Part shown: piece by piece, positions 1 through 64,000 of the stretch
How the letters are laid out: each line of letters begins with the position of its first letter
How positions within the stretch are numbered: position 1 is the first letter of the stretch
Assembly (NCBI RefSeq): GCF_029240175.1
Contig: NZ_JARBTM010000016.1
Coordinates: 1 to 64,000, forward strand
Length of the DNA stretch: 64,000 nt
Direction of reading: 5' to 3'
Source: Anaerosolibacter sp.
GTDB lineage: Bacteria; Bacillota; Clostridia; Peptostreptococcales; Thermotaleaceae
Notes under the pieces: model-generated
Told to the model about the DNA's origin: nothing
Databases searched by the model: none
The model's input: only the letters and a program-made list of their open reading frames with translations
Translations under genes and position numbers: made by a program

Positions 1-105
1 AATTTCTGGGTGGTTTCGCTGCTAACCGCTAACGGCTAACTGCTAACCAATATATATGCTGGCTTAATTCTTACACTGTGTAGTTTTCAAAGACCAAATA
101 TGGTA
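1..105 (-). other. rRNA operon leader with boxA-like element
   Basis: On the minus strand positions 96-83 read TGGTCTTTGAAAAC, which resembles the boxA/leader element found just before 16S or 23S rRNA genes in Firmicutes. It lies downstream of two strong tandem promoters (223-251 and 144-172), and no protein gene follows before base 1. I infer that an rRNA operon starts just outside the window, transcribed leftwards. Positions 21-48 carry four imperfect copies of GCTAAC, a small local repeat. No mature rRNA sequence is visible inside the window. Confidence 0.55.
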
Positions 106-143
106 ACGTTTTCATTGGCCAACCTCTCGTGTTGACTCTTATT

Positions 144-172
144 ATGTTACACTAATCTTGCGCTTATGTCAA
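144..172 (-). promoter_or_regulatory. Promoter P2 of a probable rRNA operon
   Basis: On the minus strand there is a -35 TTGACA (172-167), a 17-base spacer and a -10 TAACAT (149-144). It lies about 80 bases downstream of P1. Tandem strong promoters followed by a boxA-like leader are the usual rRNA arrangement in Firmicutes. Confidence 0.6.
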
Positions 173-222
173 GCTGCTTTTTATTGGTAATTTCTGTCTT
201 ATTTCTTCTTGAGCAGATGTTA

Positions 223-251
223 ACTATATCATGCATCTCTTCTCTTGTCAA
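223..251 (-). promoter_or_regulatory. Promoter P1 of a probable rRNA operon
   Basis: On the minus strand there is a -35 TTGACA (251-246), a 17-base spacer and a -10 TATAGT (228-223). The perfect -35 and ideal spacing mark a strong housekeeping sigma promoter. It points away from the VanW gene, towards the rRNA leader at 1-105. Confidence 0.65.
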
Positions 252-370
252 CATGTATTTCAGTAAAAAATGAAGGGCTGATGACCAACCCCTGCTGTCT
301 CAAGGACAAGATATACTATACCATAGTTTTTCTATGAAATCAATAGACTTTGATGTTGTAAATTATTCCA

Positions 371-1219
371 TCAAACATTCTTTTTCGCCTCTAATAATGG
401 TTCATACATCATAACAGCATGATTCTCTGAGATAAATTCATCATTCAGCAAAACACCCTTGGAATCATACTTTCTCCTATATATCTGATTATGACGGGTA
501 TATCCACCCCAGTATTCTTGCTGAATTTGGTGTCCTTTTTCATAGACCTCATAATAACCTTCTATAGCCGCTATACTTCTCCACTCTCCTACCAGGTCCG
601 TTTCCGTCAAATAGAGATGGAGCTGCATAGGTTGGCTTGTTTCATTTTTGATTTGTAAATCTATATAATTATAAGAACATGTAGCCCCGCTGCCAAAGGG
701 TTGGGTTCGATCTACGTCAGGAAATACATCATAACTGTGCCTCCATCGTTCCACCACCGTCAGTGGGGTATGCAGTGTCATCCAATAAATAAGGTTGGAC
801 AACTGACACAAGCCTCCCCCTATACCCGGTTTGAATTTCCCATAAAATAAGACCATTCCATCAACGAATCCATCTTTTTTCCTCGGCTTTCCTATCTGCT
901 TCCAATAGGAGAAAGTTTCTCCCGGGTAGAGCACAAGACCGCTTATTCTTTCAATGGCAATCCGAAGATTTGTAATCTTATTCTGTTGGAGCCACATATC
1001 CACTTTTCTTAGTTTCCTGAGCAGCGGAGTCCGATGCCTAAAAATTACTTCATTATAATGTAGAATATTCTCTTTTCTATGAGCAAACTTCACCTTTGAT
1101 CCATACCAGTATAGATATCGCTTTAGGGTGTATGCCATTTTCCCTAAAAATATTCTTACACTGGATCGTTCTTTAGGTCTCTTATCCGACTCCTGTTTAT
1201 TTATTTTTCTCTGGTTCAT
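371..1219 (-). CDS. VanW family protein
   Basis: The protein has about 282 residues and carries the VanW domain. Visible blocks are LYPGETFSYW, the glycine-rich GKFKPGIGGGLCQLSNLIYW, and RWRHSYDVFPDVDRTQPFG with the following aromatic segment. The biochemical role of VanW proteins is not established; the name comes from accessory genes of vanB glycopeptide-resistance clusters. No vanA/B/H/X genes are near, so resistance should not be inferred. The open frame continues upstream to 1246, but the ATG at 1219 is chosen because GAGGA lies 8 bases before it. The start overlaps the preceding small gene by 23 bases, which suggests translational coupling. Confidence 0.85.
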   Translation of the reverse strand: MNQRKINKQESDKRPKERSSVRIFLGKMAYTLKRYLYWYGSKVKFAHRKENILHYNEVIFRHRTPLLRKLRKVDMWLQQNKITNLRIAIERISGLVLYPGETFSYWKQIGKPRKKDGFVDGMVLFYGKFKPGIGGGLCQLSNLIYWMTLHTPLTVVERWRHSYDVFPDVDRTQPFGSGATCSYNYIDLQIKNETSQPMQLHLYLTETDLVGEWRSIAAIEGYYEVYEKGHQIQQEYWGGYTRHNQIYRRKYDSKGVLLNDEFISENHAVMMYEPLLEAKKNV

Positions 1220-1382
1220 AAGCATCTTCCTCATAATCAAACTCAAATTTCTTCATGGTCGCCTTATTTGTAAATCCTTTGCTCCTCTTTTGATTGCTAT
1301 ATAAATCCTTCAAACGATCATAATCATCCTTCTCCACGTCGAAATCTTTTCTGAATATTTCCTTGAAACTATTGTCTGCCAT
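1197..1382 (-). CDS. Small acidic hypothetical protein
   Basis: This 61-residue, highly charged protein (MADNSFKEIFRKDFDVEKDD...) has no membrane segment or recognisable domain. Translation is well supported: GGGAGGTG sits 5 bases before the ATG at 1382. It is the first gene of a two-gene minus-strand unit and its end overlaps the VanW start. I do not recognise the family. It diverges from the histidine kinase gene, with 115 bases between them. Confidence 0.6.
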   Translation of the reverse strand: MADNSFKEIFRKDFDVEKDDYDRLKDLYSNQKRSKGFTNKATMKKFEFDYEEDAYEPEKNK

Positions 1383-1497
1383 TTTCGCACCTCCCTCTTC
1401 TATGGAAAAATCAACCGATCCCCTCTTTCATCTCATTTCATCATCTTATATAATAAGGATAACAAATGTAAGAGAAAAATTATAGAGGATGATGAAA

Positions 1498-2661
1498 ATG
1501 AAAAATTCAACCAAGCATATTATTTTTATCCTACGGTTCATCCTTTTGATGTGCTGCTTTATCTTCGCCATTGGCCTTGAGCTTCCCAGCACCAGTCGCT
1601 ATATGATCCTTATACTCACTTTCTTATTTCTGCTGTTTTCTTTGCACCTCAAGGAACTTCCCAAAATTCAATCCTCTAGATACTACCCCTATACCTACAT
1701 ATTAGATGTTATCATACTTTTGATTCTGGAGTACAATTCTAAGTTTCTTCTAAACTATTATTTTCATTTCATTTATTTTATCTTGATGCTATCTGCAGGA
1801 TTATTTCTCTCCCGTTTCCACGGTGCCATCATCAATATTGTCATCTTCTTGGCATCCATGTTCAAGTTTACCCAGATTCTTCAGATCAATTGGAACTTAT
1901 CCAATGTATCTTTGACAATTTTTACTTTCTTTACTTCTCTATTGATGATCATCCTATTGAACTATGGAAAATACTATTCGGAAGAACAGCAAAAATTCAA
2001 AGAACTCTATCGTGAATTAAAAGCCTATGCTGATCAGATAAGGGAGCTTACCCAGGCGGAAGAACGCAACCATCTGGCCATGGAGATCCATGACTCTATC
2101 GGTCACACCATGACAGGCTTGATCATGGAATTGGAGATGTGCAAGCGAGTCATTCCAAAAAGCCAAGATCAAGGGGTGCAACTGATTCAACATGCCCTAG
2201 ACACTGCCCGTGAAGGCTTCGTAGATATACGCAGATCTGTGGATGCTTTAAAAGCGAAAAGCTCTGAGCTTAAATCTGAGAACTGGATGGAAATGATTCA
2301 TCATTTCCGTAATCAAACAGGATTGGATATCCATGTACACCTTGATCCTGATAAGATTCAACTTCCATCATCTATCGTATCTGTTGTCTATCGGATTCTG
2401 CAAGAGTCCTTGACCAATGCAGCTCGGCATGGTCGCTGTACTACAATAAACATAACCATCCAGCTACAAAATGCTGTTCTTGGCATAAAAATTTTAGATA
2501 ACGGCGAAGGATGCACACCCTATATAGAAGGGAACGGTTTGAAAGGTATGCGACAAAGGGTTACGGCATTGAATGGCTCCATAAATTTTTCCCAAACTCC
2601 TGGATTCTGTGTAGAAGTACAGATTCCTGTATCTTTACAGCCCAATTCGTCAGTGAGGTGA
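1498..2661 (+). CDS. Sensor histidine kinase, NarL/DesK (HisKA_3) type
   Basis: The protein has about 387 residues. The N-terminal half is hydrophobic, with roughly five or six membrane segments up to residue 155. A short coiled stretch leads to the HisKA_3 box AEERNHLAMEIHDSIGHTMTG, whose His near residue 198 is the expected phosphorylation site. The C-terminal ATPase domain shows an N-box-like ESLTNAARHG and a G-box DNGEG. ATG codons occur at 1489, 1492 and 1498; AGAGG at 1484-1488 gives proper spacing only for 1498. The response regulator follows 4 bases later and an ABC exporter lies downstream, so it probably senses a membrane-active stress or peptide; the ligand is unknown. Confidence 0.9.
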   Translation: MKNSTKHIIFILRFILLMCCFIFAIGLELPSTSRYMILILTFLFLLFSLHLKELPKIQSSRYYPYTYILDVIILLILEYNSKFLLNYYFHFIYFILMLSAGLFLSRFHGAIINIVIFLASMFKFTQILQINWNLSNVSLTIFTFFTSLLMIILLNYGKYYSEEQQKFKELYRELKAYADQIRELTQAEERNHLAMEIHDSIGHTMTGLIMELEMCKRVIPKSQDQGVQLIQHALDTAREGFVDIRRSVDALKAKSSELKSENWMEMIHHFRNQTGLDIHVHLDPDKIQLPSSIVSVVYRILQESLTNAARHGRCTTINITIQLQNAVLGIKILDNGEGCTPYIEGNGLKGMRQRVTALNGSINFSQTPGFCVEVQIPVSLQPNSSVR

Positions 2662-2665
2662 TAAG

Positions 2666-3322
2666 ATGAAAAAGATTAAAGTTATGATCGTAGATGATCA
2701 AACCATACTAACCCAAGGTTTAAAAATGATCCTCGAAATGGAAAAGGACTTAGAAGTCATTGCCGTGGCATCCAATGGTCAAGAGGCAGTTTCCCTATGT
2801 CACTGGCAGTGTCCGGATATCATTTTAATGGATATAAAAATGCCCATTATGAACGGTGTGGATGCCACAGAAACTATCAAGTCACAATTTGTTCATCCCA
2901 AAATCATTGTCCTCACAACATTCCATGATACGGAGTATATTTTTGATGCTTTAAAAAAAGGAGCTTCCGGCTATCTATTGAAGGAATCTCCACCGGAAGA
3001 TATCATCCATGCCATACGTACCGTCCACCAAGGAGGGTCTATTCTCCAACCGAATGTCGCCTCCAAGGTCATTGAAGAATTTACGAGAATGGCTTCCCAT
3101 ACAAAAACCAACACTGTAGATGAACGAATCCATCTGCTCAGCGACCGTGAGAAGGATATCATCCAATGCATCGGTGAAGGCATGAACAACAAGGAAATTG
3201 CCGTTCACTTATACCTTAGCGAAGGAACTGTTCGTAATCACATCAGTCACATGTTAGAAAAGCTCGATCTTCGAGATCGCACCCAGTTAGCAATCTTTGC
3301 GATTAAAAATCAACTGACATAA
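2666..3322 (+). CDS. Response regulator, NarL/LuxR family
   Basis: The 218-residue protein begins with a receiver domain: the acidic pair VDDQ, the phospho-acceptor Asp at about residue 56 in LMDIKMPIMNG, and a conserved Lys in GYLLKE. It ends with a LuxR-type helix-turn-helix (LSDREKDIIQCIGEGMNNKE...LYLSEGTVRNHI). GAGGTGATAAG precedes the ATG. It is the partner of the kinase just upstream. It probably activates the lipoprotein-ABC exporter genes that follow, because their promoter region has a perfect TATAAT but no good -35 (see 3328-3425). That regulatory link is inference. Confidence 0.92.
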   Translation: MKKIKVMIVDDQTILTQGLKMILEMEKDLEVIAVASNGQEAVSLCHWQCPDIILMDIKMPIMNGVDATETIKSQFVHPKIIVLTTFHDTEYIFDALKKGASGYLLKESPPEDIIHAIRTVHQGGSILQPNVASKVIEEFTRMASHTKTNTVDERIHLLSDREKDIIQCIGEGMNNKEIAVHLYLSEGTVRNHISHMLEKLDLRDRTQLAIFAIKNQLT

Positions 3323-3327
3323 TTTCA

Positions 3328-3378
3328 TTATCACCCCATGACAAATGTCATGGGGTGATAATCATTTAAAATGATTTT
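3328..3378 (+). terminator. Large perfect palindrome plus T-tailed hairpin
   Basis: Positions 3328-3343 and 3346-3361 are perfect 16-base inverted arms around AA. A second, smaller hairpin (AATCATTT...AATGATT) at 3360-3374 runs into six T residues. Together they probably terminate the kinase/regulator transcript. The long arm symmetry could alternatively be a protein-binding site for the next transcription unit. Confidence 0.6.
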
Positions 3379-3407
3379 TTGCACATGTAATGTCTTCTCT
3401 AATTATC

Positions 3408-3413
3408 TATAAT
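3408..3413 (+). promoter_or_regulatory. -10 element upstream of the lipoprotein-ABC operon
   Basis: A perfect TATAAT lies 34 bases before the lipoprotein ATG. The only TTGACA-like hexamer (TTGCAC, 3379-3384) is 23 bases away, too far for a normal promoter. A partial inverted repeat ACAT...ATGT (3383-3393) sits where an activator could bind. This layout fits a promoter that needs a response regulator. Confidence 0.4.
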
Positions 3414-3446
3414 AGCATTAGATAATAACCAAAGGAGGTTTCCAGT

Positions 3447-4463
3447 ATGAAAAAAGCATTCTGCATTTCACTACTGATCATAATAATCCTTTCACTTTTC
3501 ATCACCGGCTGTACCAGTGGTAATATTATGAATCAGTATATGCAAGCCCTAGAACAGACAGAAAACATCCAAAGATCCAGCGAACTCATAGAATTCACCA
3601 CCGAGTTAGACTTTAGCGACTTGGACCTTACACTGGAGGAAAAAAAGCAATTGGATATGTTCAGCAGTGTTAAAGGTTCTTTTGTTTCGAAGCATGACAA
3701 AGAGAAGGGTATCTCTTTCCTCGATGGTCATATCGACATGAAAAATCTCGGCTTTGATGTAAAGATTTACGAAGATCAGGAAAGGATTGTGGCTTTAATG
3801 CCCATCTTCTCCAAATACATGGTAATCCATAAAGATCAAGATCCTACTTCCTTGCAAAAGAATTTTTCCATGATTCAGATAGATGAAGAGGAAATCAAAA
3901 CCCTATGGAATAGTATGATTACCCAGTCTAGCATTCAAAAAATCGGCAATAAGATGGTCAGCACCAACGAAGGTGAAATCAGAACCACAGCCTTTGAAGT
4001 TACCCTTCAAGATGCTGAGATCAAAAAACTGGGCAAGACCTTTATCCAAACTATCCTAAAAAATCCAGAAACAAAACAATCCTTCATGAAGTTCATGAAC
4101 GATATGCCGACAGGAGAAGATGCAGATCAATTCTTGAATACAGAAGAGGACTTTGAAGAATTCCTAGGTCACATGGAGAAAGGCATCGACCAGATGAAGA
4201 TCAATGAATTCCGTCATACAGGTTCATTTGATAAAGACCACTATATCATCGAAGAGAATATTTCTCTGAACTATGCGATGGAGGTAGAGCCAGCTAAAAA
4301 CATCCAAGTGTCTTATGTCCTCCAAATAACCCGTTGGGATATCAATAAGAGCTTTGAAATTGAAATGCCTGACATAACTGAAGAGAACAGCTTTACATTG
4401 GATCAATTAGATGAAAATACCCCCAAACTCATCGAGGACTTGATCAAATCTCCAAAAAAATAG
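3447..4463 (+). CDS. Putative lipoprotein, first gene of ABC exporter operon
   Basis: The 338-residue protein starts with a type II signal sequence and lipobox FITGC (Cys about residue 22), so it should be lipid-anchored outside the membrane. The mature part is hydrophilic, with no catalytic motif I can identify. AAAGGAGG precedes the ATG. It lies between a two-component system and an ABC exporter and is probably co-transcribed with the exporter. Its size and acidic character recall uncharacterised clostridial lipoproteins that accompany such transporters. A sensing, ligand-sequestering or immunity role is possible but unproven. Confidence 0.75.
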   Translation: MKKAFCISLLIIIILSLFITGCTSGNIMNQYMQALEQTENIQRSSELIEFTTELDFSDLDLTLEEKKQLDMFSSVKGSFVSKHDKEKGISFLDGHIDMKNLGFDVKIYEDQERIVALMPIFSKYMVIHKDQDPTSLQKNFSMIQIDEEEIKTLWNSMITQSSIQKIGNKMVSTNEGEIRTTAFEVTLQDAEIKKLGKTFIQTILKNPETKQSFMKFMNDMPTGEDADQFLNTEEDFEEFLGHMEKGIDQMKINEFRHTGSFDKDHYIIEENISLNYAMEVEPAKNIQVSYVLQITRWDINKSFEIEMPDITEENSFTLDQLDENTPKLIEDLIKSPKK

Positions 4464-4492
4464 AAGAACTATCATGAAAGGGGCGCAATACC

Positions 4493-5428
4493 ATGTACAT
4501 GGTTGAAATAAATAATTTAACAAAGAAATATGGTTCTCTGACAGCTGTAGATGATATTAGTTTGAAGATTGAGACTGAAGACCTCTACGGCCTTCTAGGT
4601 CCCAATGGTGCTGGAAAGTCTACCACCATTTCTACCATTAGTACCTTCATTCAGCCTACTTCAGGTGACATTCTGGTGGGCGGCCACAGCATTCTAACAA
4701 AGGCATCAGCCATACGAAAACTCATCGGGCTGGTACCTCAAGATGTGGCACTATACCCTACATTAACTGCCCGAGAAAATTTGTCTTTTTTCGGAAAGCT
4801 GTATGGGTTAAGAGGGAAGGATCTTTCGAAGAAGGCAGATGAAATTCTAGAAACCGTCGGCCTCCGTGATCGGGGAAATGAAAAAATAGATACCTACTCC
4901 GGAGGTATGAAGCGAAGAATCAACATCGGCGTCGGGTTAATGAATGATCCTAAACTCTTGATCCTCGATGAACCTACAGTAGGCATCGACCCCCAATCCC
5001 GCAATCATATATTGGAAACAGTAAAAAATTTAAACCAAAGAGGCATGACCGTAATTTATACCAGTCACTACATGGAAGAGGTAGAGTTTCTTTGCAAGCA
5101 TATCGGTATTATGGATCAGGGCAAGCTTATTGCCCAAGGCTCCAAAGAAGAGGTCTGTGCCTTGGCTGGCAACGAAGAAACCCTCACGATTCATATCTCT
5201 CAGCTATCCGCCCAACATCTTCAACAGCTGCAAACCATCCTTCCAGAATATACAATGCATTATGGAGATGGGATTCTCACGGTACTAGGCAAAAAAATAC
5301 ATTCTGTATTAGGCGATATCCTAACCATCCTCAATACGGAGAAGTCCAAAATCACATCCCTAGATGTTCAAGAGCCTAATTTAGAATCTGTATTTCTTCA
5401 TCTTACTGGCAGAGCTTTAAGAGATTAG
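4493..5428 (+). CDS. ABC transporter ATP-binding protein (exporter type)
   Basis: The 311-residue protein has a complete nucleotide-binding domain: Walker A GPNGAGKST (about residues 36-44), Q-loop LVPQD, signature YSGGMKRR, Walker B LLILDEPTVGID and the switch His in YTSHYMEE. The roughly 90-residue C-terminal extension is typical of drug, bacteriocin or Na+ exporters such as NatA/CcmA-like ATPases. AAAGGGG precedes the ATG at 4493. The two following ABC-2 permeases complete the transporter. Its stop codon runs directly into a run of ten G residues. Confidence 0.92.
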   Translation: MYMVEINNLTKKYGSLTAVDDISLKIETEDLYGLLGPNGAGKSTTISTISTFIQPTSGDILVGGHSILTKASAIRKLIGLVPQDVALYPTLTARENLSFFGKLYGLRGKDLSKKADEILETVGLRDRGNEKIDTYSGGMKRRINIGVGLMNDPKLLILDEPTVGIDPQSRNHILETVKNLNQRGMTVIYTSHYMEEVEFLCKHIGIMDQGKLIAQGSKEEVCALAGNEETLTIHISQLSAQHLQQLQTILPEYTMHYGDGILTVLGKKIHSVLGDILTILNTEKSKITSLDVQEPNLESVFLHLTGRALRD

Positions 5429-5437
5429 GGGGGGGGG
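5428..5437 (+). repeat. Ten-base poly(G) tract in ribosome-binding region
   Basis: Ten consecutive G residues start in the TAG stop of the ATPase gene and end 6 bases before the ATG of the first permease (5444). They occupy the Shine-Dalgarno position. A homopolymeric G tract is prone to slipped-strand length change, which would alter the strength of translation initiation. Confidence 0.8.
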
Positions 5438-5443
5438 AAGAAA

Positions 5444-6727
5444 ATGCATGGATTATTTATCGCCCTTAATGATTTAAAAATTACTTTAAAGGATCGAAAA
5501 GTTACAACAATTTTGCTGCTTATGCCGATTTTGCTTATAACAGTGCTTGGGTCTGCCCTTTCCTCTGCCTTCACCCCCGATACCATGACAGATCTCCATC
5601 AAATTACAATTGCCATCGTCGAAGGTGAAGCTGCTAACTTGAATGACCTTGAACGATTTATTCCCATGGATCAGATGGAAGAGATTGAAACATCCCTTTC
5701 TGATTTAGATATAAATCGTATCGTAAAAGAAGAGGTACTTCAATCAGAGGATATTAAAAGCCTTGTATCCTACGAAGTCCTAGATCATCATACCGCCCTG
5801 TCTAAGCTGCAGGCCAAAGACGTTGCAGGGATCGTTTATCTTCCTGACCAATTTGCCAATCGCTACATTATGGGAAACAAGTCAGAAATCAAAATCGTAA
5901 CCAATACGGATAGTCAAATAGATCAAATGATTCTGGATGCAGTTTTTAGAAGCTTTAGCGATCAGCTTTCTCTGCCCAGGATTGCCGTCAGTGTCGTTCA
6001 AGAGGAAAACATAAAGGAAGGTGTTGGCACCTTTTCCTTTTCAAAGACAGGAGAAGATATCCAATCCTTGGTGTCGGATAAAGGGATTTCACTTGAATTT
6101 CTTCAAAAGACAGAAGCTGGAAAGCAGCTCATCTCTTCAAAAGAATACTATACATCAGCAGTGGCTGTCATGTTCATGCTATTTTCAGCCGGTTATGGTC
6201 TGATGAATATGCTCCATGATCGTGACCATTATACCCTTATGCGCCAGTTGATCGCAGGGGCGTCTAAATTTCAAATGCTCTTGGGCAAATTTTTATATAC
6301 GCTTTTTCTATGTGTCATACAATTGAGTATTTTATTTGCCTACGGGTATATCGCCATGGGGATACGACTTCCATCGGATTTATTGGCCTTTATGATACTG
6401 ATCTGTGCCGCTAGCTTTGCCATGGCAGGTTTATCCGTCCTCCTCTGCGGTATTGTGAAGAATCAGAGAGGCGCTGTCATCTTCCAAGGCTTGATCATCA
6501 ATATACTTTCCCTATTGGGCGGCAGCTTTATCCCTATAGAGGTTATGCCTAAAATTTTCAGACCATTGGCAGATCTTACGCCCAACGGTCGTGCCTCCAG
6601 GGCTTTTGTTCACTTGATTGAGGGCGGTCAGTGGAGCAGTATTTCATCCAGCGTTTTGATGTTATTTGGATTCGGAACCCTATGCCTGTTGATCGGCGTC
6701 TGTGTCTTCCGTCCCGCAGAGAGGTGA
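5444..6727 (+). CDS. ABC-2 type transporter permease
   Basis: The 427-residue membrane protein has an N-terminal membrane helix (about residues 18-38), a long extracellular domain (about 45-235) and five or six C-terminal helices. This is the ABC2_membrane_3/NatB-like layout. Short conserved pieces include LLGKFLYTLFLCVIQLS and GSFIPIEVMP, the latter resembling the late loop seen in many ABC-2 exporters. It pairs with the next permease as a probable heterodimer served by the ATPase upstream. The substrate cannot be deduced from sequence. The ribosome-binding site is the G-run described at 5428-5437. Confidence 0.88.
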   Translation: MHGLFIALNDLKITLKDRKVTTILLLMPILLITVLGSALSSAFTPDTMTDLHQITIAIVEGEAANLNDLERFIPMDQMEEIETSLSDLDINRIVKEEVLQSEDIKSLVSYEVLDHHTALSKLQAKDVAGIVYLPDQFANRYIMGNKSEIKIVTNTDSQIDQMILDAVFRSFSDQLSLPRIAVSVVQEENIKEGVGTFSFSKTGEDIQSLVSDKGISLEFLQKTEAGKQLISSKEYYTSAVAVMFMLFSAGYGLMNMLHDRDHYTLMRQLIAGASKFQMLLGKFLYTLFLCVIQLSILFAYGYIAMGIRLPSDLLAFMILICAASFAMAGLSVLLCGIVKNQRGAVIFQGLIINILSLLGGSFIPIEVMPKIFRPLADLTPNGRASRAFVHLIEGGQWSSISSSVLMLFGFGTLCLLIGVCVFRPAER

Positions 6728-6732
6728 TGAAT

Positions 6733-7923
6733 ATGAGAAAAATATTATCGATTACCTACTTACGATTTCTTAGATTTATAAGGGAGCCTGGTCTCTTTAT
6801 CATCATGCTGCTCCTTCCCATCTTGTTTACGTATTTCATGGGCAATATGGGTTCGGGTAATTATCGTATGCCCATCGCTTTTGTAGATTTGGATCAAAGC
6901 ACTTATTCTAACAAGCTTGTTGAGCGATTCACCAGCAATAACACCTATCATGTTTTCCAGTATAATCAAGAAGAAGCCATAGATCACGTTAAGCGGCACA
7001 ATATATCTGCTGCATTGATTATTCCAAAAGACTTTGAAAAATCTGTAAAAGCAAAGGGCACTCCTAAGATCGAAATCATTCGTCTTAAGGAATCCTTTGA
7101 ATTGATCACCTTGCAAAATGAACTTCGGTCCAATCTGAACTTTATCCACGGTAATATCAAAATAGCCGATTATACCGTAGCTCAAATCTCAGAAAAAAAG
7201 AACATCAATAATAAAAAAGAGTTGATTTGGCAGCGTGCCTACAACAATGCTTTAAGCAAATGGTTTCCCTATCCTCCTGTATACACCACACTATCTAGTT
7301 TGAATCAGCAGGAATTTGACGGCTATACCCCACTAGCCCATTACTCCGTTGGGTTCAGTATGTTCTTTGTGATGTATACCATCATATTCGGTATCGGTGA
7401 AATCTTAGATGAGAAAAAAAATGGTACGTGGCAGCGAATTCTTACCCTTCCTGTTTCTAAGGCAGAAATTTTGACAGGGAATCTACTGGGCACTTTCACT
7501 GTAGGCTTTCTTCAAATCTTTATTTTGATTCTCTTAGGTATTTATGTATTTGGTGTGAACTGGGGTGCCAATTTATCTGCCACACTCCTGGTGATGGGCG
7601 TCTTTGTACTGACCGTTACCTGTCTCGGTTTATTCCTATCCAGTATAGTTAAAACCTCCGCCCAGCTCCAGACAATCACGCCATTGATTACTGTTTGCTC
7701 TGCTATGTTAGGTGGTACCTTTTGGCCATTGGATATTGTCCAGTCCAAGCTTTTGCTATTTTTAGCAAAACTAACTCCCCAGTATTGGGCAATCTCCAGC
7801 ATTGAAGGAATCATCCAGCAAGGATATGGTCTTAAGGATATAACTTTATCCTTGGGAATCTTATTTCTCATGGCTGCCTCTTATTTTGGCCTTGGATTAA
7901 AATTATTAAAATGGGAGAATTAA
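6733..7923 (+). CDS. ABC-2 type transporter permease, second subunit
   Basis: The protein has about 396 residues and the same architecture as the preceding permease: one N-terminal helix (PGLFIIMLLLPILFTYFMG), an extracellular domain, then C-terminal helices and a GGTFWPLDIVQ loop. The open frame reaches back to 6631, inside the upstream gene. The ATG at 6733 is chosen because AGAGG at 6720-6724 is 8 bases upstream; an ATG at 6727 is too close. The gene is therefore nearly contiguous with its partner. A convergent terminator follows at 7927-7960. Confidence 0.88.
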   Translation: MRKILSITYLRFLRFIREPGLFIIMLLLPILFTYFMGNMGSGNYRMPIAFVDLDQSTYSNKLVERFTSNNTYHVFQYNQEEAIDHVKRHNISAALIIPKDFEKSVKAKGTPKIEIIRLKESFELITLQNELRSNLNFIHGNIKIADYTVAQISEKKNINNKKELIWQRAYNNALSKWFPYPPVYTTLSSLNQQEFDGYTPLAHYSVGFSMFFVMYTIIFGIGEILDEKKNGTWQRILTLPVSKAEILTGNLLGTFTVGFLQIFILILLGIYVFGVNWGANLSATLLVMGVFVLTVTCLGLFLSSIVKTSAQLQTITPLITVCSAMLGGTFWPLDIVQSKLLLFLAKLTPQYWAISSIEGIIQQGYGLKDITLSLGILFLMAASYFGLGLKLLKWEN

Positions 7924-7926
7924 AAC

Positions 7927-7960
7927 AGTGGGGTGCCCTATTACAATGGCAACCCCACTT
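7927..7960. terminator. Bidirectional terminator
   Basis: An imperfect hairpin (GTGGGGTGCC paired with GGCAACCCCAC) lies between the converging exporter operon and cyanophycinase-like gene. It has A/T-rich flanks on both sides and can serve both strands. Confidence 0.6.
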
Positions 7961-8013
7961 CCCTTTATTTTAGATATCTATCTTTGACTGTCTTATTCGT
8001 GTGCAGTTCTTTT

Positions 8014-9318
8014 CTACTTCTTCTTGTCATCGTATTTTATTTCCACTTGAATAGGTTCAATATCTAAAGCAACCTTCAATACGGAATAATAATCCTTTGT
8101 TCCACCATTGAGGTATGCCCAATACCCATTGGATTCCTCAGTCTTTCTAAAAATCAATTCAAACCCTAAACCTTTATCATCAAACAAGTAGCTTTTTACC
8201 TCTTTTACCGCCCCATTGTCCACTAGGTCAAAGGCAATAAACTGTTTCCAATATCCATTGGCGCTCATAACACCCGTATTCAAAATAGGTCCATTTACTT
8301 CATAATACTCATATCCTGCAGTATCGACCTTATCGGGATTGAATACAAACTCTTTTGTAGATATATTAAAGGTGTCTCCTTGCTCTATGTAGCTAATCAC
8401 AATATCCTTTATGGATGTTCTTTTGCTCTTAAGATCCTTTGTGGCTTTGGATATATCCACTAAGGTTACCCCGCCAGCGCCGACAACTTCAATCATTTTT
8501 GTTTCATTGTTTACAATCATAGCTGTATTTTCATCTACACCATAGGCCAATTCATCCTTCTTTCCTTTTTCAAGAGCTGTTACAATCAATCTACCCAATC
8601 TAGCCTTCCGGTCAAAGTGCTGATCCACAATGCCATGCTTGAAGAACCCTAGACCTTTCTGAAGATATACAGGTCCCTGCTCTTGATCATTCATACTGGT
8701 GTACTCTGTGGTAAAACCATTGACCAAGGCCCCTAGACTGTTGCCGCCTGCGATCATGATATCACTCATGATGGCCGCTCCAGCACTTGTTCCACCGATG
8801 ACACCGCCTTCTTTATAAACATCCCAAATAGCATCTAAAGCCAAGGTGTTGCTTCCATCTTCTTTAAATAGAGTCTGGGTAATTCTCGTTTGATCCCCAC
8901 CAACAAACCAAACCCCTGTGCACTTTTCGATTTGGGACGCAATTTCTGGCTTACTGCCATTTCCTGCCCAAGTAGATTCATCTACATCGGCAGTTTTTTT
9001 CTCATCCTTTACTGCTATAGGTATAATTTCAATGTGGGATTCCTTAACCCCATAGGCCATTAAATCCTTCTTAAATTCATTGGCGTACTTTGACGGGCTT
9101 CCACTGGCTGCTGGTATAATGGCTATTTTTGCTTCATCCTTTCCCCCTGCCAGCTCGATAAACTTATTGTATATCCCTTCACTGGTACTTTCCATGGCAC
9201 CACCCACGATAACCAAGCTTCCCTTGATATCATATTCCGTTGGTGACTGCGCCCATACGCTACCTGTCATAGTTAACACCAAAACAACGATTAATGTCCA
9301 TGCAATCCTTTTTCTCAT
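8014..9318 (-). CDS. Secreted cyanophycinase-like peptidase (S51 family)
   Basis: The protein has about 434 residues. An N-terminal signal peptide (RKRIAWTLIVVLVLTMTGSVWAQS) indicates export. The first 270 residues match cyanophycinase, a serine peptidase of family S51: LVIVGGAME, IIPAASGSPSKYA, VWFVGGDQTRI, the nucleophile region GGTSAGAAIMS and the block GIVDQHFDRKARLGRL. The 160-residue tail is unassigned. Cyanophycinases cut multi-L-arginyl-poly-L-aspartate; an exported form would let the cell feed on external cyanophycin. The true substrate is unproven. The ATG at 9318 is preferred over 9324 because GGGAGG needs about 7 bases of spacing. Confidence 0.82.
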   Translation of the reverse strand: MRKRIAWTLIVVLVLTMTGSVWAQSPTEYDIKGSLVIVGGAMESTSEGIYNKFIELAGGKDEAKIAIIPAASGSPSKYANEFKKDLMAYGVKESHIEIIPIAVKDEKKTADVDESTWAGNGSKPEIASQIEKCTGVWFVGGDQTRITQTLFKEDGSNTLALDAIWDVYKEGGVIGGTSAGAAIMSDIMIAGGNSLGALVNGFTTEYTSMNDQEQGPVYLQKGLGFFKHGIVDQHFDRKARLGRLIVTALEKGKKDELAYGVDENTAMIVNNETKMIEVVGAGGVTLVDISKATKDLKSKRTSIKDIVISYIEQGDTFNISTKEFVFNPDKVDTAGYEYYEVNGPILNTGVMSANGYWKQFIAFDLVDNGAVKEVKSYLFDDKGLGFELIFRKTEESNGYWAYLNGGTKDYYSVLKVALDIEPIQVEIKYDDKKK

Positions 9319-9540
9319 TCCCATTCCTCCCTTTTTTATCTCTTTTTTTCGTTTTTATAAAATGCAACATTCATGCCAACCCCCTATCGAAGATTTCTTA
9401 TTCCCAACGTATAAGTTTGCTTATTATTTAAATAGGTATTTTGACTGTGTATTTCGTTCAATGTTTTTATTGGTGTTTATTGGCTTTTTTCACCCACCAT
9501 TTTTCTAAAAAGAGATCCACCGTTTTATCTACTGAAATCG

Positions 9541-9549
9541 TGGTACAAT
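9541..9549 (+). promoter_or_regulatory. Extended -10 promoter for the corrinoid adenosyltransferase gene
   Basis: TGGTACAAT places an extended TG motif before TACAAT, 32 bases before the TTG start at 9581. No convincing -35 was found, as is common for extended -10 promoters. The remainder of 9325-9540 between the divergent genes is AT-rich and shows nothing else definite. Confidence 0.4.
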
Positions 9550-9580
9550 ATAACTAATACCATTTAAAGGAGGTTTTTCA

Positions 9581-10099
9581 TTGGAAAAAGGATATATCCA
9601 TGTTTATACAGGAGATGGTAAAGGCAAAACAACAGCTGCTATTGGCCTTGCAGTCAGAGCCGCTGGCGCTGGTAAAAATGTCTTTATCGGACAGTTTGTG
9701 AAATCTATGGAATACAGCGAACTCAATTCTATGACGCTACTAAAGGATTCTATTGCTATCGAGTTATTTGGTCATGGTTGTTTTATCACCAAAGATCCCG
9801 ATCCACAAGATATCGCCGCAGCCAAAGCCGGTCTTGTGCGAATCAGAGAGATTTTTCACAGTAACCGCTATCAAGTCATCATCCTCGATGAGATTACCAT
9901 TGCGATTTTTTATCAACTGGTTGGTTTAGAAGAAGTCTTATCCTTAATGGATGCAAAACCCTATGGTGTTGAACTTGTACTCACTGGCCGTTATGCCCCA
10001 GAAGAAATATTGGACCGAGCAGACCTTGTCACAGAAATGAAAGAAATCAAACACTACTATACCCAAGGTGTATTAAGCAGAGAGGGCATCGACCGCTAG
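9581..10099 (+). CDS. cobO: Cob(I)yrinic acid a,c-diamide adenosyltransferase
   Basis: The 172-residue protein transfers the 5'-deoxyadenosyl group of ATP to the cobalt of corrinoids, giving adenosylcobalamin. The CobA/CobO/BtuR-type P-loop is at the N-terminus (YTGDGKGKTTAAIGLAVRAAG), followed by IILDEITIA and VLTGRYAPEEI. The length is usual for the family. Initiation is at TTG (9581), with AAAGGAGG seven bases upstream; no better ATG exists. It stands alone here. The related cobalamin genes cblT/cblS lie 30 kb away at 39316-40540. A terminator overlaps its stop codon. Confidence 0.92.
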   Translation: MEKGYIHVYTGDGKGKTTAAIGLAVRAAGAGKNVFIGQFVKSMEYSELNSMTLLKDSIAIELFGHGCFITKDPDPQDIAAAKAGLVRIREIFHSNRYQVIILDEITIAIFYQLVGLEEVLSLMDAKPYGVELVLTGRYAPEEILDRADLVTEMKEIKHYYTQGVLSREGIDR

Positions 10100-10116
10100 T
10101 CGTCCCTCTCTTTTTT
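10080..10116 (+). terminator. Terminator of cobO
   Basis: GAGAGGG (10080-10086) pairs with CCCTCTC (10104-10110), followed by six T residues. The stem overlaps the last codons of the gene. Confidence 0.8.
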
Positions 10117-11134
10117 AAGTGATAATTCCATATCGAGGCAGAAGTTCATTCTTTACAAAGAATTTATGCACCGTTAGCCCGTCATGGAAGTACTTCCAGT
10201 CTGAATAAGCAAATTCCTCATTCTTATCGAATTTCATGGCTGATTTATCTAAAACCGTTACTGCCCTTCGAAACCATTGGCGTTCATCATATTGAACCGC
10301 TGCTCTAAATCCAAAGTATCCTTCCATCAACTTTTTCTCCCAGATTCTCACCCTTTCCTCCAATGTTCCCCTCATGGCAAAGATATACCTTACCCTACCC
10401 TCAACCGTTTTCCAAGACTTAGGGTCTTCTTTAAAAATCTGGGGCATTTGCTCCCTTATGTTCTGGGACAGAAATTCATAAATATGAAGAACTGCATCCA
10501 TAAACCTGTTTAAGTTATCAATTCGAATAACACTCTCATACCCATGAGGCTTATAGCTCCACACCAAATAGGGCTCATCGGGACATGTGAAGGCTTGGGC
10601 ATGGCCTATGGGGGGCAGCAGTTCTGAGAAAATATTTGATCCAAATTCTTCAAATATGCTATATTTACGATTCTCATATTTTAATGCTTCTACCTCATTG
10701 TGGGGTTTCCTCAAACCGCTAAAATTTTGGTGTGCCCATGTGTCTGCATACATGTGTAATGCAATACCTAGACGGTGGAGTCCATAAGGTTTTGCTAAAG
10801 TCTCCAACGTATCCTCTATTACTGCTTTCGCTGTTTTACTATTCTGTCTGCAGCGAATCTGTTCAAAGAAATCATCTCCCTCGAGTCCAGGGAGAAAATG
10901 AAAGGGCATCAAGATCTCATAGCCCACTTCTTTCTTAAATATCCCCAAGTCTAAAATTTTATGGGCAGACATTTGCTGCTGAAAACGCCCGCCGCTTTCA
11001 AAAGTCAATTCATGACTATAGATGGCATCATCCGTATGTTGAGAAGCATAGGCAATAATTTCGCTTTCTTCCGGTTTTATTCCAGCCAATCGGCACAATG
11101 TATATATACTATAATAATGAAAATCTCTTTGCAT
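10115..11134 (-). CDS. DUF6765-like protein, possible zinc phospholipase fold
   Basis: The protein has about 339 residues and no signal peptide. It begins MQRDFHYYSIYTLCRLAG and contains many His and Asp residues in blocks such as YASQHTDDAIYSHEL, MPFHFLPG and HMYADTWAHQNFSG. The pattern resembles the uncharacterised DUF6765 family. The H...D...H-rich arrangement recalls the metal sites of S1/P1 nuclease and phospholipase C folds, which is an inference. The ATG at 11134 has GGGAGG 8 bases upstream; the GTG at 11143 is too close. No neighbour suggests a pathway. Confidence 0.6.
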   Translation of the reverse strand: MQRDFHYYSIYTLCRLAGIKPEESEIIAYASQHTDDAIYSHELTFESGGRFQQQMSAHKILDLGIFKKEVGYEILMPFHFLPGLEGDDFFEQIRCRQNSKTAKAVIEDTLETLAKPYGLHRLGIALHMYADTWAHQNFSGLRKPHNEVEALKYENRKYSIFEEFGSNIFSELLPPIGHAQAFTCPDEPYLVWSYKPHGYESVIRIDNLNRFMDAVLHIYEFLSQNIREQMPQIFKEDPKSWKTVEGRVRYIFAMRGTLEERVRIWEKKLMEGYFGFRAAVQYDERQWFRRAVTVLDKSAMKFDKNEEFAYSDWKYFHDGLTVHKFFVKNELLPRYGIIT

Positions 11135-11230
11135 GATTTTCACCTCCCGATTCTTTCAATTTATTGGTGATAAAATACTCTCTTATGAGCATTTTATGGT
11201 AATTCTCAAGAATCGGTACCATTCCCTAAA

Positions 11231-11273
11231 CAAAACAAGAAGAAGGGATCTTAGATCCCTTCTTCTTGTTTTG
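11231..11273. terminator. Long perfect terminator hairpin
   Basis: Inverted arms of 21 bases (11231-11251 and 11253-11273) meet at a single base. The hairpin includes the stop codon of the gene at 11251-11589 and lies before the next minus-strand gene. Confidence 0.75.
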
Positions 11274-11589
11274 TTTCATTCAATTGTTTCTCAACAAATT
11301 CCTGACGACACTGCCAGCTGCAGAAAAAATGCATACTTCCCTCTTCAGCAGCCACTTGATACGCCCTTTTTCGAGGGATTTCCTTATCACAACAAAAGGT
11401 TGAAACCATTTCTATGGGTTCTTCCATTTCTTTTTCTTCAACCATAGCCTCATCTAATCCGTTCTCTTGAGCTCTTTTCCTATTCGTTGCTGAAGCCGCC
11501 TTTCTCACTACACCCATTCCTATCAATACAATTCTTTGAATAAAGATATATATCAAAATGATCCATAGAATCTCCAAAACACTATTCAT
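11251..11589 (-). CDS. Small membrane-anchored protein with TRASH-like Cys motif
   Basis: The 112-residue protein has one N-terminal membrane helix (VLEILWIILIYIFIQRIVLIG), a charged linker rich in Glu, then FCCDKEIPRKR...HFFCSWQCRQEF. The CC...FCxxxC arrangement resembles TRASH/YHS-type treble-clef metal-binding domains. A role in metal sensing or handling is possible, but there is no metal transporter nearby. The C-terminal codons form part of the terminator hairpin at 11231-11273. AAGGATGATGATAT precedes the ATG, so the ribosome-binding site is modest. Confidence 0.6.
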   Translation of the reverse strand: MNSVLEILWIILIYIFIQRIVLIGMGVVRKAASATNRKRAQENGLDEAMVEEKEMEEPIEMVSTFCCDKEIPRKRAYQVAAEEGSMHFFCSWQCRQEFVEKQLNETKQEEGI

Positions 11590-11642
11590 ATATCATCATC
11601 CTTTTTTCCAAGATTATCATCCATCTCAAATCAGTAAGTCTC

Positions 11643-12335
11643 TTATTTTTGAATTTTAAGTTTTTCAAAATACCCTTCTATTTCCTTTCCAATTCCCTCT
11701 AAGATTCCTGGGTCATAAGGATGGAATTGGTTTGTTCCAGCCAATACCGTATCGCCATCTTTAAAGTTTTGTATAGAATAACGCTTACTAGGGTTTATGT
11801 ATGCTGCGATCTCCAAAATATCCTCTTTTGTATGGAGTTCTTTACAGACAGTGGTTCTAAACTCATAATCTATGTTTGAGTGCCGGATTATATTGATACT
11901 GGCTTTTATATCCTCGATATCTACCTTTGCGCCAGCAACCAACCCGTATTTGTGAAAGGGTGCTTTTATATCCATGGCTATGTAATCTAATAACTTTTCA
12001 TCCAGCAGGGCTGCTAAAACACGAGGATGGGTTCCATTGGTATCTAACTTCACTAGAAATCCCCTTTCCTTGATTTTCTTGATAAACCCATGTAAATCCT
12101 TATGTAAGGTAGGCTCTCCACCAGAGATACATACGGCATCTATAAAGGGCTTCCTTTTCTTCAGGAAAGAAAACACCTCTTCTTCATCTATATTTTTTCC
12201 ATCCCATGCTACGATATGCCCATTGTGACAGTATGGACATCTAAAGTTACAGGATGCAACGAAATACATGGTACAGATCTTATCAGGATAATCAATAAAA
12301 GATGTTTTCTCATGTCCTGCAATATACATTTTCAT
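11643..12335 (-). CDS. nrdG: Anaerobic ribonucleotide reductase activating protein (radical SAM)
   Basis: The 230-residue radical-SAM protein has the cluster motif CNFRCPYC (CxxxCxxC) near residue 30, followed by ISGGEPTLH. It matches the NrdG-type activase that builds the glycyl radical on NrdD. It is longer than E. coli NrdG (about 154 residues) and belongs to the type often annotated as NrdG2. AAGGGG precedes the ATG. NrdD lies upstream in the same orientation at 16105-18243, but six genes intervene, so the two may be transcribed separately. The sequence alone does not exclude activation of a different glycyl-radical enzyme. Confidence 0.82.
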   Translation of the reverse strand: MKMYIAGHEKTSFIDYPDKICTMYFVASCNFRCPYCHNGHIVAWDGKNIDEEEVFSFLKKRKPFIDAVCISGGEPTLHKDLHGFIKKIKERGFLVKLDTNGTHPRVLAALLDEKLLDYIAMDIKAPFHKYGLVAGAKVDIEDIKASINIIRHSNIDYEFRTTVCKELHTKEDILEIAAYINPSKRYSIQNFKDGDTVLAGTNQFHPYDPGILEGIGKEIEGYFEKLKIQK

Positions 12336-12486
12336 TGTCCCCTTTTTTGTTCTATCTCTTTTTTATCCTCATTCTATTATTATTACCAAAAAATTATCAT
12401 AATAAAATCTGGATTCTCTTTCCTATAATATCATACCCCCATTACCTTGTACAAAGCAATAATCAATGTTTTTTACCGGTATATTC

Positions 12487-13218
12487 TTACCAGAATCTAT
12501 AGATTCTTCCATCACAAAACACCTTATCAATCTTCTGATCTACAACATTCAGATAAATATTCATATCCTTTTTACAATCTATGACGATAGGGAGGCGTAT
12601 ACAATCTTCGTAGTTCCCAGATTTTATTCGGATCTCCGTAGAATGTCTGTGGTTTCTACCTCCCAAATCTGCCAAGTCTGCCCCTATCAGCATCCCCATG
12701 GCGCCCATAATATCCGTATCCAAAACTGGATAATCAATGATTGTGGCATAGACAGCACTTGAAAGCCAATCGATCCCAATTTGCTCACTGTAACAATCTA
12801 TATTTTCTTTTATTATGATGCCACCCTCTCGAAAACTACACTTTTTTATATCACATAAAATATATCCTGTAATGCGATTTTCCAACACACTTTCATCCAT
12901 ATATGCCGCTGGTGCTTTCTCCCCAAACTCCATCAAAAACACAGCCATAATCCGTTGATCATAGATAAGCGTATTTCTGCTCTCTCTTCCTAACAAACCA
13001 TCCAATACATTTTCTAACTTTTCATCATCAATTGTACCCAGAATATTCTTGCAATCATAGCCTGCGGCTACATGTTTTCTGATTTTATCCATATTCACAT
13101 GCAAATCCGCTGCCCTTACATCCGTCAGTGCCACCATACACACATTTTTTGCATAAGGAAACCGTTTATGTACCACCCCAATATGCTTTCCCGACCGATC
13201 AAACACATCCATTGCCAT
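12487..13218 (-). CDS. Hypothetical protein, no recognised domain
   Basis: This 243-residue soluble protein has no signal peptide or membrane helix. The N-terminal 70 residues (MDVFDRSGKHIGVVHKRFPYAKN...) may form a small beta-barrel followed by a helix. The middle contains GRESRNTLIYDQRIMAVFLMEF, and a Gly-rich patch IMGAMGMLIGADLADLGG sits near residue 185. A well-spaced AAAGGGGAAG precedes the ATG. It sits between nrdG and an acetyltransferase gene with its own intergenic regions. I do not recognise the family. Confidence 0.6.
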   Translation of the reverse strand: MAMDVFDRSGKHIGVVHKRFPYAKNVCMVALTDVRAADLHVNMDKIRKHVAAGYDCKNILGTIDDEKLENVLDGLLGRESRNTLIYDQRIMAVFLMEFGEKAPAAYMDESVLENRITGYILCDIKKCSFREGGIIIKENIDCYSEQIGIDWLSSAVYATIIDYPVLDTDIMGAMGMLIGADLADLGGRNHRHSTEIRIKSGNYEDCIRLPIVIDCKKDMNIYLNVVDQKIDKVFCDGRIYRFW

Positions 13219-13280
13219 ATGTCTTCCCCTTTTCCATTCATATTGTCCGTGTAACGCTTCATACGTATCAATTACTTCAG

Positions 13281-13832
13281 TTAGATCTTATCATTTAGGA
13301 GCACCATATGAATATGATCCTCCCATACGCCATTAATTTTTAAATATTTGTAGGCTAGCCCTTCATGATAAAACCCTAACTTCTCAACCACCCTTAGGGA
13401 TCGTTTATTTTTAGGCATAATATTGGCTTCGATCCTATGGAGTCCATATTCATCAAACACAATATCAATTCCCATTCTAATCGCTTCTGTCACATAACCT
13501 TTGTTGACTTCATCCTTATCTAACTTATACCCTAAATAACAGGATAGGAATGGACCTCTCACGATATTACCAAATGAAATATAACCGATAATTCTTCTAT
13601 CATCATCCTTTCTAAAAATCCAAAGGTTAAGGGCACTGCCACTTTCACTATTGGATGCTTCTCTATCTAGCAGCTCTTCTTGGTATTCTTTTGTATAAAA
13701 ATCGTCTCCCTTATGGGGATCCCATTCCTCAAAAAAATCTTTATTTCTTATAAAATAATCTAAGGTCATATCTGCATAGGTTTTGTCTAATCCTTTCAAT
13801 ACAAGTCGTTCCGTTTCATATATGCTTTTCAA
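13281..13832 (-). CDS. GNAT acetyltransferase, RimJ/RimL type
   Basis: The protein has about 183 residues with the RimJ-like opening YETERLVLKGL, a middle block GYISFGNIVRG, and the acetyl-CoA region YVTEAIRMGIDIVFDEYGLHRIEA followed by KRSLRVVEKLGFYHEG. Members acetylate protein N-termini or small amines; the substrate here is unknown. The open frame runs to 13919, but the TTG at 13832 has AGGAGG 7 bases upstream and gives the usual family N-terminus. It ends a cluster with two Nudix genes and another acetyltransferase. Confidence 0.85.
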   Translation of the reverse strand: MKSIYETERLVLKGLDKTYADMTLDYFIRNKDFFEEWDPHKGDDFYTKEYQEELLDREASNSESGSALNLWIFRKDDDRRIIGYISFGNIVRGPFLSCYLGYKLDKDEVNKGYVTEAIRMGIDIVFDEYGLHRIEANIMPKNKRSLRVVEKLGFYHEGLAYKYLKINGVWEDHIHMVLLNDKI

Positions 13833-13896
13833 CAAAATGCCTCCTTGGATTCCTATATGATTCTTTACAATGACGATAGTATACAACCACCCTCTT

Positions 13897-14367
13897 TCAC
13901 TCTCCAAAATCAACAGCATGTTCGACCGTAGCTGGGAGATCTTCTAGTCGCCTCTTAATAAATGTGGGATATAGGGATTCATCCTGAACCTTTTCCAGGG
14001 GAACCCATCTGAATTCAAACTCAGTTTTCCCCTCCGTCACATAGAACAGATTCCCTCTCCCTAATAGACTCGCATCCTTACATTCAATCAAATAGTAGAA
14101 ACAAATTTCGTGGTATTGATGGTTCTCATGGGTGAAAAAGTGCTCACAAATCCACAGCAATCGATCGACCCTCACTGTAACCCCTAACTCTTCCTCCATC
14201 TCCCGCACAATGGTATCTTCTGTTTGTTCAAACATTTCCACCCTGCCCCCAGGAAAGGCATAAAAGTCATCCTTCATGGAACGATGGATCAACACCTGAT
14301 CCTCATACAGTAGAATCCCTGCCACGCGAAAGTTAAAAATGCCCTCTTTTGTTTTAAAATTGATCAT
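13897..14367 (-). CDS. Nudix hydrolase
   Basis: The protein has about 156 residues and a full Nudix box: GGRVEMFEQTEDTIVREMEEELGV, matching Gx5Ex7REUxEExGU. Such enzymes cleave nucleoside diphosphates linked to another moiety. Nothing here fixes the substrate. The frame opens at 14406, but ATG 14367, preceded by AGGGGATG, gives the normal start just before the first beta strand. It is one of two non-identical Nudix genes in a row, perhaps an expanded damage-control set. Confidence 0.88.
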   Translation of the reverse strand: MINFKTKEGIFNFRVAGILLYEDQVLIHRSMKDDFYAFPGGRVEMFEQTEDTIVREMEEELGVTVRVDRLLWICEHFFTHENHQYHEICFYYLIECKDASLLGRGNLFYVTEGKTEFEFRWVPLEKVQDESLYPTFIKRRLEDLPATVEHAVDFGE

Positions 14368-14433
14368 ATGCACATCCCCTGCCCATATAGTTTTCCAAGA
14401 GTCCACCTATTTTAGATTGATTCATTATCACCT

Positions 14434-14991
14434 TCATAATGCTTTTGTCTTAGATACAATCTTTTTATATACTTCTTGCATATGAGGTTCATTCGAGTAC
14501 TTATCGATTTCTTCAATGGGGATCCATTTCACTCCGCTGTTTTCATCATTTTTGACAACTAGCGGCTCCCTTTCATCCGCCTCCAATACATAAGCAACAG
14601 ACAAATGAAGATGGGCGGATACATATTTCCCTCTTTTCACATGGCCCAACACTGTTAATACATCTAGCGAGATGATATTCGTAGTAACAGGCTGAATATT
14701 TTTTACCCCTGTTTCCTCCTGAGCCTCCCGAACAGCGACCCCAAGCAGGTCTTCTTCTCCATCGGCATGCCCTCCAGTCCAAGCCCATGTATTGTATATG
14801 TTATGGTGTATCATCAGCGCTTTATCTCTGGTTTTGTTCACGATAAACCCTGAGCTTGTTATATGAGCTATGTTGTTGTTTCTAGTTAGTATATCATTAA
14901 AGCTGTCCATGCATTGTAAAATAAGTAGTTTATCCTTTTCTTCCTGTTCATTACATGGAATATACCTTTCTATTTCTCTAATCCAATCCAT
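14434..14991 (-). CDS. Nudix hydrolase
   Basis: The protein has about 185 residues with a helical N-terminal extension (MDWIREIERYIPCNEQEEKD) and the Nudix box GGHADGEEDLLGVAVREAQEETGV. The extension and the variant GGHxDG resemble the small group of Nudix enzymes annotated near IDI-like or mutator proteins; the substrate is unknown. ATG 14991 is chosen because GGAGGT lies 5 bases upstream. The open frame to 15063 has no ribosome-binding site. Repeat copy A lies upstream at 15081-15153. Confidence 0.87.
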   Translation of the reverse strand: MDWIREIERYIPCNEQEEKDKLLILQCMDSFNDILTRNNNIAHITSSGFIVNKTRDKALMIHHNIYNTWAWTGGHADGEEDLLGVAVREAQEETGVKNIQPVTTNIISLDVLTVLGHVKRGKYVSAHLHLSVAYVLEADEREPLVVKNDENSGVKWIPIEEIDKYSNEPHMQEVYKKIVSKTKAL

Positions 14992-15080
14992 GTTTACCTC
15001 CGTGATTATGATATGGTGTTTTAAATAATGATGTAACCGACAAAGGATGCGACGTAAATCCATAGATCATGATTTTCAAC

Positions 15081-15153
15081 GTAGGGGTTGCATAATATGC
15101 AACCCGCCTAAATTTTATGGCATTCCTACGGGTCGCATACTATGCGACCCGTA
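15081..15153. repeat. Dispersed palindromic repeat, copy A
   Basis: Two perfect near-palindromes occur in tandem. At 15085-15105 the arms GGGTTGCATA and TATGCAACCC flank one A. At 15130-15150 the arms GGGTCGCATA and TATGCGACCC flank one C. The outer ends read GTAGGGG and CCCGTAC. Related copies lie at 31371-31413 and 58026-58099. No coding capacity is present, so it resembles a REP/MITE-type intergenic element. Confidence 0.85.
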
Positions 15154-15204
15154 CAAAACCATCGCAATCTTCTATCGGATTTTCCTACATATCCCCCATA
15201 ATGT

Positions 15205-15933
15205 TTAAATCTCTATATTCACCACCCTTTTATAGACTTTAAATCCCAGCCTTTCATACAGTCCCCTTGCCTTTGTGTTGTCCTGATCCACAAACAGCAT
15301 GAGTCTTCGATCTCCGTAATCCCGAAGAACAGCCCTTAACAAGCTTGTGCCAATACTCTGTTGTCGTAATTCTGGAACCACATAAAAACTTGATAGCATT
15401 GCCAAATCACGATCTACCTTTTCGATGCAGATCGTTGCAATGACTTCTTCTTCCCTATATACACATAACCATTCCATATTATCGGGTTCAAATTCTATAA
15501 ATTCTTTATTATATTTTTCTTTGAACTTCTTCGCTATTTTATACCATTCAACCTTATCAATTGCTATATAATCGATGTATCCCGCTTCGAGAAGCCGCCT
15601 CTGGGGTTTATACACCATAATTAGGTTATATGCAATAGATACCTTTGAAGCCTTCCCATCAGATGCTTTCAATTTCTCTTGTACAAAAGATTCTTCCAGT
15701 TCATATAAGCTGTATTCCCCGTACAACCGATCAAACCATTTGCTGCATTCCAGTGTATTCCCTCTTAAAGCTGCGCCTTTTTCATCTTCCCAAATGGCGA
15801 CAATTCCATCAATACAGTTATACTCATTCCGAATAATTTCATAATGAAAATCCTTTATGCCATGGATCAATCCTCGAATGATGTATACATTTTCATATTC
15901 ATTCTTTCTTAAATAATCCAGCAGTTTTTGCAA
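15205..15933 (-). CDS. GNAT acetyltransferase
   Basis: This 242-residue protein has a C-terminal GNAT domain with the acetyl-CoA motif VVPELRQQSIGTSLLRAVL followed by VDQDNTKARGLYERLGFKVYKR. The N-terminal 120 residues are a second, less obvious GNAT-like half, as in two-domain members. It starts with TTG (15933), with GAGGGCGA just upstream. The substrate is unknown. It lies upstream of the Nudix/acetyltransferase cluster, separated from it by repeat copy A. Confidence 0.85.
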   Translation of the reverse strand: MQKLLDYLRKNEYENVYIIRGLIHGIKDFHYEIIRNEYNCIDGIVAIWEDEKGAALRGNTLECSKWFDRLYGEYSLYELEESFVQEKLKASDGKASKVSIAYNLIMVYKPQRRLLEAGYIDYIAIDKVEWYKIAKKFKEKYNKEFIEFEPDNMEWLCVYREEEVIATICIEKVDRDLAMLSSFYVVPELRQQSIGTSLLRAVLRDYGDRRLMLFVDQDNTKARGLYERLGFKVYKRVVNIEI

Positions 15934-16042
15934 AGAATCGCCCTCTTTATTCCATATTTTTCCTTATAGCCTTTTTATTATAGCACACTATTGTTCTGTT
16001 AAAAAGAAAGCGTTCATCTATTTGATATATACTTCCAGATGC

Positions 16043-16083
16043 AAAAACCCCAAGGTTTCCGCGTCCGTCTCCCCTGGGGTTTC
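16043..16083 (-). terminator. Terminator of nrdD
   Basis: On the minus strand AAACCCCAGG pairs with CCTTGGGGTTT, and T residues follow. It lies about 20 bases after the nrdD stop codon. Confidence 0.7.
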
Positions 16084-16104
16084 AATATTTCTATGTATGA
16101 TCTA

Positions 16105-18243
16105 TTATGAAATTTTTTCCTCTTGGTATTCAATAATATTGTCTTCATTCAACTTTAATGATTCTTCACAAGAGAATTCTTCACGATCCTTGAATTCTTC
16201 TTGCTTTCCTCTATTCCATGATTGAACTGGTCTATGGAAGCCTACAACTCTGGTCCATACCTCTGCTTCTCTGTCACAGTGCGGACAATTGAAGTGTTCT
16301 CCCGAAATATAGCCATGTTCTGCACAGATGGAGAAGGTCGGTGTAATGGTCAAGTATGGTAAGCTGCTGTTTTCAAACACTCTCTTGATCAGCATCTTAC
16401 ACGTTTCAATGCTCTCAATCTCCTCTCCAATAAAACCATGAAGAACAGTTCCACCGGTGTACAAGGATTGCAGCTTTTCTTGCTTCTCAAGGGCTTCAAA
16501 GATATCCCTTGTGTAATCCACTGGCAGTTGGGTAGAGTTGGTATAGTACGGCTCATCCTTCCCCTGGGTAAAGATGTTTGGATACATCTTCTTATCCAGT
16601 CTAGCAAATCGATAGGATGCACCTTCTGCAGGAGATGCCTCTAGGTTCCAAAGACTGCCTGTTTCCTCTTGGAAGATTTGAATCACGCGATTCATAAATT
16701 CCATGATCTCTACTGCAAATTCATTACCTTCCTCTGTGGTGATATCTACGCCTAGAAGATTCACACAAGCCTCATTCATACCATTTAATCCAATGGTAGA
16801 GAAATGATTCTTGAAGTATTCATCCGTTGCATCCTTCACACCCTGAAGATAGTGCCTGGAGTATGGATATAACCCCGCATCCATATATTGCTCCAACACG
16901 TGCCGCTTATTTTCGCAGATTTCCTTAGCGATCTCCATCAACTCTCGTACTCTACGTTTGAATTCCTCCACAGTCTTAGATACATAACCGATTCTAGCCA
17001 TATTTAACGTAACCACGTTGATGGATCCCGTTAATGGATTGGCTCCGAAAAGGCCGCCTCCACGCTTGCGCAGCTCACGATTATCTAGTCTTAAACGGCA
17101 GCACATGGAACGAATATCCTCTGGAGAGAGGTCTGAATTCATAAAGTTGGCAAAATATGGTGTGCCAAACTTCCTCGTCATTTCCATCACATGGTTTACT
17201 ACCTCAGTGTCCCATGGGAAATCATTGGTGATATTTACCGTAGGAATCGGGAAGCTGAAAGCTCTTCCTGCGCCGTCCCCTTCCATCATGACTTCACAGA
17301 AGGCCTTGTTGAACATATCCATCTCCTTCTGGAATTCCTTATAGGTCTTATCCATGGATTTTCCACCGATAATGACTGCTTGATTCTTTAGTAGTTGATG
17401 GGGCGCAATATCCAGAGTTATATTTGTAAACGGTGTCTGAAAGCCTACCCTTGTAGGCACGTTCAAGTTAAATACAAATCGCTGTATCGCCTTCTTTACC
17501 TGATTATAATCCAACTCGTCATAGTAGATAAATGGCGCTAAGTATGTATCAATACTAGATACCGCTTGGGCACCTGCCGATTCTCCCTGCAGTGTATATA
17601 AAAGATTTACCAATTGTCCTAAAGCCGATTCAAAATGCTTTGGCGGCTTTGACTCAATTTTCCCCTTGGCTCCTTTAAATCCATACCTTAAGAAGGACTC
17701 CAAATCCCATCCGCAGCAATAAGGTGCCAACAAACCAAGATCATGTATATGTAAATCGCCTCGAATATGGGCGTCTCTTAATTCTTTCCTATAAATCTTA
17801 TGTAACCAATATTTCGTTGTGATACTCTCTACGATATGATTGTTAAGCCCCTGTAATGAAAAGCCCATGTTGGCATTCTCATTTACTCTCCAATCCTCTA
17901 GGTTCACATATTCCTCTACCATTTGCTCTGCATCCATGAAAAGGTTTCTAACCTCACGGATTTCTTCATGTTTTTTCCGATATAAGATAAATGCCTTTGC
18001 CGTTCTTGCATGCCCTTCTTCAATTAATACCTTCTCCACAATATCTTGTATATCTTCTACCGATGGAATACTGGCAGCATGGGTTTCGTTGACGATATCC
18101 ATCACCGCCTTGGTTAATTTCTGGGCAGCCATTTCATCTTTCCCGCCAACTGATTTGGCCGCTGCAAAGATGGCATTCTTAATTTTACCACTGTCAAAAT
18201 CGACAATTTCTCCGTTTCTCTTTTGAATCTTAGTAACGGACAT
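16105..18243 (-). CDS. nrdD: Anaerobic ribonucleoside-triphosphate reductase
   Basis: The 712-residue class III reductase makes dNTPs from NTPs under anoxia. An ATP-cone regulatory domain occupies about residues 1-95 (VTKIQKRNGEIVDFDSGKI). The catalytic barrel follows, and the C-terminus carries the zinc-site cysteines SICAEHGY and CPHC. The glycyl-radical loop reads TRVVGFHRPVQSWNRGKQEEF. The fourth Cys usually found before the radical loop is Ala here (REAEVWTR). The length is normal. GAGGAGGGG precedes the ATG. An NrdR-type box lies upstream at 18278-18293, and the probable activase is at 11643-12335. Confidence 0.96.
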   Translation of the reverse strand: MSVTKIQKRNGEIVDFDSGKIKNAIFAAAKSVGGKDEMAAQKLTKAVMDIVNETHAASIPSVEDIQDIVEKVLIEEGHARTAKAFILYRKKHEEIREVRNLFMDAEQMVEEYVNLEDWRVNENANMGFSLQGLNNHIVESITTKYWLHKIYRKELRDAHIRGDLHIHDLGLLAPYCCGWDLESFLRYGFKGAKGKIESKPPKHFESALGQLVNLLYTLQGESAGAQAVSSIDTYLAPFIYYDELDYNQVKKAIQRFVFNLNVPTRVGFQTPFTNITLDIAPHQLLKNQAVIIGGKSMDKTYKEFQKEMDMFNKAFCEVMMEGDGAGRAFSFPIPTVNITNDFPWDTEVVNHVMEMTRKFGTPYFANFMNSDLSPEDIRSMCCRLRLDNRELRKRGGGLFGANPLTGSINVVTLNMARIGYVSKTVEEFKRRVRELMEIAKEICENKRHVLEQYMDAGLYPYSRHYLQGVKDATDEYFKNHFSTIGLNGMNEACVNLLGVDITTEEGNEFAVEIMEFMNRVIQIFQEETGSLWNLEASPAEGASYRFARLDKKMYPNIFTQGKDEPYYTNSTQLPVDYTRDIFEALEKQEKLQSLYTGGTVLHGFIGEEIESIETCKMLIKRVFENSSLPYLTITPTFSICAEHGYISGEHFNCPHCDREAEVWTRVVGFHRPVQSWNRGKQEEFKDREEFSCEESLKLNEDNIIEYQEEKIS

Positions 18244-18277
18244 GATACCCCTCCTCTTGTGACGCTTATTTCCTCAC

Positions 18278-18293
18278 ATACTACATATTGTAT
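18278..18293 (-). promoter_or_regulatory. Putative NrdR box upstream of nrdD
   Basis: On the minus strand the 16-mer ATACAATATGTAGTAT matches 13 of 16 positions of the NrdR consensus ACACWATATATWGTGT as I recall it. It lies 35 bases before the nrdD start. NrdR boxes normally come in helically phased pairs. I see only a half-site-like ATAGTG upstream (about 18300), so the pair is incomplete. Confidence 0.5.
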
Positions 18294-18439
18294 ATTATGC
18301 ACTATTTTGGACGGGTATGACAATAATCCTGAGGGCCCAAATGTTACGGATTTTGATATAATTCTACAGGTAGCTTTCACTTTCTCCCCTATCCTTAGAA
18401 TTAAAATTTTCATTTTTCCGAACAATAGGAAATAATAAA

Positions 18440-18459
18440 GGCACACCCGAAGGTGTACC
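18440..18459 (-). terminator. Terminator of pyrE
   Basis: An 8-base stem GGTACACC/GGTGTGCC with a TTCG tetraloop (minus strand) is followed by TTTATTATT, directly after the pyrE stop codon. Confidence 0.85.
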
Positions 18460-18463
18460 CGTT

Positions 18464-19096
18464 CTATTTCATAAATATATAGGGGTTCTTGCCCCATTTC
18501 TCCAGTAACTCTTGCTCTTGCCTTCGAATCATTCCCTGTTCCACTGCCATGGGCAGAAGTGCTTGATAGCTTGTCAGCGTATGATACTGGATTTTTTCTG
18601 CGGCAAAGGTCTCTTCTACCTGAGGAAATCCATAGGTAAAGATTGCCACAACACCCAGCACTTCCACACCCTCTTCTCGAAGGGCCTGGACGGCTTTTAC
18701 AGAACTCCCCCCTGTAGAAAGCAAGTCTTCAATAACCACTGCCTTTTGCCCTTTTTCAATCTTTCCTTCAACCTGATTTCCCTTTCCATGTCCTTTTGCA
18801 CTACTGCGCACATAGGCCATGGGTAAGTTCATCTTCTGTGCAGCCCAGGCAGCATGAGGTATTCCTGCTGTGGCAGTACCCACAAGAACCTCCACCTCTG
18901 GATAATAGGCATTGATCACATCTACAAATTCTTGGGCAATCATTTCCCGCACCATTGGATAACCCATGGTAAGACGATTGTCACAGTAGATAGGGGATTG
19001 AATTCCTGATGCCCATGTGAAAAGATTCTCCGTTCCTCTCACAGTTACAGCACCGATCTCCAACAACTTTCCTGCAATTTCTTTACACATATTCAT
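18464..19096 (-). CDS. pyrE: Orotate phosphoribosyltransferase
   Basis: The 210-residue enzyme condenses orotate with PRPP to orotidine 5'-phosphate in pyrimidine synthesis. Visible motifs are FTWASGIQSPIYCDNR, the Lys-rich flexible loop SSAKGHGKGNQ and the PRPP-binding loop VVIEDLLSTGGSSV. AAGGAGGAG precedes the ATG. No other pyrimidine gene is adjacent. It follows the purine transporter operon by 106 bases in the same orientation, so read-through from the guanine riboswitch unit is possible but not shown. Confidence 0.95.
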   Translation of the reverse strand: MNMCKEIAGKLLEIGAVTVRGTENLFTWASGIQSPIYCDNRLTMGYPMVREMIAQEFVDVINAYYPEVEVLVGTATAGIPHAAWAAQKMNLPMAYVRSSAKGHGKGNQVEGKIEKGQKAVVIEDLLSTGGSSVKAVQALREEGVEVLGVVAIFTYGFPQVEETFAAEKIQYHTLTSYQALLPMAVEQGMIRRQEQELLEKWGKNPYIFMK

Positions 19097-19202
19097 TTTT
19101 TACTCCTCCTTGTTAGCCTCACTGGACTTCCTTTAAAGGCATTTTCATTTTGTCTATCGTAACACAGTAGCTATTCTTTGTCAATTTGCCAAAATCAGGC
19201 GT

Positions 19203-20135
19203 CTATCTCTCTTCTCGATGATAAGCAACGCCTAAATTGGCAGGGGCAGCTGTATGCTGGATACCTTTTCTGGCGGAAATAAAAATCAAAACACCGATGG
19301 TGAACAAATAAGGAATCATCTTCATCAAGAATGGTGAAGCTGTTATTCCTAATGTCTGGACGCGATATCCCAATATATCCAAACCTCCGAAAATATATGC
19401 CCCTGCCACGGCTTTAAGCGGATGCCAAAGAGCAAAAATTACCAGTGCCACAGCTATCCATCCTCTTCCTGCCGTCATATTTTCCAACCAGGAAGGTGCA
19501 TAGGCTAAGGATAGATAGGCACCGCCCATCCCTGCAAGAACACCCCCTAGAAACACATGGGCATATTGTACCTTCGTTACCGAGATACCTACAGAATCGG
19601 CAGCAGCAGGATTTTCCCCTACAGCCTTGAGCTTTAATCCCATATTTGTACGATATATATAAATCCAAATCATTATAGCAATCCCATAGCTGATATAAAT
19701 CAACAGATCCTGCTGGAAAAAAATCTCTCCTACAAAGGGGATCTTCTCCAATATTGGAAATCCTACTTTGCTAAACTTTACAGGTGCAGGAATACCAATA
19801 AGCTTTTTCCCGATAAAACTGCTCAACCCCGTTCCAAAGATGGTCAAGGCCAAGCCGCTTACCACCTGACTAGCTTTTAATGTGATGGTCAAAAATCCAT
19901 GTATAAGGGCCAATGCACCGCCAGCCAGCATAGCCGCTAAAATGCCCATCCAAGGATTTCCGGTCAACACAGCTGCTTGAAAACCACAAACAGCACCTAC
20001 CAACATCATTCCTTCTACGCCTAAGTTTAAATTCCCTGATTTTTCACAAAGTACCTCTCCCAGGGCAGCGTACAGAATGGGTGTCCCCGCCGTAACAGCT
20101 GCAGCCAAAGCACTAATTACTACTGGATAGTCCAT
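19203..20135 (-). CDS. Nucleoside ABC transporter permease (BMP type)
   Basis: This 310-residue membrane protein of the branched-chain permease superfamily has eight or nine helices. Typical pieces are LYAALGEVLCEKSGNLNLGVEGMMLVGA and KAVGENPAAADSVGISV. It is homologous to B. subtilis NupQ and matches the second permease of BMP-family nucleoside importers. Its start overlaps the end of the companion permease gene by 23 bases. Together with the ATPase and lipoprotein upstream it forms one importer. Guanosine or another purine nucleoside is the likely substrate, from the riboswitch context. Confidence 0.9.
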   Translation of the reverse strand: MDYPVVISALAAAVTAGTPILYAALGEVLCEKSGNLNLGVEGMMLVGAVCGFQAAVLTGNPWMGILAAMLAGGALALIHGFLTITLKASQVVSGLALTIFGTGLSSFIGKKLIGIPAPVKFSKVGFPILEKIPFVGEIFFQQDLLIYISYGIAIMIWIYIYRTNMGLKLKAVGENPAAADSVGISVTKVQYAHVFLGGVLAGMGGAYLSLAYAPSWLENMTAGRGWIAVALVIFALWHPLKAVAGAYIFGGLDILGYRVQTLGITASPFLMKMIPYLFTIGVLIFISARKGIQHTAAPANLGVAYHREER

Positions 20136-21222
20136 GGACTGCGACCCCCTTTTTTTGTGTTTCCTTCCTACGAATGGATACCTTGTATTGGGTAAAAAAC
20201 TCCCCGCCCAGAATAAAGAAAAGAATTAAGCCCTGCAGCATCAGAGCTGTCGAAGCTGGCAACCCGCTGGTCTGAACTGCATAACCTCCAACCAAAAGTC
20301 CTCCAAACAGAAAGGATACCACAATGGCAGCAATTGGATTTAACCGCGACAGCCAGGCAATGATGATGGCGCTATATCCATAACCCGGTGAAAAATTAGA
20401 CTGAAGACGGTGGGTAATCCCAGCAACTTCTGTCATTCCTGCGATTCCCGCGATTCCTCCGCTGATACATAATGCTAGGATGATATTTCTCGTCACCCCT
20501 ATGCCTGCATAGCGTGCAGCCTCACTATTCTCACCTGCCACCCGGATTTCATAACCCCATACCGTTTTGTTAATCAATATATAGATAATCCCTGCCAATA
20601 GCAATCCTATAACAATCCCCATATGGACCCTAGACCTGCCAAAGCTGGGCAATACTGCACTGGCACTGAATTCCGGTGTAATGGGAAAGTTAAAGCTTTT
20701 CGGGTCCTTCCATGGTCCAAACACTAAATAATCTACCCATAGAATCCCCACATAGTTCATCATAAGGGTCGTTATGGTCTCATTGGTTTTCCAGAATGCC
20801 CGAGACACAGCAGGCACCAATGCCCATAGGGCACCTCCTATAAATCCAGCTAGCAGCATCATGGGCAATAATACGTAGGATGGCAAGGTTTGGAACTTTA
20901 ATGCCACCCCGCTTGCTGCAATAGCACCTACATAAATCTGCCCTTCCGCACCGATATTCCAAAGCTTCATACGAAACGCGATGGAAATTCCCAAGGCTGA
21001 CAGAAGCAACGGAATCATTTTTACAATGGTCTCATTTACACCATAGGTAGAACCAAAAGCTCCATCCAGCATCGTCTGATAAATGGATAAAGGGGAATGA
21101 CCTGTAAACGTTAGAAAGAGCCCCCCTGTTACCAAAGCCAGGAGAATGCCTACTATCCGAATCCCCATCAAAATATAGGGGTTGTCGACTACCTTCTTTT
21201 CTATCTGTATCATCGGGATCAT
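20113..21222 (-). CDS. Nucleoside ABC transporter permease (BMP type)
   Basis: This 369-residue permease is homologous to B. subtilis NupP. A short cytoplasmic N-terminus is followed by about ten helices. Recognisable stretches include FTGHSPLSIYQTMLDGAFGS, SIAFRMKLWNIGAEGQIYVGA and RVAGENSEAARYAGIGV. AGGAGGAAAAG precedes the ATG, 11 bases after the ATPase stop codon. It pairs with the 310-residue permease. Its position inside the xpt operon indicates purine nucleoside or base import. Confidence 0.9.
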   Translation of the reverse strand: MIPMIQIEKKVVDNPYILMGIRIVGILLALVTGGLFLTFTGHSPLSIYQTMLDGAFGSTYGVNETIVKMIPLLLSALGISIAFRMKLWNIGAEGQIYVGAIAASGVALKFQTLPSYVLLPMMLLAGFIGGALWALVPAVSRAFWKTNETITTLMMNYVGILWVDYLVFGPWKDPKSFNFPITPEFSASAVLPSFGRSRVHMGIVIGLLLAGIIYILINKTVWGYEIRVAGENSEAARYAGIGVTRNIILALCISGGIAGIAGMTEVAGITHRLQSNFSPGYGYSAIIIAWLSRLNPIAAIVVSFLFGGLLVGGYAVQTSGLPASTALMLQGLILFFILGGEFFTQYKVSIRRKETQKKGVAVHGLSSSN

Positions 21223-21233
21223 CTCTTTTCCTC

Positions 21234-22742
21234 CTAACTTATCTTCCCATTGAGCATCAGTTTACCGATTTCCTCTATCGACGTCTCCTCTGGACTTACC
21301 GAACCAGCAATCCTTCCGCCCTCCATGATGATGATGCGGTCTGACAAATCCATAATTTCATCCAAATCCTCTGAGATGAAAATGACAGCACAGCCTCTAT
21401 TCCTCTGTTCCAAAAGCAAATGATATACAGCTTCCGTTGTGGCTACATCCAATCCTCTCACAGGATAGGCTGTAATTAATACCTTGGGCTCCTCCAATAT
21501 CTCTCTCCCCAGAAGTACCTTCTGAAGATTCCCTCCTGACAATACGCGGATAGCCCCATTGGCCTTAGAAACTTTTATGTCAAATTGACGAACCACTGCC
21601 TCCGCATGTTCTTCCATTCTTTTTCTATCAATAAAGATTCCTTTGCGAAATTTTTTCTTTCTATAGTCCTTAAGAATTAAGTTCTCAGCGATATCCATGT
21701 TGCCAACCAGACCCATACCCAATCGATCCTCCGGCACATAGCTAAGCCCTAAATCAATAATATCTGCAGCCGACTTTCCTTCTAACCCTATTCCTTGAAT
21801 ACGTATGGTTCCTTCTTCAATGTTCCTTAATCCAGCGATAGCCTCAGCCAGCTCCTTTTGTCCATTTCCTGATATCCCCGCTACCCCAAGAATTTCACCT
21901 TTCTTCACTTGGAAACTGGCTCCTTTTACAGCCATCATTCCCTTATCATTCTTTACTGAAAGTCCCTCCACTTCCAATACCACTTCATCATCCTTTTGCT
22001 GTTCTTTCTTTCGTATCTTTCGAATATGTTCCCCTACCATCATTTCTGTTAACTGCTGTTCGCTCACATCACATTTTTGTATCGTACCAACTTTTTTACC
22101 CTTTCGCAGTACTGTGATGTTATCTGCAATTTCCATTACTTCCTGCATCTTGTGGGTAATGATGACAACCCCGCACCCCTGCTCTGTCATCTTTTTTATG
22201 ATCACAAATAGTTCTTTTGTTTCCTGGGGTGTCAATACCGCCGTTGGCTCATCCAAGATCAAAATGTCTGCTCCTCGATACAATGCCTTAAGAATCTCTA
22301 CCCGCTGCTTTTCTCCTACAGACATATGGGCCACTACATCCTTAGGGTTAATGGTCAATCCATATTCCCCAGAAAACTGTCGTATCTTCTCTTCTATTTT
22401 CTTCCGATTGAGAAATACCCCTTGACTGCTGCCTAGTATGATATTCTCTGCAGCGCTTAGGTTTTCTACCAATTTAAAATGCTGATGGATCATACCCACC
22501 TTATGATTGATGGCATCCCGGGGAGATGAAAGCTCCGCCCTTTTTCCATGTAGGATGATTTCTCCTGCATCTTGACGGTATAAGCCCGCCAAAATATTCA
22601 TTAACGTCGACTTTCCTGCACCATTTTCTCCTAACAAGGCATGGACTTCACCGGGTGCCAGCTGAAAATCTATATGCTCATTTACTGGAACGCCTCCAAA
22701 TTTTTTCGTAATATCCTTCATTGAAACCAAAAGCTCAGCCAA
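21234..22742 (-). CDS. Nucleoside ABC transporter ATP-binding protein, two fused NBDs
   Basis: The protein has about 502 residues and two nucleotide-binding domains. The first is complete: GENGAGKST, signature MSVGEKQRVEI, Walker B ILILDEPTAVL. The second keeps a signature LSGGNLQKVLLGRE but has a Walker A variant (GISGNGQKE) and Walker B VLITAYPVRGLD without the catalytic Glu. This degenerate second site is typical of NupO/RfuB-type ATPases of BMP importers. A TTG at 22742 lies 8 bases after GGAGG and is the probable start; the GTG at 22751 overlaps the ribosome-binding site. A hairpin at 22765-22791 separates it from the lipoprotein gene. Confidence 0.9.
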   Translation of the reverse strand: MAELLVSMKDITKKFGGVPVNEHIDFQLAPGEVHALLGENGAGKSTLMNILAGLYRQDAGEIILHGKRAELSSPRDAINHKVGMIHQHFKLVENLSAAENIILGSSQGVFLNRKKIEEKIRQFSGEYGLTINPKDVVAHMSVGEKQRVEILKALYRGADILILDEPTAVLTPQETKELFVIIKKMTEQGCGVVIITHKMQEVMEIADNITVLRKGKKVGTIQKCDVSEQQLTEMMVGEHIRKIRKKEQQKDDEVVLEVEGLSVKNDKGMMAVKGASFQVKKGEILGVAGISGNGQKELAEAIAGLRNIEEGTIRIQGIGLEGKSAADIIDLGLSYVPEDRLGMGLVGNMDIAENLILKDYRKKKFRKGIFIDRKRMEEHAEAVVRQFDIKVSKANGAIRVLSGGNLQKVLLGREILEEPKVLITAYPVRGLDVATTEAVYHLLLEQRNRGCAVIFISEDLDEIMDLSDRIIIMEGGRIAGSVSPEETSIEEIGKLMLNGKIS

Positions 22743-22764
22743 TTTCTTCACCTCCAGTTAAAAT

Positions 22765-22791
22765 TGGCACACAAGTTGTGCCTGTGTGCCA
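22765..22791 (-). terminator. Intercistronic hairpin between BMP lipoprotein and ATPase genes
   Basis: TGGCACACA and TGTGTGCCA form a perfect 9-bp stem. It may be a partial terminator or an mRNA-stabilising structure, giving more lipoprotein than transporter subunits, a common arrangement in ABC importers. Confidence 0.6.
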
Positions 22792-22810
22792 TTTATGGGT
22801 ATATCTATTT

Positions 22811-23923
22811 TTACTTAGGAATTGTTCCCTCTACACCTTCCACAAACCAATCAAAGGAGAGCATTTCCTCATCCGCCATTTTTTCACCAACATTTACACG
22901 AACCGTTCCAGTCTGATCTTTAATTTCACCAGTAAATACATCCCATGTACCTTGTAGCATTTCATTTTTCTTAGATTCTACCAGAGCTTTCGTTTCCTCA
23001 TCTACCAAGTCTGTCATGGGTGCCAATTCTACTACACCATCCTTCATACTGCCCCAGTATTGCTCTGATTTCCATGTGCCTTCTTTTACAGCCTTCACCG
23101 TCTCTACATAATATGGTCCCCAGTTCCATACAGGTGATGTCAGATATGCTTTGGGAGCAAATTGACTCATATCTGTGTTATATCCAATAGAGAATGCGCC
23201 TTTTTCCTCTGCCGCCTGTTGTGGTCCCGGTGTATCTTGGTGCTGGGCAATCACATCAGCACCGGCATCCAACAAACTCTTTGCAGCTTCTTTTTCCTTT
23301 GCTGGATCATACCAAGTATTGGTCCAAACAACTTTCACTACCGCGTCCGGATTCGCCTCTTTTACCCCTAGGGTAAAGGCATTGATCCCTCTGATAACTT
23401 CAGGAATTGGAAACGCTGCTACATAGCCAATTACATTTGATTCTGTTTTCTTTCCAGCCACAAGACCTGATAGATATCTTGGCTGATACATTCTGCCAAA
23501 ATAGGTTCCCACATTTTCTGCCGTCTTATATCCTGAACAATGGACAAAGGTAACATCTGGATATTTCTTTGCCACGTTCTGTACATAATCCATATAACCG
23601 AAGCTAGTGGCAAAAATCACCTTGTTTCCTTTCTCAGCTAGTTCTGTTAGTACTCTTTCTGCGTCAGCACCCTCAGGTACAGATTCGATAAACGTTGTTT
23701 CCACCTCAGGCATTTGAGACACAAGATATTCTCTGGCTTTGTCGTGGGCAAAGGACCATCCTGCATCTCCCACTGGTCCTACATAGATAAATGCAACCTT
23801 TAGATTCTCATCCTTTGCTGCCTCTGGTGCTGGGTCTGCTGTTGTTGGCTTCGGTGTACAACCTGTGATCATCAGTACCCCAATCATTGCGATGCATAGA
23901 ATCAAAAGTAATTTCTTTTTCAT
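22811..23923 (-). CDS. BMP family lipoprotein, nucleoside-binding protein
   Basis: The 370-residue extracellular solute-binding lipoprotein has a lipobox MITGC at about residue 22 and a Pro/Ala-rich linker. The BMP domain shows VAFIYVGPVGDAGWSFAHDKARE, ATSFGYMDYV, GRMYQPRYLSGLVAGK and VIAQHQDTPGPQQAAEE. Family members (BmpA, PnrA, NupN) bind purine nucleosides. GAGAGGGCGC precedes the ATG. It follows xpt by 32 bases and precedes the ATPase, so it is the substrate receptor of this importer. Confidence 0.92.
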   Translation of the reverse strand: MKKKLLLILCIAMIGVLMITGCTPKPTTADPAPEAAKDENLKVAFIYVGPVGDAGWSFAHDKAREYLVSQMPEVETTFIESVPEGADAERVLTELAEKGNKVIFATSFGYMDYVQNVAKKYPDVTFVHCSGYKTAENVGTYFGRMYQPRYLSGLVAGKKTESNVIGYVAAFPIPEVIRGINAFTLGVKEANPDAVVKVVWTNTWYDPAKEKEAAKSLLDAGADVIAQHQDTPGPQQAAEEKGAFSIGYNTDMSQFAPKAYLTSPVWNWGPYYVETVKAVKEGTWKSEQYWGSMKDGVVELAPMTDLVDEETKALVESKKNEMLQGTWDVFTGEIKDQTGTVRVNVGEKMADEEMLSFDWFVEGVEGTIPK

Positions 23924-23955
23924 TTGCGCCCTCTCCTTTTTATTGGTTTATAGTA

Positions 23956-24525
23956 TTATTTAAAAATAACTTCTTTTTCTTCCATTCTTTCTACAATGGC
24001 CAAGGATTCCGTCCGAATCCCCCGATCCCGCAGGAGTTTTCCTCCGCTTTGGAAACCTTTCTCAATCACAGCCCCTACGCCTACCAGTTGAGCACCGCTT
24101 TTTCTCACAATTTCGGCAAGTCCCAGGGCTGCATGTCCATAGGCTAGAAAATCATCAATAATCAACACCCGATCTCCTTGATTAAGAAATTTCTTGGCTA
24201 CCTTTATGTCATAGGTAGTCCCCCTTGTAAAGGATTCTACTTGTTCCACATACACATCTGTATCCATAGTGGCTGCCGTCGTTTTTTTTGCGAACACCAC
24301 AGGTACACCCAATACCGCTGCCGTGCTCAGGGCCGGCGCAATACCAGAAGCCTCGATGGTCATCACCTTCGTAATTTTTTCATCCTGAAATCTACGGGCA
24401 AACTCTTTTCCAATTTCCATCATAAATCCTGCATCAATCTGATGATTGAGAAAGGAATCTACCTTCAATATAGAAGAGGAGACAACTTCACCCTCTTGTC
24501 TAATTTTTTCTCTCAGCGTCTCCAT
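23956..24525 (-). CDS. xpt: Xanthine phosphoribosyltransferase
   Basis: The 189-residue purine-salvage enzyme converts xanthine plus PRPP to XMP. It begins METLREKIRQEGEVV and has the usual TIEASGIAPA, TTYDIKVAKKFL and the PRPP loop VLIIDDFLAYGHA. The length is that of Xpt. It is the first gene after the guanine riboswitch at 24672-24738, the same arrangement as B. subtilis xpt-pbuX. Here the linked transporter is an ABC importer rather than a permease of the PbuX type. Confidence 0.96.
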   Translation of the reverse strand: METLREKIRQEGEVVSSSILKVDSFLNHQIDAGFMMEIGKEFARRFQDEKITKVMTIEASGIAPALSTAAVLGVPVVFAKKTTAATMDTDVYVEQVESFTRGTTYDIKVAKKFLNQGDRVLIIDDFLAYGHAALGLAEIVRKSGAQLVGVGAVIEKGFQSGGKLLRDRGIRTESLAIVERMEEKEVIFK

Positions 24526-24562
24526 AGTTATCCTCCAAATGTTGATATCGTCTTACTAAATA

Positions 24563-24620
24563 GAAAAAAACCTAAGACATTCCGTTTCCCCCATAGTGAA
24601 AACGGTAAACCTTAGGTTTA
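24563..24620 (-). terminator. Terminator of the guanine riboswitch
   Basis: On the minus strand AAACCTAAGG (about 24619-24610) pairs with CTTAGGTTT, and a run of T residues ends near 24563. It lies between the aptamer and xpt, so it is the ligand-controlled terminator. Confidence 0.85.
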
Positions 24621-24671
24621 CAAAGTAATAGCAAAAACAGAAATACGCTTTGCTATATCCGAACATTTTTC

Positions 24672-24738
24672 ACTCATAGTCCTATAATTTACGGTCTAGG
24701 GTAGAAACTTTTGGGCCATATTCCCAATATTATATGAG
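24672..24738 (-). ncRNA. Purine riboswitch, guanine type
   Basis: On the minus strand the aptamer has P1 arms CTCATA/TATGAG and the conserved core TATAAT, TATGGCCC, AGTTTCTACC and CCGTAAA. It closes with GACTATGAG. The C in GACTATG corresponds to position 74, which reads guanine or hypoxanthine; adenine aptamers have GATTATG. With the downstream terminator it should switch off xpt and the nucleoside importer when guanine is abundant. Confidence 0.95.
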
Positions 24739-24821
24739 TTTTTATTTAGTTTAATAAACATATTGTATCGACAGACCCGTTCCTTGTCAACCATATAATT
24801 CATTTTTATCTGATTTTTTCA

Positions 24822-24868
24822 CTATAAAATGAAAGGGGATGCTTCCGCACCACCCTCATTTTATAGTA
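24822..24868 (-). terminator. Terminator after the glycosyl-hydrolase-like gene
   Basis: Arms TATAAAATGA and TCATTTTATA enclose an imperfect GC-rich stem. The structure lies just past the stop codon at 24870 on the minus strand. Confidence 0.65.
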
Positions 24869-24869
24869 T

Positions 24870-26366
24870 TTATTTCTTTACTGCCTCTTCTGGATATTTA
24901 TTGCCTGCGTTCCATAGTAAATATTCATCCACGCCATTTTCTTCTAAAGCTCTGATTTGATCAGCTACTTCTTTTGCGTTGTATTTAATATGTCCTTTTA
25001 CCCATGGTGCTGTAAATGCTTGAATCCATGGTCTGATCGTTGCAGGTGTCTGAATATTTTTATTTCTATTCACAGAATCCTTCGTACTATGGTAGATTGT
25101 TTCATACGGGAAAGCATCAGGGATAGAAAGACCATAGGTTCCATTGGCATAGTGACTTGGGTACATCATTGGGGATACGTAGTCTACCACATTACTTACA
25201 GCCTCCCAATATTGTCCTAATGCCATATCATCTGCTACTGATCCTACCAACCCATAAATATCTGCAGATATATATACATTTAACGGTGCCAATTGCTCTC
25301 TAGCAAATTTTAAATAGTTCTGGATTGTCTCAGGCTTTGATTCACCCTTTGTATTTCTATAGTCTAACTGCTTGTCCAGCTTTCCACCATTAGAAGCTGG
25401 GAAACGCACATAGTCAAACTGTATTTCATTGAAGCCTGCTTCAGCAGCTTCTTTAGAAACCTCAATATTATAATTCCATAGATCCCTATCATGGGCTGAT
25501 GCCCAGATAAGTCCATCACTGTTTGTAAACGGCTCACCCGTTGCACGATAAACGATGGCACGGTCTTTATGCTGCTTTGTATATGTTGGATCTTTGAAGG
25601 ATACGATTCTAGCAATGGTATAGATGTTGTTTTCTTTAAGCTTCTTCATTAACGCTTCAATATCCTTTACAGGCGCCTTGGCGTTAGCATCTGGACTATA
25701 CTTCTCCGCCGCCTTTGTCTTAAACAGCATATGTCCATTGTCATCTTTCACATCAATAACAAAGGTATTGATTTGTGTTCTCTTTGATAATTCAATCAGT
25801 TCATCAAGTCGGTTATTTGAAGCTGAATAGAGCGTTAAGTAAATTCCTTTTACTTTTACCCTCGGATTATTTGGGTATTCGAAGGTTTTCACCTGAGGAG
25901 AATAATCTAACTTCTTTAACTCTTCGCTAAGAAGCTCTGTTCTGTCTTCTACAGTAAAGGAAGCAGCAATCCACCCTGAAGCCTCACCTTTCATGCCATC
26001 AAAGCCAATCTTATACCAATTTTCATTGTTCTCGTCAGTCTTTTCTTCAATAATCTTTACAGCAGAACCCTTCATCAAACTGTCCACAATCCCTGCATCC
26101 TTTTTTGCTTCTTCGCGGACATTTAACTTACTGGCACTGATATACACTACCCCCTCGTCCTTTGCAGGCGCTTCAGGCTGTACTGCTTCTTGCTCATCCT
26201 TTGCTTCTTCATTTTCTTTGGTTCCATCTGCATTTTGTTCCTGGGTAGTTTGCCCCTTACCGGCTTCATCAGCCTTAGATGTCGGTGCAACTTGCCTGCT
26301 GAAAGCAAAAATACTTACAATGGCTAGTGCGACCATTACCACTAATAGAACTTTTTTCTTGTCCAT
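24870..26366 (-). CDS. Putative glycoside hydrolase (DUF4015) with SH3 domain
   Basis: The 498-residue exported protein has a membrane anchor or signal at residues 3-22 (KKVLLVVMVALAIVSIFAF) and a low-complexity Glu/Gln-rich linker. A bacterial SH3 domain follows (YISASKLNVREEAKKDAG to WIAASF, about 80-145). The C-terminal TIM-barrel domain of the putative glycosyl hydrolase family DUF4015 carries VKGIYLTLYSA, FVIDVKDDNGHM, FNEIQFDYVRFP and VSPMMYPSHY. The Asp/Glu-rich strands would be the active site. Cell-wall or exopolysaccharide processing is likely; the actual substrate is unknown. Confidence 0.85.
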   Translation of the reverse strand: MDKKKVLLVVMVALAIVSIFAFSRQVAPTSKADEAGKGQTTQEQNADGTKENEEAKDEQEAVQPEAPAKDEGVVYISASKLNVREEAKKDAGIVDSLMKGSAVKIIEEKTDENNENWYKIGFDGMKGEASGWIAASFTVEDRTELLSEELKKLDYSPQVKTFEYPNNPRVKVKGIYLTLYSASNNRLDELIELSKRTQINTFVIDVKDDNGHMLFKTKAAEKYSPDANAKAPVKDIEALMKKLKENNIYTIARIVSFKDPTYTKQHKDRAIVYRATGEPFTNSDGLIWASAHDRDLWNYNIEVSKEAAEAGFNEIQFDYVRFPASNGGKLDKQLDYRNTKGESKPETIQNYLKFAREQLAPLNVYISADIYGLVGSVADDMALGQYWEAVSNVVDYVSPMMYPSHYANGTYGLSIPDAFPYETIYHSTKDSVNRNKNIQTPATIRPWIQAFTAPWVKGHIKYNAKEVADQIRALEENGVDEYLLWNAGNKYPEEAVKK

Positions 26367-26602
26367 TAAGCCACCTCATCCTTTTCCTTTTTAAGTTCAT
26401 TATATCATGGGTTGTACCAAGACTCACTTCATTTCTCATATGAAAATTTTACTATATTTATCTTCCCTTTCCCTTCCTATCCCTAATCTATTATCTAGGC
26501 GTTCCCCCTTGAAATATATACATTTTTAGGACGCATTTCCTCTAGTATTTGTTTCAATGATTCTTAAAAAGCATCAAAAAAAATTGACAGCGTTATTCGC
26601 TG

Positions 26603-26794
26603 TCATCTGTGTTTTTCTTGTTTTAGGTCATTTCCACCATGATCTTCTAAGAACCGTTTTTTGTTCTCTACAAGTTGTCGGTACTGATTCTGATCAATAA
26701 TCCCCTGTTTTTTAAGGTTGTCCATCATTTCAATGAACTCTAGACATAACACCGTTAAATCCTTTTTCACTTTGTTCTCTTCACACATTCCCAT
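26603..26794 (-). CDS. Small helical hypothetical protein
   Basis: The protein has about 63 residues and looks entirely helical and charged (DLTVLCLEFIEMMDNLKKQGIIDQNQYR). The segment KKQGIIDQNQY resembles short SHOCT-like helical tails, but the match is weak. The GTG at 26809 is possible; the ATG at 26794 follows AAAAAGGATG and is preferred. It stands alone between AT-rich regions. I do not recognise a function. Confidence 0.5.
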   Translation of the reverse strand: MGMCEENKVKKDLTVLCLEFIEMMDNLKKQGIIDQNQYRQLVENKKRFLEDHGGNDLKQEKHR

Positions 26795-27070
26795 AACATC
26801 CTTTTTCACTTATTGCATTGTGGTAGAAAAAACACAACAAAGCTCATGGATTTACCATTTGCACTATTAATATATCTTAAAAATGGGTTTTTGTCAATTA
26901 TATTATTTATTTGAGTTACATTTTTTATTTATATATGAGTTTTATTCAATGTATAATTTTTGTTTTATTACTATATTTTATTATTCTTATTTTCTTCATT
27001 CTTACTATTCTCTTTATACCAATATAAATTGTCTTTAAACAAATCTTTCTCTGCTATATAATACATTTCA
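26795..27070. other. AT-rich intergenic region
   Basis: This stretch of almost 280 bases is very AT-rich, with no open frame supported by a ribosome-binding site and no clear hairpin before the terminator at 27071. It probably holds the promoter of the small gene at 26603-26794. Confidence 0.5.
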
Positions 27071-27104
27071 AAAAAGAAAAGAGCTACCAGTTACCCAGCA
27101 GCTC
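27071..27104 (-). terminator. Terminator of the HTH-TPR/peptide operon
   Basis: On the minus strand GAGCTGCTGG and CTGGTAGCTC pair, partly by G-T wobbles, across a GTAA loop, followed by TTTTCTTTTTT. It lies 14 bases after the peptide gene stop codon. Confidence 0.75.
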
Positions 27105-27117
27105 AATACAATAAATC

Positions 27118-27252
27118 TTATTTATCACTCTCTGTTAACAAAATTCCTGGTTTAATGCTCCATGGATGTGGATCTTCCCCTGCTAAAGCTACCACACCTA
27201 GACCCATATTGATCAATACCATTAAAATCATTGCAACCAATAACTTTTTCAT
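27118..27252 (-). CDS. Secreted signalling propeptide, cognate of the HTH-TPR receptor
   Basis: This 44-codon gene has a strong AAGGGGAG ribosome-binding site seven bases before its ATG. The peptide has a classical signal sequence: MKK, then a hydrophobic core (LLVAMILMVLINMGLGVV), and a signal peptidase site ALA-GE after residue 24. The exported remainder is 20 residues, starting GEDPHPWSIK and ending TESDK. It begins 24 bases after the stop of an HTH-TPR regulator in the same operon, exactly where Phr/PapR/NprX-type peptides lie in RRNPP systems. I infer that it is exported, trimmed and re-imported to bind that regulator. The final active fragment is unknown. Confidence 0.78.
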   Translation of the reverse strand: MKKLLVAMILMVLINMGLGVVALAGEDPHPWSIKPGILLTESDK

Positions 27253-27276
27253 ATTAATCTCCCCTTTAGTTTATAA

Positions 27277-28605
27277 TTAGGATTTGTCTAGAACAAAGTC
27301 TAGCAACTCCATACTTTTTTCTAAATCTTTCTCCATAAAATATCTGGCTATTCTTAGGAAAATTCCTTTTACAATTTCATAAAAGTACTTATCGCAATCA
27401 GCGGTAATTTCTCCTTTTATTTCTTCAATAAGTTGTTCTAAATAAATACTTTTTTCTCTATTTATATAGCAATAAGCTAATCCATCATATGCCTCAATTA
27501 CTATTTTCTTATCATTTAACTCTTTTGCTCTGAATATTGCTTTTGTCAGTGCATTTTCTGCTGCATCATAATTCTGAACCGCCATAAGCCTATGTCCTAA
27601 AATCAGATATGCATTTGGTAAATCTACACTATTATTCTTCAGACGAATTTTTATACTTTCATTTAAGCATTCGATAGCCTTATCTATCTGATTATTTTTA
27701 TAATGTAGCTCAGCCAAATTAATTAACAGGAGTGCTTTAGCTTCTAAATTATCTGCTCCATTAGATAGTTCGTATATTTTTTGATAAATCTCAAGTGCTA
27801 TATTACTGTCTCCCAATGCTAAATAACAGTTTGCCTTTAGCATAAGAACATCTATGCGTCGTGATGCTATCAAATCACCATATGAACTCTCTAACTCCTT
27901 TAATAGTTCGATACTTCTCTCATACTTATTCAATTTCTTGTAGGCCAAAGCGTTATTGAACAGTAACCTAAGCATCAGATTTCTATCGACAATATGATTA
28001 TTCTGCATAATCAATAGGGCCTGATTGTCTAAATGAACCGCCTCTTCATAGTTTCCTCGCTCAATGGCGCATCTAGCAAGTTTTGAATAGAGCTGAGCTA
28101 CACTTGAATTGCTTGAGAGTCTTGTATAATTCTCTAAAGAAATCAAATAATCTATGTAACTATCACTGAATCTTTTTTCTTTATAATGATAATCTCCTAC
28201 TTTTTCATAAATCTCCGCTTTCTTTTCAGCTATATCCCAATCCTTCAATACACCTCTTGCCTTGTTAAACTCTTCAAGAAACTTTGATCCTTCTTGATCA
28301 AACAGTGTATTTAAATTATTTAAATGCCTGTTCAAAATACCTTCAGCCTGCTCTATTTCACTTTGCATAAGGTACTCAGCAGTAAAATCAACGGATATAT
28401 TTCTCTCTTGTGCCAATCTCTTCAGATTTTCTACAATAATCTCTGCAGTATCTTTCGTTAACTTCGTCTTTCCCTGTTCAATATAACTTATTAGATTTCT
28501 ACTGATTTTTCCATTTGATGTATCTTGCTGGGTTGCATCTAGGTAGACACGAAGCCTTTTCAATTTTTCGCCTGGCGGCAAAATGGTATTTTCTAGAAAA
28601 TACAT
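27277..28605 (-). CDS. HTH-TPR transcriptional regulator, RRNPP-type peptide receptor
   Basis: The 442-residue cytoplasmic protein starts with an XRE-type helix-turn-helix (about residues 10-65: PGEKLKRLRVYLDATQQDTS...RNLISYIEQGKTKL). About nine TPR-like helical repeats follow (e.g. KLARCAIERGNYEEAVHLDNQ, LAYKKLNKYERSIELLKE, NCYLALGDSNIALEIYQKIY). This is the architecture of PlcR, NprR and related peptide-binding regulators. GGGAGGAAAG precedes the ATG. The small secreted peptide gene follows in the same operon. Target genes cannot be read from the sequence; self-regulation and control of the adjacent amj-like gene are candidates. Confidence 0.87.
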   Translation of the reverse strand: MYFLENTILPPGEKLKRLRVYLDATQQDTSNGKISRNLISYIEQGKTKLTKDTAEIIVENLKRLAQERNISVDFTAEYLMQSEIEQAEGILNRHLNNLNTLFDQEGSKFLEEFNKARGVLKDWDIAEKKAEIYEKVGDYHYKEKRFSDSYIDYLISLENYTRLSSNSSVAQLYSKLARCAIERGNYEEAVHLDNQALLIMQNNHIVDRNLMLRLLFNNALAYKKLNKYERSIELLKELESSYGDLIASRRIDVLMLKANCYLALGDSNIALEIYQKIYELSNGADNLEAKALLLINLAELHYKNNQIDKAIECLNESIKIRLKNNSVDLPNAYLILGHRLMAVQNYDAAENALTKAIFRAKELNDKKIVIEAYDGLAYCYINREKSIYLEQLIEEIKGEITADCDKYFYEIVKGIFLRIARYFMEKDLEKSMELLDFVLDKS

Positions 28606-28690
28606 GTACTTTCCTCCCGCTGCTTGACAAATCGCAATTGTAACTCCATCACCTCAGCAATTTTTTACAATTTTCTGTATCTTTTTCTAT

Positions 28691-28720
28691 ATTTTATCAA
28701 TTTTCGATTCGATTTGTCAA
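28691..28720 (-). promoter_or_regulatory. Promoter of the HTH-TPR/peptide operon
   Basis: On the minus strand a perfect -35 TTGACA (28720-28715) is followed after 18 bases by TAAAAT (28696-28691). The spacer holds ATCGAATCGA and the imperfect dyad ATCGAAAATTGAT, a possible operator for autoregulation. The transcript would have a leader of about 85 bases. Confidence 0.55.
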
Positions 28721-28808
28721 TTATTTTTTTTGTTTTTTTTACTAATGCTCTAGTCCTATATTTTTTTGTATATGTATTAATGAATTATATTTCCTGTAAA
28801 ATTCTGTT

Positions 28809-29615
28809 TTATCTGTAAAAGTATGCGATAAACCTTGCTCCAGGCAGCAAAAACAGCTGACCAAGTAAAGTACCCAAAAACTTTGTTCCAATGAGCATAA
28901 TCACCAAGGCCTTCACATCTCCAAACTCTCGATTCCCCCGATAGGCTTCATCGGTAATAATGGCTGCCTTAGGATCAATAAACAGGGTAAGTAAAATACT
29001 GGCTACCCCATTGATCATCCCTGAAGATGCCGATGCCGCCAGTCGGTTTTCTGGTACATAAATTGCGGAGTAGTATGCTGCCAAAACACCAATACTATAA
29101 ATTCCAGTAATTAAGGCATTGAGCAGCAGTAATCGTTTGGGGATATTCTTAAAGCGTAAGCCTTCCACCATGCCGCGGGTAGGTTTTGTTGCAGTCCTTG
29201 CAATTCTTCTCATGTTTCCTCTGCTTAACCCATGAATCACCAAACCTGGAATTGACCCCGTTGCCTCTAGCTTGGTAACCGCTTTACCGAATAGCTTTAA
29301 AAACGTCGGTATAAAGAAAATGCCGAATAATGTCCCTATTGTCGTGGCTAAGATCACCCTTCTTACATCCTGAACGGGATCATAATTCATTCGGATACTC
29401 TGGTCAATCATAAGTCCAATCAACGGCCCCTGAAGCATATTGGCAGTTCTGGATACCAATACAATAAGATTAAACAATGAAGTAGAGAGGGCAAAATTTC
29501 CACTTCGTACAGAATTTAGCCGCACTGAATAAGATAAGGTATCGATAAAATGAATAATCACTGTCAGTGCAACCAATTTCCATGTCAAAGATACCATAGC
29601 CCCTATATAAACCAC
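28809..29615 (-). CDS. amj: Lipid II flippase Amj-like membrane protein
   Basis: The 268-residue polytopic protein has about six helices and belongs to the Amj (YdaH, DUF2837) family. It opens with VALTVIIHFIDTLSYSVRLNSVRSG, then LFNLIVLVSRTANMLQGPLIGLMID, and a cytoplasmic loop PGLVIHGLSRGNMRRIARTA. In B. subtilis Amj is an alternative to MurJ for flipping the peptidoglycan precursor lipid II. A GTG start at 29615 follows GGAGAG; the ATG at 29597 is an alternative. It lies between an L,D-transpeptidase gene and the peptide-receptor operon. Confidence 0.85.
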   Translation of the reverse strand: MVYIGAMVSLTWKLVALTVIIHFIDTLSYSVRLNSVRSGNFALSTSLFNLIVLVSRTANMLQGPLIGLMIDQSIRMNYDPVQDVRRVILATTIGTLFGIFFIPTFLKLFGKAVTKLEATGSIPGLVIHGLSRGNMRRIARTATKPTRGMVEGLRFKNIPKRLLLLNALITGIYSIGVLAAYYSAIYVPENRLAASASSGMINGVASILLTLFIDPKAAIITDEAYRGNREFGDVKALVIMLIGTKFLGTLLGQLFLLPGARFIAYFYR

Positions 29616-29777
29616 CTCTCTCCAACCTCTTCTGAGGCAATATTTTCCTCGCTTAAGGATATATTAACATGTATCTAACCTGAAATAAATCTTGGAATTA
29701 CCCTTCTATCATAAATTTTATCCTTGTATGTACCTTGGATAAACATCATAGAAAAGCATTGCATGCTGTAAAATTAG

Positions 29778-29825
29778 TTGAATAAATGGAAAAGGGTCTG
29801 AAGAGACCCTTTTCCATTTATTCAA
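29778..29825. terminator. Very long perfect terminator hairpin
   Basis: Perfect 22-base arms (29778-29799 and 29804-29825) enclose a GAAG loop. The hairpin contains the stop codon of the L,D-transpeptidase gene. Confidence 0.85.
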
Positions 29826-31206
29826 TGACAATAACTGCACTTTTTCCAATCTCTATCCAGTTATAGAGAAACTCTGCGTGGCTGGTATAATTTCTTACAC
29901 ATTTATGAGATCTAGGCACTGTGCCCAAGGTAAAAAGATATTCCTTATGGCCTGGATCCACAAGCTTCCCATCCTTTTTCTCAAAGTCCACGGGAACGCC
30001 ATGGATGTAAGCGCCACCTGTAAACCTTACAGCATACGGTGCATACCCTGCAATTTCCCTAGTGATATCGTCTAAATATAGAAATTTTGTTTTCTTCTCA
30101 ATGGCCATATAGTAACCTAGTGGTGTTTCAAACTTGTATTTTTCCTTTGCTCCTGTGGTAGCAAGGGTATAAGAAACCAAGTTCCACTGTCCATCCTTAA
30201 ACTCAAACACTCCCTGATTCTGATTTTTTCTATCTACTACGATGACCTGGTTTAGTTGTTGTACGTTGTTATTAAAAGAAACATATTTCTTAGGAACATA
30301 ATATTCACCTTCGAAATTTAGGGTCGTAATTTTATAAAATTTTTCGTCCTCTCCTAGCACTGTAATAAGGGTACCATCAGAGATATAACGAAATGCTGCA
30401 CGGGTATCGGGCTCCTCATAAGCCGGTGCACCTTGGTATCGCAAGGTACCATAGACATCGTCATCTTTGCCTTGATAAGCAGGGGCAACGCCGTTTCGAT
30501 TCTTGTAATTGGAAATGAATGCCGTGGTGTTATTTTCTACTTCCTGTTTCAGCAAATTTATTTCTTTTTCCATTTTTTCAAATTGAAATTCCCTAGGCTC
30601 ACCCAAAGCACCAAATACGTACCCATGCTGAATTACTTCTCCAGTCTTCCAATACACCTTATACCACAAATCCGACTGATATTTTGGTAAGTATTCACCC
30701 TTAACGGCTTCCGTAAGGTTTAATTTCTCAAATATTACAGCTTTTCTCAATACCTTAGCGTTCGTATTGGGATTCTCACGGATATTAATATTAGAACCCC
30801 ATACCAAAAAGTAGTTATATGCCAAGGGATAGCGATCATAGGCAAGATTCATTTGAACACTCACGGGTAATTGGGTGTCGAAGGTTCTTATTGATGTATA
30901 TAATGACACTGCATTTACTTGTTGTTCTATGGTCTCTTGCGGCAGCAGCTGGGCTTCCTCTGTCTTTTGTTGAGTTTCTGCCCGCTCCGTAATATTTTCA
31001 TCATCTTGAATGTCAATATCATTAATGTTTTCTTCTACATCATTGGGCTTCGATACATCGTTCTCCCCTTGATTCTCAGGATTTTCTAAAGGCTCTTCTT
31101 GTATAACAGGAGGGGTTTCCACAGGGTCAGCTTTGCTAACCAGCATGTCTATTTGACAGCCTGTTAGTACAAGTACTACAATCAATATCCATATATGTTT
31201 CTTCAT
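29818..31206 (-). CDS. L,D-transpeptidase lipoprotein with SH3-like domains
   Basis: The 462-residue lipoprotein has a lipobox LVLTGC at about residue 16 and an acidic linker with many Glu, Asn and Gln. Two SH3-like segments appear (SNINIRENPNTNAKVLRKA; RYISDGTLITVLGEDEKFYKI). The C-terminal YkuD domain carries IHGVP and the catalytic stretch SHKCVRNYTSHAEFLYNWI. The usual motif is SHGCVRL; the Gly is Lys here while His and Cys are kept. It should make 3-3 cross-links in peptidoglycan, or attach proteins to it. GGGAGGTG precedes the ATG. Confidence 0.9.
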   Translation of the reverse strand: MKKHIWILIVVLVLTGCQIDMLVSKADPVETPPVIQEEPLENPENQGENDVSKPNDVEENINDIDIQDDENITERAETQQKTEEAQLLPQETIEQQVNAVSLYTSIRTFDTQLPVSVQMNLAYDRYPLAYNYFLVWGSNINIRENPNTNAKVLRKAVIFEKLNLTEAVKGEYLPKYQSDLWYKVYWKTGEVIQHGYVFGALGEPREFQFEKMEKEINLLKQEVENNTTAFISNYKNRNGVAPAYQGKDDDVYGTLRYQGAPAYEEPDTRAAFRYISDGTLITVLGEDEKFYKITTLNFEGEYYVPKKYVSFNNNVQQLNQVIVVDRKNQNQGVFEFKDGQWNLVSYTLATTGAKEKYKFETPLGYYMAIEKKTKFLYLDDITREIAGYAPYAVRFTGGAYIHGVPVDFEKKDGKLVDPGHKEYLFTLGTVPRSHKCVRNYTSHAEFLYNWIEIGKSAVIVIE

Positions 31207-31370
31207 CGACTACACCTCCCAAATATTTGTCTTCTAGTCCTAGAAGTTTATTCTCATTATACCCAAAATATGATCCCCCTACCCGTTCTCTCTTATCCAT
31301 TTTCATCCAATTATCCTTTATATACCTAAGAGATTCTATAGTCATTCCATTGTTCACAATATGCCTTTTG

Positions 31371-31413
31371 TAGGGGTTGCATAAATAAAAGGGTTGCATA
31401 CTATGCAACCCCT
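31371..31413. repeat. Dispersed palindromic repeat, copy B (truncated)
   Basis: A half unit TAGGGGTTGCATA (31371-31383) is followed after 7 bases by a complete palindrome with arms GGGTTGCATA and TATGCAACCC around one C (31391-31411), ending in CCTAG. It belongs to the same family as copies at 15081 and 58026 but lacks the GGGTCGCATA unit. It lies 11 bases after the FAH gene and may double as its terminator. Confidence 0.85.
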
Positions 31414-31423
31414 AGGACAATGA

Positions 31424-32335
31424 CTATTTTACTGTATTTGTTAACGTTCCTATCTTTTCAATGCTGCACTCCACCACATCACCAGGGTTTAAAAACTTAA
31501 AAGGGTTGAATCCCATTCCTACACCAGCTGGAGTACCTGTAGCAATAATATCTCCTGGTCTTAGTGTCATCCCCTTTGATAGGTCATGGATAATCTGAGG
31601 GATATCGAAGATCAAATTCCGCGTATTCGAATTTTGACGCAGTTCACCATTTACGCGACAAGTGATCCCTAATTCCACTGGAAAAGGAATCTGGCTCCTA
31701 TGTACCAAATAAGGTCCCATAGGGCAGAACGTATCTAAGCTTTTCCCTTTATGCCACTGACCATGAAGTTTTTGTAACCCCCGTTCACTGACATCGTTAA
31801 GAATGGTATACCCAAAAATGTATTCTTCTGCTTTCTCTAGGGGAATGTCTTTTCCTTCTTTACCTATGACAATCGCCAACTCCACCTCATAGTCCAGTTT
31901 TTGGGCAATTCCAGGATGACTATCAATAAAATCCCCGTCTCCAGTGGCAGGCGCAGCTACCTTGCTGAAGTAGATCGGTGCCTTTGGAATCTCTTCCTGA
32001 TCCCCAAGGACTGTTCCGACCTCTTTTGCATGATCCAAATAGTTTTTACCCAGGCAAAAAACATTTCTTCGTGGATATGGGATCGGAGCTAGAAGCTTCA
32101 CTTCACCGCGATCTATTCCCTCATTAGAAAAAGTGCCTTGGTTCAGGGTATTCTCCATATTCTCTCCCAATTCTTCTGTGAACACCTCTATCAGTTCAAG
32201 CATTGTTTTTGGAATGTCCACCCCTTCGTTACCATTGAAAAAATACTCCATCGGGATAATTTTTTTCTGTTGTTGATCATAAACCCCTATTTTCTCTTCT
32301 TCCCTTGTTATATAAGTTACGAAATACATCTTCAT
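31424..32335 (-). CDS. Fumarylacetoacetate hydrolase family protein
   Basis: The 303-residue protein has an N-terminal domain of about 85 residues, then the FAH fold. Visible parts are NVFCLGKNYLDHAKEVG, PIYFSKV, LDYEVELAIVIGKEGKDI with the metal-binding Glu pair, GYTILNDVSERGLQ and the C-terminal GDIIATGTPAGVGMG. Members cleave or decarboxylate beta-diketo acids, for example acylpyruvates and oxaloacetate-like compounds. The precise substrate is not evident and no catabolic neighbours are present. AGAGGGGAG precedes the ATG. Confidence 0.9.
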   Translation of the reverse strand: MKMYFVTYITREEEKIGVYDQQQKKIIPMEYFFNGNEGVDIPKTMLELIEVFTEELGENMENTLNQGTFSNEGIDRGEVKLLAPIPYPRRNVFCLGKNYLDHAKEVGTVLGDQEEIPKAPIYFSKVAAPATGDGDFIDSHPGIAQKLDYEVELAIVIGKEGKDIPLEKAEEYIFGYTILNDVSERGLQKLHGQWHKGKSLDTFCPMGPYLVHRSQIPFPVELGITCRVNGELRQNSNTRNLIFDIPQIIHDLSKGMTLRPGDIIATGTPAGVGMGFNPFKFLNPGDVVECSIEKIGTLTNTVK

Positions 32336-32501
32336 TACTCCCCTCTAAATTATCGTTCATAGATTTTCTATAAAACTTCTCCTAATTCCTCTTTTTATGA
32401 AGGTATTGTTCAATATTTTATGGAATATTATGAATAATCCGTTATACCTTTTGTATTAAAGGGTATAGGTTTGATAATCATAAGATAAAGGAGTGCGTTC
32501 T

Positions 32502-34151
32502 ATGAAGATAAACTTTTTAGGTGCTGCCAAGATGGTTACTGGTTCTAATTACCTTATTACTACCGACACCCATAAATTTTTGTTAGACTGCGGTCAATTT
32601 CAGGGTGGAAAAGAAACAGAGAAGCTCAATATCCTTCCTTTTGCCTTTAGTCCTTCTGAAATCGACTTTTTGATATTAAGTCATGCCCACATTGACCATA
32701 GCGGCAGGATTCCTAAGCTTGTTAAAGAAGGCTTCCGTGGGAAGATCATTTGTACCCGTGCCACAGCAGACCTGGCAAATATACTGTTAAAAGACAGCGG
32801 GCACATTCATGAAATGGAGGCCATATGGGAAAACAGAAAGCGGCTTCGGGCTGGGCTAGACCCAGTGGAACCATTATACCGTGTTGAGGATGCAGAAAAT
32901 AGTTTTCAGTATTTCGATCCTATACTCTATGATCAAAAAATAGATATAACTGATTCTATCAGTCTTCGATTCCAGGATGCAGGCCATATCCTAGGCTCAT
33001 CCATTGTGGAACTTTGGATTCGTGAAGGGAATCAAGAAACCAAAATCGTATTCTCTGGAGACATAGGCACTAAGGATAGACCTTTACTTCGAAATCCTTC
33101 TTATATTGAAGACGCAGACTATTTGATTTTAGAATCCACCTATGGCAATCGTCTTCATGAAGAGCCAGAGAAGAGAGTGGCTAAACTCATGGATATCATC
33201 TCTAAAACCATCACCAGGGGCGGAACCGTTGTTATTCCATCCTTTGCTGTAGGTAGAACCCAGGAATTAATTTATGAATTTAATAAATACTATGATAATA
33301 AGGAGATGATTGAAAATCTTCTTAAAGTTCCTGTTTATGTGGATAGTCCTATGGCTACCTCTGCAACGGAGATCTTCAGAAAGCATGCTGACTGTTTTGA
33401 TGAGGAGACGCGCAAATACATCTTAAGTGGAGATAATCCCCTTGATTTTCATAATCTTCGTTTTACAAAAACTGCAGAGGAATCTCGATTGCTAAATGCC
33501 TCGGAAGAACCAAAGATTATCATATCCGCCAGTGGTATGTGTGAGGCTGGCAGAATCAAACATCACCTTAAGCATCATTTATGGAAGAGAAATTCTAGTG
33601 TTATCTTTGTTGGCTATCAAGCTGAGGGGACCTTAGGCCGTTCCATTAAAGAAGGTGCTCCCAGTGTAAAAATTTTTGGCGAGAAAATTCAGATTCGTGC
33701 CGAAATCCATAGTATTGAAGGCTTCTCAGGTCATGCAGATCAAAGGGAACTGATGGGTTGGCTTGGACATTTTAAAAAGCTTCCAAAGAAAATTTTTATT
33801 GTCCATGGTGAACCAGAAGCAGCTGCCCATTTTGCTCAAACAATTGATCATACATTTAAGGTTGAAACCATCGTACCAAATTTGTATGAAAGCTTCGACC
33901 TGAACGAATACGACTTCAATCCACTGGAGACGCTTCCTAAGATCGACACCGTAGAAACCGATAGGTTAATGAACATCACGAAGAATATGATTCTTGATTT
34001 GAACACTGCCATTGAACGTATTCACACACTTATGGCATCAGATTTATCCTCCAAAGATTATCAGGCTTTAAAAAACAAACTCATTCATTTGGAGAAAGAC
34101 ATTATCGACTTAAATATGTTATTGGGAGATAAAGAAGAAAGGATGGGATAA
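32502..34151 (+). CDS. MBL-fold beta-CASP metallohydrolase (RNA-processing type)
   Basis: The protein has about 549 residues. The metallo-beta-lactamase core shows the metal motif HAHIDHSG, the DAGHILGSS block and FSGDIG. The beta-CASP region contains TYGNRLH, VVIPSFAVGRTQELIYE and SASGMCEAG. The RNA-metabolising C-terminal part has VGYQAEGTLGR and SGHADQREL. The relatives are CPSF73-like ribonucleases or hydrolases, so an RNA endo- or exonuclease role is likely. The open frame begins at GTG 32493, but ATG 32502 with AAAGGAG is the proper start. The next gene overlaps it by one base. Confidence 0.92.
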   Translation: MKINFLGAAKMVTGSNYLITTDTHKFLLDCGQFQGGKETEKLNILPFAFSPSEIDFLILSHAHIDHSGRIPKLVKEGFRGKIICTRATADLANILLKDSGHIHEMEAIWENRKRLRAGLDPVEPLYRVEDAENSFQYFDPILYDQKIDITDSISLRFQDAGHILGSSIVELWIREGNQETKIVFSGDIGTKDRPLLRNPSYIEDADYLILESTYGNRLHEEPEKRVAKLMDIISKTITRGGTVVIPSFAVGRTQELIYEFNKYYDNKEMIENLLKVPVYVDSPMATSATEIFRKHADCFDEETRKYILSGDNPLDFHNLRFTKTAEESRLLNASEEPKIIISASGMCEAGRIKHHLKHHLWKRNSSVIFVGYQAEGTLGRSIKEGAPSVKIFGEKIQIRAEIHSIEGFSGHADQRELMGWLGHFKKLPKKIFIVHGEPEAAAHFAQTIDHTFKVETIVPNLYESFDLNEYDFNPLETLPKIDTVETDRLMNITKNMILDLNTAIERIHTLMASDLSSKDYQALKNKLIHLEKDIIDLNMLLGDKEERMG

Positions 34152-34996
34152 TGACAAAGAGATGGTTTCTTTTTCTATTGCCCTTATTGATGCTCTTATT
34201 CTTCTCAGGAAGGCTGTCCTTTTGGTACACCCTTAGGAGCTATTTCTTCATGCCTATTTATGATCTTGGTGTAGTAAAAGACAGTACCCTTCATCAAAAA
34301 GATATTCGTTTTCATATACCCGACGGACGCCAAACACGGGAAAAAGATTGGTATCCTTATATGCTCCATCACAACGGCAGTGAGGCTTTTTCACAATACA
34401 TTGGCAAAAATGTATCTCTGGATATTTTGTATAGTTTTGGGCACTTTGATTTTTGGAAGGGGAGCTCTTCCTTCTATGATCTAGACTCCCCCTACTGCGG
34501 TGCCTTTTACGGCGGTTATGCAGTGTTTCCCCAAGATCCCCAATGGCATTATGGCTTTGATCAGAATGGATTTCCCTCCATTGATGAACTTTCAAAGGTA
34601 CCAATCTTCGATCAATTGCACTTGGTGCTGCCCTCCGTGGGCCTCACAGCAGACCAAGGGGTCTTTCGCTATCAGACTAAAGACATCCAGTTTCATCAAT
34701 CCTACATCGGCTATACTAATTGGGTAAAGGTCGATGCAGATATTCAGACCAATGCCCCAATCCATCAACGGGATCATGCAGATTGTCCTGGATACTACCA
34801 GTATGGCTTTCCCTATCCTGCTTGGTTTCGTGATGTAAGTTATCCTGTCATCAACCTAAAAGGCAGGACCTATGCACGATATTTCGAGGAATATAACGGG
34901 ACCTTTTTTCTTTACATTATGGCAACAAATGAAGATACACTAGAAAAATGTGACCAACAGCTGCTCTCTGCCTCCTCGATCTCCTATAAAAAATAA
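34151..34996 (+). CDS. Hypothetical membrane-anchored protein
   Basis: The 281-residue protein has an N-terminal helix (RWFLFLLPLLMLLFFSGRLSF), so it is anchored with most of its mass outside. The rest is rich in Tyr, Phe, Trp, His and Asp, with patches such as LYSFGHFDFWKGSSSFYDLD and WRD-like FRDVSYPVINLKG. No known domain is recognisable. Its ATG overlaps the TAA of the metallohydrolase gene (TAATG), which implies translational coupling. The pairing of an RNA-type metallohydrolase with an extracellular protein has no obvious explanation. The stop codon lies in a 24-bp terminator arm. Confidence 0.7.
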   Translation: MTKRWFLFLLPLLMLLFFSGRLSFWYTLRSYFFMPIYDLGVVKDSTLHQKDIRFHIPDGRQTREKDWYPYMLHHNGSEAFSQYIGKNVSLDILYSFGHFDFWKGSSSFYDLDSPYCGAFYGGYAVFPQDPQWHYGFDQNGFPSIDELSKVPIFDQLHLVLPSVGLTADQGVFRYQTKDIQFHQSYIGYTNWVKVDADIQTNAPIHQRDHADCPGYYQYGFPYPAWFRDVSYPVINLKGRTYARYFEEYNGTFFLYIMATNEDTLEKCDQQLLSASSISYKK

Positions 34997-35030
34997 ACAC
35001 TAGACAGTCTAGTGTTTATTTTTTATAGGA
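34982..35030. terminator. Bidirectional terminator, 24-bp perfect arms
   Basis: Perfect 24-base arms (34982-35005 and 35007-35030) flank a single A, with T/A-rich ends on both strands. It separates two converging genes. Confidence 0.9.
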
Positions 35031-35034
35031 GATA

Positions 35035-35382
35035 TTAATTAGAAAAAATATTTCTCAGCTTTGCTTTTATATAGCTATCAATGGCTTGCTCAATCTCTTG
35101 GTCTAGGTTCTTTTTCTTTTCTCCAATGACATCCTCCATGGTCTTTCTCACTTCACCGATGATTTCTGTCTTTCGTGCATCAATCATTTGGTCAAATTCC
35201 TTTTCTACCTCTTCCCTCAGCTGGGCTATGATCACTTCACGCTGTTCTATGATGATTTCTTTTACCAAAGCACCGGAATCATGCTTCAGCTTATATTGAA
35301 GCACACCTAGGGTTGTTAAAGAGCCCGCAATGCCCCCCAGCAAAGTGCCGATGACTAAATATATAAGCATCCGATTTTTCAT
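35035..35382 (-). CDS. Membrane-anchored coiled-coil hypothetical protein
   Basis: The protein has about 115 residues: one N-terminal transmembrane helix (MLIYLVIGTLLGGIAGSLTTLGVL) followed by a highly charged heptad-like stretch (EIIIEQREVIIAQLREEVEKEFDQ). The open frame reaches 35442, but the ATG at 35382 has AGAAGGAGGCG 6 bases upstream. The layout resembles small YtxH-like stress proteins, though I do not see a firm match. It stands alone between two terminators. Confidence 0.6.
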   Translation of the reverse strand: MKNRMLIYLVIGTLLGGIAGSLTTLGVLQYKLKHDSGALVKEIIIEQREVIIAQLREEVEKEFDQMIDARKTEIIGEVRKTMEDVIGEKKKNLDQEIEQAIDSYIKAKLRNIFSN

Positions 35383-35457
35383 CAAATCGCCTCCTTCTAA
35401 GTCAATATATCCCATCTCTCTGCTGAATATTACATCTGACAATCATTCTGTAAAATA

Positions 35458-35490
35458 TTTAAAAGACGCAAAATCATTGCGTCTTTTAAA
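35458..35490 (-). terminator. Terminator of the biotin operon
   Basis: Perfect 14-base arms TTTAAAAGACGCAA and TTGCGTCTTTTAAA enclose AATCA, just past the bioA stop codon. Confidence 0.85.
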
Positions 35491-35493
35491 TAA

Positions 35494-36837
35494 CTACTTT
35501 CCCAAATATTCATAAATTGCCTTTTCTGCCGTACCGATCATCAAATCAATATCATTTTTATTGATCACATACGGAGGCATGAAGTAAACCACGTTCCCCA
35601 GAGGTCTTAGCATCACCCCATGCTTTAAGGCGATCTGATAAATCTGATAACCTACCCGCTGCTTCCAGTCAAAGCCTTCCTTTGATTTCTTGTCTTTCAC
35701 CAGTTCAAGGGCACCCACCATCCCCAGCTGGCGGAACTCTCCTACGTTGGGATGATTCAACAAAGGAGTTACCCTTTCTCGAATAAGCCGGCTGGTGATC
35801 TTGTTTTTTTCGATCACCTCTTCATCTTCAAAAATATTGAGAGATTCACAAGCAATGGCACAACCCATAGGGTTTCCTGTATAGCTGTGGCTGTGCATGA
35901 AAGCCCTTAAATTTACATAATCATCATAAAAAGCTTCATAGATCTTGTCTGTCATCATCACCAAGGATAACGGCATGTAACCCGCTGTCAATCCCTTGGA
36001 TAAACACATAATGTCAGGAGAGATGTCAGCATGCTCACAGGCAAACATTCTGCCTGTTCTTCCGAAGCCTACAGCTATTTCATCGGCAATCAAATGAATA
36101 TCGTAAGCATCACATAGCTGCCGTAGCTTCTTTAGATAAATGCCAGGATAGATTTTCATGCCTGCAGCTCCCTGAACCATCGGTTCAATAATCACAGCTG
36201 TAATTTCCTCATGGTGAGCTGATAGGATCTGTTCCATATTCTCAATACAATTTCCCGTACAAGTTTCCCTTGTCTCTCCATAAGGACAACGATAACAATT
36301 TGGTCCCGCTGCCTTGAACGTATTCAACAAGAGCGGTTTATAGATTTCATTATATAAATCAATATCTCCCACCGATAAAGCAGCAAGAGTTTCACCATGA
36401 TAAGCCTCAGATATGGCTACAAATCGAGTCTTTTCCGGTTTTCCCATCTGTTGATGATATTGAAAGCTTAGCTTTAAAGCAACCTCTACAGCAGATGAAC
36501 CATTGTCTGCAAAAAATACCTTGTTCAGACCTTGGGGGGTAAGTCTTGCCATCCGTTCTGCCAATTCTATGGCTGGCTTATGGGTAAAGTTTGCAAAAAT
36601 GGCGTGCTCCAGCTTTTCCACTTGGTTGGCAATGGCTTTGTTGATCCGCTTGTTACTATGACCAAAAAGATTTACCCACCAGGAGGACACTGCATCCAAA
36701 TAGCTCTTTCCCTCTATATCATAGAGATAGGCTCCTTCACCCCGCTCCAGCACAATAGGAGGAAAGCTTTCATAATCCTTCATTTGAGAACAGGGATGCC
36801 ATATATACTGAAGATCCTTACGCTGCAGCTCATTCAT
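35494..36837 (-). CDS. bioA: Adenosylmethionine-8-amino-7-oxononanoate aminotransferase
   Basis: The 447-residue PLP-dependent class III aminotransferase forms 7,8-diaminopelargonate in biotin synthesis. Visible motifs are [24 protein letters not shown], the Gly-Ser-Ser cofactor loop [28 protein letters not shown] and the Schiff-base Lys in [13 protein letters not shown]. This pattern, with WWVN near the N-terminus, is typical of BioA. Its start overlaps bioD by 8 bases. It is the last gene of bioY-bioB-bioD-bioA. Confidence 0.96.
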
Positions 36838-37573
36838 GTATGCTCACCTCCTTTGCATCCTCCATCATTTCCAAGAGGACTTGAATATCTATTTTTCTTT
36901 CAAATTCTTCTTTGAGCTTTCCGAACGTTCCTTTCTCCACATCCACATCCTCCAGCCTATCAATGACACCAACCACAGGCAAACCAGTAAGCTTTTGAAC
37001 CATTTTCACATTGTCTTCCTCAGCAGCGCTGCCCTTATAGCCGTTCATGATCATGCCCTTTACTCTCAGCCCCGCTGCTTGAGCATACTTTACGGTCAGC
37101 ATGGTATGATTAATGGTTCCTACCCCTGTCCTAGACACCACCAATACAGGTAAATCCAAATCCTTTGCAAAATCATAAACCATATAGCCCTCATCAATAA
37201 GGGGCACCACCAGACCTCCACTGCCCTCGGCAATAACATAATCATATTTTCCACAAAGCCACTGATATTTCTTTAAAATGACCGGCTTTTCCAGTTTGAC
37301 GCCTTCCAGCTGGGCAGCCAAATGGGGTGAAACTGGGGTTTTTAAACAATATCCATTGATCCTTTCTAGGCTTTCATCTAAGCCAGCTACATTGTTTACA
37401 AATCTTGCATCCGCTGAAATCAGCCTCCCATTCTCTTCAATCCCACCGCTTTGAACAGCCTTGTAGCTTACACCATTGTAACCATGCCTTCTTAGCAGAT
37501 ATACTAGCCCCGCAGTAATCACGGATTTTCCCACATCCGTATCTGTCCCTATGATAAAAACTCCCTTTGCCAT
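36830..37573 (-). CDS. bioD: Dethiobiotin synthetase
   Basis: The 247-residue ATP-dependent carboxylase closes the ureido ring of dethiobiotin. The N-terminal P-loop reads [17 protein letters not shown], followed by SYKAVQSG, and [13 protein letters not shown] carries the usual acidic site. The length is near the family norm of about 225-240. GAGAGGATAATA precedes the ATG. A hairpin in the gap to bioB (37594-37628) may modulate its expression. Confidence 0.95.
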
Positions 37574-37593
37574 TATTATCCTCTCCCTACGTT

Positions 37594-37628
37594 AAAACCC
37601 CCATAGCTTTTGAAAGTATGGGGGTTTA
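37594..37628 (-). terminator. Intercistronic hairpin between bioB and bioD
   Basis: AAACCCCCATA (37595-37605) pairs with TATGGGGGTTT (37617-37627). After the stem the minus strand reads TTTTAACG, only a weak T tail. It looks like an attenuator or mRNA-stability structure rather than a full terminator. Confidence 0.6.
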
Positions 37629-37633
37629 AGAAT

Positions 37634-38620
37634 TTATATATCAAAACCTTCACAGCGAATCAACTGAATGTCATCTTCAATCTTGCTGCCAATCGTCGTT
37701 AAATAATTACCTACCAAAGCTGCGTTTACCCCTGCCCTAAAGCCGATTTTTTGTAACTCACCCAAGATCATTCTACCGCCTGCATAGCGGATGTAACAGT
37801 CTGGAATGACAAAGCGATACAATGCCATGGTCTTTAGTGCCTCTACGGGAGATAATGGCTCTAACTCACCTAGGGGTGTTCCTGGAATAGGATTTAAAAT
37901 ATTCACTGGTATGGATTTTACGCCAAGACCTCCGATTTCAAAGGCCATCTTTACACGGTCTTCCACAGCTTCACCCATTCCAATGATGCCACCGCAGCAA
38001 AGCTCCATCCCAGCTTCTTGGATGTTACGAATGGTATCCAAGCGATCTTGATAGGTATGGGTTGTACAGATCTCACCGTAATAATCGCTGCTGGTTTCCA
38101 CATTGTGATGATACATGCTAACTCCTGCTTCTTTCAGTCTCACAGCTTGTTCATGGGATATGATGCCGTGGGACGCACAGACCTTCAGGCTCGTCTCCTT
38201 ACTTAGGCGGCTGTACATTTCCACAAGTTTTTCGAATTCTTCCCCTTCTACCCCTCTGCCGCTGGTCACCAAAGAGAAACGGTGGGCGCCTTCCCTTTCC
38301 ATTTCCTTTGCCCTATCAATCACTTGGTCATAATCTATTAAATCGTACTCACCGATTCCTGTATGATAATGGGCTGATTGCGCACAGTACTTACAATCCT
38401 CAGAACACTTTCCTGATTTTGCATTCATAATGGTACACAGATCTACTTTATTTCCCGCATATTTTTTACGAATTCCATTGGCACCATCGTATAGGGCTTC
38501 CAGTGATTCTACATCACTTTCTGAAATCCCCATGATCTTCATTGCTTCGTCGAAAGTAATCTTCCCGCCATTCAGTACCTTCTCTGTTATTTCTTGAATA
38601 AACTGCTTCACCTTGTCCAC
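37634..38620 (-). CDS. bioB: Biotin synthase
   Basis: The 328-residue radical-SAM enzyme inserts sulfur into dethiobiotin. The cluster motif is GKCSEDCKYCAQS (CxxxCxxC), with VTSGRG, the block YHHNVETSSDYYGEICTTHTY and GGIIGMGEAVEDR. The C-terminal RYAGGRMILGELQKIGFRAG is typical of BioB. The start is at ATG 38620. It lies 10 bases after bioY in the operon led by a BirA operator. Confidence 0.97.
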   Translation of the reverse strand: MDKVKQFIQEITEKVLNGGKITFDEAMKIMGISESDVESLEALYDGANGIRKKYAGNKVDLCTIMNAKSGKCSEDCKYCAQSAHYHTGIGEYDLIDYDQVIDRAKEMEREGAHRFSLVTSGRGVEGEEFEKLVEMYSRLSKETSLKVCASHGIISHEQAVRLKEAGVSMYHHNVETSSDYYGEICTTHTYQDRLDTIRNIQEAGMELCCGGIIGMGEAVEDRVKMAFEIGGLGVKSIPVNILNPIPGTPLGELEPLSPVEALKTMALYRFVIPDCYIRYAGGRMILGELQKIGFRAGVNAALVGNYLTTIGSKIEDDIQLIRCEGFDI

Positions 38621-38630
38621 CCTCTCTGCT

Positions 38631-39194
38631 TTATCTAATTCCTACGTAACCTGCACGTCTTAATGCTGGCACCACCATGGTTGCCGTAAAGGCCACTACA
38701 CCACTCAAAATCAAGTCTGATAAGATGTATGGTGTAAATCCAGCTGCGATAGCGCCTGAAACGGGCATCGCTTTACCCATATATAGGTTGACGATGAGAT
38801 ACAAGTGGGTTACGCCGAATAAATATACGATAGCGAGTCCAGCAAGCACCCGTGGAAAAAGGTTTCCAAAGGTAACTGTTTTTAAATTCTCTGTAAGCTT
38901 ACCGATCATCCATGCACAAAGAATGAATCCGATCAAATATCCGAAGGTTGGCTCCAACACATATGTAAGTCCGCCACCCTTTGTAAACACCGGTACCCCC
39001 GCTAATCCAATTCCTACATAAAGCAACTGAGAGTATAAGCCCAACCTGGAACCTAAAAATATACCTGCAAAAGCGCAGAATAAGAACTGCAGCGTAAAAG
39101 GCACAATAGGCGTTGGAATCTTTAAGAAAGCCCCTATAGCTGTCAATGCTGCGAAAAGTGCTACAAGAATCATATCTCTCGTTTTTAATTTCAT
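38631..39194 (-). CDS. bioY: Biotin ECF transporter substrate-specific protein
   Basis: The protein has about 187 residues and six membrane helices. It belongs to BioY, the biotin-binding S component of energy-coupling factor transporters. Typical parts are LVALFAALTAIGAFLKIPTPIVPFTLQ, FCAFAGIFLGSRLGLYSQLLYVGIGLAGVPVF and GGLTYVLEPTFGYLIGFI. The open frame starts at 39221, but ATG 39194 has AAAGGAGGAG well placed. The generic ECF ATPases and EcfT are not in the window. It is the first gene of the biotin operon. Confidence 0.95.
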   Translation of the reverse strand: MKLKTRDMILVALFAALTAIGAFLKIPTPIVPFTLQFLFCAFAGIFLGSRLGLYSQLLYVGIGLAGVPVFTKGGGLTYVLEPTFGYLIGFILCAWMIGKLTENLKTVTFGNLFPRVLAGLAIVYLFGVTHLYLIVNLYMGKAMPVSGAIAAGFTPYILSDLILSGVVAFTATMVVPALRRAGYVGIR

Positions 39195-39229
39195 CACTTG
39201 CTCCTCCTTTGGTATGTACATTTGATATT

Positions 39230-39258
39230 ATCTTATTATAGGTTAACTTGTTTGTCAA
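39230..39258 (-). promoter_or_regulatory. Promoter of the biotin operon
   Basis: On the minus strand TTGACA (39258-39253) is followed after 17 bases by TAAGAT (39235-39230), 35 bases before the bioY start. The -35 element is embedded in the BirA operator. Confidence 0.65.
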
Positions 39259-39282
39259 CTTCATATTCACAATTAGTTAACA
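39253..39282 (-). promoter_or_regulatory. BirA operator
   Basis: On the minus strand TGTTAAC and GTTGACA form an inverted repeat separated by 16 bases, the layout of Gram-positive BirA sites (TGTTAAC-N14-16-GTTAACA). It overlaps the -35 of the bioY promoter, so biotin-loaded BirA would block transcription. No birA gene is in the window. Confidence 0.75.
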
Positions 39283-39284
39283 TT

Positions 39285-39316
39285 AAAAATAAAAAAATAC
39301 TCTGCTTCCAGAGTAT
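39285..39316 (-). terminator. Terminator of cblT-cblS
   Basis: A 7-bp stem TACTCTG/CAGAGTA with a GAAG loop (minus strand) is followed by TTTTTTTATTTTT, at the cblS stop codon. Confidence 0.85.
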
Positions 39317-40038
39317 CATTTAAGTTTTCCAATCCTTGTTAAAGGAACAGCGCAGTTACCTTCAATGGGCCCACGGCTAAACACTAGTACTGCGGTACAA
39401 GGTCCAGCTGACTTTGTCAGGTCGATGGAGAGACCTTCATCCAAATCTATATGTAAACCAGTTTGGGTTAATAATTTTTCCAATTCCCCTTTAATTCCAG
39501 AAGATCCCACAGGTATAACCTCCGTCACATTCTCCCATTCCAAAATCGGAAGCAAAGATGAGATTGTGGCAATTTCCCCTTGATCCTCCACTACCTCCTG
39601 CCCCATCTTCGGAACGCCCATCACATATATGTCATTTCCTTTTGCTACTTTATCGTGCCTTAAATCCCCGTCGTTGCAGGTTCCAAGCACAGTAACACCT
39701 AGGGCCGTCATGGTTGTCTCCATGTTTTTCTCTGTGCTGATTGTAATGGGTATGAGAAGATTACACGCCTCTAGCTCATCATGGATGCCCTGAAGTATTT
39801 CCCGGCCTGTAGGCTCCAGCTCGTTACAGATGTTCACGGTCATTGCTGCAGGAAAAGCACCGACAGCAATGACCTCCATGAGGCATACCCTCGCCGTATA
39901 TTTTCCTACGATAAAAGGCGGCGCCTTCACCACATCCTGATCCTTTAAGCCAATGGCACCACAGGAATCACAGGCAATCACCAAAATATCTTTGCTGGGT
40001 AAGGTTACGATATCTACATCACGGTATTTATTTGCCAT
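39316..40038 (-). CDS. cblS: Alpha-ribazole kinase-like protein, AIR synthase fold
   Basis: The protein has about 240 residues and resembles the ATP-binding half of AIR-synthase/ThiL/SelD-type enzymes. Visible parts are IVTLPSKDILVIACDSCGAIG, AARV-like YTARVCLMEVIAVGAFP and ITISTEKN. It overlaps the end of an ECF-type S component, and both lie behind a cobalamin riboswitch. This is the arrangement of cblT-cblS, where CblS phosphorylates alpha-ribazole for the lower ligand of cobalamin. I therefore assign it as CblS, from context and fold rather than from a diagnostic motif. ATG 40038 is preferred; TTG 40047 is an alternative. Confidence 0.8.
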   Translation of the reverse strand: MANKYRDVDIVTLPSKDILVIACDSCGAIGLKDQDVVKAPPFIVGKYTARVCLMEVIAVGAFPAAMTVNICNELEPTGREILQGIHDELEACNLLIPITISTEKNMETTMTALGVTVLGTCNDGDLRHDKVAKGNDIYVMGVPKMGQEVVEDQGEIATISSLLPILEWENVTEVIPVGSSGIKGELEKLLTQTGLHIDLDEGLSIDLTKSAGPCTAVLVFSRGPIEGNCAVPLTRIGKLK

Positions 40039-40540
40039 TTTGACCAAATTCCTTGTTGATTTGAATGCCTGACTTCTCTAAGGCTGTAAATACAGCTATG
40101 CCCAAGATGACATTTACTGCACTTGCTACCAGAAGGAATGGTACTACCCCCATAAAGAACGGCCACCCAAACTTCGGCATAAATATCAATATAAAAGGTG
40201 CGCCCACGGCATTCAGAAGAATTCCTACGATACCTGCCCCTATGAGATTGGTCTTCTTATAAGCAAAGTTAAATCCAACCATAGTAATAGCCATCATCAC
40301 TGCCACGATAATATGTACAGGAATCGTCATATAGAATCCTGCTGTAGCTGCTGTAAGCATATGTCCTAAAAATCCTATGACAGCACCCGCTGTTCCGCCA
40401 AGCATCAACGCTCCTAAAAATGCTGGCATTGCATCCAATGCAATACTTTGGAATGGACTAGGAATCTTTATATTTGCCCCCACAAAGCTCAAAGCAATCA
40501 ATAATCCCATCCAAACCATTTTTTTCGTACTTAATTTCAT
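40028..40540 (-). CDS. cblT: ECF-type S component, probable alpha-ribazole transporter
   Basis: The 170-residue protein has five or six helices and the usual ECF S-component opening (KKMVWMGLLIALSFVGANIKI) and a helix rich in Gly/Ala (GALMLGGTAGAVIGFLGHMLTAATAGF). It resembles CblT, the alpha-ribazole importer described in Listeria and Geobacillus. AAAAAAGGAGGAAGG precedes the ATG. It is directly controlled by the cobalamin riboswitch at 40630-40790 and coupled to the kinase gene downstream. Transport of another corrinoid precursor remains possible. Confidence 0.82.
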   Translation of the reverse strand: MKLSTKKMVWMGLLIALSFVGANIKIPSPFQSIALDAMPAFLGALMLGGTAGAVIGFLGHMLTAATAGFYMTIPVHIIVAVMMAITMVGFNFAYKKTNLIGAGIVGILLNAVGAPFILIFMPKFGWPFFMGVVPFLLVASAVNVILGIAVFTALEKSGIQINKEFGQNGK

Positions 40541-40565
40541 TTTTCCTTCCTCCTTTTTTGTAAAT

Positions 40566-40606
40566 AAAAAAGCCCATAGTCTACTTGAATAACAAATAGA
40601 CCATGA
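40566..40606 (-). terminator. Terminator of the cobalamin riboswitch
   Basis: On the minus strand CATGGTCTA pairs with TAGACTATG (one wobble), followed by GGGCTTTTTTTATTT. It lies between the aptamer and cblT, so it is the switchable terminator. Confidence 0.8.
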
Positions 40607-40629
40607 ACTTTACCATCATTCATGACGCT

Positions 40630-40790
40630 TCGCAGAAAGGCAGGTCTCCTGGCTCGATTCAACACCTTATACCCCTTCCCTGAATACTACAGGTGGTTAT
40701 GGCAAAGGCTCCTCATCACAGTGGCGGGTCCGCTGAAGATTTACACTTCATTCCCTATTCTCCCACATGGGCACCCAACTACGCATATAT
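40630..40790 (-). ncRNA. Cobalamin riboswitch
   Basis: On the minus strand the region contains the conserved core AGCGGACCCGCCACTGTGAT (the B12 box carries GCCACTG), preceded by GGGAATGAAGTGTAAATC and followed by AGCCAGGAGACCTGCC. These are the hallmark blocks of the AdoCbl aptamer. With the terminator before cblT, it should repress cblT-cblS when cobalamin is sufficient. Confidence 0.95.
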
Positions 40791-40830
40791 TTTCCAATTA
40801 TAGTATAATATGACCTAATTGATCTGTCAA

Positions 40831-40860
40831 TAAAAGGCTGCCATCCTAGGCAGCCTTTTA
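40831..40860 (-). terminator. Terminator of the nucleotidase gene
   Basis: Arms TAAAAGGCTGCC and GGCAGCCTTTTA enclose a six-base loop immediately after the stop codon at 40865 (minus strand). Confidence 0.85.
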
Positions 40861-40864
40861 CATA

Positions 40865-43800
40865 TTAATTTTGTGGAATCACCAGTTTTTGTCCTGGAAC
40901 AATAAGATTAGGATTCTTGATGTTATTGATCTCAGCCAACTTTTCATAGGCCACACCAAATTCCTTTGCAATCTTCCAAAGTAAATCTCCTGCCTTGACA
41001 ACATACTCTTTCATTGCAGCTACAGCTGATTTTGCTACTGAGGCAGGTGTTTTTTCTGTTGGAACAACCACTTTATCTGTAGCAACAATTCTTCCCTCTA
41101 CTTTAGCATCCACGGTACCTTTTGCAGCAATATAGCTTGCCAATATTTCATCAAGGGCTGGATATTCTCCAAGAATGGCTTCGTCTTTGAACATATCGTA
41201 CTTGTCTCCACCTGCAGCCATGAAATCATTTGTTGCAAGCTTATAGGTTTTATTTGGATCAAGCTTTGCTTTACCAACCATAACTTCTGAGATTCTTTGA
41301 CCAACTGGTTGCTTTGGATTAAACTTATAGGTTAATCCAGCTACGTGGGCAAAGTGACCAGCTTCAGCTGGATAGGCGTCTACCCCATGCTCTAAGGCCG
41401 CCAATATATCGGCACCCTTGATTTCTTTCACAACTACATAGTTTCCAAATGGTAACACGGTGATTACTTCGCCCTTGGTGATTTCACCTTCATTGATGGA
41501 CGCTCTGATCCCACCCCCATTCGTGATGGCTATGTCGGCTTTCGTTGCATCAATCATTGCATCTGTAATCAAGTTACCTAGATTGGTTTCCCCTGTTCTT
41601 ACATTACCTCTCACACCATTAAGCTCTGTCATTGTCTTTCCTACCACCACAGAAGTGATCTGCTCATTTCCAGCTTTGATGGCAGCGATTAAGTTTTTCA
41701 CCTCTGTATCAGCCTGCATCTGTGCCGCAGCAGCCTTATCAATCAATACAGCTTTCTTTTCTGTGATTTTTCCGTCTTTCGCGTAAAAATGCACAACGCC
41801 AAGGTTTTTGTCATACTCACCGGTCTGGGCGATCAATGTGTCTCCAACCACCAGGCCATCCTGTAATACCGTATGGCTATGGCCATCGATGATCAAATCA
41901 ATATCCTTGACTTTCTCAGCCACCATTTTGCTTGTAAATTCACTATCTTCATTTAGACCAAGGTGGGAAATGGCAACGATAATGTCCACTTTATCCTTAA
42001 GCTCTACCACCATTTTTTCTGCTGCTTTGATAGGATCTTCGAAGATTAATCCTACTACATTATTCGGATGGGTCTTGTAAGTGGTCTCAGGTGTTGCCAA
42101 TCCAAAGATACCTACCTTTTTCCCCCCCACTTCTTTAATAGTGTATGGTGTCAATAAATCTTTTCCATCCTTCTTGATATTTGCCGCAAGGATTGGGAAA
42201 TTTGTAATTTGGTCTAATTCAAGAAGTCTTTCTTGCCCATAGTTAAAGTCATGGTTACCAGGTGTCATGGCATCATAACCAACTTGATTCATCACCTTGG
42301 CAACAGACTCACCTTTTACGAGGCTGGCGATAGTTTGGCCATGGAACGCATCACCCGCATCAATCACAAGGGTCTTAATGTTTGATTTCTTCAGTTCCTT
42401 TATGTAGGAAGCAATCTTGTCAAAGCCCATCCCATCGCTGCTGCTTGTTTCAAGTCTGCTATGGGTATCGTTTGTATGAACAATACTCATGAAAGGAATT
42501 TGATTTTCTGCCACTAATTCATCGGCATTCAAGGCTTTTACGTTTGGCGTCCTTCCATCTTCTGATGTTGGGATCTTGATGGCTCCTGCTTTTACCAATG
42601 CATAAATTTGATCCTTTAATGGATGATTTAAATCTGCCCCAACAATCTTCCAGTTATTATCCACCTCAGGTGTAATTGTTCCTTGCTCCTTGATATAATC
42701 TGCGATAAAGCTTCTGATGGATTTAGGATCAGAATCAAAGTATTTTTCTTTACTGATGTATTTATTTGTTTGTAGGGTAGAACCATATCTATAGTTGTTT
42801 ACAGCCAATTTAAGAATTTGCTCATCCTTAAGGGGTTCCCCTTTAAACATTACGTTTACAATTCTTTCCCCTGCAGGCTTAGAGATATCAATCTCATAGT
42901 CCACACCTGCAAACATATCATAGTTATAGCCTCTGATTTCCGGATTAAAGCTAACTGTCACATCTCCAGGCTTATATGTATTATAGTAAGATGCCGACCA
43001 CTCCATATATTGCTTTAATTCTTTACCTGTTACTTCCACTGCCACCAAAGTGTTTGGATACTTATAGATGTCAAAAATACTGCTATAGGTAACAGGACCT
43101 TCCTTGATATTCGAGTCATTTTTAAACAGTGCTGCAGCAGAAACGTCTGCACCTGTATATTTTAATTGCACTTTATTAATCAAATCAATAACTGCCGTAT
43201 CTATCAACTGTGCTTCTGGAATACCAGGCAGTTCTGGGTCTGGATGGAAGTTACCTTCAGCTGTTGCAAGCACATCCTTTAAGAATGTTAAAGCTTTTTC
43301 ATGGTACATCTTTCCTTGTTCAACTACTTCTTTTGCGGGTTCAACACCCTTTGTCTCAATCAGCTGAACTTTTTTATCTGCAACATTCCAAGTCCCACCT
43401 TGGTTTTGAAGGGTGAAGTCAAATCGTACAACCTGAGCGCCTTTATCCTTTGCCCCACCATAGAGCACCCCATTTAGCTCTCCAGATTCATTCTTATGAT
43501 CATGGCCTTTAAGAAGTGCATCGATTCCTTTGACTTTGTTTATAATCTCACCTGCAGCGTCGCCCTTGTTTACGTCGTATTCCCCATTTAAATCTGCATG
43601 AGCTGCAACAACTACCAGTTCTACTTTTTCTTGTTCTTTAAGGATTTTTACATATTTTTCTGCTTCTTCTGCCATATGCTTGAATTCAAGGGTTGTTACC
43701 TTTGGTCCATCCCATCTTGGGATGTTAGGTGTTGTTAGTCCTAAAATACCCACCTTTATTCCTGCAACCTCTTTTACCACATAGGGTTTCACGAAGTTTG

Positions 43801-44278
43801 TACCATCTGCCTTATTATATGTATTTGCAGATAAGATTGGGAACTTAGCTTCCTTTTCCATCTTCTTGATCAAGTCTAGGCCAAAGTTAAATTCATGATT
43901 ACCCAGAGTCATAGAATCGTAGCCCATAAGGTTCATAACGTCCATCATTGGATTTGGTTCTGATAGGTTTGAATTGTACAAGTCATCCGTTAGGACCGTT
44001 CCCTGTACATTATCACCATTGTCTATCAGCAGTGTATTGGGATTTTCCGCCCTCACTTGCTTAACAATGGTATGTACCTTTGTTAATCCTACTGCATCGA
44101 TCGCCTTACCATCTTCATAGGACCAGTCGTAGATATTTCCATGAATATCAGTGGTCCCCAGGACAGTAACCTTTACTTGTCCTCCCTCAGCGAACGAATA
44201 AGTGGCTGGCATCATGAGCGAAAGCACCATGATTATGGCCAGTACCAGTGCTGATAAGTTTTTCATCCTTCTCTTCAC
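40865..44278 (-). CDS. Secreted double-domain nucleotide phosphoesterase with LysM
   Basis: The 1137-residue protein starts with a signal peptide (about 1-31, ending YSFAEG). Two metallophosphatase plus 5'-nucleotidase modules follow. The first (about 34-575) begins VTVLGTTDIHGNIYDW, with NGDNVQGT and GNHEFNFG, as in 2',3'-cyclic nucleotide phosphodiesterases. The second (about 595-1060) begins IVHTNDTHSRLE, with DAGDAFHGQT and GNHDFNYG, as in 5'-nucleotidases. A C-terminal LysM domain (about 1090-1135, VVKAGDLLWKIAKEFGV) should bind peptidoglycan. The layout resembles B. subtilis YfkN, which is anchored differently. It should scavenge nucleosides and phosphate from extracellular nucleotides. 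Confidence 0.92.
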   Translation of the reverse strand: MKRRMKNLSALVLAIIMVLSLMMPATYSFAEGGQVKVTVLGTTDIHGNIYDWSYEDGKAIDAVGLTKVHTIVKQVRAENPNTLLIDNGDNVQGTVLTDDLYNSNLSEPNPMMDVMNLMGYDSMTLGNHEFNFGLDLIKKMEKEAKFPILSANTYNKADGTNFVKPYVVKEVAGIKVGILGLTTPNIPRWDGPKVTTLEFKHMAEEAEKYVKILKEQEKVELVVVAAHADLNGEYDVNKGDAAGEIINKVKGIDALLKGHDHKNESGELNGVLYGGAKDKGAQVVRFDFTLQNQGGTWNVADKKVQLIETKGVEPAKEVVEQGKMYHEKALTFLKDVLATAEGNFHPDPELPGIPEAQLIDTAVIDLINKVQLKYTGADVSAAALFKNDSNIKEGPVTYSSIFDIYKYPNTLVAVEVTGKELKQYMEWSASYYNTYKPGDVTVSFNPEIRGYNYDMFAGVDYEIDISKPAGERIVNVMFKGEPLKDEQILKLAVNNYRYGSTLQTNKYISKEKYFDSDPKSIRSFIADYIKEQGTITPEVDNNWKIVGADLNHPLKDQIYALVKAGAIKIPTSEDGRTPNVKALNADELVAENQIPFMSIVHTNDTHSRLETSSSDGMGFDKIASYIKELKKSNIKTLVIDAGDAFHGQTIASLVKGESVAKVMNQVGYDAMTPGNHDFNYGQERLLELDQITNFPILAANIKKDGKDLLTPYTIKEVGGKKVGIFGLATPETTYKTHPNNVVGLIFEDPIKAAEKMVVELKDKVDIIVAISHLGLNEDSEFTSKMVAEKVKDIDLIIDGHSHTVLQDGLVVGDTLIAQTGEYDKNLGVVHFYAKDGKITEKKAVLIDKAAAAQMQADTEVKNLIAAIKAGNEQITSVVVGKTMTELNGVRGNVRTGETNLGNLITDAMIDATKADIAITNGGGIRASINEGEITKGEVITVLPFGNYVVVKEIKGADILAALEHGVDAYPAEAGHFAHVAGLTYKFNPKQPVGQRISEVMVGKAKLDPNKTYKLATNDFMAAGGDKYDMFKDEAILGEYPALDEILASYIAAKGTVDAKVEGRIVATDKVVVPTEKTPASVAKSAVAAMKEYVVKAGDLLWKIAKEFGVAYEKLAEINNIKNPNLIVPGQKLVIPQN

Positions 44279-44738
44279 TTTAACTACCCCCTAGTTTTGA
44301 TTGCACCTACTGTGCAAATTTATTTTATCATATCAAAAATGTAAAATACTGTTATATTTTGACAACTTCGAAAATTAAGTTTTTAACATTTTTTCATATG
44401 TTTAAACACTAGAATTTTAGGTATATATAGAATAAGAAGGACATTCCTTCTCTCGAATAGAATCCGGTAACTCCCTGGCAACCAAAATGTAAGTTGCTTG
44501 TTTCATGAACCCCTTACCCCTCTATAATGAATGTGAACAATAGTTTAGAACAAAGATTTAAATGTTTTCTGTAAAGTATCTAGGAAAGAAGGTAGAAAAT
44601 TTAGTGAGTGATCAACACCCAAATTGTTTTATCGGTTGCTATAGTTACTTCCGATTCTATTCTTCATAAAAATGAGCCATTGAAATGAATTTTTCATCGG
44701 CTCATTTTTTATGATTTTTTGATAATCATCACATAATC
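44279..44738. other. Long intergenic region upstream of hcp
   Basis: The 460 bases between the divergent nucleotidase and hcp genes are AT-rich. They hold one candidate short ORF (44417-44506, minus) and a hairpin AAAATGAGCC...GGCTCATTTT (about 44668-44712). The latter ends in T residues and looks like a terminator. No other gene or RNA family was recognised. Confidence 0.5.
44417..44506 (-). CDS. Candidate 29-residue peptide
   Basis: A 30-codon frame starts at ATG 44506 with TAAGGGG placed 4 bases upstream. The peptide begins MKQATYILVARELPDSIREK. It has no signal sequence. Nothing else supports it, so it may be a chance frame or the remnant of a lost gene. Confidence 0.25.
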   Translation of the reverse strand: MKQATYILVARELPDSIREKECPSYSIYT

Positions 44739-44756
44739 CTGTGACACATGTCACAG
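44739..44756 (+). promoter_or_regulatory. CRP/FNR-type palindrome upstream of hcp
   Basis: Positions 44739-44756 read CTGTGACACATGTCACAG, a perfect 18-base palindrome containing TGTGA-N6-TCACA. This is the classic site form of the CRP/FNR superfamily, and HcpR proteins of that family control hcp in other anaerobes. It lies just before a possible -35 TTGAAT (44759-44764). Confidence 0.7.
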
Positions 44757-44758
44757 AT

Positions 44759-44788
44759 TGAATCCTCCAATTCCATTATCATAGTATT
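44759..44788 (+). promoter_or_regulatory. Possible promoter of hcp
   Basis: TTGAAT (44759-44764) and TAGTAT (44783-44788) are separated by 18 bases. The adjacent palindrome suggests activation by a CRP/FNR-type factor. The exact -10 is uncertain because TATTAT and TATACT overlap. Confidence 0.4.
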
Positions 44789-44854
44789 ATACTTAACAAC
44801 ACCTAGGGAACATCCCTAATCATATGAAATCATACATTATAAGGAGGATTACAA

Positions 44855-46213
44855 ATGTTTTTTAAGAAAGCAGAGAAAGTTGAAAAAAGTGAACCAAATC
44901 CAATGTTCTGTTACCAATGTGAGCAGACACCTGAAACTGGGTGTACAAAGTTTGGCGTATGTGGTAAGAATCCTGATATCTCCAGCTTACAAGATACAAT
45001 GATCTTAGGTCTTAAAGGTGTGGCTGCCTATGCAACCCATGCTAGAGAATTAGGCGCAGTGGATGCTGAAGTAGACGCAATTGCCCATGAAGCTCTATAT
45101 ACGACTTTAACAAACTCTAACTTTAGCTTAAATGAGCATATCGGTATGGCCATGAAGGTAGGTCAGGCTGCTGTAAAGGTTATGGATTTACTAGATCGTG
45201 CCCATACATCTAAATTAGGTATTCCTCAGCCTGTAAAGGTTTCTCAAGATAAAATTGAAGGACATTGTATCCTTGTAACAGGACACAATCTATATGCCCT
45301 AGAAGAATTATTGAAGCAAACTGAAGGTAAAAATATCAACATCTATACTCACTCAGAAATGCTTCCAGCCCACGGTTATCCAGAATTAAAGAAGTATGCT
45401 CATTTAAAAGGCAATGTGGGTAAAGCATGGTTTGACCAAAGAAAATTATTTGAAGAATTCCCTGGAGCAATCCTTGGTACGACAAACTGCTTGATGCCTA
45501 TCAAGGGAGGCTATTCTGATAGAATGTGGACTTATGGTACTGCAGGATTAGAGGGTGTACAAAAAATCGCTAACGATGATTTCTCACCTGTGATTAATAA
45601 GGCTCTTGCTTTAGCACCAGCTAACGTGCAATCAGATAAAACTTTAACAACAGGTTTCCACCATAATACCGTATTAAGTATTGCACCAGAAATCATTGAT
45701 GCAGTAAAAGCTGGAAAAATCAAGCGTTTCTTCGTAGTTGCAGGCTGTGATGCCCCAACAAAAGGAAGAGACTACTATAGAGAATTCGTGCAGGCATTGC
45801 CACCAGAAGCAGTTGTATTAACAACTTCTTGCGGTAAATTCAGATTCAACGATTTAGAAATGGGTACTGTTCCTGGCACAGAAATTCCAAGATATATCGA
45901 TTTAGGTCAGTGCAACAACTCTGGTTCTGCTGTGAAAATCGCCTTGGCATTGGCTGACGCATTCGGATGCGGCGTGAATGACCTGCCATTGTCCATCGTA
46001 TTGTCTTGGTTCGAGCAAAAAGCTGTTGCCATCTTACTTGGTTTGTTCAGCCTGGGCGTGAAGAACATTTATGTAGGACCAAGCGCACCAAAATTCATTA
46101 CACCTGGTGTATTAGGTGTATTACAAGATAACTTCAACCTTCAGTTAATCAGCGGTGATGCAAAGGCAGACTTAGCTGTAATGTTAGGCGGAGAAGCTGC
46201 AGCAAACGCATAA
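44855..46213 (+). CDS. hcp: Hydroxylamine reductase / hybrid-cluster protein, short class III type
   Basis: The 452-residue protein has the N-terminal cluster motif CYQCEQTPETGCTKFGVC (C-x2-C-x7-C-x5-C). Hybrid-cluster ligands appear in GHN, TTNCLMP, AGCDAP, TTSCGKFRF and LGQCNN. Usual Hcps have about 540-550 residues; the shortfall follows the N-terminal cysteines, as in class III Hcps of thermophilic anaerobes. Hcp handles NO and hydroxylamine in nitrosative stress and may S-nitrosylate proteins in E. coli. AAGGAGG precedes the ATG. It is monocistronic with a strong terminator; no hcr reductase gene is adjacent. Confidence 0.95.
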   Translation: MFFKKAEKVEKSEPNPMFCYQCEQTPETGCTKFGVCGKNPDISSLQDTMILGLKGVAAYATHARELGAVDAEVDAIAHEALYTTLTNSNFSLNEHIGMAMKVGQAAVKVMDLLDRAHTSKLGIPQPVKVSQDKIEGHCILVTGHNLYALEELLKQTEGKNINIYTHSEMLPAHGYPELKKYAHLKGNVGKAWFDQRKLFEEFPGAILGTTNCLMPIKGGYSDRMWTYGTAGLEGVQKIANDDFSPVINKALALAPANVQSDKTLTTGFHHNTVLSIAPEIIDAVKAGKIKRFFVVAGCDAPTKGRDYYREFVQALPPEAVVLTTSCGKFRFNDLEMGTVPGTEIPRYIDLGQCNNSGSAVKIALALADAFGCGVNDLPLSIVLSWFEQKAVAILLGLFSLGVKNIYVGPSAPKFITPGVLGVLQDNFNLQLISGDAKADLAVMLGGEAAANA

Positions 46214-46215
46214 TA

Positions 46216-46260
46216 AATAAAAAAGATTTGATGCTCAATGAGCATCAAATCTTTTTTATT
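46216..46260. terminator. Bidirectional terminator, 22-bp perfect arms
   Basis: Perfect 22-base arms (46216-46237 and 46239-46260) flank a single A. The outer ends are A-rich and T-rich, serving both hcp and the converging acetyltransferase gene. Confidence 0.9.
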
Positions 46261-46804
46261 TAGGATCAATATTTAACCCCATGGCAATGGAATCATAAAA
46301 TTTGTCATTGATGTAGAACTCCCGGGTGATCCTGCCCTCTTCTTCAAAGCCCATTTTCTTATAAAGCTGGATCGCACCTTCATTATCTTCTTTTACCCGC
46401 AGATTGATCTTACGGATGACACCTACTTCCCTAGCCCATTCAATTAAATATTCCAATAGATGCCTTCCGATTCCTAATCCCCAGTATTTCTGTAATACAG
46501 AGATCCCAAACTCACCTGCATGGGCAACCCTCGGTCGCTGTCCGCCCCTAAAGGTAATATTCCCTATGATCTCGCCATCGATTTCCCCAATAAGAAACAG
46601 TTGATTCAATCCCTGTTGAAAATCTGCTAAAATATTTTTCTCCTGTTCTAGGGTAATATTAAATTCTCCTGGTCCAAAGGTAAGGTTATCACTTTCACCT
46701 GCCACTTGATTCACAAAAGATATCATTGCCTCGGCATCCTCAGCTACTGCCTCCCGAAGAATCATGGTTTGTCCGTTTTTTAGTTTCAATACCTTCCGCT
46801 TCAT
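46256..46804 (-). CDS. GNAT acetyltransferase
   Basis: The protein has about 182 residues and a clear GNAT domain: LFLIGEIDGEIIGNITFRGG, GEFGISVLQKYWGLGIGRHLLEYLIEWA and VKEDNEGAIQLYKKMGFEEEG. It is closest in style to RimI/ArgA-like small-molecule acetyltransferases; the substrate is unknown. ATG 46804 is preferred; a TTG at 46816 abuts GGGAG without room for spacing. It follows truA closely and is probably in the same transcript. Confidence 0.85.
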   Translation of the reverse strand: MKRKVLKLKNGQTMILREAVAEDAEAMISFVNQVAGESDNLTFGPGEFNITLEQEKNILADFQQGLNQLFLIGEIDGEIIGNITFRGGQRPRVAHAGEFGISVLQKYWGLGIGRHLLEYLIEWAREVGVIRKINLRVKEDNEGAIQLYKKMGFEEEGRITREFYINDKFYDSIAMGLNIDPK

Positions 46805-46821
46805 CTCACCGATCAACTCCC

Positions 46822-47565
46822 TTATTCACCGTAATGTACTTCATATAAAAATAATCCTTGGGCAGGGGCTGTGACCCCGGCATTAGCCCTAACTTTACCT
46901 TCCATGATTTCTGGAATCTCCTCGGCTTTCATTTTTCCCAGTCCAACCTCAATCAAAGTCCCTGTCATGATCCGCACCATGTTATGTAAAAACCCATTGC
47001 CATGAAACATCATGTTCAGCTCGCTGCCTTCCCTGTGGATATCTATGGCGTATAGCTCCCTTACTGTGGATTTCTTTTTTGATTTCACAGAGGAGAAAGC
47101 TTGAAAATCATGTTCCCCTGTGAGATAACCTGTTGCTTTTTTCATGGCCTCAATATCTAATCGTTGAGGAATATAGTAGGTATATTTTCTGTGGAAAGCT
47201 GCGGGAACTCTTCCACACCATATGCGATAGAGATATTTTTTACTTGTGGCATTATACCTTGCATGAAATCTCTCGTCAACTTCCACGGCTTCCTTTATCA
47301 CAATATCCTGGGGCAGATACTGATTACAATAGTCCCTCATTTCATATACAGACATCATGCTTTGGGTTTTAAAATTGGCAATCTGGTGATAAGCATGGAC
47401 ACCCGCATCAGTCCGCCCTGACCCTATGATCTCAATGGTCTCTCCTGTCATCTTGCTCAATACCCCTTCAATCTTGGCCTGTATAGTATTGTCTGTATTG
47501 CCTAACCGCTGCCATCCATTATATTTTGTTCCATCATATTCTATGGTCAATTTGATATTTCTCAT
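46822..47565 (-). CDS. truA: tRNA pseudouridine synthase A
   Basis: The 247-residue enzyme makes pseudouridine at tRNA positions 38-40. It opens IKLTIEYDGTKYNGWQR, carries the catalytic Asp in GSGRTDAGVHAYHQIA, and has ARYNATSKKYLYRIW and the late GNGFLHNMVRIMTGTL. The length is normal. AAGGAGC precedes the ATG. Truncated paralogues sometimes accompany ECF genes, but this one is complete and stands apart from them. Confidence 0.96.
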   Translation of the reverse strand: MRNIKLTIEYDGTKYNGWQRLGNTDNTIQAKIEGVLSKMTGETIEIIGSGRTDAGVHAYHQIANFKTQSMMSVYEMRDYCNQYLPQDIVIKEAVEVDERFHARYNATSKKYLYRIWCGRVPAAFHRKYTYYIPQRLDIEAMKKATGYLTGEHDFQAFSSVKSKKKSTVRELYAIDIHREGSELNMMFHGNGFLHNMVRIMTGTLIEVGLGKMKAEEIPEIMEGKVRANAGVTAPAQGLFLYEVHYGE

Positions 47566-47612
47566 GGGTTCTTCTATTGCTCCTTCCCCTTGCCGTTTTT
47601 ATGTAGTATTCC

Positions 47613-47810
47613 CTATTTCATGTTATTTTTTGACTTTACTTCCTCCGCGGAAGGATTTAAGCGCTTTTCTAACTCTTTTCCGATGGCAAAAGCCAACCCA
47701 GAGAACAGAAGAAAATAAACTGCCTCATTGGTTAACAAAGAAAAAAAGAAACCGATGAACGCACCTATCAACATTGTATTCATCGGTATATTTTCCATAA
47801 ATCTCTTCAT
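47613..47810 (-). CDS. Small two-helix membrane protein
   Basis: The protein has about 65 residues and two hydrophobic helices (MLIGAFIGFFFSLLTN and AVYFLLFSGLAFAIGKEL), then a charged tail. The frame opens at 47873, but ATG 47810 is preceded by GGGGG in a plausible position. It is unrecognised. It lies upstream of truA in the same direction. Confidence 0.5.
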   Translation of the reverse strand: MKRFMENIPMNTMLIGAFIGFFFSLLTNEAVYFLLFSGLAFAIGKELEKRLNPSAEEVKSKNNMK

Positions 47811-47918
47811 TTTCTTTAACCCCCTACTTATACATGTATTTTTTCTCTCTTTATCCTTAGGGCAGCGGTTCATTCTATGGATCGCTATCCGTAGGGGCCT
47901 ATCTAATGTCTTGTGAAT

Positions 47919-48485
47919 TTAAAGCAGCTTTTCAAACTCTTCCTTGGTCAAGCAGGTGGCAAACCCGTTAGATAGGATTGCAGCTTCTACCCGCTGTACT
48001 TCTTCCCGGGGAATTCTTTCTCCATTCTTTCCTGTCATATCAAAGGTAGCTGTCCCATCGATAATAAAATAATTCCTATATCCTAAAGCGTGGGCTTCCC
48101 TGGTCGTAGTATCACAGCAGTGGTCCGTTTGCATCCCTGTGATCACTAGGTTTTCTATGCCGTTTTTTCGGAGATACTCATCGAGACCGCTATTGAAAAA
48201 GGCACCTGGTGTATGCTTTGTTACGATATAGTCTTCTGGCAAAGGCTTAATTTCCTCCATAATCTCCGCGCCTTCAGTTCCCTCCCTGAAAAAGCTGCTG
48301 CTTTGATTATGACTAATATGTTTTACATAGATAATCTGCACATTCTTTGCTCTACAGTTCTGGATCAGATCTTTAATATTGGTTAACAGTGTCGGGGGAG
48401 GTACCTGTGGAAGCTTATATTTCCAAAAATCCCACTGCACATCAATGACCAGCAAAGCTGTTTTCTCAGGTATTAGCTTAAACAT
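47919..48485 (-). CDS. Isochorismatase-like cysteine hydrolase
   Basis: The protein has about 188 residues and the isochorismatase fold. The catalytic Asp lies in ALLVIDVQWDFW, the cis-peptide/Lys region in PGAFFNSGLDEYL and the nucleophile Cys in VITGMQTDHCCDTTTREA. Members hydrolyse amides such as nicotinamide or ureidoacrylate, or vinyl ethers; the exact substrate is open. ATG 48485 or 48488 follows AGGAGGAG. It is flanked by unrelated genes. Confidence 0.88.
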   Translation of the reverse strand: MFKLIPEKTALLVIDVQWDFWKYKLPQVPPPTLLTNIKDLIQNCRAKNVQIIYVKHISHNQSSSFFREGTEGAEIMEEIKPLPEDYIVTKHTPGAFFNSGLDEYLRKNGIENLVITGMQTDHCCDTTTREAHALGYRNYFIIDGTATFDMTGKNGERIPREEVQRVEAAILSNGFATCLTKEEFEKLL

Positions 48486-48742
48486 CATATCTCCTCCTAT
48501 CAATGTTAAAATGTTAAAAATATTTTTATTATTTATACCCATATTTTAGAACAAATACAATCTTAATTCAATCCTTCTTAGATTCTTTTTTAGGTTAAAG
48601 GGTATATTTTAAGAATAACTAGTACTTTCTCACTATTTCAATCTTTTGCAAATCAAAATAAAATTATATTTAAGGTACCTAAATTTTTTTGTTGTCTCGT
48701 ATATATCTATATATACGTCTAATATGGAACGGGGGAATAACC

Positions 48743-49000
48743 ATGGTCTATGGGGAACAACATACCGATTTCTATGCTTCAAAAACCTGCAAAAGGTGCA
48801 AAGGTCTGATTCGCACTTCTTCTATCTTCGGTTATTGTGAAAAATGTGAAGAAATTATGCAGGATGCATACATAAGGATTAAAGACTATCTAGAGGAATT
48901 TCCCGGCGCTACAACCATGGAAATTCAAACACAGTTGGACTTGTCCATTAAAGTGATTCATCATCTGATTACTGAGGGCAGGGTATCTCTCCAAAAATAA
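48743..49000 (+). CDS. YvyF-like zinc-ribbon protein
   Basis: The protein has about 85 residues. An N-terminal four-Cys zinc ribbon (KTCKRCKGLIR...YCEKCEEI) is followed by a helical, winged-helix-like region (YLEEFPGATTMEIQTQLDLSI). This resembles YvyF of B. subtilis, found in the flagellar regulatory region. Here no flagellar genes are nearby. The frame opens at 48689, but ATG 48743 with GGGGGAATAACC is the better start. A DNA- or partner-binding role is plausible. Confidence 0.65.
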   Translation: MVYGEQHTDFYASKTCKRCKGLIRTSSIFGYCEKCEEIMQDAYIRIKDYLEEFPGATTMEIQTQLDLSIKVIHHLITEGRVSLQK

Positions 49001-49018
49001 CAATTCCATCCTTTTATA

Positions 49019-49054
49019 TAACAATGGCTGTCGTTTCCACGACAGCCATTGTTT
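49019..49054. terminator. Bidirectional terminator
   Basis: Perfect 14-base arms ACAATGGCTGTCGT (49021-49034) and ACGACAGCCATTGT (49039-49052) enclose TTCC. It lies between the zinc-ribbon gene and the methyltransferase gene, which converge. Confidence 0.9.
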
Positions 49055-49131
49055 ATGGGGTTTATCTTCTTCCAGAAGTTCTTTAAATTCCTCATCCGCC
49101 CCCACAGGGTACAGTACTAGGTGCATATCCC

Positions 49132-50283
49132 TTACCCCTTTCCCAACATCTCCTTTGGTGGCTTTGGCCCAAAGAATTGATAATAATCTACCTTAATTCT
49201 TCCATTATACAGTTTTCTCTTTTTGCTGGCTTTCTTTCCATATAGAGCTTCAAACTGTTCCTCGGAGGTTATCACATACATAGACCAGGTGTCAAACTTG
49301 CTAAACACCTGACCCATCCGTTTATAGAGCCTCTCCACTTCCTTTTTCTCTCCCAATCGCTCCCCATAGGGTGGATTGCAAATAATATAGCCATACTTTC
49401 CATCGGAGGCTATTTGGGCCATATCCTGAACCTTAAAGGTGATGCAATCATCTACCCCTGCCTGATAAGCATTTTCCTCGGCTATCTTTATGGCCTTTGG
49501 GTCCATATCAGAGGCCATGATATGAATATCTACATCTTGACGAATGGCCTTTAGTGCTTCCATACGGGCTTCCTTCCACAATTGCTCAGGCACTCGATGC
49601 CAAGATTCTGCTGTGAATTTTCGCTCCAAGCCCGGCGCCATATTCCGTCCAATCAAAGCTGCCTCGATGGCAATGGTGCCTGACCCGCAAAATGGGTCTA
49701 TTAGTACCCGGTCTTCCCTCCACCGACTAATCATCACCATGGCAGCAGCCAAGGTTTCCTTCAATGGTGCTTCATTGGCCTTTGTCCGGTAACCCCTCTT
49801 ATGTAATCCTGCACCACTGGTGTCGATGGTCAGCGTTACTACATCCTTCAAAAGAGCCACTTCGATCTCATACTCCGGGCCATCTTCTTGAAACCATTCC
49901 ACATTATACACACTCTTCAATCGCTCCACCACAGCTTTTTTTACGATGGCCTGACAATCAGGCACGCTGAAAAGCTGAGATTTTACAGATTTACCGATGA
50001 CAGGAAATTTACCATTCTCAGGAATCCATTCCTCCCAAGGTATGGCTTTTGTTTTCTGAAAAAGCTCCTCAAAGCTTCTGGCTTCGAATTCTCCCATCTT
50101 CAAAAGCACTCGATCTGCCGTACGCAACCAGAGATTCGTCTTTGGAATCGCTGCTTCATCGGCAGTAAAAATCACCTTGCCATTCTCCACCTTTATATCT
50201 TCATATCCCAACTGCTTCACTTCTAGCTTTACCATCTCTTCTAATCCAAAGGTTGCCGTAGCAATCAACTCAATTTTCGCCAT
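49132..50283 (-). CDS. THUMP-domain RNA methyltransferase (YpsC/RlmL type)
   Basis: The 383-residue protein has an N-terminal THUMP RNA-binding domain (about 1-160; TATFGLEEMVKLEVKQLG). A class I methyltransferase follows: LIDPFCGSGTIAIEAAL (SAM loop), MASDMDPKAIKIAEENA and the catalytic NPPYGERLG. It resembles B. subtilis YpsC and the N-terminal half of RlmL, which methylate G at the N2 position in 23S rRNA. The RNA target here is inferred. AGGAGAGATTG precedes the start. Confidence 0.9.
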   Translation of the reverse strand: MAKIELIATATFGLEEMVKLEVKQLGYEDIKVENGKVIFTADEAAIPKTNLWLRTADRVLLKMGEFEARSFEELFQKTKAIPWEEWIPENGKFPVIGKSVKSQLFSVPDCQAIVKKAVVERLKSVYNVEWFQEDGPEYEIEVALLKDVVTLTIDTSGAGLHKRGYRTKANEAPLKETLAAAMVMISRWREDRVLIDPFCGSGTIAIEAALIGRNMAPGLERKFTAESWHRVPEQLWKEARMEALKAIRQDVDIHIMASDMDPKAIKIAEENAYQAGVDDCITFKVQDMAQIASDGKYGYIICNPPYGERLGEKKEVERLYKRMGQVFSKFDTWSMYVITSEEQFEALYGKKASKKRKLYNGRIKVDYYQFFGPKPPKEMLGKG

Positions 50284-50436
50284 ATCATCAATCTCTCCTA
50301 CTTTTCATCTGTTTTCCTACTTATTGGTATTATAGCATAATCTTTCATGAGAAATACATGAACCTTCTTTTTCTACATGCTATAAAAATCCATTACCTAG
50401 AGAATAGCCACATCCAAGTGCACCAACAAAAATGTA

Positions 50437-50472
50437 AAGAAGCCAGGCGAAATATTTCACCCAGCTTCTTTT
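50437..50472 (-). terminator. Terminator of the thiamine operon
   Basis: AAAGAAGC and GCTTCTTT pair around an interrupted stem with GAAATATTTC at its tip. T residues follow on the minus strand just past the thiC stop codon. Confidence 0.75.
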
Positions 50473-51774
50473 TTAACATCCCCCTTGGAAAGTTCTGCCT
50501 AAATGTTCACTGACAATCTTATAGGCACAAAATTTTCCGCACATGGTACAGCAATCTTCGCTGTCGGTATTCTTCTCTTTTCTCAATCGCTCTGCCTTAG
50601 CAGGATCTATAGCCAATTGGATCTGTCTTTCCCAATCTAGATTTTTTCTAGCCTTGGCCATTTCTAAATCCCATTCCTTTGCACCTTTTACTCCTTTGAC
50701 GATATCAGCAGCATGGGCAGCGATTCTAGAAGCAATGACTCCTTCCTTCACGTCTTCCATGGTTGGCAACCCTAAATGCTCTGCCGGTGTCACATAGCAT
50801 AGAAAATCTGCTCCAGAAGAAGCCGCAATCGCCCCGCCAATAGCAGAGGTGATATGATCATATCCAGGTGCCACATCGGTTACAATCGGCCCTAGTACAT
50901 AGAAGGGTGCATTGTGACATAGGGTTTTTTCTATTTTCATATTTGCCTGGATTTGATCTAAAGGTACATGACCTGGACCTTCTACCATCACTTGAACCCC
51001 TGCAGCTCTTGCCCGCTTTACTAACTCACCAAGGATAATCAACTCCCGAATTTGAGGGGCATCACTGGCATCTTCGATACAGCCTGGTCTTAAACCATCT
51101 CCAAGGCTTAAGGTCACATCATATTGTTTTGCAATTTCCAACAGCCTATCGTACTGGGTATACAGCGGATTCTCCTTCTTATTGTGAAGCATCCAAGCAG
51201 TCATGAAGGATCCGCCTCGAGAAACGATATCCATAACCCTTCCATTTTTTCTCAATGCCTCAATCACTTCTAAGGTAACACCACAGTGGACCGTAATGAA
51301 ATCTGCACCATCCTGACAGTGCTTTTCTACGGCATGGAAAATATCCTCTGCGGTCATTTCCACCATACCTCTGCCCTTTTCCTCTGCATCTACCAAGGCT
51401 TGATACAGTGGTACAGTTCCCACCATCACTGGACTGGCTTGAAGAATGGCCTTCCTCGATTGATCGATGTCTCCCCCCGTACTCAAATCCATGACGGAGT
51501 GGGCCCCTGCATCAATGGCAGCCTTCAACTTTTCTAATTCCTTCTCTATTTCAGGATAAGCATCGGAGGTTCCGATGTTGGCATTCACCTTTGTTGATAA
51601 ACCTTTACCTACAGCTATAGGTCGAATCCCTTTGTGGTTGATATTGCATGGCAGTACGATTTCACCCTTGGCAATTCCTTCTCTTAACAACTCTGGCGAC
51701 ATACCTTCTAGGGCTGCCGCAGCTTCCATTTCCTTTGTAATAATTCCTTTTCTTGCACTTTCTAATTGTGTCAT
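50473..51774 (-). CDS. thiC: Phosphomethylpyrimidine synthase
   Basis: The 433-residue radical-SAM enzyme rearranges aminoimidazole ribotide to HMP phosphate. Visible blocks are ARKGIITKEMEAAA, IRPIAVGKGLSTKVNANIGTSDAY, DLSTGGD, SRGGSFMTAWM and GDGLRPGC, with the C-terminal cluster motif DCCTMCGKFC (CxxC...C). Its ATG follows the thiD stop codon without a gap and uses a ribosome-binding site inside thiD. It is the last gene of the operon. Confidence 0.97.
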   Translation of the reverse strand: MTQLESARKGIITKEMEAAAALEGMSPELLREGIAKGEIVLPCNINHKGIRPIAVGKGLSTKVNANIGTSDAYPEIEKELEKLKAAIDAGAHSVMDLSTGGDIDQSRKAILQASPVMVGTVPLYQALVDAEEKGRGMVEMTAEDIFHAVEKHCQDGADFITVHCGVTLEVIEALRKNGRVMDIVSRGGSFMTAWMLHNKKENPLYTQYDRLLEIAKQYDVTLSLGDGLRPGCIEDASDAPQIRELIILGELVKRARAAGVQVMVEGPGHVPLDQIQANMKIEKTLCHNAPFYVLGPIVTDVAPGYDHITSAIGGAIAASSGADFLCYVTPAEHLGLPTMEDVKEGVIASRIAAHAADIVKGVKGAKEWDLEMAKARKNLDWERQIQLAIDPAKAERLRKEKNTDSEDCCTMCGKFCAYKIVSEHLGRTFQGGC

Positions 51775-52575
51775 CTATATGCTCCTTTCAGGATAAAACT
51801 GATAAAAATGATGGGTTGGCCCAACACCCTTTCCAATACTAAAGGAATGGGTAATGGCCATGGTAATATAGGCCTTGGCTCTCTCTACTGCCTCCACCAA
51901 ATCACTGCCCAATGCCAAATGGGCTGCAATGGCAGATGCAAAGGTACATCCTGTACCATGGGTATTTTTTGTATTCACCCGTTCTCCTTCAAAATATTGA
52001 AACCCTTTGCCATCATACAAGACATCGGTGGCTTTTCCCTCCAGATGCCCCCCTTTTACAATCACATGGCCTGGGCCCATGGCATAGATCACCTTGGCAG
52101 CCTCTTTCATTTCCTCTAAGGTTTTGATGGTCCTTCCCGTAAGTACCTCTGCTTCATACAGGTTCGGTGTCACCACATAGGCTTGGGGAATCAGCTTTTG
52201 AATCAAAGCTTCCTTGGACTCAGGCCTGAGAAGATGGCACCCGCTCTTAGATACCATCACCGTATCCACCACAGCCTTTTCCACATGGTAGGCTTTAAGC
52301 TTCTCGCCAATCATCTCAATGATCTCTATATTGGATACCATACCTACCTTTACGGCATCTACGGTGATATCTTGGAAAACCGCATCTAACTGCATGCCCA
52401 CCATCTGTGGGGTGATCTCTTCCACCCCCAAAACACCCTGGGTATTTTGGGCCGTAATGGCTGTAATGACACTCATACCATAGACCCCCAAGGCTGAAAA
52501 GGTTTTTAAATCTGCTTGTATGCCTGCTCCCCCGCAGGAATCAGAGCCGGCAATGGTCAATGCCTTTTTCATCAT
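51775..52575 (-). CDS. thiD: Hydroxymethylpyrimidine/phosphomethylpyrimidine kinase
   Basis: The 266-residue ribokinase-fold enzyme phosphorylates HMP and HMP-P. It opens ALTIAGSDSCGGAGIQADLKTFSALGVYG and carries TAQNTQGV, VTPNLYEAEVLTG and the anion-hole/catalytic block NTHGTGCTFASAIAAHLA. The length is as expected. AGGGGTGAG precedes the ATG. It sits between thiE and thiC in the TPP-controlled operon. Confidence 0.96.
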   Translation of the reverse strand: MMKKALTIAGSDSCGGAGIQADLKTFSALGVYGMSVITAITAQNTQGVLGVEEITPQMVGMQLDAVFQDITVDAVKVGMVSNIEIIEMIGEKLKAYHVEKAVVDTVMVSKSGCHLLRPESKEALIQKLIPQAYVVTPNLYEAEVLTGRTIKTLEEMKEAAKVIYAMGPGHVIVKGGHLEGKATDVLYDGKGFQYFEGERVNTKNTHGTGCTFASAIAAHLALGSDLVEAVERAKAYITMAITHSFSIGKGVGPTHHFYQFYPERSI

Positions 52576-52582
52576 CTCACCC

Positions 52583-53212
52583 CTATTTCATCAATCCTCT
52601 GAGTGTGCTAATTTTTTCTCCAATATGCTCTGCCCCTACAATCTCTGTGACAAGACAAATACACTTTGCTCCTCTACCCTTTACCTCGGCAATATTATTC
52701 TCCTTGATCCCGCCAATGGCCACGAAGGGAATATCTAAATGCTTCACCACATAGTCTAAGTACGTCAGTCCCACAGGATCACATACATCTTTTTTGGTAT
52801 AGGTTTTGAAAATTGGCCCCACCCCGATATAGTCAGCTCCTCTTTTCACCGCATCCTGGCCTTGTTCTGGAGAATGGGTAGATAGACCGATGATCATGTC
52901 TGGTCCCACCAATTCCCTCACCTTCTCAATGGGAAGGTCCTCCTGACCAATATGAATACCATCTGCCTCTACCAAAAGGGCAATATCAATATCATCATTG
53001 ACGATAAAATGTACTCCTGCTTCTTTGGTCAGCTTACGTATGGCTAAACATTCATCATATTTATATAGGCCCTTTTTATCTTTCTCTCGATATTGAATCA
53101 CCTTGATGCCAGCATGAATCATTTCCTTGACAACCTCGATGTTGCTCCGACCCAAGGAATGTTCTTCCGCTGTTATACCATACAAATCCGTATCAATGAT
53201 ATTTCTTCGCAT
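52583..53212 (-). CDS. thiE: Thiamine-phosphate synthase
   Basis: The 209-residue TIM-barrel enzyme couples HMP-PP with thiazole phosphate. Blocks are VIQYREKDKKGL, FIVNDDIDIALLVEADGIHIGQEDL, IIGLSTHS, DYIGVGPIF and VAIGGI. GGGTGAAAAG precedes the ATG. It lies between thiF and thiD with 4-7 base gaps. Confidence 0.95.
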   Translation of the reverse strand: MRRNIIDTDLYGITAEEHSLGRSNIEVVKEMIHAGIKVIQYREKDKKGLYKYDECLAIRKLTKEAGVHFIVNDDIDIALLVEADGIHIGQEDLPIEKVRELVGPDMIIGLSTHSPEQGQDAVKRGADYIGVGPIFKTYTKKDVCDPVGLTYLDYVVKHLDIPFVAIGGIKENNIAEVKGRGAKCICLVTEIVGAEHIGEKISTLRGLMK

Positions 53213-53216
53213 CTTT

Positions 53217-53843
53217 TCACCCCTTTACATGCGGATTTTCTCCTAACACATAGGAGAGTACCACATCTGCCTGCTTTGCCGCTGCAATATTTACCCTTGG
53301 AGACATGGGCGGTATACCTTCCCCTACCCCTGTCTCCAAATCTCCAATGAGATAAAACTTCTCTTTTATACGATGGACTTGAATCTCGTCACTTTTCCCC
53401 CATCCAGCTAAACCCGATGCGGAAACCAGTAATTTATCGGAATTCAGATAATGCTCTACAATCATCCGCTTATAGTGAGCTTGATCAAAGGCTTCTACCA
53501 CCACGTCGCAGTCTTTGAATACGTCACCTACATTATGGGGTTCTATCTTCTCTCGATAGGTTTCAATCCAAAGATCACAATTAATATGGAGCAAATTTTC
53601 CTTCAACGCATCTACCTTTTTTCTCCCCACATGCTTAGCAAAATAAAATTGGCGATTTAAATTGGTAAACTCCACCACATCAAAATCTGCAATGACAAAA
53701 TGCTTAAAACCGCTTCTCACAAGGTTAAAGGCACAATTAGACCCTAGTCCTCCTGCTCCTGCAATACCTATCTTGCAGCTTCGTACTTTCTCTAGGTTTT
53801 CCTCCCCCATATAGCTTAACAAAGCCTCTTCAAACAAGTTCAT
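53217..53843 (-). CDS. thiF: Sulfur carrier protein ThiS adenylyltransferase
   Basis: The 208-residue E1-like enzyme adenylates the C-terminus of ThiS. The nucleotide loop reads IGIAGAGGLGSN and is followed by IADFDVVEFTNLNRQFYF with the usual Asp and Arg. The paired zinc cysteines of E. coli ThiF are not visible, so this is the short, zinc-free clostridial form. It sits in the operon beside thiS, thiG and thiH. Confidence 0.93.
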   Translation of the reverse strand: MNLFEEALLSYMGEENLEKVRSCKIGIAGAGGLGSNCAFNLVRSGFKHFVIADFDVVEFTNLNRQFYFAKHVGRKKVDALKENLLHINCDLWIETYREKIEPHNVGDVFKDCDVVVEAFDQAHYKRMIVEHYLNSDKLLVSASGLAGWGKSDEIQVHRIKEKFYLIGDLETGVGEGIPPMSPRVNIAAAKQADVVLSYVLGENPHVKG

Positions 53844-53852
53844 AACTGCCTC

Positions 53853-54956
53853 CTATATGTGGTCCCAGTCCTTGAATACAGGCTGATATCCCTTTTCCTT
53901 TAACATCATCTTCATCTCGTATACGCTGCGTTGATCTGAAATATCGAATTGGCTTGATCCTTTGTCATCATCGGTATGACCTCCCACAGAAGTGGAAACC
54001 CCCGCCGACATTTTCGTTACACCCAATGGCAGCAAATGATCCCTTAGGTGGGCCTGCTCTCGGGTGGAAACAGCAATTCCTGCCCTTGGTAAAAATAATC
54101 GAAGGGCCATCATGATTTGCACCAAATCTCTATCTGTCACTGTACTTTTAGGTTGATAGCTGCCCAAATGAGGCCTGATACGAGGCAAGGATACACCTAG
54201 CTCTACGTCCAAATACTTATTTTGTAAATAGGCCCCATGAAGCCCAGTGAGGAAAGCCTCTTTTCTCCAGTCGTCTAATCCCAGCAGGGCACCGATGTTA
54301 ACAGACCGTATGCCTGCCGCACATCCCCGCTCTGGGGCATCCAGCCGATAGCGATAATTCTTTTTAGGGCCTGAAATGTGAACCTCGTCATAAATTTCCT
54401 CGTTGTAGACCTCTTGGTAAATGGTCAGGCCATCTACCCCTTCTTCCATGAGTTCCTTGTATTCCTCTGTCTCCAAAGGGTAAATCTCAATGGAAATTGA
54501 TGAAAAATACTTTTTCAATACCCGGACACAATCTCGGATGTATGACACTGGGGTATGATGCCTTGATTCTCCAGTGAGAATCAAAATATGCTTTAGCTCT
54601 GTTTCGGCAATGGCTTTTGCTTCCTTCTCTAGTTCCTCTGGGGATAACTTCTTTCTTGAGAACTTATTATCCACATTGAAGCTACAATATACACAGCGAT
54701 TTACACAATGATCTGCCAAGTAGAGAGGCGTATACAAAAAGATTACCTTTCCAAAATGCTGCACCGTCAACCGATGGGCCCTTTGGGCCTTGGTTTCTAG
54801 ATACTTTCCAGCTGCGGGAGACAATAGGGTTAAAAAATCCCCCTCATCCAGCTTCTCCTTGGATAGTGCTCGATGTATATCCTGCTCCGTAATATTATTG
54901 AAAAATTTATATAGATCAAAATCCTTATATTCTAGATACCGCTGATAAAAACTCAT
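53853..54956 (-). CDS. thiH: 2-iminoacetate synthase
   Basis: The 367-residue radical-SAM tyrosine lyase gives dehydroglycine for the thiazole ring in anaerobes. The cluster motif is [10 protein letters not shown] (CxxxCxxC), with [25 protein letters not shown] and [11 protein letters not shown]. ThiH rather than ThiO fits an anaerobic life. It is followed closely by thiF. Confidence 0.96.
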
Positions 54957-54975
54957 CAGAATCCCTTCTTTACAA

Positions 54976-55743
54976 TTATTCTAAAAACCCTGTCAAAGGC
55001 GAGGATGCCTCTGCATAAAGCTTCGTTGCCCCTGGCCTGGATAGATAAGCCATCCTTCCAGCTTGAACAGCCAAATCAAATGCCCTGGCCATCGTGGCAG
55101 GATCTCCTGCCGTGGCAATAGCCGTATTGACTAATACAGCAGCAGCCCCCATTTCCATGGCCTCAGCCGCCTCCGATGGTTTTCCAATCCCAGCATCCAC
55201 AATGATTGGCAGATCGATTTCATCGATAAGAATGCGTACCATTTCCTTGGTTTTTAAACCTCGGTTGGTGCCTATAGGCGCCCCCAATGGCATCACTGCC
55301 GCAGCCCCTACTTCCTTTAGCCTTTTGGCTACCATCAAATCAGGATTCATATAAGGCAAGACAATAAAGCCTTCCTTTGCTAAAATTTCTGTGGCCTTGA
55401 TGGTTTCATAATTATCAGGCAGCAGATATTTATTGTCAGATATAACCTCAATTTTAATCCAGTTTCCACATCCGGCAGCTCTGGCGATCCGAGCAATTCT
55501 CACCGCTTCCTCTGCGGTACGGGCTCCCGATGTATTGGGTAATAGCACACAATCCTTTGGTACAAAGTTCAATACATTTTCTTCCTGGGATTCAAGATCA
55601 ATCCGCCTTAAAGCCACGGTAACCACCTGAGAACCCGAAGCCCCAATAGCGTTCTTCATAACCTCATAGCTGGAGAACTTCCCTGTCCCCACGAAAAGCC
55701 TGCTCTTTAAATCCACACCGCCAATTTTTAATAAATCCTCCAT
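54976..55743 (-). CDS. thiG: Thiazole synthase
   Basis: The 255-residue TIM-barrel enzyme assembles thiazole phosphate from DXP, dehydroglycine and ThiS thiocarboxylate. Visible blocks are [50 protein letters not shown] with the Schiff-base Lys, [13 protein letters not shown] and [19 protein letters not shown]. It follows thiS by 4 bases. Confidence 0.97.
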
Positions 55744-55747
55744 GGCT

Positions 55748-55948
55748 TCAACCCCCTCCTACAAATCTTAATACTTCTAGCTGATCATTTTCTTTGAGAA
55801 TGATATTTCCCCATTCTTCTTTTTTCACCACATGATAGTTATGTTCTACCACTGCTCGATTCGGGTCCAGGCCCTTCAATGACAGATACTCAAGAATGCT
55901 CACAGACTGATCTATGAACTCCCGCTTACCATTTACAACAATCTCCAT
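55748..55948 (-). CDS. thiS: Sulfur carrier protein
   Basis: The 66-residue ubiquitin-like sulfur carrier ends in the required Gly-Gly (VLRFVGGG). The N-terminal strand is [22 protein letters not shown] precedes the ATG. It is the first gene after the TPP riboswitch. Confidence 0.95.
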
Positions 55949-55984
55949 CCATCCCTCTCCTTTCCAATGACTTAAAAAATAAAA

Positions 55985-56030
55985 AATGAAAAGCCCCTAT
56001 GGATATTTTCCATAGAGGCTTTGATAGACA
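55985..56030 (-). terminator. Terminator of the TPP riboswitch
   Basis: On the minus strand AGCCTCTATGG pairs with CCATAGGGGCT, followed by TTTTCATTTTTTATTTTTT. It lies between the aptamer and thiS. Confidence 0.9.
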
Positions 56031-56060
56031 TATAAGGCACATCATATATATGACCACTTT

Positions 56061-56146
56061 CGCTTCCCTACGCTGGTATTATCCATGTCAGGTTCAAAGG
56101 GTCGGACTTTTTTCATGTCCTCTCAGCCTTAACAGCTCCCCTAGCT
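56061..56146 (-). ncRNA. TPP (thi-box) riboswitch
   Basis: On the minus strand the hallmark blocks occur in order: AGGGGAGC, GGCTGAGAGG, GACCCTTTGAACCTGACATG, and GATAATACCAGCGTAGGGAA. With the terminator at 55985-56030 it should shut off thiS-G-H-F-E-D-C when thiamine pyrophosphate is plentiful. Confidence 0.97.
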
Positions 56147-56262
56147 CTTTTCGTAACAAAATGAAATTTTCTAACATTAGCTTATATCTTTTTCAGTTTA
56201 TTGTAAAGAAGAATTTAACATCCTATTTTTTACATATTCGCCATGTGAAGAAAATATCCCCA

Positions 56263-56619
56263 TTAATCAAGTTTTTCAATTTTGGTTAATTTTAATTGTC
56301 CATTTTCTTCTTTATAGTGGATGCTGATTTTTTCTTTGTCCTCTAAGCCATCAACCACTTTTCCGATATCTTCCATCCAGAAGACCATAGGCTCACCATC
56401 TACTTGTACCTCAATGGAGTTTCCATCGATTTGCCCTATATAGATACCTTCCACTTTCTTTACATCTTGGTCTTCTTGCTGAGGCGGTTCTTGATTTTCT
56501 ACCGGTTGCGTTACAACAGCCTCCTCAGGCTTTTTCTCTTCCGTCTGGGTCTTGGTACACCCTGCAAAAACCCCTAAACTCATCATCCCGATCAACACAA
56601 AAGATACGATTCTTTTCAT
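56263..56619 (-). CDS. Small hypothetical lipoprotein
   Basis: The 118-residue protein has a lipobox VFAGC at about residue 20, a Glu/Pro/Gln-rich linker and a C-terminal beta-rich domain (EGIYIGQIDGNSIEVQVDGEPMVFW...). The latter is about 65 residues, of a type often seen in clostridial surface proteins. No catalytic motif is present. It stands alone after the TPP riboswitch region. Confidence 0.65.
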   Translation of the reverse strand: MKRIVSFVLIGMMSLGVFAGCTKTQTEEKKPEEAVVTQPVENQEPPQQEDQDVKKVEGIYIGQIDGNSIEVQVDGEPMVFWMEDIGKVVDGLEDKEKISIHYKEENGQLKLTKIEKLD

Positions 56620-56773
56620 CTATTCATCATCCTTTCAATGTTTGTTTGTTTTTTCTTCTTCACCTATTAGACGCTGGCTTTATGTATTCGTTACATACTT
56701 TTTGAAAAACTCTGTATCAATATTTTATCATATTGATGTAAAAAAAGACCTAGCCGAAGCCAAGTCTCATCCT

Positions 56774-57241
56774 CTATGCCTTAAAGATTTTATCCTTATA
56801 CTTCTCTAATCCCATCATCAATGGATAGCCTAATCCATAGCATGCCACCAACTGTCCAAGGGCAACCCATCCCATGGTAGCCGCTAAAGGCATTTGGTAG
56901 AGATAATTCAATATAAATCCTACTACAATTCCGTTCACTACAATCGGCGGTATAGGTACCATCCATTTCTTTGACATCTTATAAGATAAGAATGCCGCTA
57001 ACAATGTAGCCAAGCTGCCAAAGACGATATCAATCATACCATTGCCTCCAAAGATATTGGCAAGGATACACCCTACAAATAATCCCGGTATGGCTGCTGG
57101 TGTAAAGGCAGGTAGTACTGTAAGAGCTTCCGATACTCTTACCTGAACCGGCCCATAACTCCACGGTGCAAAAGCTACTGTCAACACAGCGTAAATCGCC
57201 GCAATCAGTGCCGCCTGCACTAAAAATCTTGTGTTTTTCAT
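56774..57241 (-). CDS. queT: QueT family queuosine-precursor ECF transporter
   Basis: The 155-residue membrane protein has five or six helices and belongs to the QueT/COG4708 family of ECF S components. It begins FLVQAALIAAIYAVLTVAFAPWSYGPVQVRVSEALTVLPAF, the family signature, followed by GLFVGCILANIFGGNG. It is thought to import preQ1 or preQ0. The preQ1-I riboswitch directly upstream (57251-57294) supports this. No queuosine biosynthesis genes are nearby. Confidence 0.92.
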   Translation of the reverse strand: MKNTRFLVQAALIAAIYAVLTVAFAPWSYGPVQVRVSEALTVLPAFTPAAIPGLFVGCILANIFGGNGMIDIVFGSLATLLAAFLSYKMSKKWMVPIPPIVVNGIVVGFILNYLYQMPLAATMGWVALGQLVACYGLGYPLMMGLEKYKDKIFKA

Positions 57242-57250
57242 TTTTTTATC

Positions 57251-57294
57251 CCTCCATAGTTTTGTTTAAAGTCAGGATGGTTGCGAACTGACTT
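57251..57294 (-). ncRNA. preQ1-I riboswitch
   Basis: On the minus strand the P1 arms AAGTCAG (57294-57288) and CTGACTT (57274-57268) enclose TTCGCAACCATC. The A-rich tail TAAACAAAACTATGGAGG follows. This closely resembles the small Thermoanaerobacter preQ1-I aptamer. The GGAGG of queT is the last part of the tail, so ligand binding would hide the ribosome-binding site. Confidence 0.9.
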
Positions 57295-57455
57295 CATTGG
57301 CTTATAGGTACTCAAGTATATTGGAAGTCCTACAAACACAGATTCAATCGTATCATGTTCTTCTACACTTTGTCAAACTTAGATTTCCCAAAACATTGGT
57401 AATTTTATGTAATATCTTTTCTCATCTCAATACTTAATCAGTAATAGCACTTGAG

Positions 57456-57929
57456 TTATTTAAAAACCACGTCAAATTCCTCACATATGACTGGCATTTC
57501 CTGGGTAAATTTCTTACCTATGCGCTCACATTCTTTAATGTAGTATATTTCATGAACTTTTCTCCAGTAATCCAGGCTCAAGTCTCCTTCACCTTCTATT
57601 CTTGCAAACTCTTCTGTAACTTGGTTATAGGGCACTATGTTTACTCTCTTTGTTTGAATGATACACTTGGCAACCCCATCCCAATTTGTAACGATGCTGT
57701 AATCCCCTTCCTTTGGGATATATCCATTGTCATGCTCCTCTACCCATAGGGAAGCAGCCGTTGCTTTTTTCATCCCATTAATTACCAATCCCGCTAACCT
57801 ATTGGCACCTTTTTCAGTGATTTCAAAGTGCCATGATGAATATTGTTTTTCTGTTTCTTCAACATTCTCACCAATAGATTCCAGAAAACCCTTCCACATG
57901 TTTAAAACCGAGGGATGTTCCTTTTTCAT
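57456..57929 (-). CDS. ASCH domain protein
   Basis: The 157-residue protein has an ASCH domain (about 40-155) with GLVINGMKKATAASLW, GDYSIVTNWDGVAKCIIQTKRV and FARIEGEGDLSLDYWRKVH. ASCH domains have a PUA-like, RNA-binding fold; some are RNases or bind modified nucleosides. The function here is unknown. AAAGGAGGATGAATA precedes the ATG. A paralogue of the same length lies at 58513-58986, and a repeat element separates the two. Confidence 0.87.
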   Translation of the reverse strand: MKKEHPSVLNMWKGFLESIGENVEETEKQYSSWHFEITEKGANRLAGLVINGMKKATAASLWVEEHDNGYIPKEGDYSIVTNWDGVAKCIIQTKRVNIVPYNQVTEEFARIEGEGDLSLDYWRKVHEIYYIKECERIGKKFTQEMPVICEEFDVVFK

Positions 57930-58025
57930 TATTCATCCTCCTTTTAAAAGCTTAGCATTGTTTCTTAATAGATAAATGATGCGACACAGTCGCATAGATC
58001 AAGATCGAGATCAAGGTAAAAATCC

Positions 58026-58099
58026 GTAGGGGTTGCATAGTATGCAACCCGCTTTGGTTCTAGCCTATTTCCCCGGGTCGCATATTATGCGCCCCCTAC
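58026..58099. repeat. Dispersed palindromic repeat, copy C
   Basis: Two palindromes occur in tandem. Arms GGGTTGCATA and TATGCAACCC flank one G (58030-58050). Arms GGGTCGCATA and TATGCGCCCC flank one T (58075-58095). The outer ends are GTAGGGG and CCCCTAC, a clear terminal inverted repeat. This is the most complete copy in the window; copies A (15081) and B (31371) are related. Confidence 0.87.
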
Positions 58100-58167
58100 A
58101 TAAAACCAAATATTAGATCCTTCACTACGTTCTGGATGACAGGTGGGTTGGTATCTGGGATCTACTG

Positions 58168-58182
58168 GCGAACACTGTTCGC
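58168..58182. repeat. Short palindrome related to the dispersed repeat
   Basis: GCGAACA and TGTTCGC flank a single C, with TACTG and TCCTA outside. The unit has the same style of near-perfect arms around one base as copy C 70 bases upstream, so it may be another member of the same element family. Confidence 0.6.
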
Positions 58183-58292
58183 TCCTACCGATCTACGCGA
58201 TATTTTTTGTAAAATAATTCCTTTTTCCTTTTAAATATGATAACATATTAGGCATATGAACCACTAGCTTTTAAAACTGGAGGGATGTAACG

Positions 58293-58505
58293 ATGAGAGC
58301 AGGAATGGTTGAGATAAGCTATACCCTAATATTTCAGATTATGAACACATTCGTTCTAATAGGCCTTATATGGGGTATTGTCTACTTGATTTTCAAATTA
58401 CCAAAAAAATTAAAAACCTTAGAAAATGATCTTTGCATTGCTACGTCTAAAATTGATGAATTAGAAAGCAAATTAAACCAGCTTAAAAAATCAGACCTTC
58501 CATAA
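58293..58505 (+). CDS. Small membrane protein with coiled-coil tail
   Basis: The 70-residue protein has a single N-terminal helix (FVLIGLIWGIVYLIF) and a charged tail with coiled-coil character (LENDLCIATSKIDELESKLNQLKK). GGAGGG precedes the ATG. It is inserted between the two ASCH genes on the opposite strand. I do not recognise it. Confidence 0.55.
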   Translation: MRAGMVEISYTLIFQIMNTFVLIGLIWGIVYLIFKLPKKLKTLENDLCIATSKIDELESKLNQLKKSDLP

Positions 58506-58512
58506 CCCTACC

Positions 58513-58986
58513 TTATTTATAAACCACTTCAAACTCCTCACATACCACCAGCATATCTTCTGTGGGGTCTTTTCCTATAGCTTCCATTTCTCTTGAAAAG
58601 TAAGACCAGTGGGCATTTCTCCAGTATTCCAAAGATCCATCCCCTTCCCCTTCTGTAGCAGCAAATTCCTCTGATACTTCTTTATAGGGCATGATGGTCA
58701 CTTCCTTCGTCCGAATGATGCATTGGGCCATGCCGTTCCAGTCAGTAATGATGCTATGATCCCCAGCCTCAGGCACCTTTTCATTCTCATATTCATAGCC
58801 AAGATACAAGGAAGCCGTAGCCCTCTTTATTCCTTTTAACACCAGTTCTGCCAGTTCGTTTGCATCTTCTTCGTTGTCACAGAAGTGCCAGGATTTATAG
58901 GTTTTCTCTGTGCTGCATGGGCCTTCATTCAAAGAATTCAAATATCCTTCCCACATGGTTTCCACTGAATCTGATTGACTCATCAT
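58513..58986 (-). CDS. ASCH domain protein, paralogue
   Basis: This 157-residue protein parallels the ASCH protein at 57456-57929, with the same blocks: VLKGIKRATASLYLGYE, GDHSIITDWNGMAQCIIRTKEV and FAATEGEGDGSLEYWRNAHW. The two differ at many positions, so the duplication is old. AGGAGG precedes the ATG. Function as for the paralogue: a PUA-like fold of uncertain target. Confidence 0.87.
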   Translation of the reverse strand: MMSQSDSVETMWEGYLNSLNEGPCSTEKTYKSWHFCDNEEDANELAELVLKGIKRATASLYLGYEYENEKVPEAGDHSIITDWNGMAQCIIRTKEVTIMPYKEVSEEFAATEGEGDGSLEYWRNAHWSYFSREMEAIGKDPTEDMLVVCEEFEVVYK

Positions 58987-59090
58987 GAATTCCTCCTCTT
59001 ATAGAAAGATTTGTTTCCAGAAATTCAAAACATCTCACCCTTATTACTTCCACACATTCCATTATATTCCTTTTTCCGTTTGTTTTTTCA

Positions 59091-59333
59091 TTATGCAGAG
59101 CCTATACTTGTGTTCCCGCAGGTTCCAGGGTATATCCCAGGTATGATGGCTGCTAGTATATTTTCTTTTTTAAAATTTCGAATGGCATTTTTGCTATGAC
59201 AATATGCTTGAATGGTATCTCCATCTATTTTCTTTACCTGAATCTGCCGTTGGGATATCTCTATTCCTTTTTGATACATAATGTTGATGGGCATATGGGT
59301 TTCCAAGGAATATTTCAGCATATGATTGATCAT
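59091..59333 (-). CDS. Small WYL-like domain protein, SOS operon
   Basis: The protein has about 80 residues and looks like an isolated WYL-type domain: INIMYQKGIEISQRQIQVKKIDGDTIQAYC followed by NAIRNFKKENILAA. Stand-alone WYL proteins can bind nucleic acids or regulators. The frame opens at 59387, but ATG 59333 with AGGAGGG is better. It follows another small gene by 13 bases at the end of the Y-family polymerase operon, so it is probably LexA-controlled. Confidence 0.75.
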   Translation of the reverse strand: MINHMLKYSLETHMPINIMYQKGIEISQRQIQVKKIDGDTIQAYCHSKNAIRNFKKENILAAIIPGIYPGTCGNTSIGSA

Positions 59334-59346
59334 AGAATCTTCCCTC

Positions 59347-59610
59347 CTAGATTTTAAATAACATCCACTTACAAGTTTCCAAGCCATACTTTAATTCATA
59401 AATCTTTTCTCCTCCATTGATAACACTCTGGCATCTAAAGACAAACATCTTGTTTCCTGCCAGCTTCTCCAGGTCCCTGGTAATCACTCGTTCTACCTTT
59501 ATGGTTACTTCTGCTTCGTCTTCCCCAGTTATTTTAAACTTTATAGGTGTTGGAATACCTTCTTTATTAAATTTTGCTATGACATCTATAGGCTTTGCAA
59601 CCACTCTCAT
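59347..59610 (-). CDS. Small protein in the SOS polymerase operon
   Basis: The protein has about 87 residues, mostly beta strands (VVAKPIDVIAKFNKEGIPTPIKFKI...YELKYGLETCKWMLFKI). I recognise no named family. ATG 59610 has AGGAGG 8 bases upstream; the GTG at 59619 is too close. It lies 12 bases after the polymerase stop, so it should be co-induced. Similar small genes follow Y-family polymerase genes in other clostridia, which suggests a helper role. Confidence 0.65.
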   Translation of the reverse strand: MRVVAKPIDVIAKFNKEGIPTPIKFKITGEDEAEVTIKVERVITRDLEKLAGNKMFVFRCQSVINGGEKIYELKYGLETCKWMLFKI

Positions 59611-59622
59611 ATCTTCCACCTC

Positions 59623-60879
59623 CTACAGCAAGCTGGCCATCATGGGATAATCATCGGCACCCACGCCGCCAATCATGGATTTAACCCCTGAATTTAAAAA
59701 TGTCGCCTTCATAATCGCCTTGGACCCATATCGAAGCCTTAGCTGGTCAATGGCATGATCCAATGCCCTGTTTCTTTCCTGATCCACATCATCAAATAAT
59801 GATTTCTGCTGTAGCTCATTGCTGGACAGTTCTGATACCCTCACCCCCAGATTTCGTAGGGGTTCACCCTTCCAAGCCTCATCAAACAATTCTGTGACGA
59901 TTTCAAAGATTTCCTTTGTACAGTCTGTGGGCGAAAATAACTTCCGTTGATGGGAATAGTTCCTTAGCTCCGAATCTCTCAAGCTGATCGCTACCAATCC
60001 ACATACATTTTCCGTATGCCGAAGGCGCATGGCTACCGTCTCCGTAAGGGCAAGAAGAATTCTACAGGCCGTGATCCTGTCTTCCACATCAAAGGCAATG
60101 GTGCTGCTATTGCCAATTCCTTTGATGTCCACATGCTTTCCTCCACGGACAGGGGAGGCTTCCTGCCCATGACTATAATTCCAAATCAAGGCACCATGGC
60201 TTTTTAACCTATACTTTATGTGTTCATAGTCATAATTGGCAAGATCACCGATGGTATAAATGCCCATCTTATTCAGCTTGGGCAAGGTAGCTCTGCCCAC
60301 ATAGAAAAGATCCTCCACGGGCAAGGGCCATATTTTTCTAGCAATTTCTTCGGGAAAAACCGTGGTTACCGCATCAGGCTTCTTCAGATCAGATCCCATT
60401 TTTGCCAACAATTTATTGCTGGATATTCCTATGGAGACAGTGAAGCCTAATTCCTCTTTGATCCTGTCTTTTATTTTGTGGGCCATGGCAATGGGGTCTC
60501 CCCAATGACCCTCCATATCTGTATAATCGAGAAATACTTCATCCACCGAAAACCTTTGAATCACTGGCGAATACTCTTCGAGCAGTTTCATCATTGCATC
60601 AGAACACTGCATATATAAGCCATAGGATGGAGAAACAATATGGAGATTAGGACATTTCTGCAGGGCAGTATGAAGGGTTTCTCCCGTCTGAATGTTATAC
60701 TGCTTTGCAGGGATGCTTTTGGCCAATATAATTCCATGACGGCTTTTAGGATCTCCTCCCACAGCCGAAGGTATGGTTCGTAAATCAAGGGATGCTCCAT
60801 TTTGCAGACGGTATACCGCCTCCCATGAAAGATAGGCAGAGTTTACATCAATATGAAAGATGATACGGTTTTGCTTCAT
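59623..60879 (-). CDS. Y-family DNA polymerase (DinB/UmuC type)
   Basis: The 418-residue translesion polymerase has the catalytic palm motifs HIDVNSAYLSWE (Asp ligand plus Tyr at the steric gate) and FSVDEVFLDYT (Asp-Glu pair). It also shows SIGISSNKLLAKMGSDLKKPD, the thumb region PKLNKMGIYTIGDLA and a little-finger domain. The C-terminus has the pattern seen in clostridial DinB-like proteins with a beta-clamp-like QKSLFDD. A LexA box in the promoter (60930-60943) makes it SOS-inducible. Two small genes follow in the same operon. Confidence 0.93.
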   Translation of the reverse strand: MKQNRIIFHIDVNSAYLSWEAVYRLQNGASLDLRTIPSAVGGDPKSRHGIILAKSIPAKQYNIQTGETLHTALQKCPNLHIVSPSYGLYMQCSDAMMKLLEEYSPVIQRFSVDEVFLDYTDMEGHWGDPIAMAHKIKDRIKEELGFTVSIGISSNKLLAKMGSDLKKPDAVTTVFPEEIARKIWPLPVEDLFYVGRATLPKLNKMGIYTIGDLANYDYEHIKYRLKSHGALIWNYSHGQEASPVRGGKHVDIKGIGNSSTIAFDVEDRITACRILLALTETVAMRLRHTENVCGLVAISLRDSELRNYSHQRKLFSPTDCTKEIFEIVTELFDEAWKGEPLRNLGVRVSELSSNELQQKSLFDDVDQERNRALDHAIDQLRLRYGSKAIMKATFLNSGVKSMIGGVGADDYPMMASLL

Positions 60880-60920
60880 AGACTCACCATCTTATCCATT
60901 ATTTTCTATAGTATATGCTT

Positions 60921-60950
60921 ATTATATATCGAACATGTGTTCTATGTAAA
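60921..60950 (-). promoter_or_regulatory. Promoter of the Y-family polymerase operon
   Basis: On the minus strand TTTACA (60950-60945) and TATAAT (60926-60921) are 18 bases apart, 42 bases before the polymerase start. The LexA box lies in the spacer, so a bound repressor blocks the promoter. Confidence 0.75.
60930..60943 (-). promoter_or_regulatory. LexA (SOS) box
   Basis: The 14-mer CGAACATGTGTTCT (plus strand) matches the Gram-positive LexA consensus CGAACRNRYGTTYG at all but the last base. It lies between the -35 and -10 of the polymerase operon. Confidence 0.9.
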
Positions 60951-61001
60951 GAAATAAAAAATAAAGTGAAATAAAGTAGAGCATTGACTCTCTACTTCAC
61001 C

Positions 61002-61736
61002 TTACCCATTTTCATTCTCAAGCTTCTTTACTGTTTCTGCATATTTCTTCAATACGATAGCTGCATATTCTCCTTTGACGGACCCTCCTGGTACAGCATT
61101 GATTAACCAATAATCTGGTCGATTGATCTCTCCTGCATTCACCAATATCTCCAAAGCTTCCTTTAAAGGTTCTGCTGCAGACGTCTCGTATGGAATTTCT
61201 TTGTAATCACAGACGCTTTTGATCACCGCTTCGGCGTACGCTCTCCAATGATTTATAATTTTTTCAGCATCCTTAGGATTGTCTGCAAATCCATACTCTA
61301 CAATAACCGTCTCAACATCTCCTGTTTCACGGATCATAAAATAATAGTCCTTGTTAGAGCTTTCAGGTAATGTGCGAGTAAAGGCTCTTCGTCTTTTTGC
61401 ACCCGCTTTTACTAGATTGTCTAATATCATCGTTGCAAGCTTTCCATCAGAATGGATACTATAGATCGTCTCTGCCCCTTGGGCTTGACCGTTATAGGCA
61501 TTGATATGGTTGCTGATACAGATATCTGCCCTTGATGCCCTCACTTTTTTCGTCCGCTCTCCTGAAGTTAGGGTAACATCGTCCATCCTTGTGAGCGCTA
61601 CATCTATGCCCAATTCGTTAAAACGATCATACATATATTTAGATATCTGCAATACCATATCTTTTTCTTTGAAATCCTGGTTGCTGCCACCCCCGGGATC
61701 CTTTCCTCCATGTCCTGGGTCAATGATAATCTTCAT
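61002..61736 (-). CDS. N-acetylmuramoyl-L-alanine amidase (Amidase_3)
   Basis: The protein has about 244 residues. The amidase domain (about 1-180) shows the zinc His in IIIDPGHGGKDPG, a Glu in DFKEKDMVLQ, the second His in ICISNHINA and the catalytic Glu in VIVEYGFADNP. A C-terminal helical region (EALEILVNAGEINRPDYWLIN) is a short repeat of a kind found in clostridial amidases. No signal peptide is seen, so export may be non-classical or tied to mother-cell lysis. ATG 61736 has AGGAAGGAG upstream. Confidence 0.9.
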   Translation of the reverse strand: MKIIIDPGHGGKDPGGGSNQDFKEKDMVLQISKYMYDRFNELGIDVALTRMDDVTLTSGERTKKVRASRADICISNHINAYNGQAQGAETIYSIHSDGKLATMILDNLVKAGAKRRRAFTRTLPESSNKDYYFMIRETGDVETVIVEYGFADNPKDAEKIINHWRAYAEAVIKSVCDYKEIPYETSAAEPLKEALEILVNAGEINRPDYWLINAVPGGSVKGEYAAIVLKKYAETVKKLENENG

Positions 61737-61799
61737 ATTCTCACTCCTTCCTGTGTTTATATAATATGCAGATGTCCTCAAAAATGAAATTTAAGCCCC

Positions 61800-61920
61800 T
61801 ATTGAACAAAGTTGCCTATCGGCAATTTGTTTTCGCTAGGAAACCCTAGGTTTCCTTCGACGGCTGCAAGACAGCCTGAGCACCTTCCTGAAAACGGCAA
61901 AGGTGACCATAATTTCCTAT
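61800..61920. ncRNA. Unassigned structured region between amidase and glucosidase genes
   Basis: Several hairpins are packed in about 120 bases. AACAAAGTTGCC pairs with GGCAATTTGTTT. AGGAAACC (61839-61846) pairs with GGTTTCCT. GGCTG pairs with CAGCC, and CACCTT pairs with AAGGTG. The divergent promoters of the amidase and GH3 genes would lie nearby. I could not match it to a riboswitch family I know; it might be a regulatory RNA or a repeat. Confidence 0.45.
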
Positions 61921-62036
61921 ATATGAATAAATTATTATTTATTTTACAGTGTTTTTTGCAGGATTTGGAAAAAGGCAATGGAATACATAAAGAAAATACA
62001 CGTTTCTACTTGTATGGATGATGGAGGTCAGTATTT

Positions 62037-64000
62037 ATGGAAATCTATAAAAATCCTTCCTATTCTCCTAGGGAAAGGACCATAGACTTACTTAGTCGTA
62101 TGACGATAGAAGAAAAGGTGGGACAAATGTGTCAGGTCGATGGGCGTCATGATCCTGAAACCTGGATCTATAAAAAGCATATTGGTTCTTTTCTTCATGT
62201 GACGGGAGATGAACCTGCTCGATTGCAAAAAATGGCCCTTGAAACGAGGTTGGGCATTCCCATTCTCTTTGGCATTGACGCCATCCATGGTCATGCCTTT
62301 CAGAGTGGCGCTACAGTATTTCCCTCCCAACTGGGTATGTCATCCAGCTGGAATCCTGAACTTCTAGAAAAAGTTGCTGCCATTACCGCTTGTGAGGTTA
62401 TCCTTACAGGCCTTCATTGGACCTTTTCCCCCGTCCTTTGTATCGGCAGGGATGCTCGATGGGGCCGGGTTGATGAAACCTTTGGTGAAGATCCTTATCT
62501 TATTGGCGTCCTGGCGAAAGCCATGATTCAAGGCTATCAGGGCAGTCAATTGTCCGATCCCTATAGTATCTTGGCCTGTGCCAAGCATTTTGCCGCCTAT
62601 GGTGAGACCCAAGGGGGGCGTGACTCGTCTGAATCTGATGTATCAGAGCGGAAGCTTCGTTCTATCTTCCTTCCGCCTTTCCAGGAAGCTGTCAAAGCTG
62701 GCTGCGCTACCTTTATGACAGGTTATAATGCCATTGATGGTATTCCTTGCTCAGCTAATCAATGGCTTCTTCATGATGTACTGAAAGAAGATTGGGGTTT
62801 TCAAGGCTTCGTAGTGACCGATTGGGACAACATCGGCCATCTCCATGAAGATCATAAAGTGGCGGCTACCTTAGAAGAAGCTTGTAATATTGCCCTCACT
62901 GCTGGAAATGATATGATGATGTCTACACCTACCTTCTATGAGCATGCCTTATCCCTTATAGAAAAGGGAATCATTTCCGAGTCTTTACTGGATGACGCCT
63001 GCAGCCGTATTCTGGAACTAAAATTTAAACTGGGCTTATTTGATCATAAACGCTTTCCAGATCAAGGGATGGCATCTACAATCCTAGGATGTACTGAACA
63101 TCGGAAAGCTGCCTATGACATGGCATTGGAGTCTATGGTATTGTTGAAAAACCAGAACAATATTCTTCCCCTCTCAAAGGAAATCAAAAAGATTGCCCTC
63201 ATCGGTCCAAACTGTGATGATGTGCAGGCCCAGCTTGGAGACTGGTCCTTTGGCGCCCGGGAATTGGCATATCCAGAAGTACCTACTTTAAATTATCATC
63301 CTGAATATGATCCAAGTCCTATCGTCACCATCTTAGAGGGCATCAAAAATAGATGTCCACATCAAGTTCAGATCGCCTATGAAAAGGGTTGTGACCTCTT
63401 GGATGAAAATAATCATGCCATTGAGGAGGCTGTGGAAGCAGCCCTGGCATCTGATGCCATCATCACCGTGGTAGGGGATACCAATGTACTCAATGGGGAA
63501 ATGAGGGATCGGGTAGACCTGCATCTCACCGGTGCCCAGCAAAAGCTATTGGAAGCCTTAAAGGCCACAGGCAAACCTCTAATTATTGTTCTTGTGAATG
63601 GAAAACCCTTGACCATTCCATGGATTGCCGAAAATGCTGATGCTATCCTTGAAGCTTGGAATCCAGGGATGGAGGGCGGCAATGGGGTAGCTTCGATCCT
63701 CTTTGGAGATTTTAATCCCTGTGGCAAACTGACCATTTCCTTCCCCCGTCATGTGGGTCAACAGCCCGTATTCTACAATCAGCTTCCCGGTTGGCATGGA
63801 AATACTTATGTAGAAATGACGGGAGAACCATTGTTTCCTTTTGGTTTTGGTCTATCCTATACCCAATATGAATATTCTAATTTGGTGGTTTCATCCTCAA
63901 GCCTAGGTGTGAATGATCACTTAACTGTTTCAGTGGATGTTCAGAACACAGGAAAATATGAGGGAACTGAAATTGTTCAGCTTTATATCAATGACATATT
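62037..64000 (+). CDS. Glycoside hydrolase family 3 beta-glucosidase (partial)
   Basis: The frame is open from ATG 62037 to the end of the window (654 codons). ATGGAGGTCAG is the ribosome-binding region. The N-terminal GH3 barrel shows LLSRMTIEEKVGQM, GIDAIHGHAFQ, GRDARWGRVDETFGEDPYL, CAKHFAAYG, MTGYNAIDGIPCSAN and the nucleophile Asp in VVTDWDN (residue 262). The C-terminal domain reads VLLKNQNNILPLS and PGMEGGNGVASILFGDFNPCGKLTISFPR. The trailing part probably enters the fibronectin-like domain. No signal peptide is seen, so it is probably cytoplasmic. The 3' end is missing. Confidence 0.93.
   Translation, partial: MEIYKNPSYSPRERTIDLLSRMTIEEKVGQMCQVDGRHDPETWIYKKHIGSFLHVTGDEPARLQKMALETRLGIPILFGIDAIHGHAFQSGATVFPSQLGMSSSWNPELLEKVAAITACEVILTGLHWTFSPVLCIGRDARWGRVDETFGEDPYLIGVLAKAMIQGYQGSQLSDPYSILACAKHFAAYGETQGGRDSSESDVSERKLRSIFLPPFQEAVKAGCATFMTGYNAIDGIPCSANQWLLHDVLKEDWGFQGFVVTDWDNIGHLHEDHKVAATLEEACNIALTAGNDMMMSTPTFYEHALSLIEKGIISESLLDDACSRILELKFKLGLFDHKRFPDQGMASTILGCTEHRKAAYDMALESMVLLKNQNNILPLSKEIKKIALIGPNCDDVQAQLGDWSFGARELAYPEVPTLNYHPEYDPSPIVTILEGIKNRCPHQVQIAYEKGCDLLDENNHAIEEAVEAALASDAIITVVGDTNVLNGEMRDRVDLHLTGAQQKLLEALKATGKPLIIVLVNGKPLTIPWIAENADAILEAWNPGMEGGNGVASILFGDFNPCGKLTISFPRHVGQQPVFYNQLPGWHGNTYVEMTGEPLFPFGFGLSYTQYEYSNLVVSSSSLGVNDHLTVSVDVQNTGKYEGTEIVQLYINDI

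Follow-up and report, generated by a model that had tools for sequence, protein, structure and literature searches.

A probable Qsr-related RRNPP-type receptor and propeptide pair of Anaerosolibacter sp. with a sensing half and signal suggestive of a pherotype-like mosaic

The window (the whole 64,000-nt stretch of DNA analyzed here, which is the start of contig C34 in a 3.87 Mb Anaerosolibacter genome) carries two adjacent genes which, as judged from their sequences, are an RRNPP-type receptor and propeptide of a Qsr-related branch, and as such ordinary in kind. What is new is the mosaic found on comparison with A. carboniphilus: a conserved promoter and HTH half versus a divergent TPR half and exported peptide, which suggests a pherotype-like pattern. 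We consider it likely that the pair comprises a cytoplasmic RRNPPA-type receptor and its cognate secreted propeptide, encoded by one autoregulated transcript, and that sensor and signal differ together between sister species (a pherotype locus).

Results

Organization of the Gene Pair

The following features were distinguished within the locus:

28691..28720, minus strand: promoter TTGACA-18-TAAAAT, almost unchanged in A. carboniphilus
28704..28712: dyad TCGAaTCGA in the promoter spacer, candidate operator
28624..28634, plus strand: TTGACAAATCG, inverted copy of 28710-28720, candidate second operator
27277..28605, minus strand: HTH-TPR regulator (442 aa), putative RRNPPA-type receptor related to Qsr/QssR
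28354..28605, minus strand: DNA-binding half of the regulator, residues 1-84
27280..28353, minus strand: TPR sensing half of the regulator, residues 85-442 (18 helices, read as nine TPRs)
27253-27276: gap of 24 nt between the regulator and the propeptide ORF
27259..27265, minus strand: ribosome-binding site AGGGGAG (AAAGGGGAG) of the propeptide gene
27118..27252, minus strand: propeptide gene (44 codons), the ORF directly 3' of the regulator
27181..27252, minus strand: predicted signal sequence MKKLLVAMILMVLINMGLGVVALA, propeptide residues 1-24 (cut after ALA read by eye)
27154..27171, minus strand: PHPWSI codons, central to the predicted pheromone (region of DPHPWSI)
27081..27104, minus strand: intrinsic terminator (10-pair stem, then a T run)

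The coordinates and lengths given in a preliminary description of the pair (a 442-aa HTH-TPR regulator, a 24-nt gap and a 44-codon ORF) agree with the sequence, and the strong ribosome-binding site and the terminator behind the propeptide gene were likewise recovered, the latter with a fold z of -3.4 (1 of 200 shuffles equally good). The ALA-GE junction at the end of the signal sequence is present in the letters; the signal sequence itself was called by a heuristic of hydropathy and charge plus reading by eye. Beyond the terminator lies a 68-residue ORF (26603-26809, minus strand) with no Pfam family above its cut-off, in DNA about 78-80% identical to that of A. carboniphilus.

The promoter has a TG before the second hexamer and 11 of 12 consensus bases, and it is among the two best of 13 promoter-like matches; since shuffled sequence contains 10.8 such matches on average, the consensus by itself is a weak argument. 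The promoter call is backed by A. carboniphilus, whose promoter is identical to that of the window at 32 of 34 bases (counted by eye). The spacer dyad noted previously is present at 28712-28704, but it is short. The second candidate operator, TTGACAAATCG, repeats the first 11 bases of the promoter element in inverted orientation, adjoins the ribosome-binding site of the regulator, and has been kept in part in A. carboniphilus.

Family, Fold and Phylogeny of the Regulator

A search with the single regulator sequence matched 17 of 98 relatives at 1e-5. Profile A1 found matches in 71 of 393 genomes of the order at 1e-20, in 4 of 391 in a sample of the class at 1e-30 (window genome included), and in 32 of 206 of family f51 at 1e-40. 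Most of the 71 genomes of the order had one match, in family f4, at about 1e-20 to 1e-35; these matches are presumed RstA-type genes, assigned by inference and named as such by no record. One genome of family f51 (G907) we take to be C. acetobutylicum ATCC 824, on the basis of its QspB sequence. The ORF behind its best regulator encodes TRSLLGAEPTWGWNISKLLF, the QspB tail printed in the accessible part of PMC7376267. QsrB shares 33% identity with the window regulator (E 2e-41) and matches profile A1 at 1.1e-78.

The AlphaFold model of the regulator (mean pLDDT 95.3) consists of an N-terminal DNA-binding helical bundle followed by the 18 helices. Pfam gave TPR matches above the cut-off and HTH_19 below it, and no named RRNPP family of Pfam or NCBIfam matched the regulator. 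In a structure search NprR aligned over 346 residues (Z 24.7) and RapI reached Z 22.9, at 14% sequence identity; the best fold matches were eukaryotic TPR proteins (LGN), and since scores equal to or above that of NprR are common among TPR proteins, the fold search does not single out RRNPP proteins.

A quick 116-row tree paired the window regulator with that of A. carboniphilus (support 99) inside a 13-row branch (92). This branch belongs to a 60-row group that includes Qsr (support 98, drawn open), within which the window regulator falls outside the C. acetobutylicum group; it is likewise separated from the presumed RstA-type rows and from L026 (G000:C20:29108-30151), a second HTH-TPR regulator of the window genome. 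No peptide ORF was found behind L026, and it was taken to be an RstA-like orphan because of its position in the tree. A mobile element was considered and rejected: the phage search gave no match, viral contigs no confirmed relative, and plasmids four weak records.

Co-occurrence of Regulator and Peptide Genes

The pairing was assessed among the 14 regulator rows scoring at least 326 bits with profile A1 (nine of these rows belong to the profile), minus L022 (53 nt of downstream sequence) and L028 (broken frame); L034 (a 222-aa fragment, 295 bits) was also left out. A peptide ORF lies directly downstream, on the same strand, of 10 of the 12 evaluable regulators (families f1, f3 and f6, counting that of the window). 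An RBS-led, signal-peptide-like ORF stands just downstream of 3 of 353 other genes (4 of 354 with the window gene) in 439 kb of the same genome, the criteria for the background genes and for the relatives being similar, not identical. The pairing of regulator and peptide thus exceeds chance. The reading of the pair as an RRNPP-type receptor with its propeptide, put forward in the preliminary description, gains from both the predicted TPR fold and the retention of the ORF beside homologous receptors, the absence of which had been named there as grounds for giving it up.

The pairing is not universal. The close relative L095 has no peptide ORF behind the regulator, and no convincing peptide gene was seen on inspection of 13 regulators of family f51, on the Clostridiaceae side of the tree (L077, L100, L102-L105, L107-L110 and L112-L114), so that regulators of this family are often unpaired; they might eavesdrop or respond to a different ligand. 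L094, which is among the ten paired regulators, also stands on the Clostridiaceae side, outside the branch of the window.

These unpaired genes bear on a second reading, in which the regulator is an orphan in the manner of RstA, and the small ORF, located there by chance, codes for an unrelated micropeptide, either membrane-bound or secreted. The 13 related regulators speak for it, as does C. difficile RstA, which is likewise an HTH-TPR regulator and, according to the accessible text of PMC6414698, is without the adjacent peptide gene that the window regulator has; the match to an annotated plasmid rstA is weak (E 6e-6). Against it stand the ORF beside the regulator in 10 of 12 cases from three families, the P..W motif common to the peptides (see below), and the divergence of the small ORF in step with the sensor half. 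We regard the orphan reading as improbable and retain the receptor with a cognate propeptide.

Two further observations were made during inspection of the relatives. In an eleventh locus, L050 (G118), a frame without an ATG, GTG or TTG start reads NPVPWSIDR, with a hydrophobic stretch and NPVPWSIDRNII. Genome G017 alone contains 13 regulator matches (L009, L023, L030, L035-L043 and L045), six of them followed by a signal-peptide ORF with other endings (QDPNPVED and GGDPFPYEH type); these peptides form a second, multi-copy peptide family in the order.

Propeptide and Predicted Pheromone

The exported parts of the ten paired peptides contain the following cores:

window: DPHPWSIKP
L089 (A. carboniphilus): NPRSWGIQP
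L092 (G067): EPRPWSVDP
L093 (G059): ETEPWAENP
L091 (G005): GPEPWSIGP
L094: VPGPWSIKG
L051: TPTTWSYII
L083: EPGVWSIII
L090: DAPAWD
L096: DQPSWG

A proline precedes the tryptophan by one to three residues in all ten, and PxPWS(I/V) is exact in four of them. The tryptophan is next to last in two peptides and last in none (0/10), and a common leucine is not evident by eye among the ten. The window peptide has no motif of the kind known from Phr or NprX peptides.

In make-up the window peptide (stretch GEDPHPWSIKPGILLTESDK) equals QspB, with a P, then a W, then a tail behind the core (QspB as given in the accessible part of PMC7376267), and the active region is predicted around DPHPWSI. The recognized fragment, previously described as unknown, thus becomes predictable from the core of P shortly before W that is common to the relatives. 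The window core is internal, with an 11-residue tail behind it, so the prediction requires C-terminal processing.

The PxPWSI pattern occurs at 24 sites in two genomes. Twenty were examined as loci: 13 truly encode Ser, and on inspection by eye no site other than the two already known belongs to a signal-peptide ORF, so that no orphan peptide of this type was found among them. One doubtful site, L202, is antisense to a 550-codon frame. In the A. carboniphilus propeptide a second W-containing stretch, SKAWSS, follows PRSWGI and is perhaps a decayed internal duplication. A subtilase gene adjoins the pair on the peptide side in both G067 (L092:4355-6082) and G059 (L093:93-1865); the L092 protein contains Peptidase_S8, that of L093 is 71% identical to it, and the enzyme could be a propeptide-processing protease.

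Mosaic Structure of the Locus

The window locus and that of A. carboniphilus are syntenic, with nine neighbors 76-94% identical. The comparison of these two genomes delimited one further feature:

26916..28353, minus strand: diverged segment comprising the sensor half, propeptide, terminator and spacer, with conserved flanks on both sides (edge at 26916 approximate, because the spacer is non-coding)

The DNA-binding half of the regulator (residues ~1-85) is 86-90% identical in amino acids (88%) and 82% in nucleotides, like the flanking genes, versus 41% amino acid identity for the TPR half (residues ~86-442). Propeptide identity is 62% over the 24 positions of the signal sequence and 32% over 19 positions of the exported part. 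The dN values are 0.06 for the HTH half and 0.52 for the TPR half, compared with 0.03 for amj, 0.09 for ykuD and 0.03 for the DUF4015 gene, and the best amino acid change point in the regulator lies at residues 81-89. Stronger conservation of the HTH half than of the TPR half is a general trait of this family, seen in 16 of 16 hand-picked pairs, and the difference is largest in the window pair.

The synonymous sites follow the same division. At identical residues, codon identity is 0.60 in the HTH half (43/72) and 0.58 in seven flanking genes (1265/2197), as opposed to 0.40 in the TPR half (57/144; p = 3e-5 vs the flanks, p = 0.006 vs the HTH half), where full randomization expects 0.43; among 1196 contiguous flank segments of TPR-half size, none falls below 0.46. 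Within the regulator taken by itself, the evidence for a synonymous change point is weak (log-likelihood gain 5.3). As a control, L026 and L044, the RstA-like orthologues in these genomes, are 100% identical in the HTH and 83% in the TPR half, with codon identities of 0.59 and 0.57 and no break. The synonymous sites of the TPR half thus look saturated, which makes the sensor half seem older than the surrounding locus, and not just under faster selection, as after an allele replacement, and suggests that sensor half and signal were replaced together by a diverged allele.

Two other pairs of loci were compared in this respect. The loci L092 and L093 have flanks 71-84% identical, an HTH half 88% and a TPR half 56% identical, and codon identities of 0.59 (TPR) and 0.65 (HTH), without a synonymous excess. 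The paralogues L091 and L028 of G005 form a within-genome mosaic of the sensing half: their first 630 nt are 97-100% identical in DNA, identity falls from 86 to 29% in the rest of the regulator, and it is 96.6% again over 174 nt beyond the regulator. L028 is frame-broken and has lost the peptide.

Alternatively, the sensor half may have diverged in place, by very fast evolution under diversifying or relaxed selection, with no allele replaced. This would fit the TPR-only tree, in which the alleles of the two species are still sisters (96) and which points to no donor, and also L092/L093, whose sensor half is faster in protein while its codon identity stays near that of the HTH half. It fits poorly with synonymous sites that look randomized in the TPR half and not in the HTH half and flanks, with the change point at residues 81-89, and with the fall and return of DNA identity in the G005 paralogues. 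We therefore judge divergence in place to be rather unlikely, though not remotely so, and favor replacement by a diverged allele.

Neighboring Genes and Candidate Targets

The gene for Amj (an alternate to MurJ) and cell-wall genes lie beside the pair and had been suggested as its possible targets. In favor of this reading, the two genomes of the genus, which alone share the neighborhood, both have amj directly upstream on the same strand. Against it, none of the genes neighboring the pair recurs at eight further loci with homologous regulators (6-14 kb per locus), and ten flanking proteins scanned from six of these loci included no Amj. Moreover, each of the two Anaerosolibacter genomes has a single copy of the full promoter element (up to 3 mismatches), at the locus of the pair itself. 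Its 16-base core (up to 2 mismatches) gave 8 matches vs 3 in the control in the window genome, and 7 vs 7 in A. carboniphilus. Because the neighborhood is confined to the genus and the full element to the locus of the pair, Amj is unsupported as a target, and regulation of these neighbors appears very improbable.

A half-site was also tried as operator. Of 13 promoters from the clade and its near kin, 8 contain AGTAAAT (1.2 on shuffling) and 11 contain GTAAAT; both are absent from the promoters of the window and of A. carboniphilus. The AGTAAAT half-site is not claimed, because it was chosen post hoc, is AT-rich, and the commonest 7-mer of the shuffles reached 11.

Discussion

The exact pair of the window was not found described in the literature searched, in the portions accessible, in agreement with the preliminary description; it is not isolated, the closest described system being Qsr/Qsp. 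The Qsr loci of C. acetobutylicum have the same layout, an HTH-TPR regulator of 434-443 aa followed on the same strand by a signal-peptide propeptide of 39-50 aa. They differ in that the Qsr regulators (seven intact genes) are 28-33% identical to that of the window, which belongs to a separate branch and another order. According to the accessible sections of PMC7376267, L, P and W are conserved near the C terminus of the Qsp propeptides, with W usually last, unlike the PxPWS(I/V) core present in 4 of the 10 paired peptides. The same source (Kotte et al., 2020) reports that synthetic AEPTWGW, a stretch of QspB, restored butanol formation in C. acetobutylicum overexpressing qsrB.

RRNPPA receptors are cytoplasmic, end in a TPR superhelix and, Rap excepted, have an HTH domain. 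NprR/NprX and Rap/Phr resemble the window system in their nine-TPR receptors, a layout that extracts of PMC12700828 assign to the clan of QssR, NprR and Rap, and differ from it in sequence, as the low identity in the structural alignments indicates. The mosaic has a parallel in ComR/ComS of S. suis, where the DNA-binding domain and target box are constant and the C-terminal sensing half and the signal vary between strains (available passages of PMC4072589). ComR differs as a five-TPR receptor of clan A (PMC12700828, accessible part), whereas here the receptor has nine predicted TPRs, the propeptide a predicted signal sequence of Sec type, and the pattern is seen between species. No pherotype mosaic of Qsr-type systems was noticed in the accessible portions of the literature searched.

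By analogy with the family, the following mechanism may be proposed. Receptor and propeptide would be made from a single autoregulated transcript; the propeptide would be exported by Sec and cut after ALA, and its tail trimmed to yield a short peptide around DPHPWSI. This peptide would re-enter the cell via an oligopeptide permease and bind to the nine-TPR superhelix. The window genome encodes two SBP_bac_5 oligopeptide-binding proteins above the cut-off, which is weak evidence for re-import because the family is widespread. Binding would most likely relieve repression mediated by the HTH domain, as QspB peptides counteract QsrB. The repressed sites would include the promoter of the system itself (spacer dyad and second site near the ribosome-binding site) and further targets; C. 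difficile RstA is autoregulated via an inverted repeat at its own promoter (PMC6414698, accessible part). The difference in sensor half and signal between the sister species would most likely reflect replacement by a diverged allele, with promoter and DNA-binding half kept.

A wider proposal is made tentatively, with somewhat less than even confidence. There may be a Qsr-related RRNPPA branch outside Clostridium with an internal pheromone of PxPWS(I/V) type just behind the signal-peptidase site, in which sensing half and signal gene are swapped jointly, as a cassette, with promoter and DNA-binding half staying in place; sister species would then control the same regulon in mutually unintelligible dialects.

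The pair extends the Qsr-type peptide quorum sensing of Clostridium to Anaerosolibacter and related families and offers a testable pheromone sequence, around DPHPWSI. It also provides two natural alleles that are nearly alike in DNA binding and appear to differ in signal recognition, so that specificity in nine-TPR receptors may be mapped by half-gene swaps.
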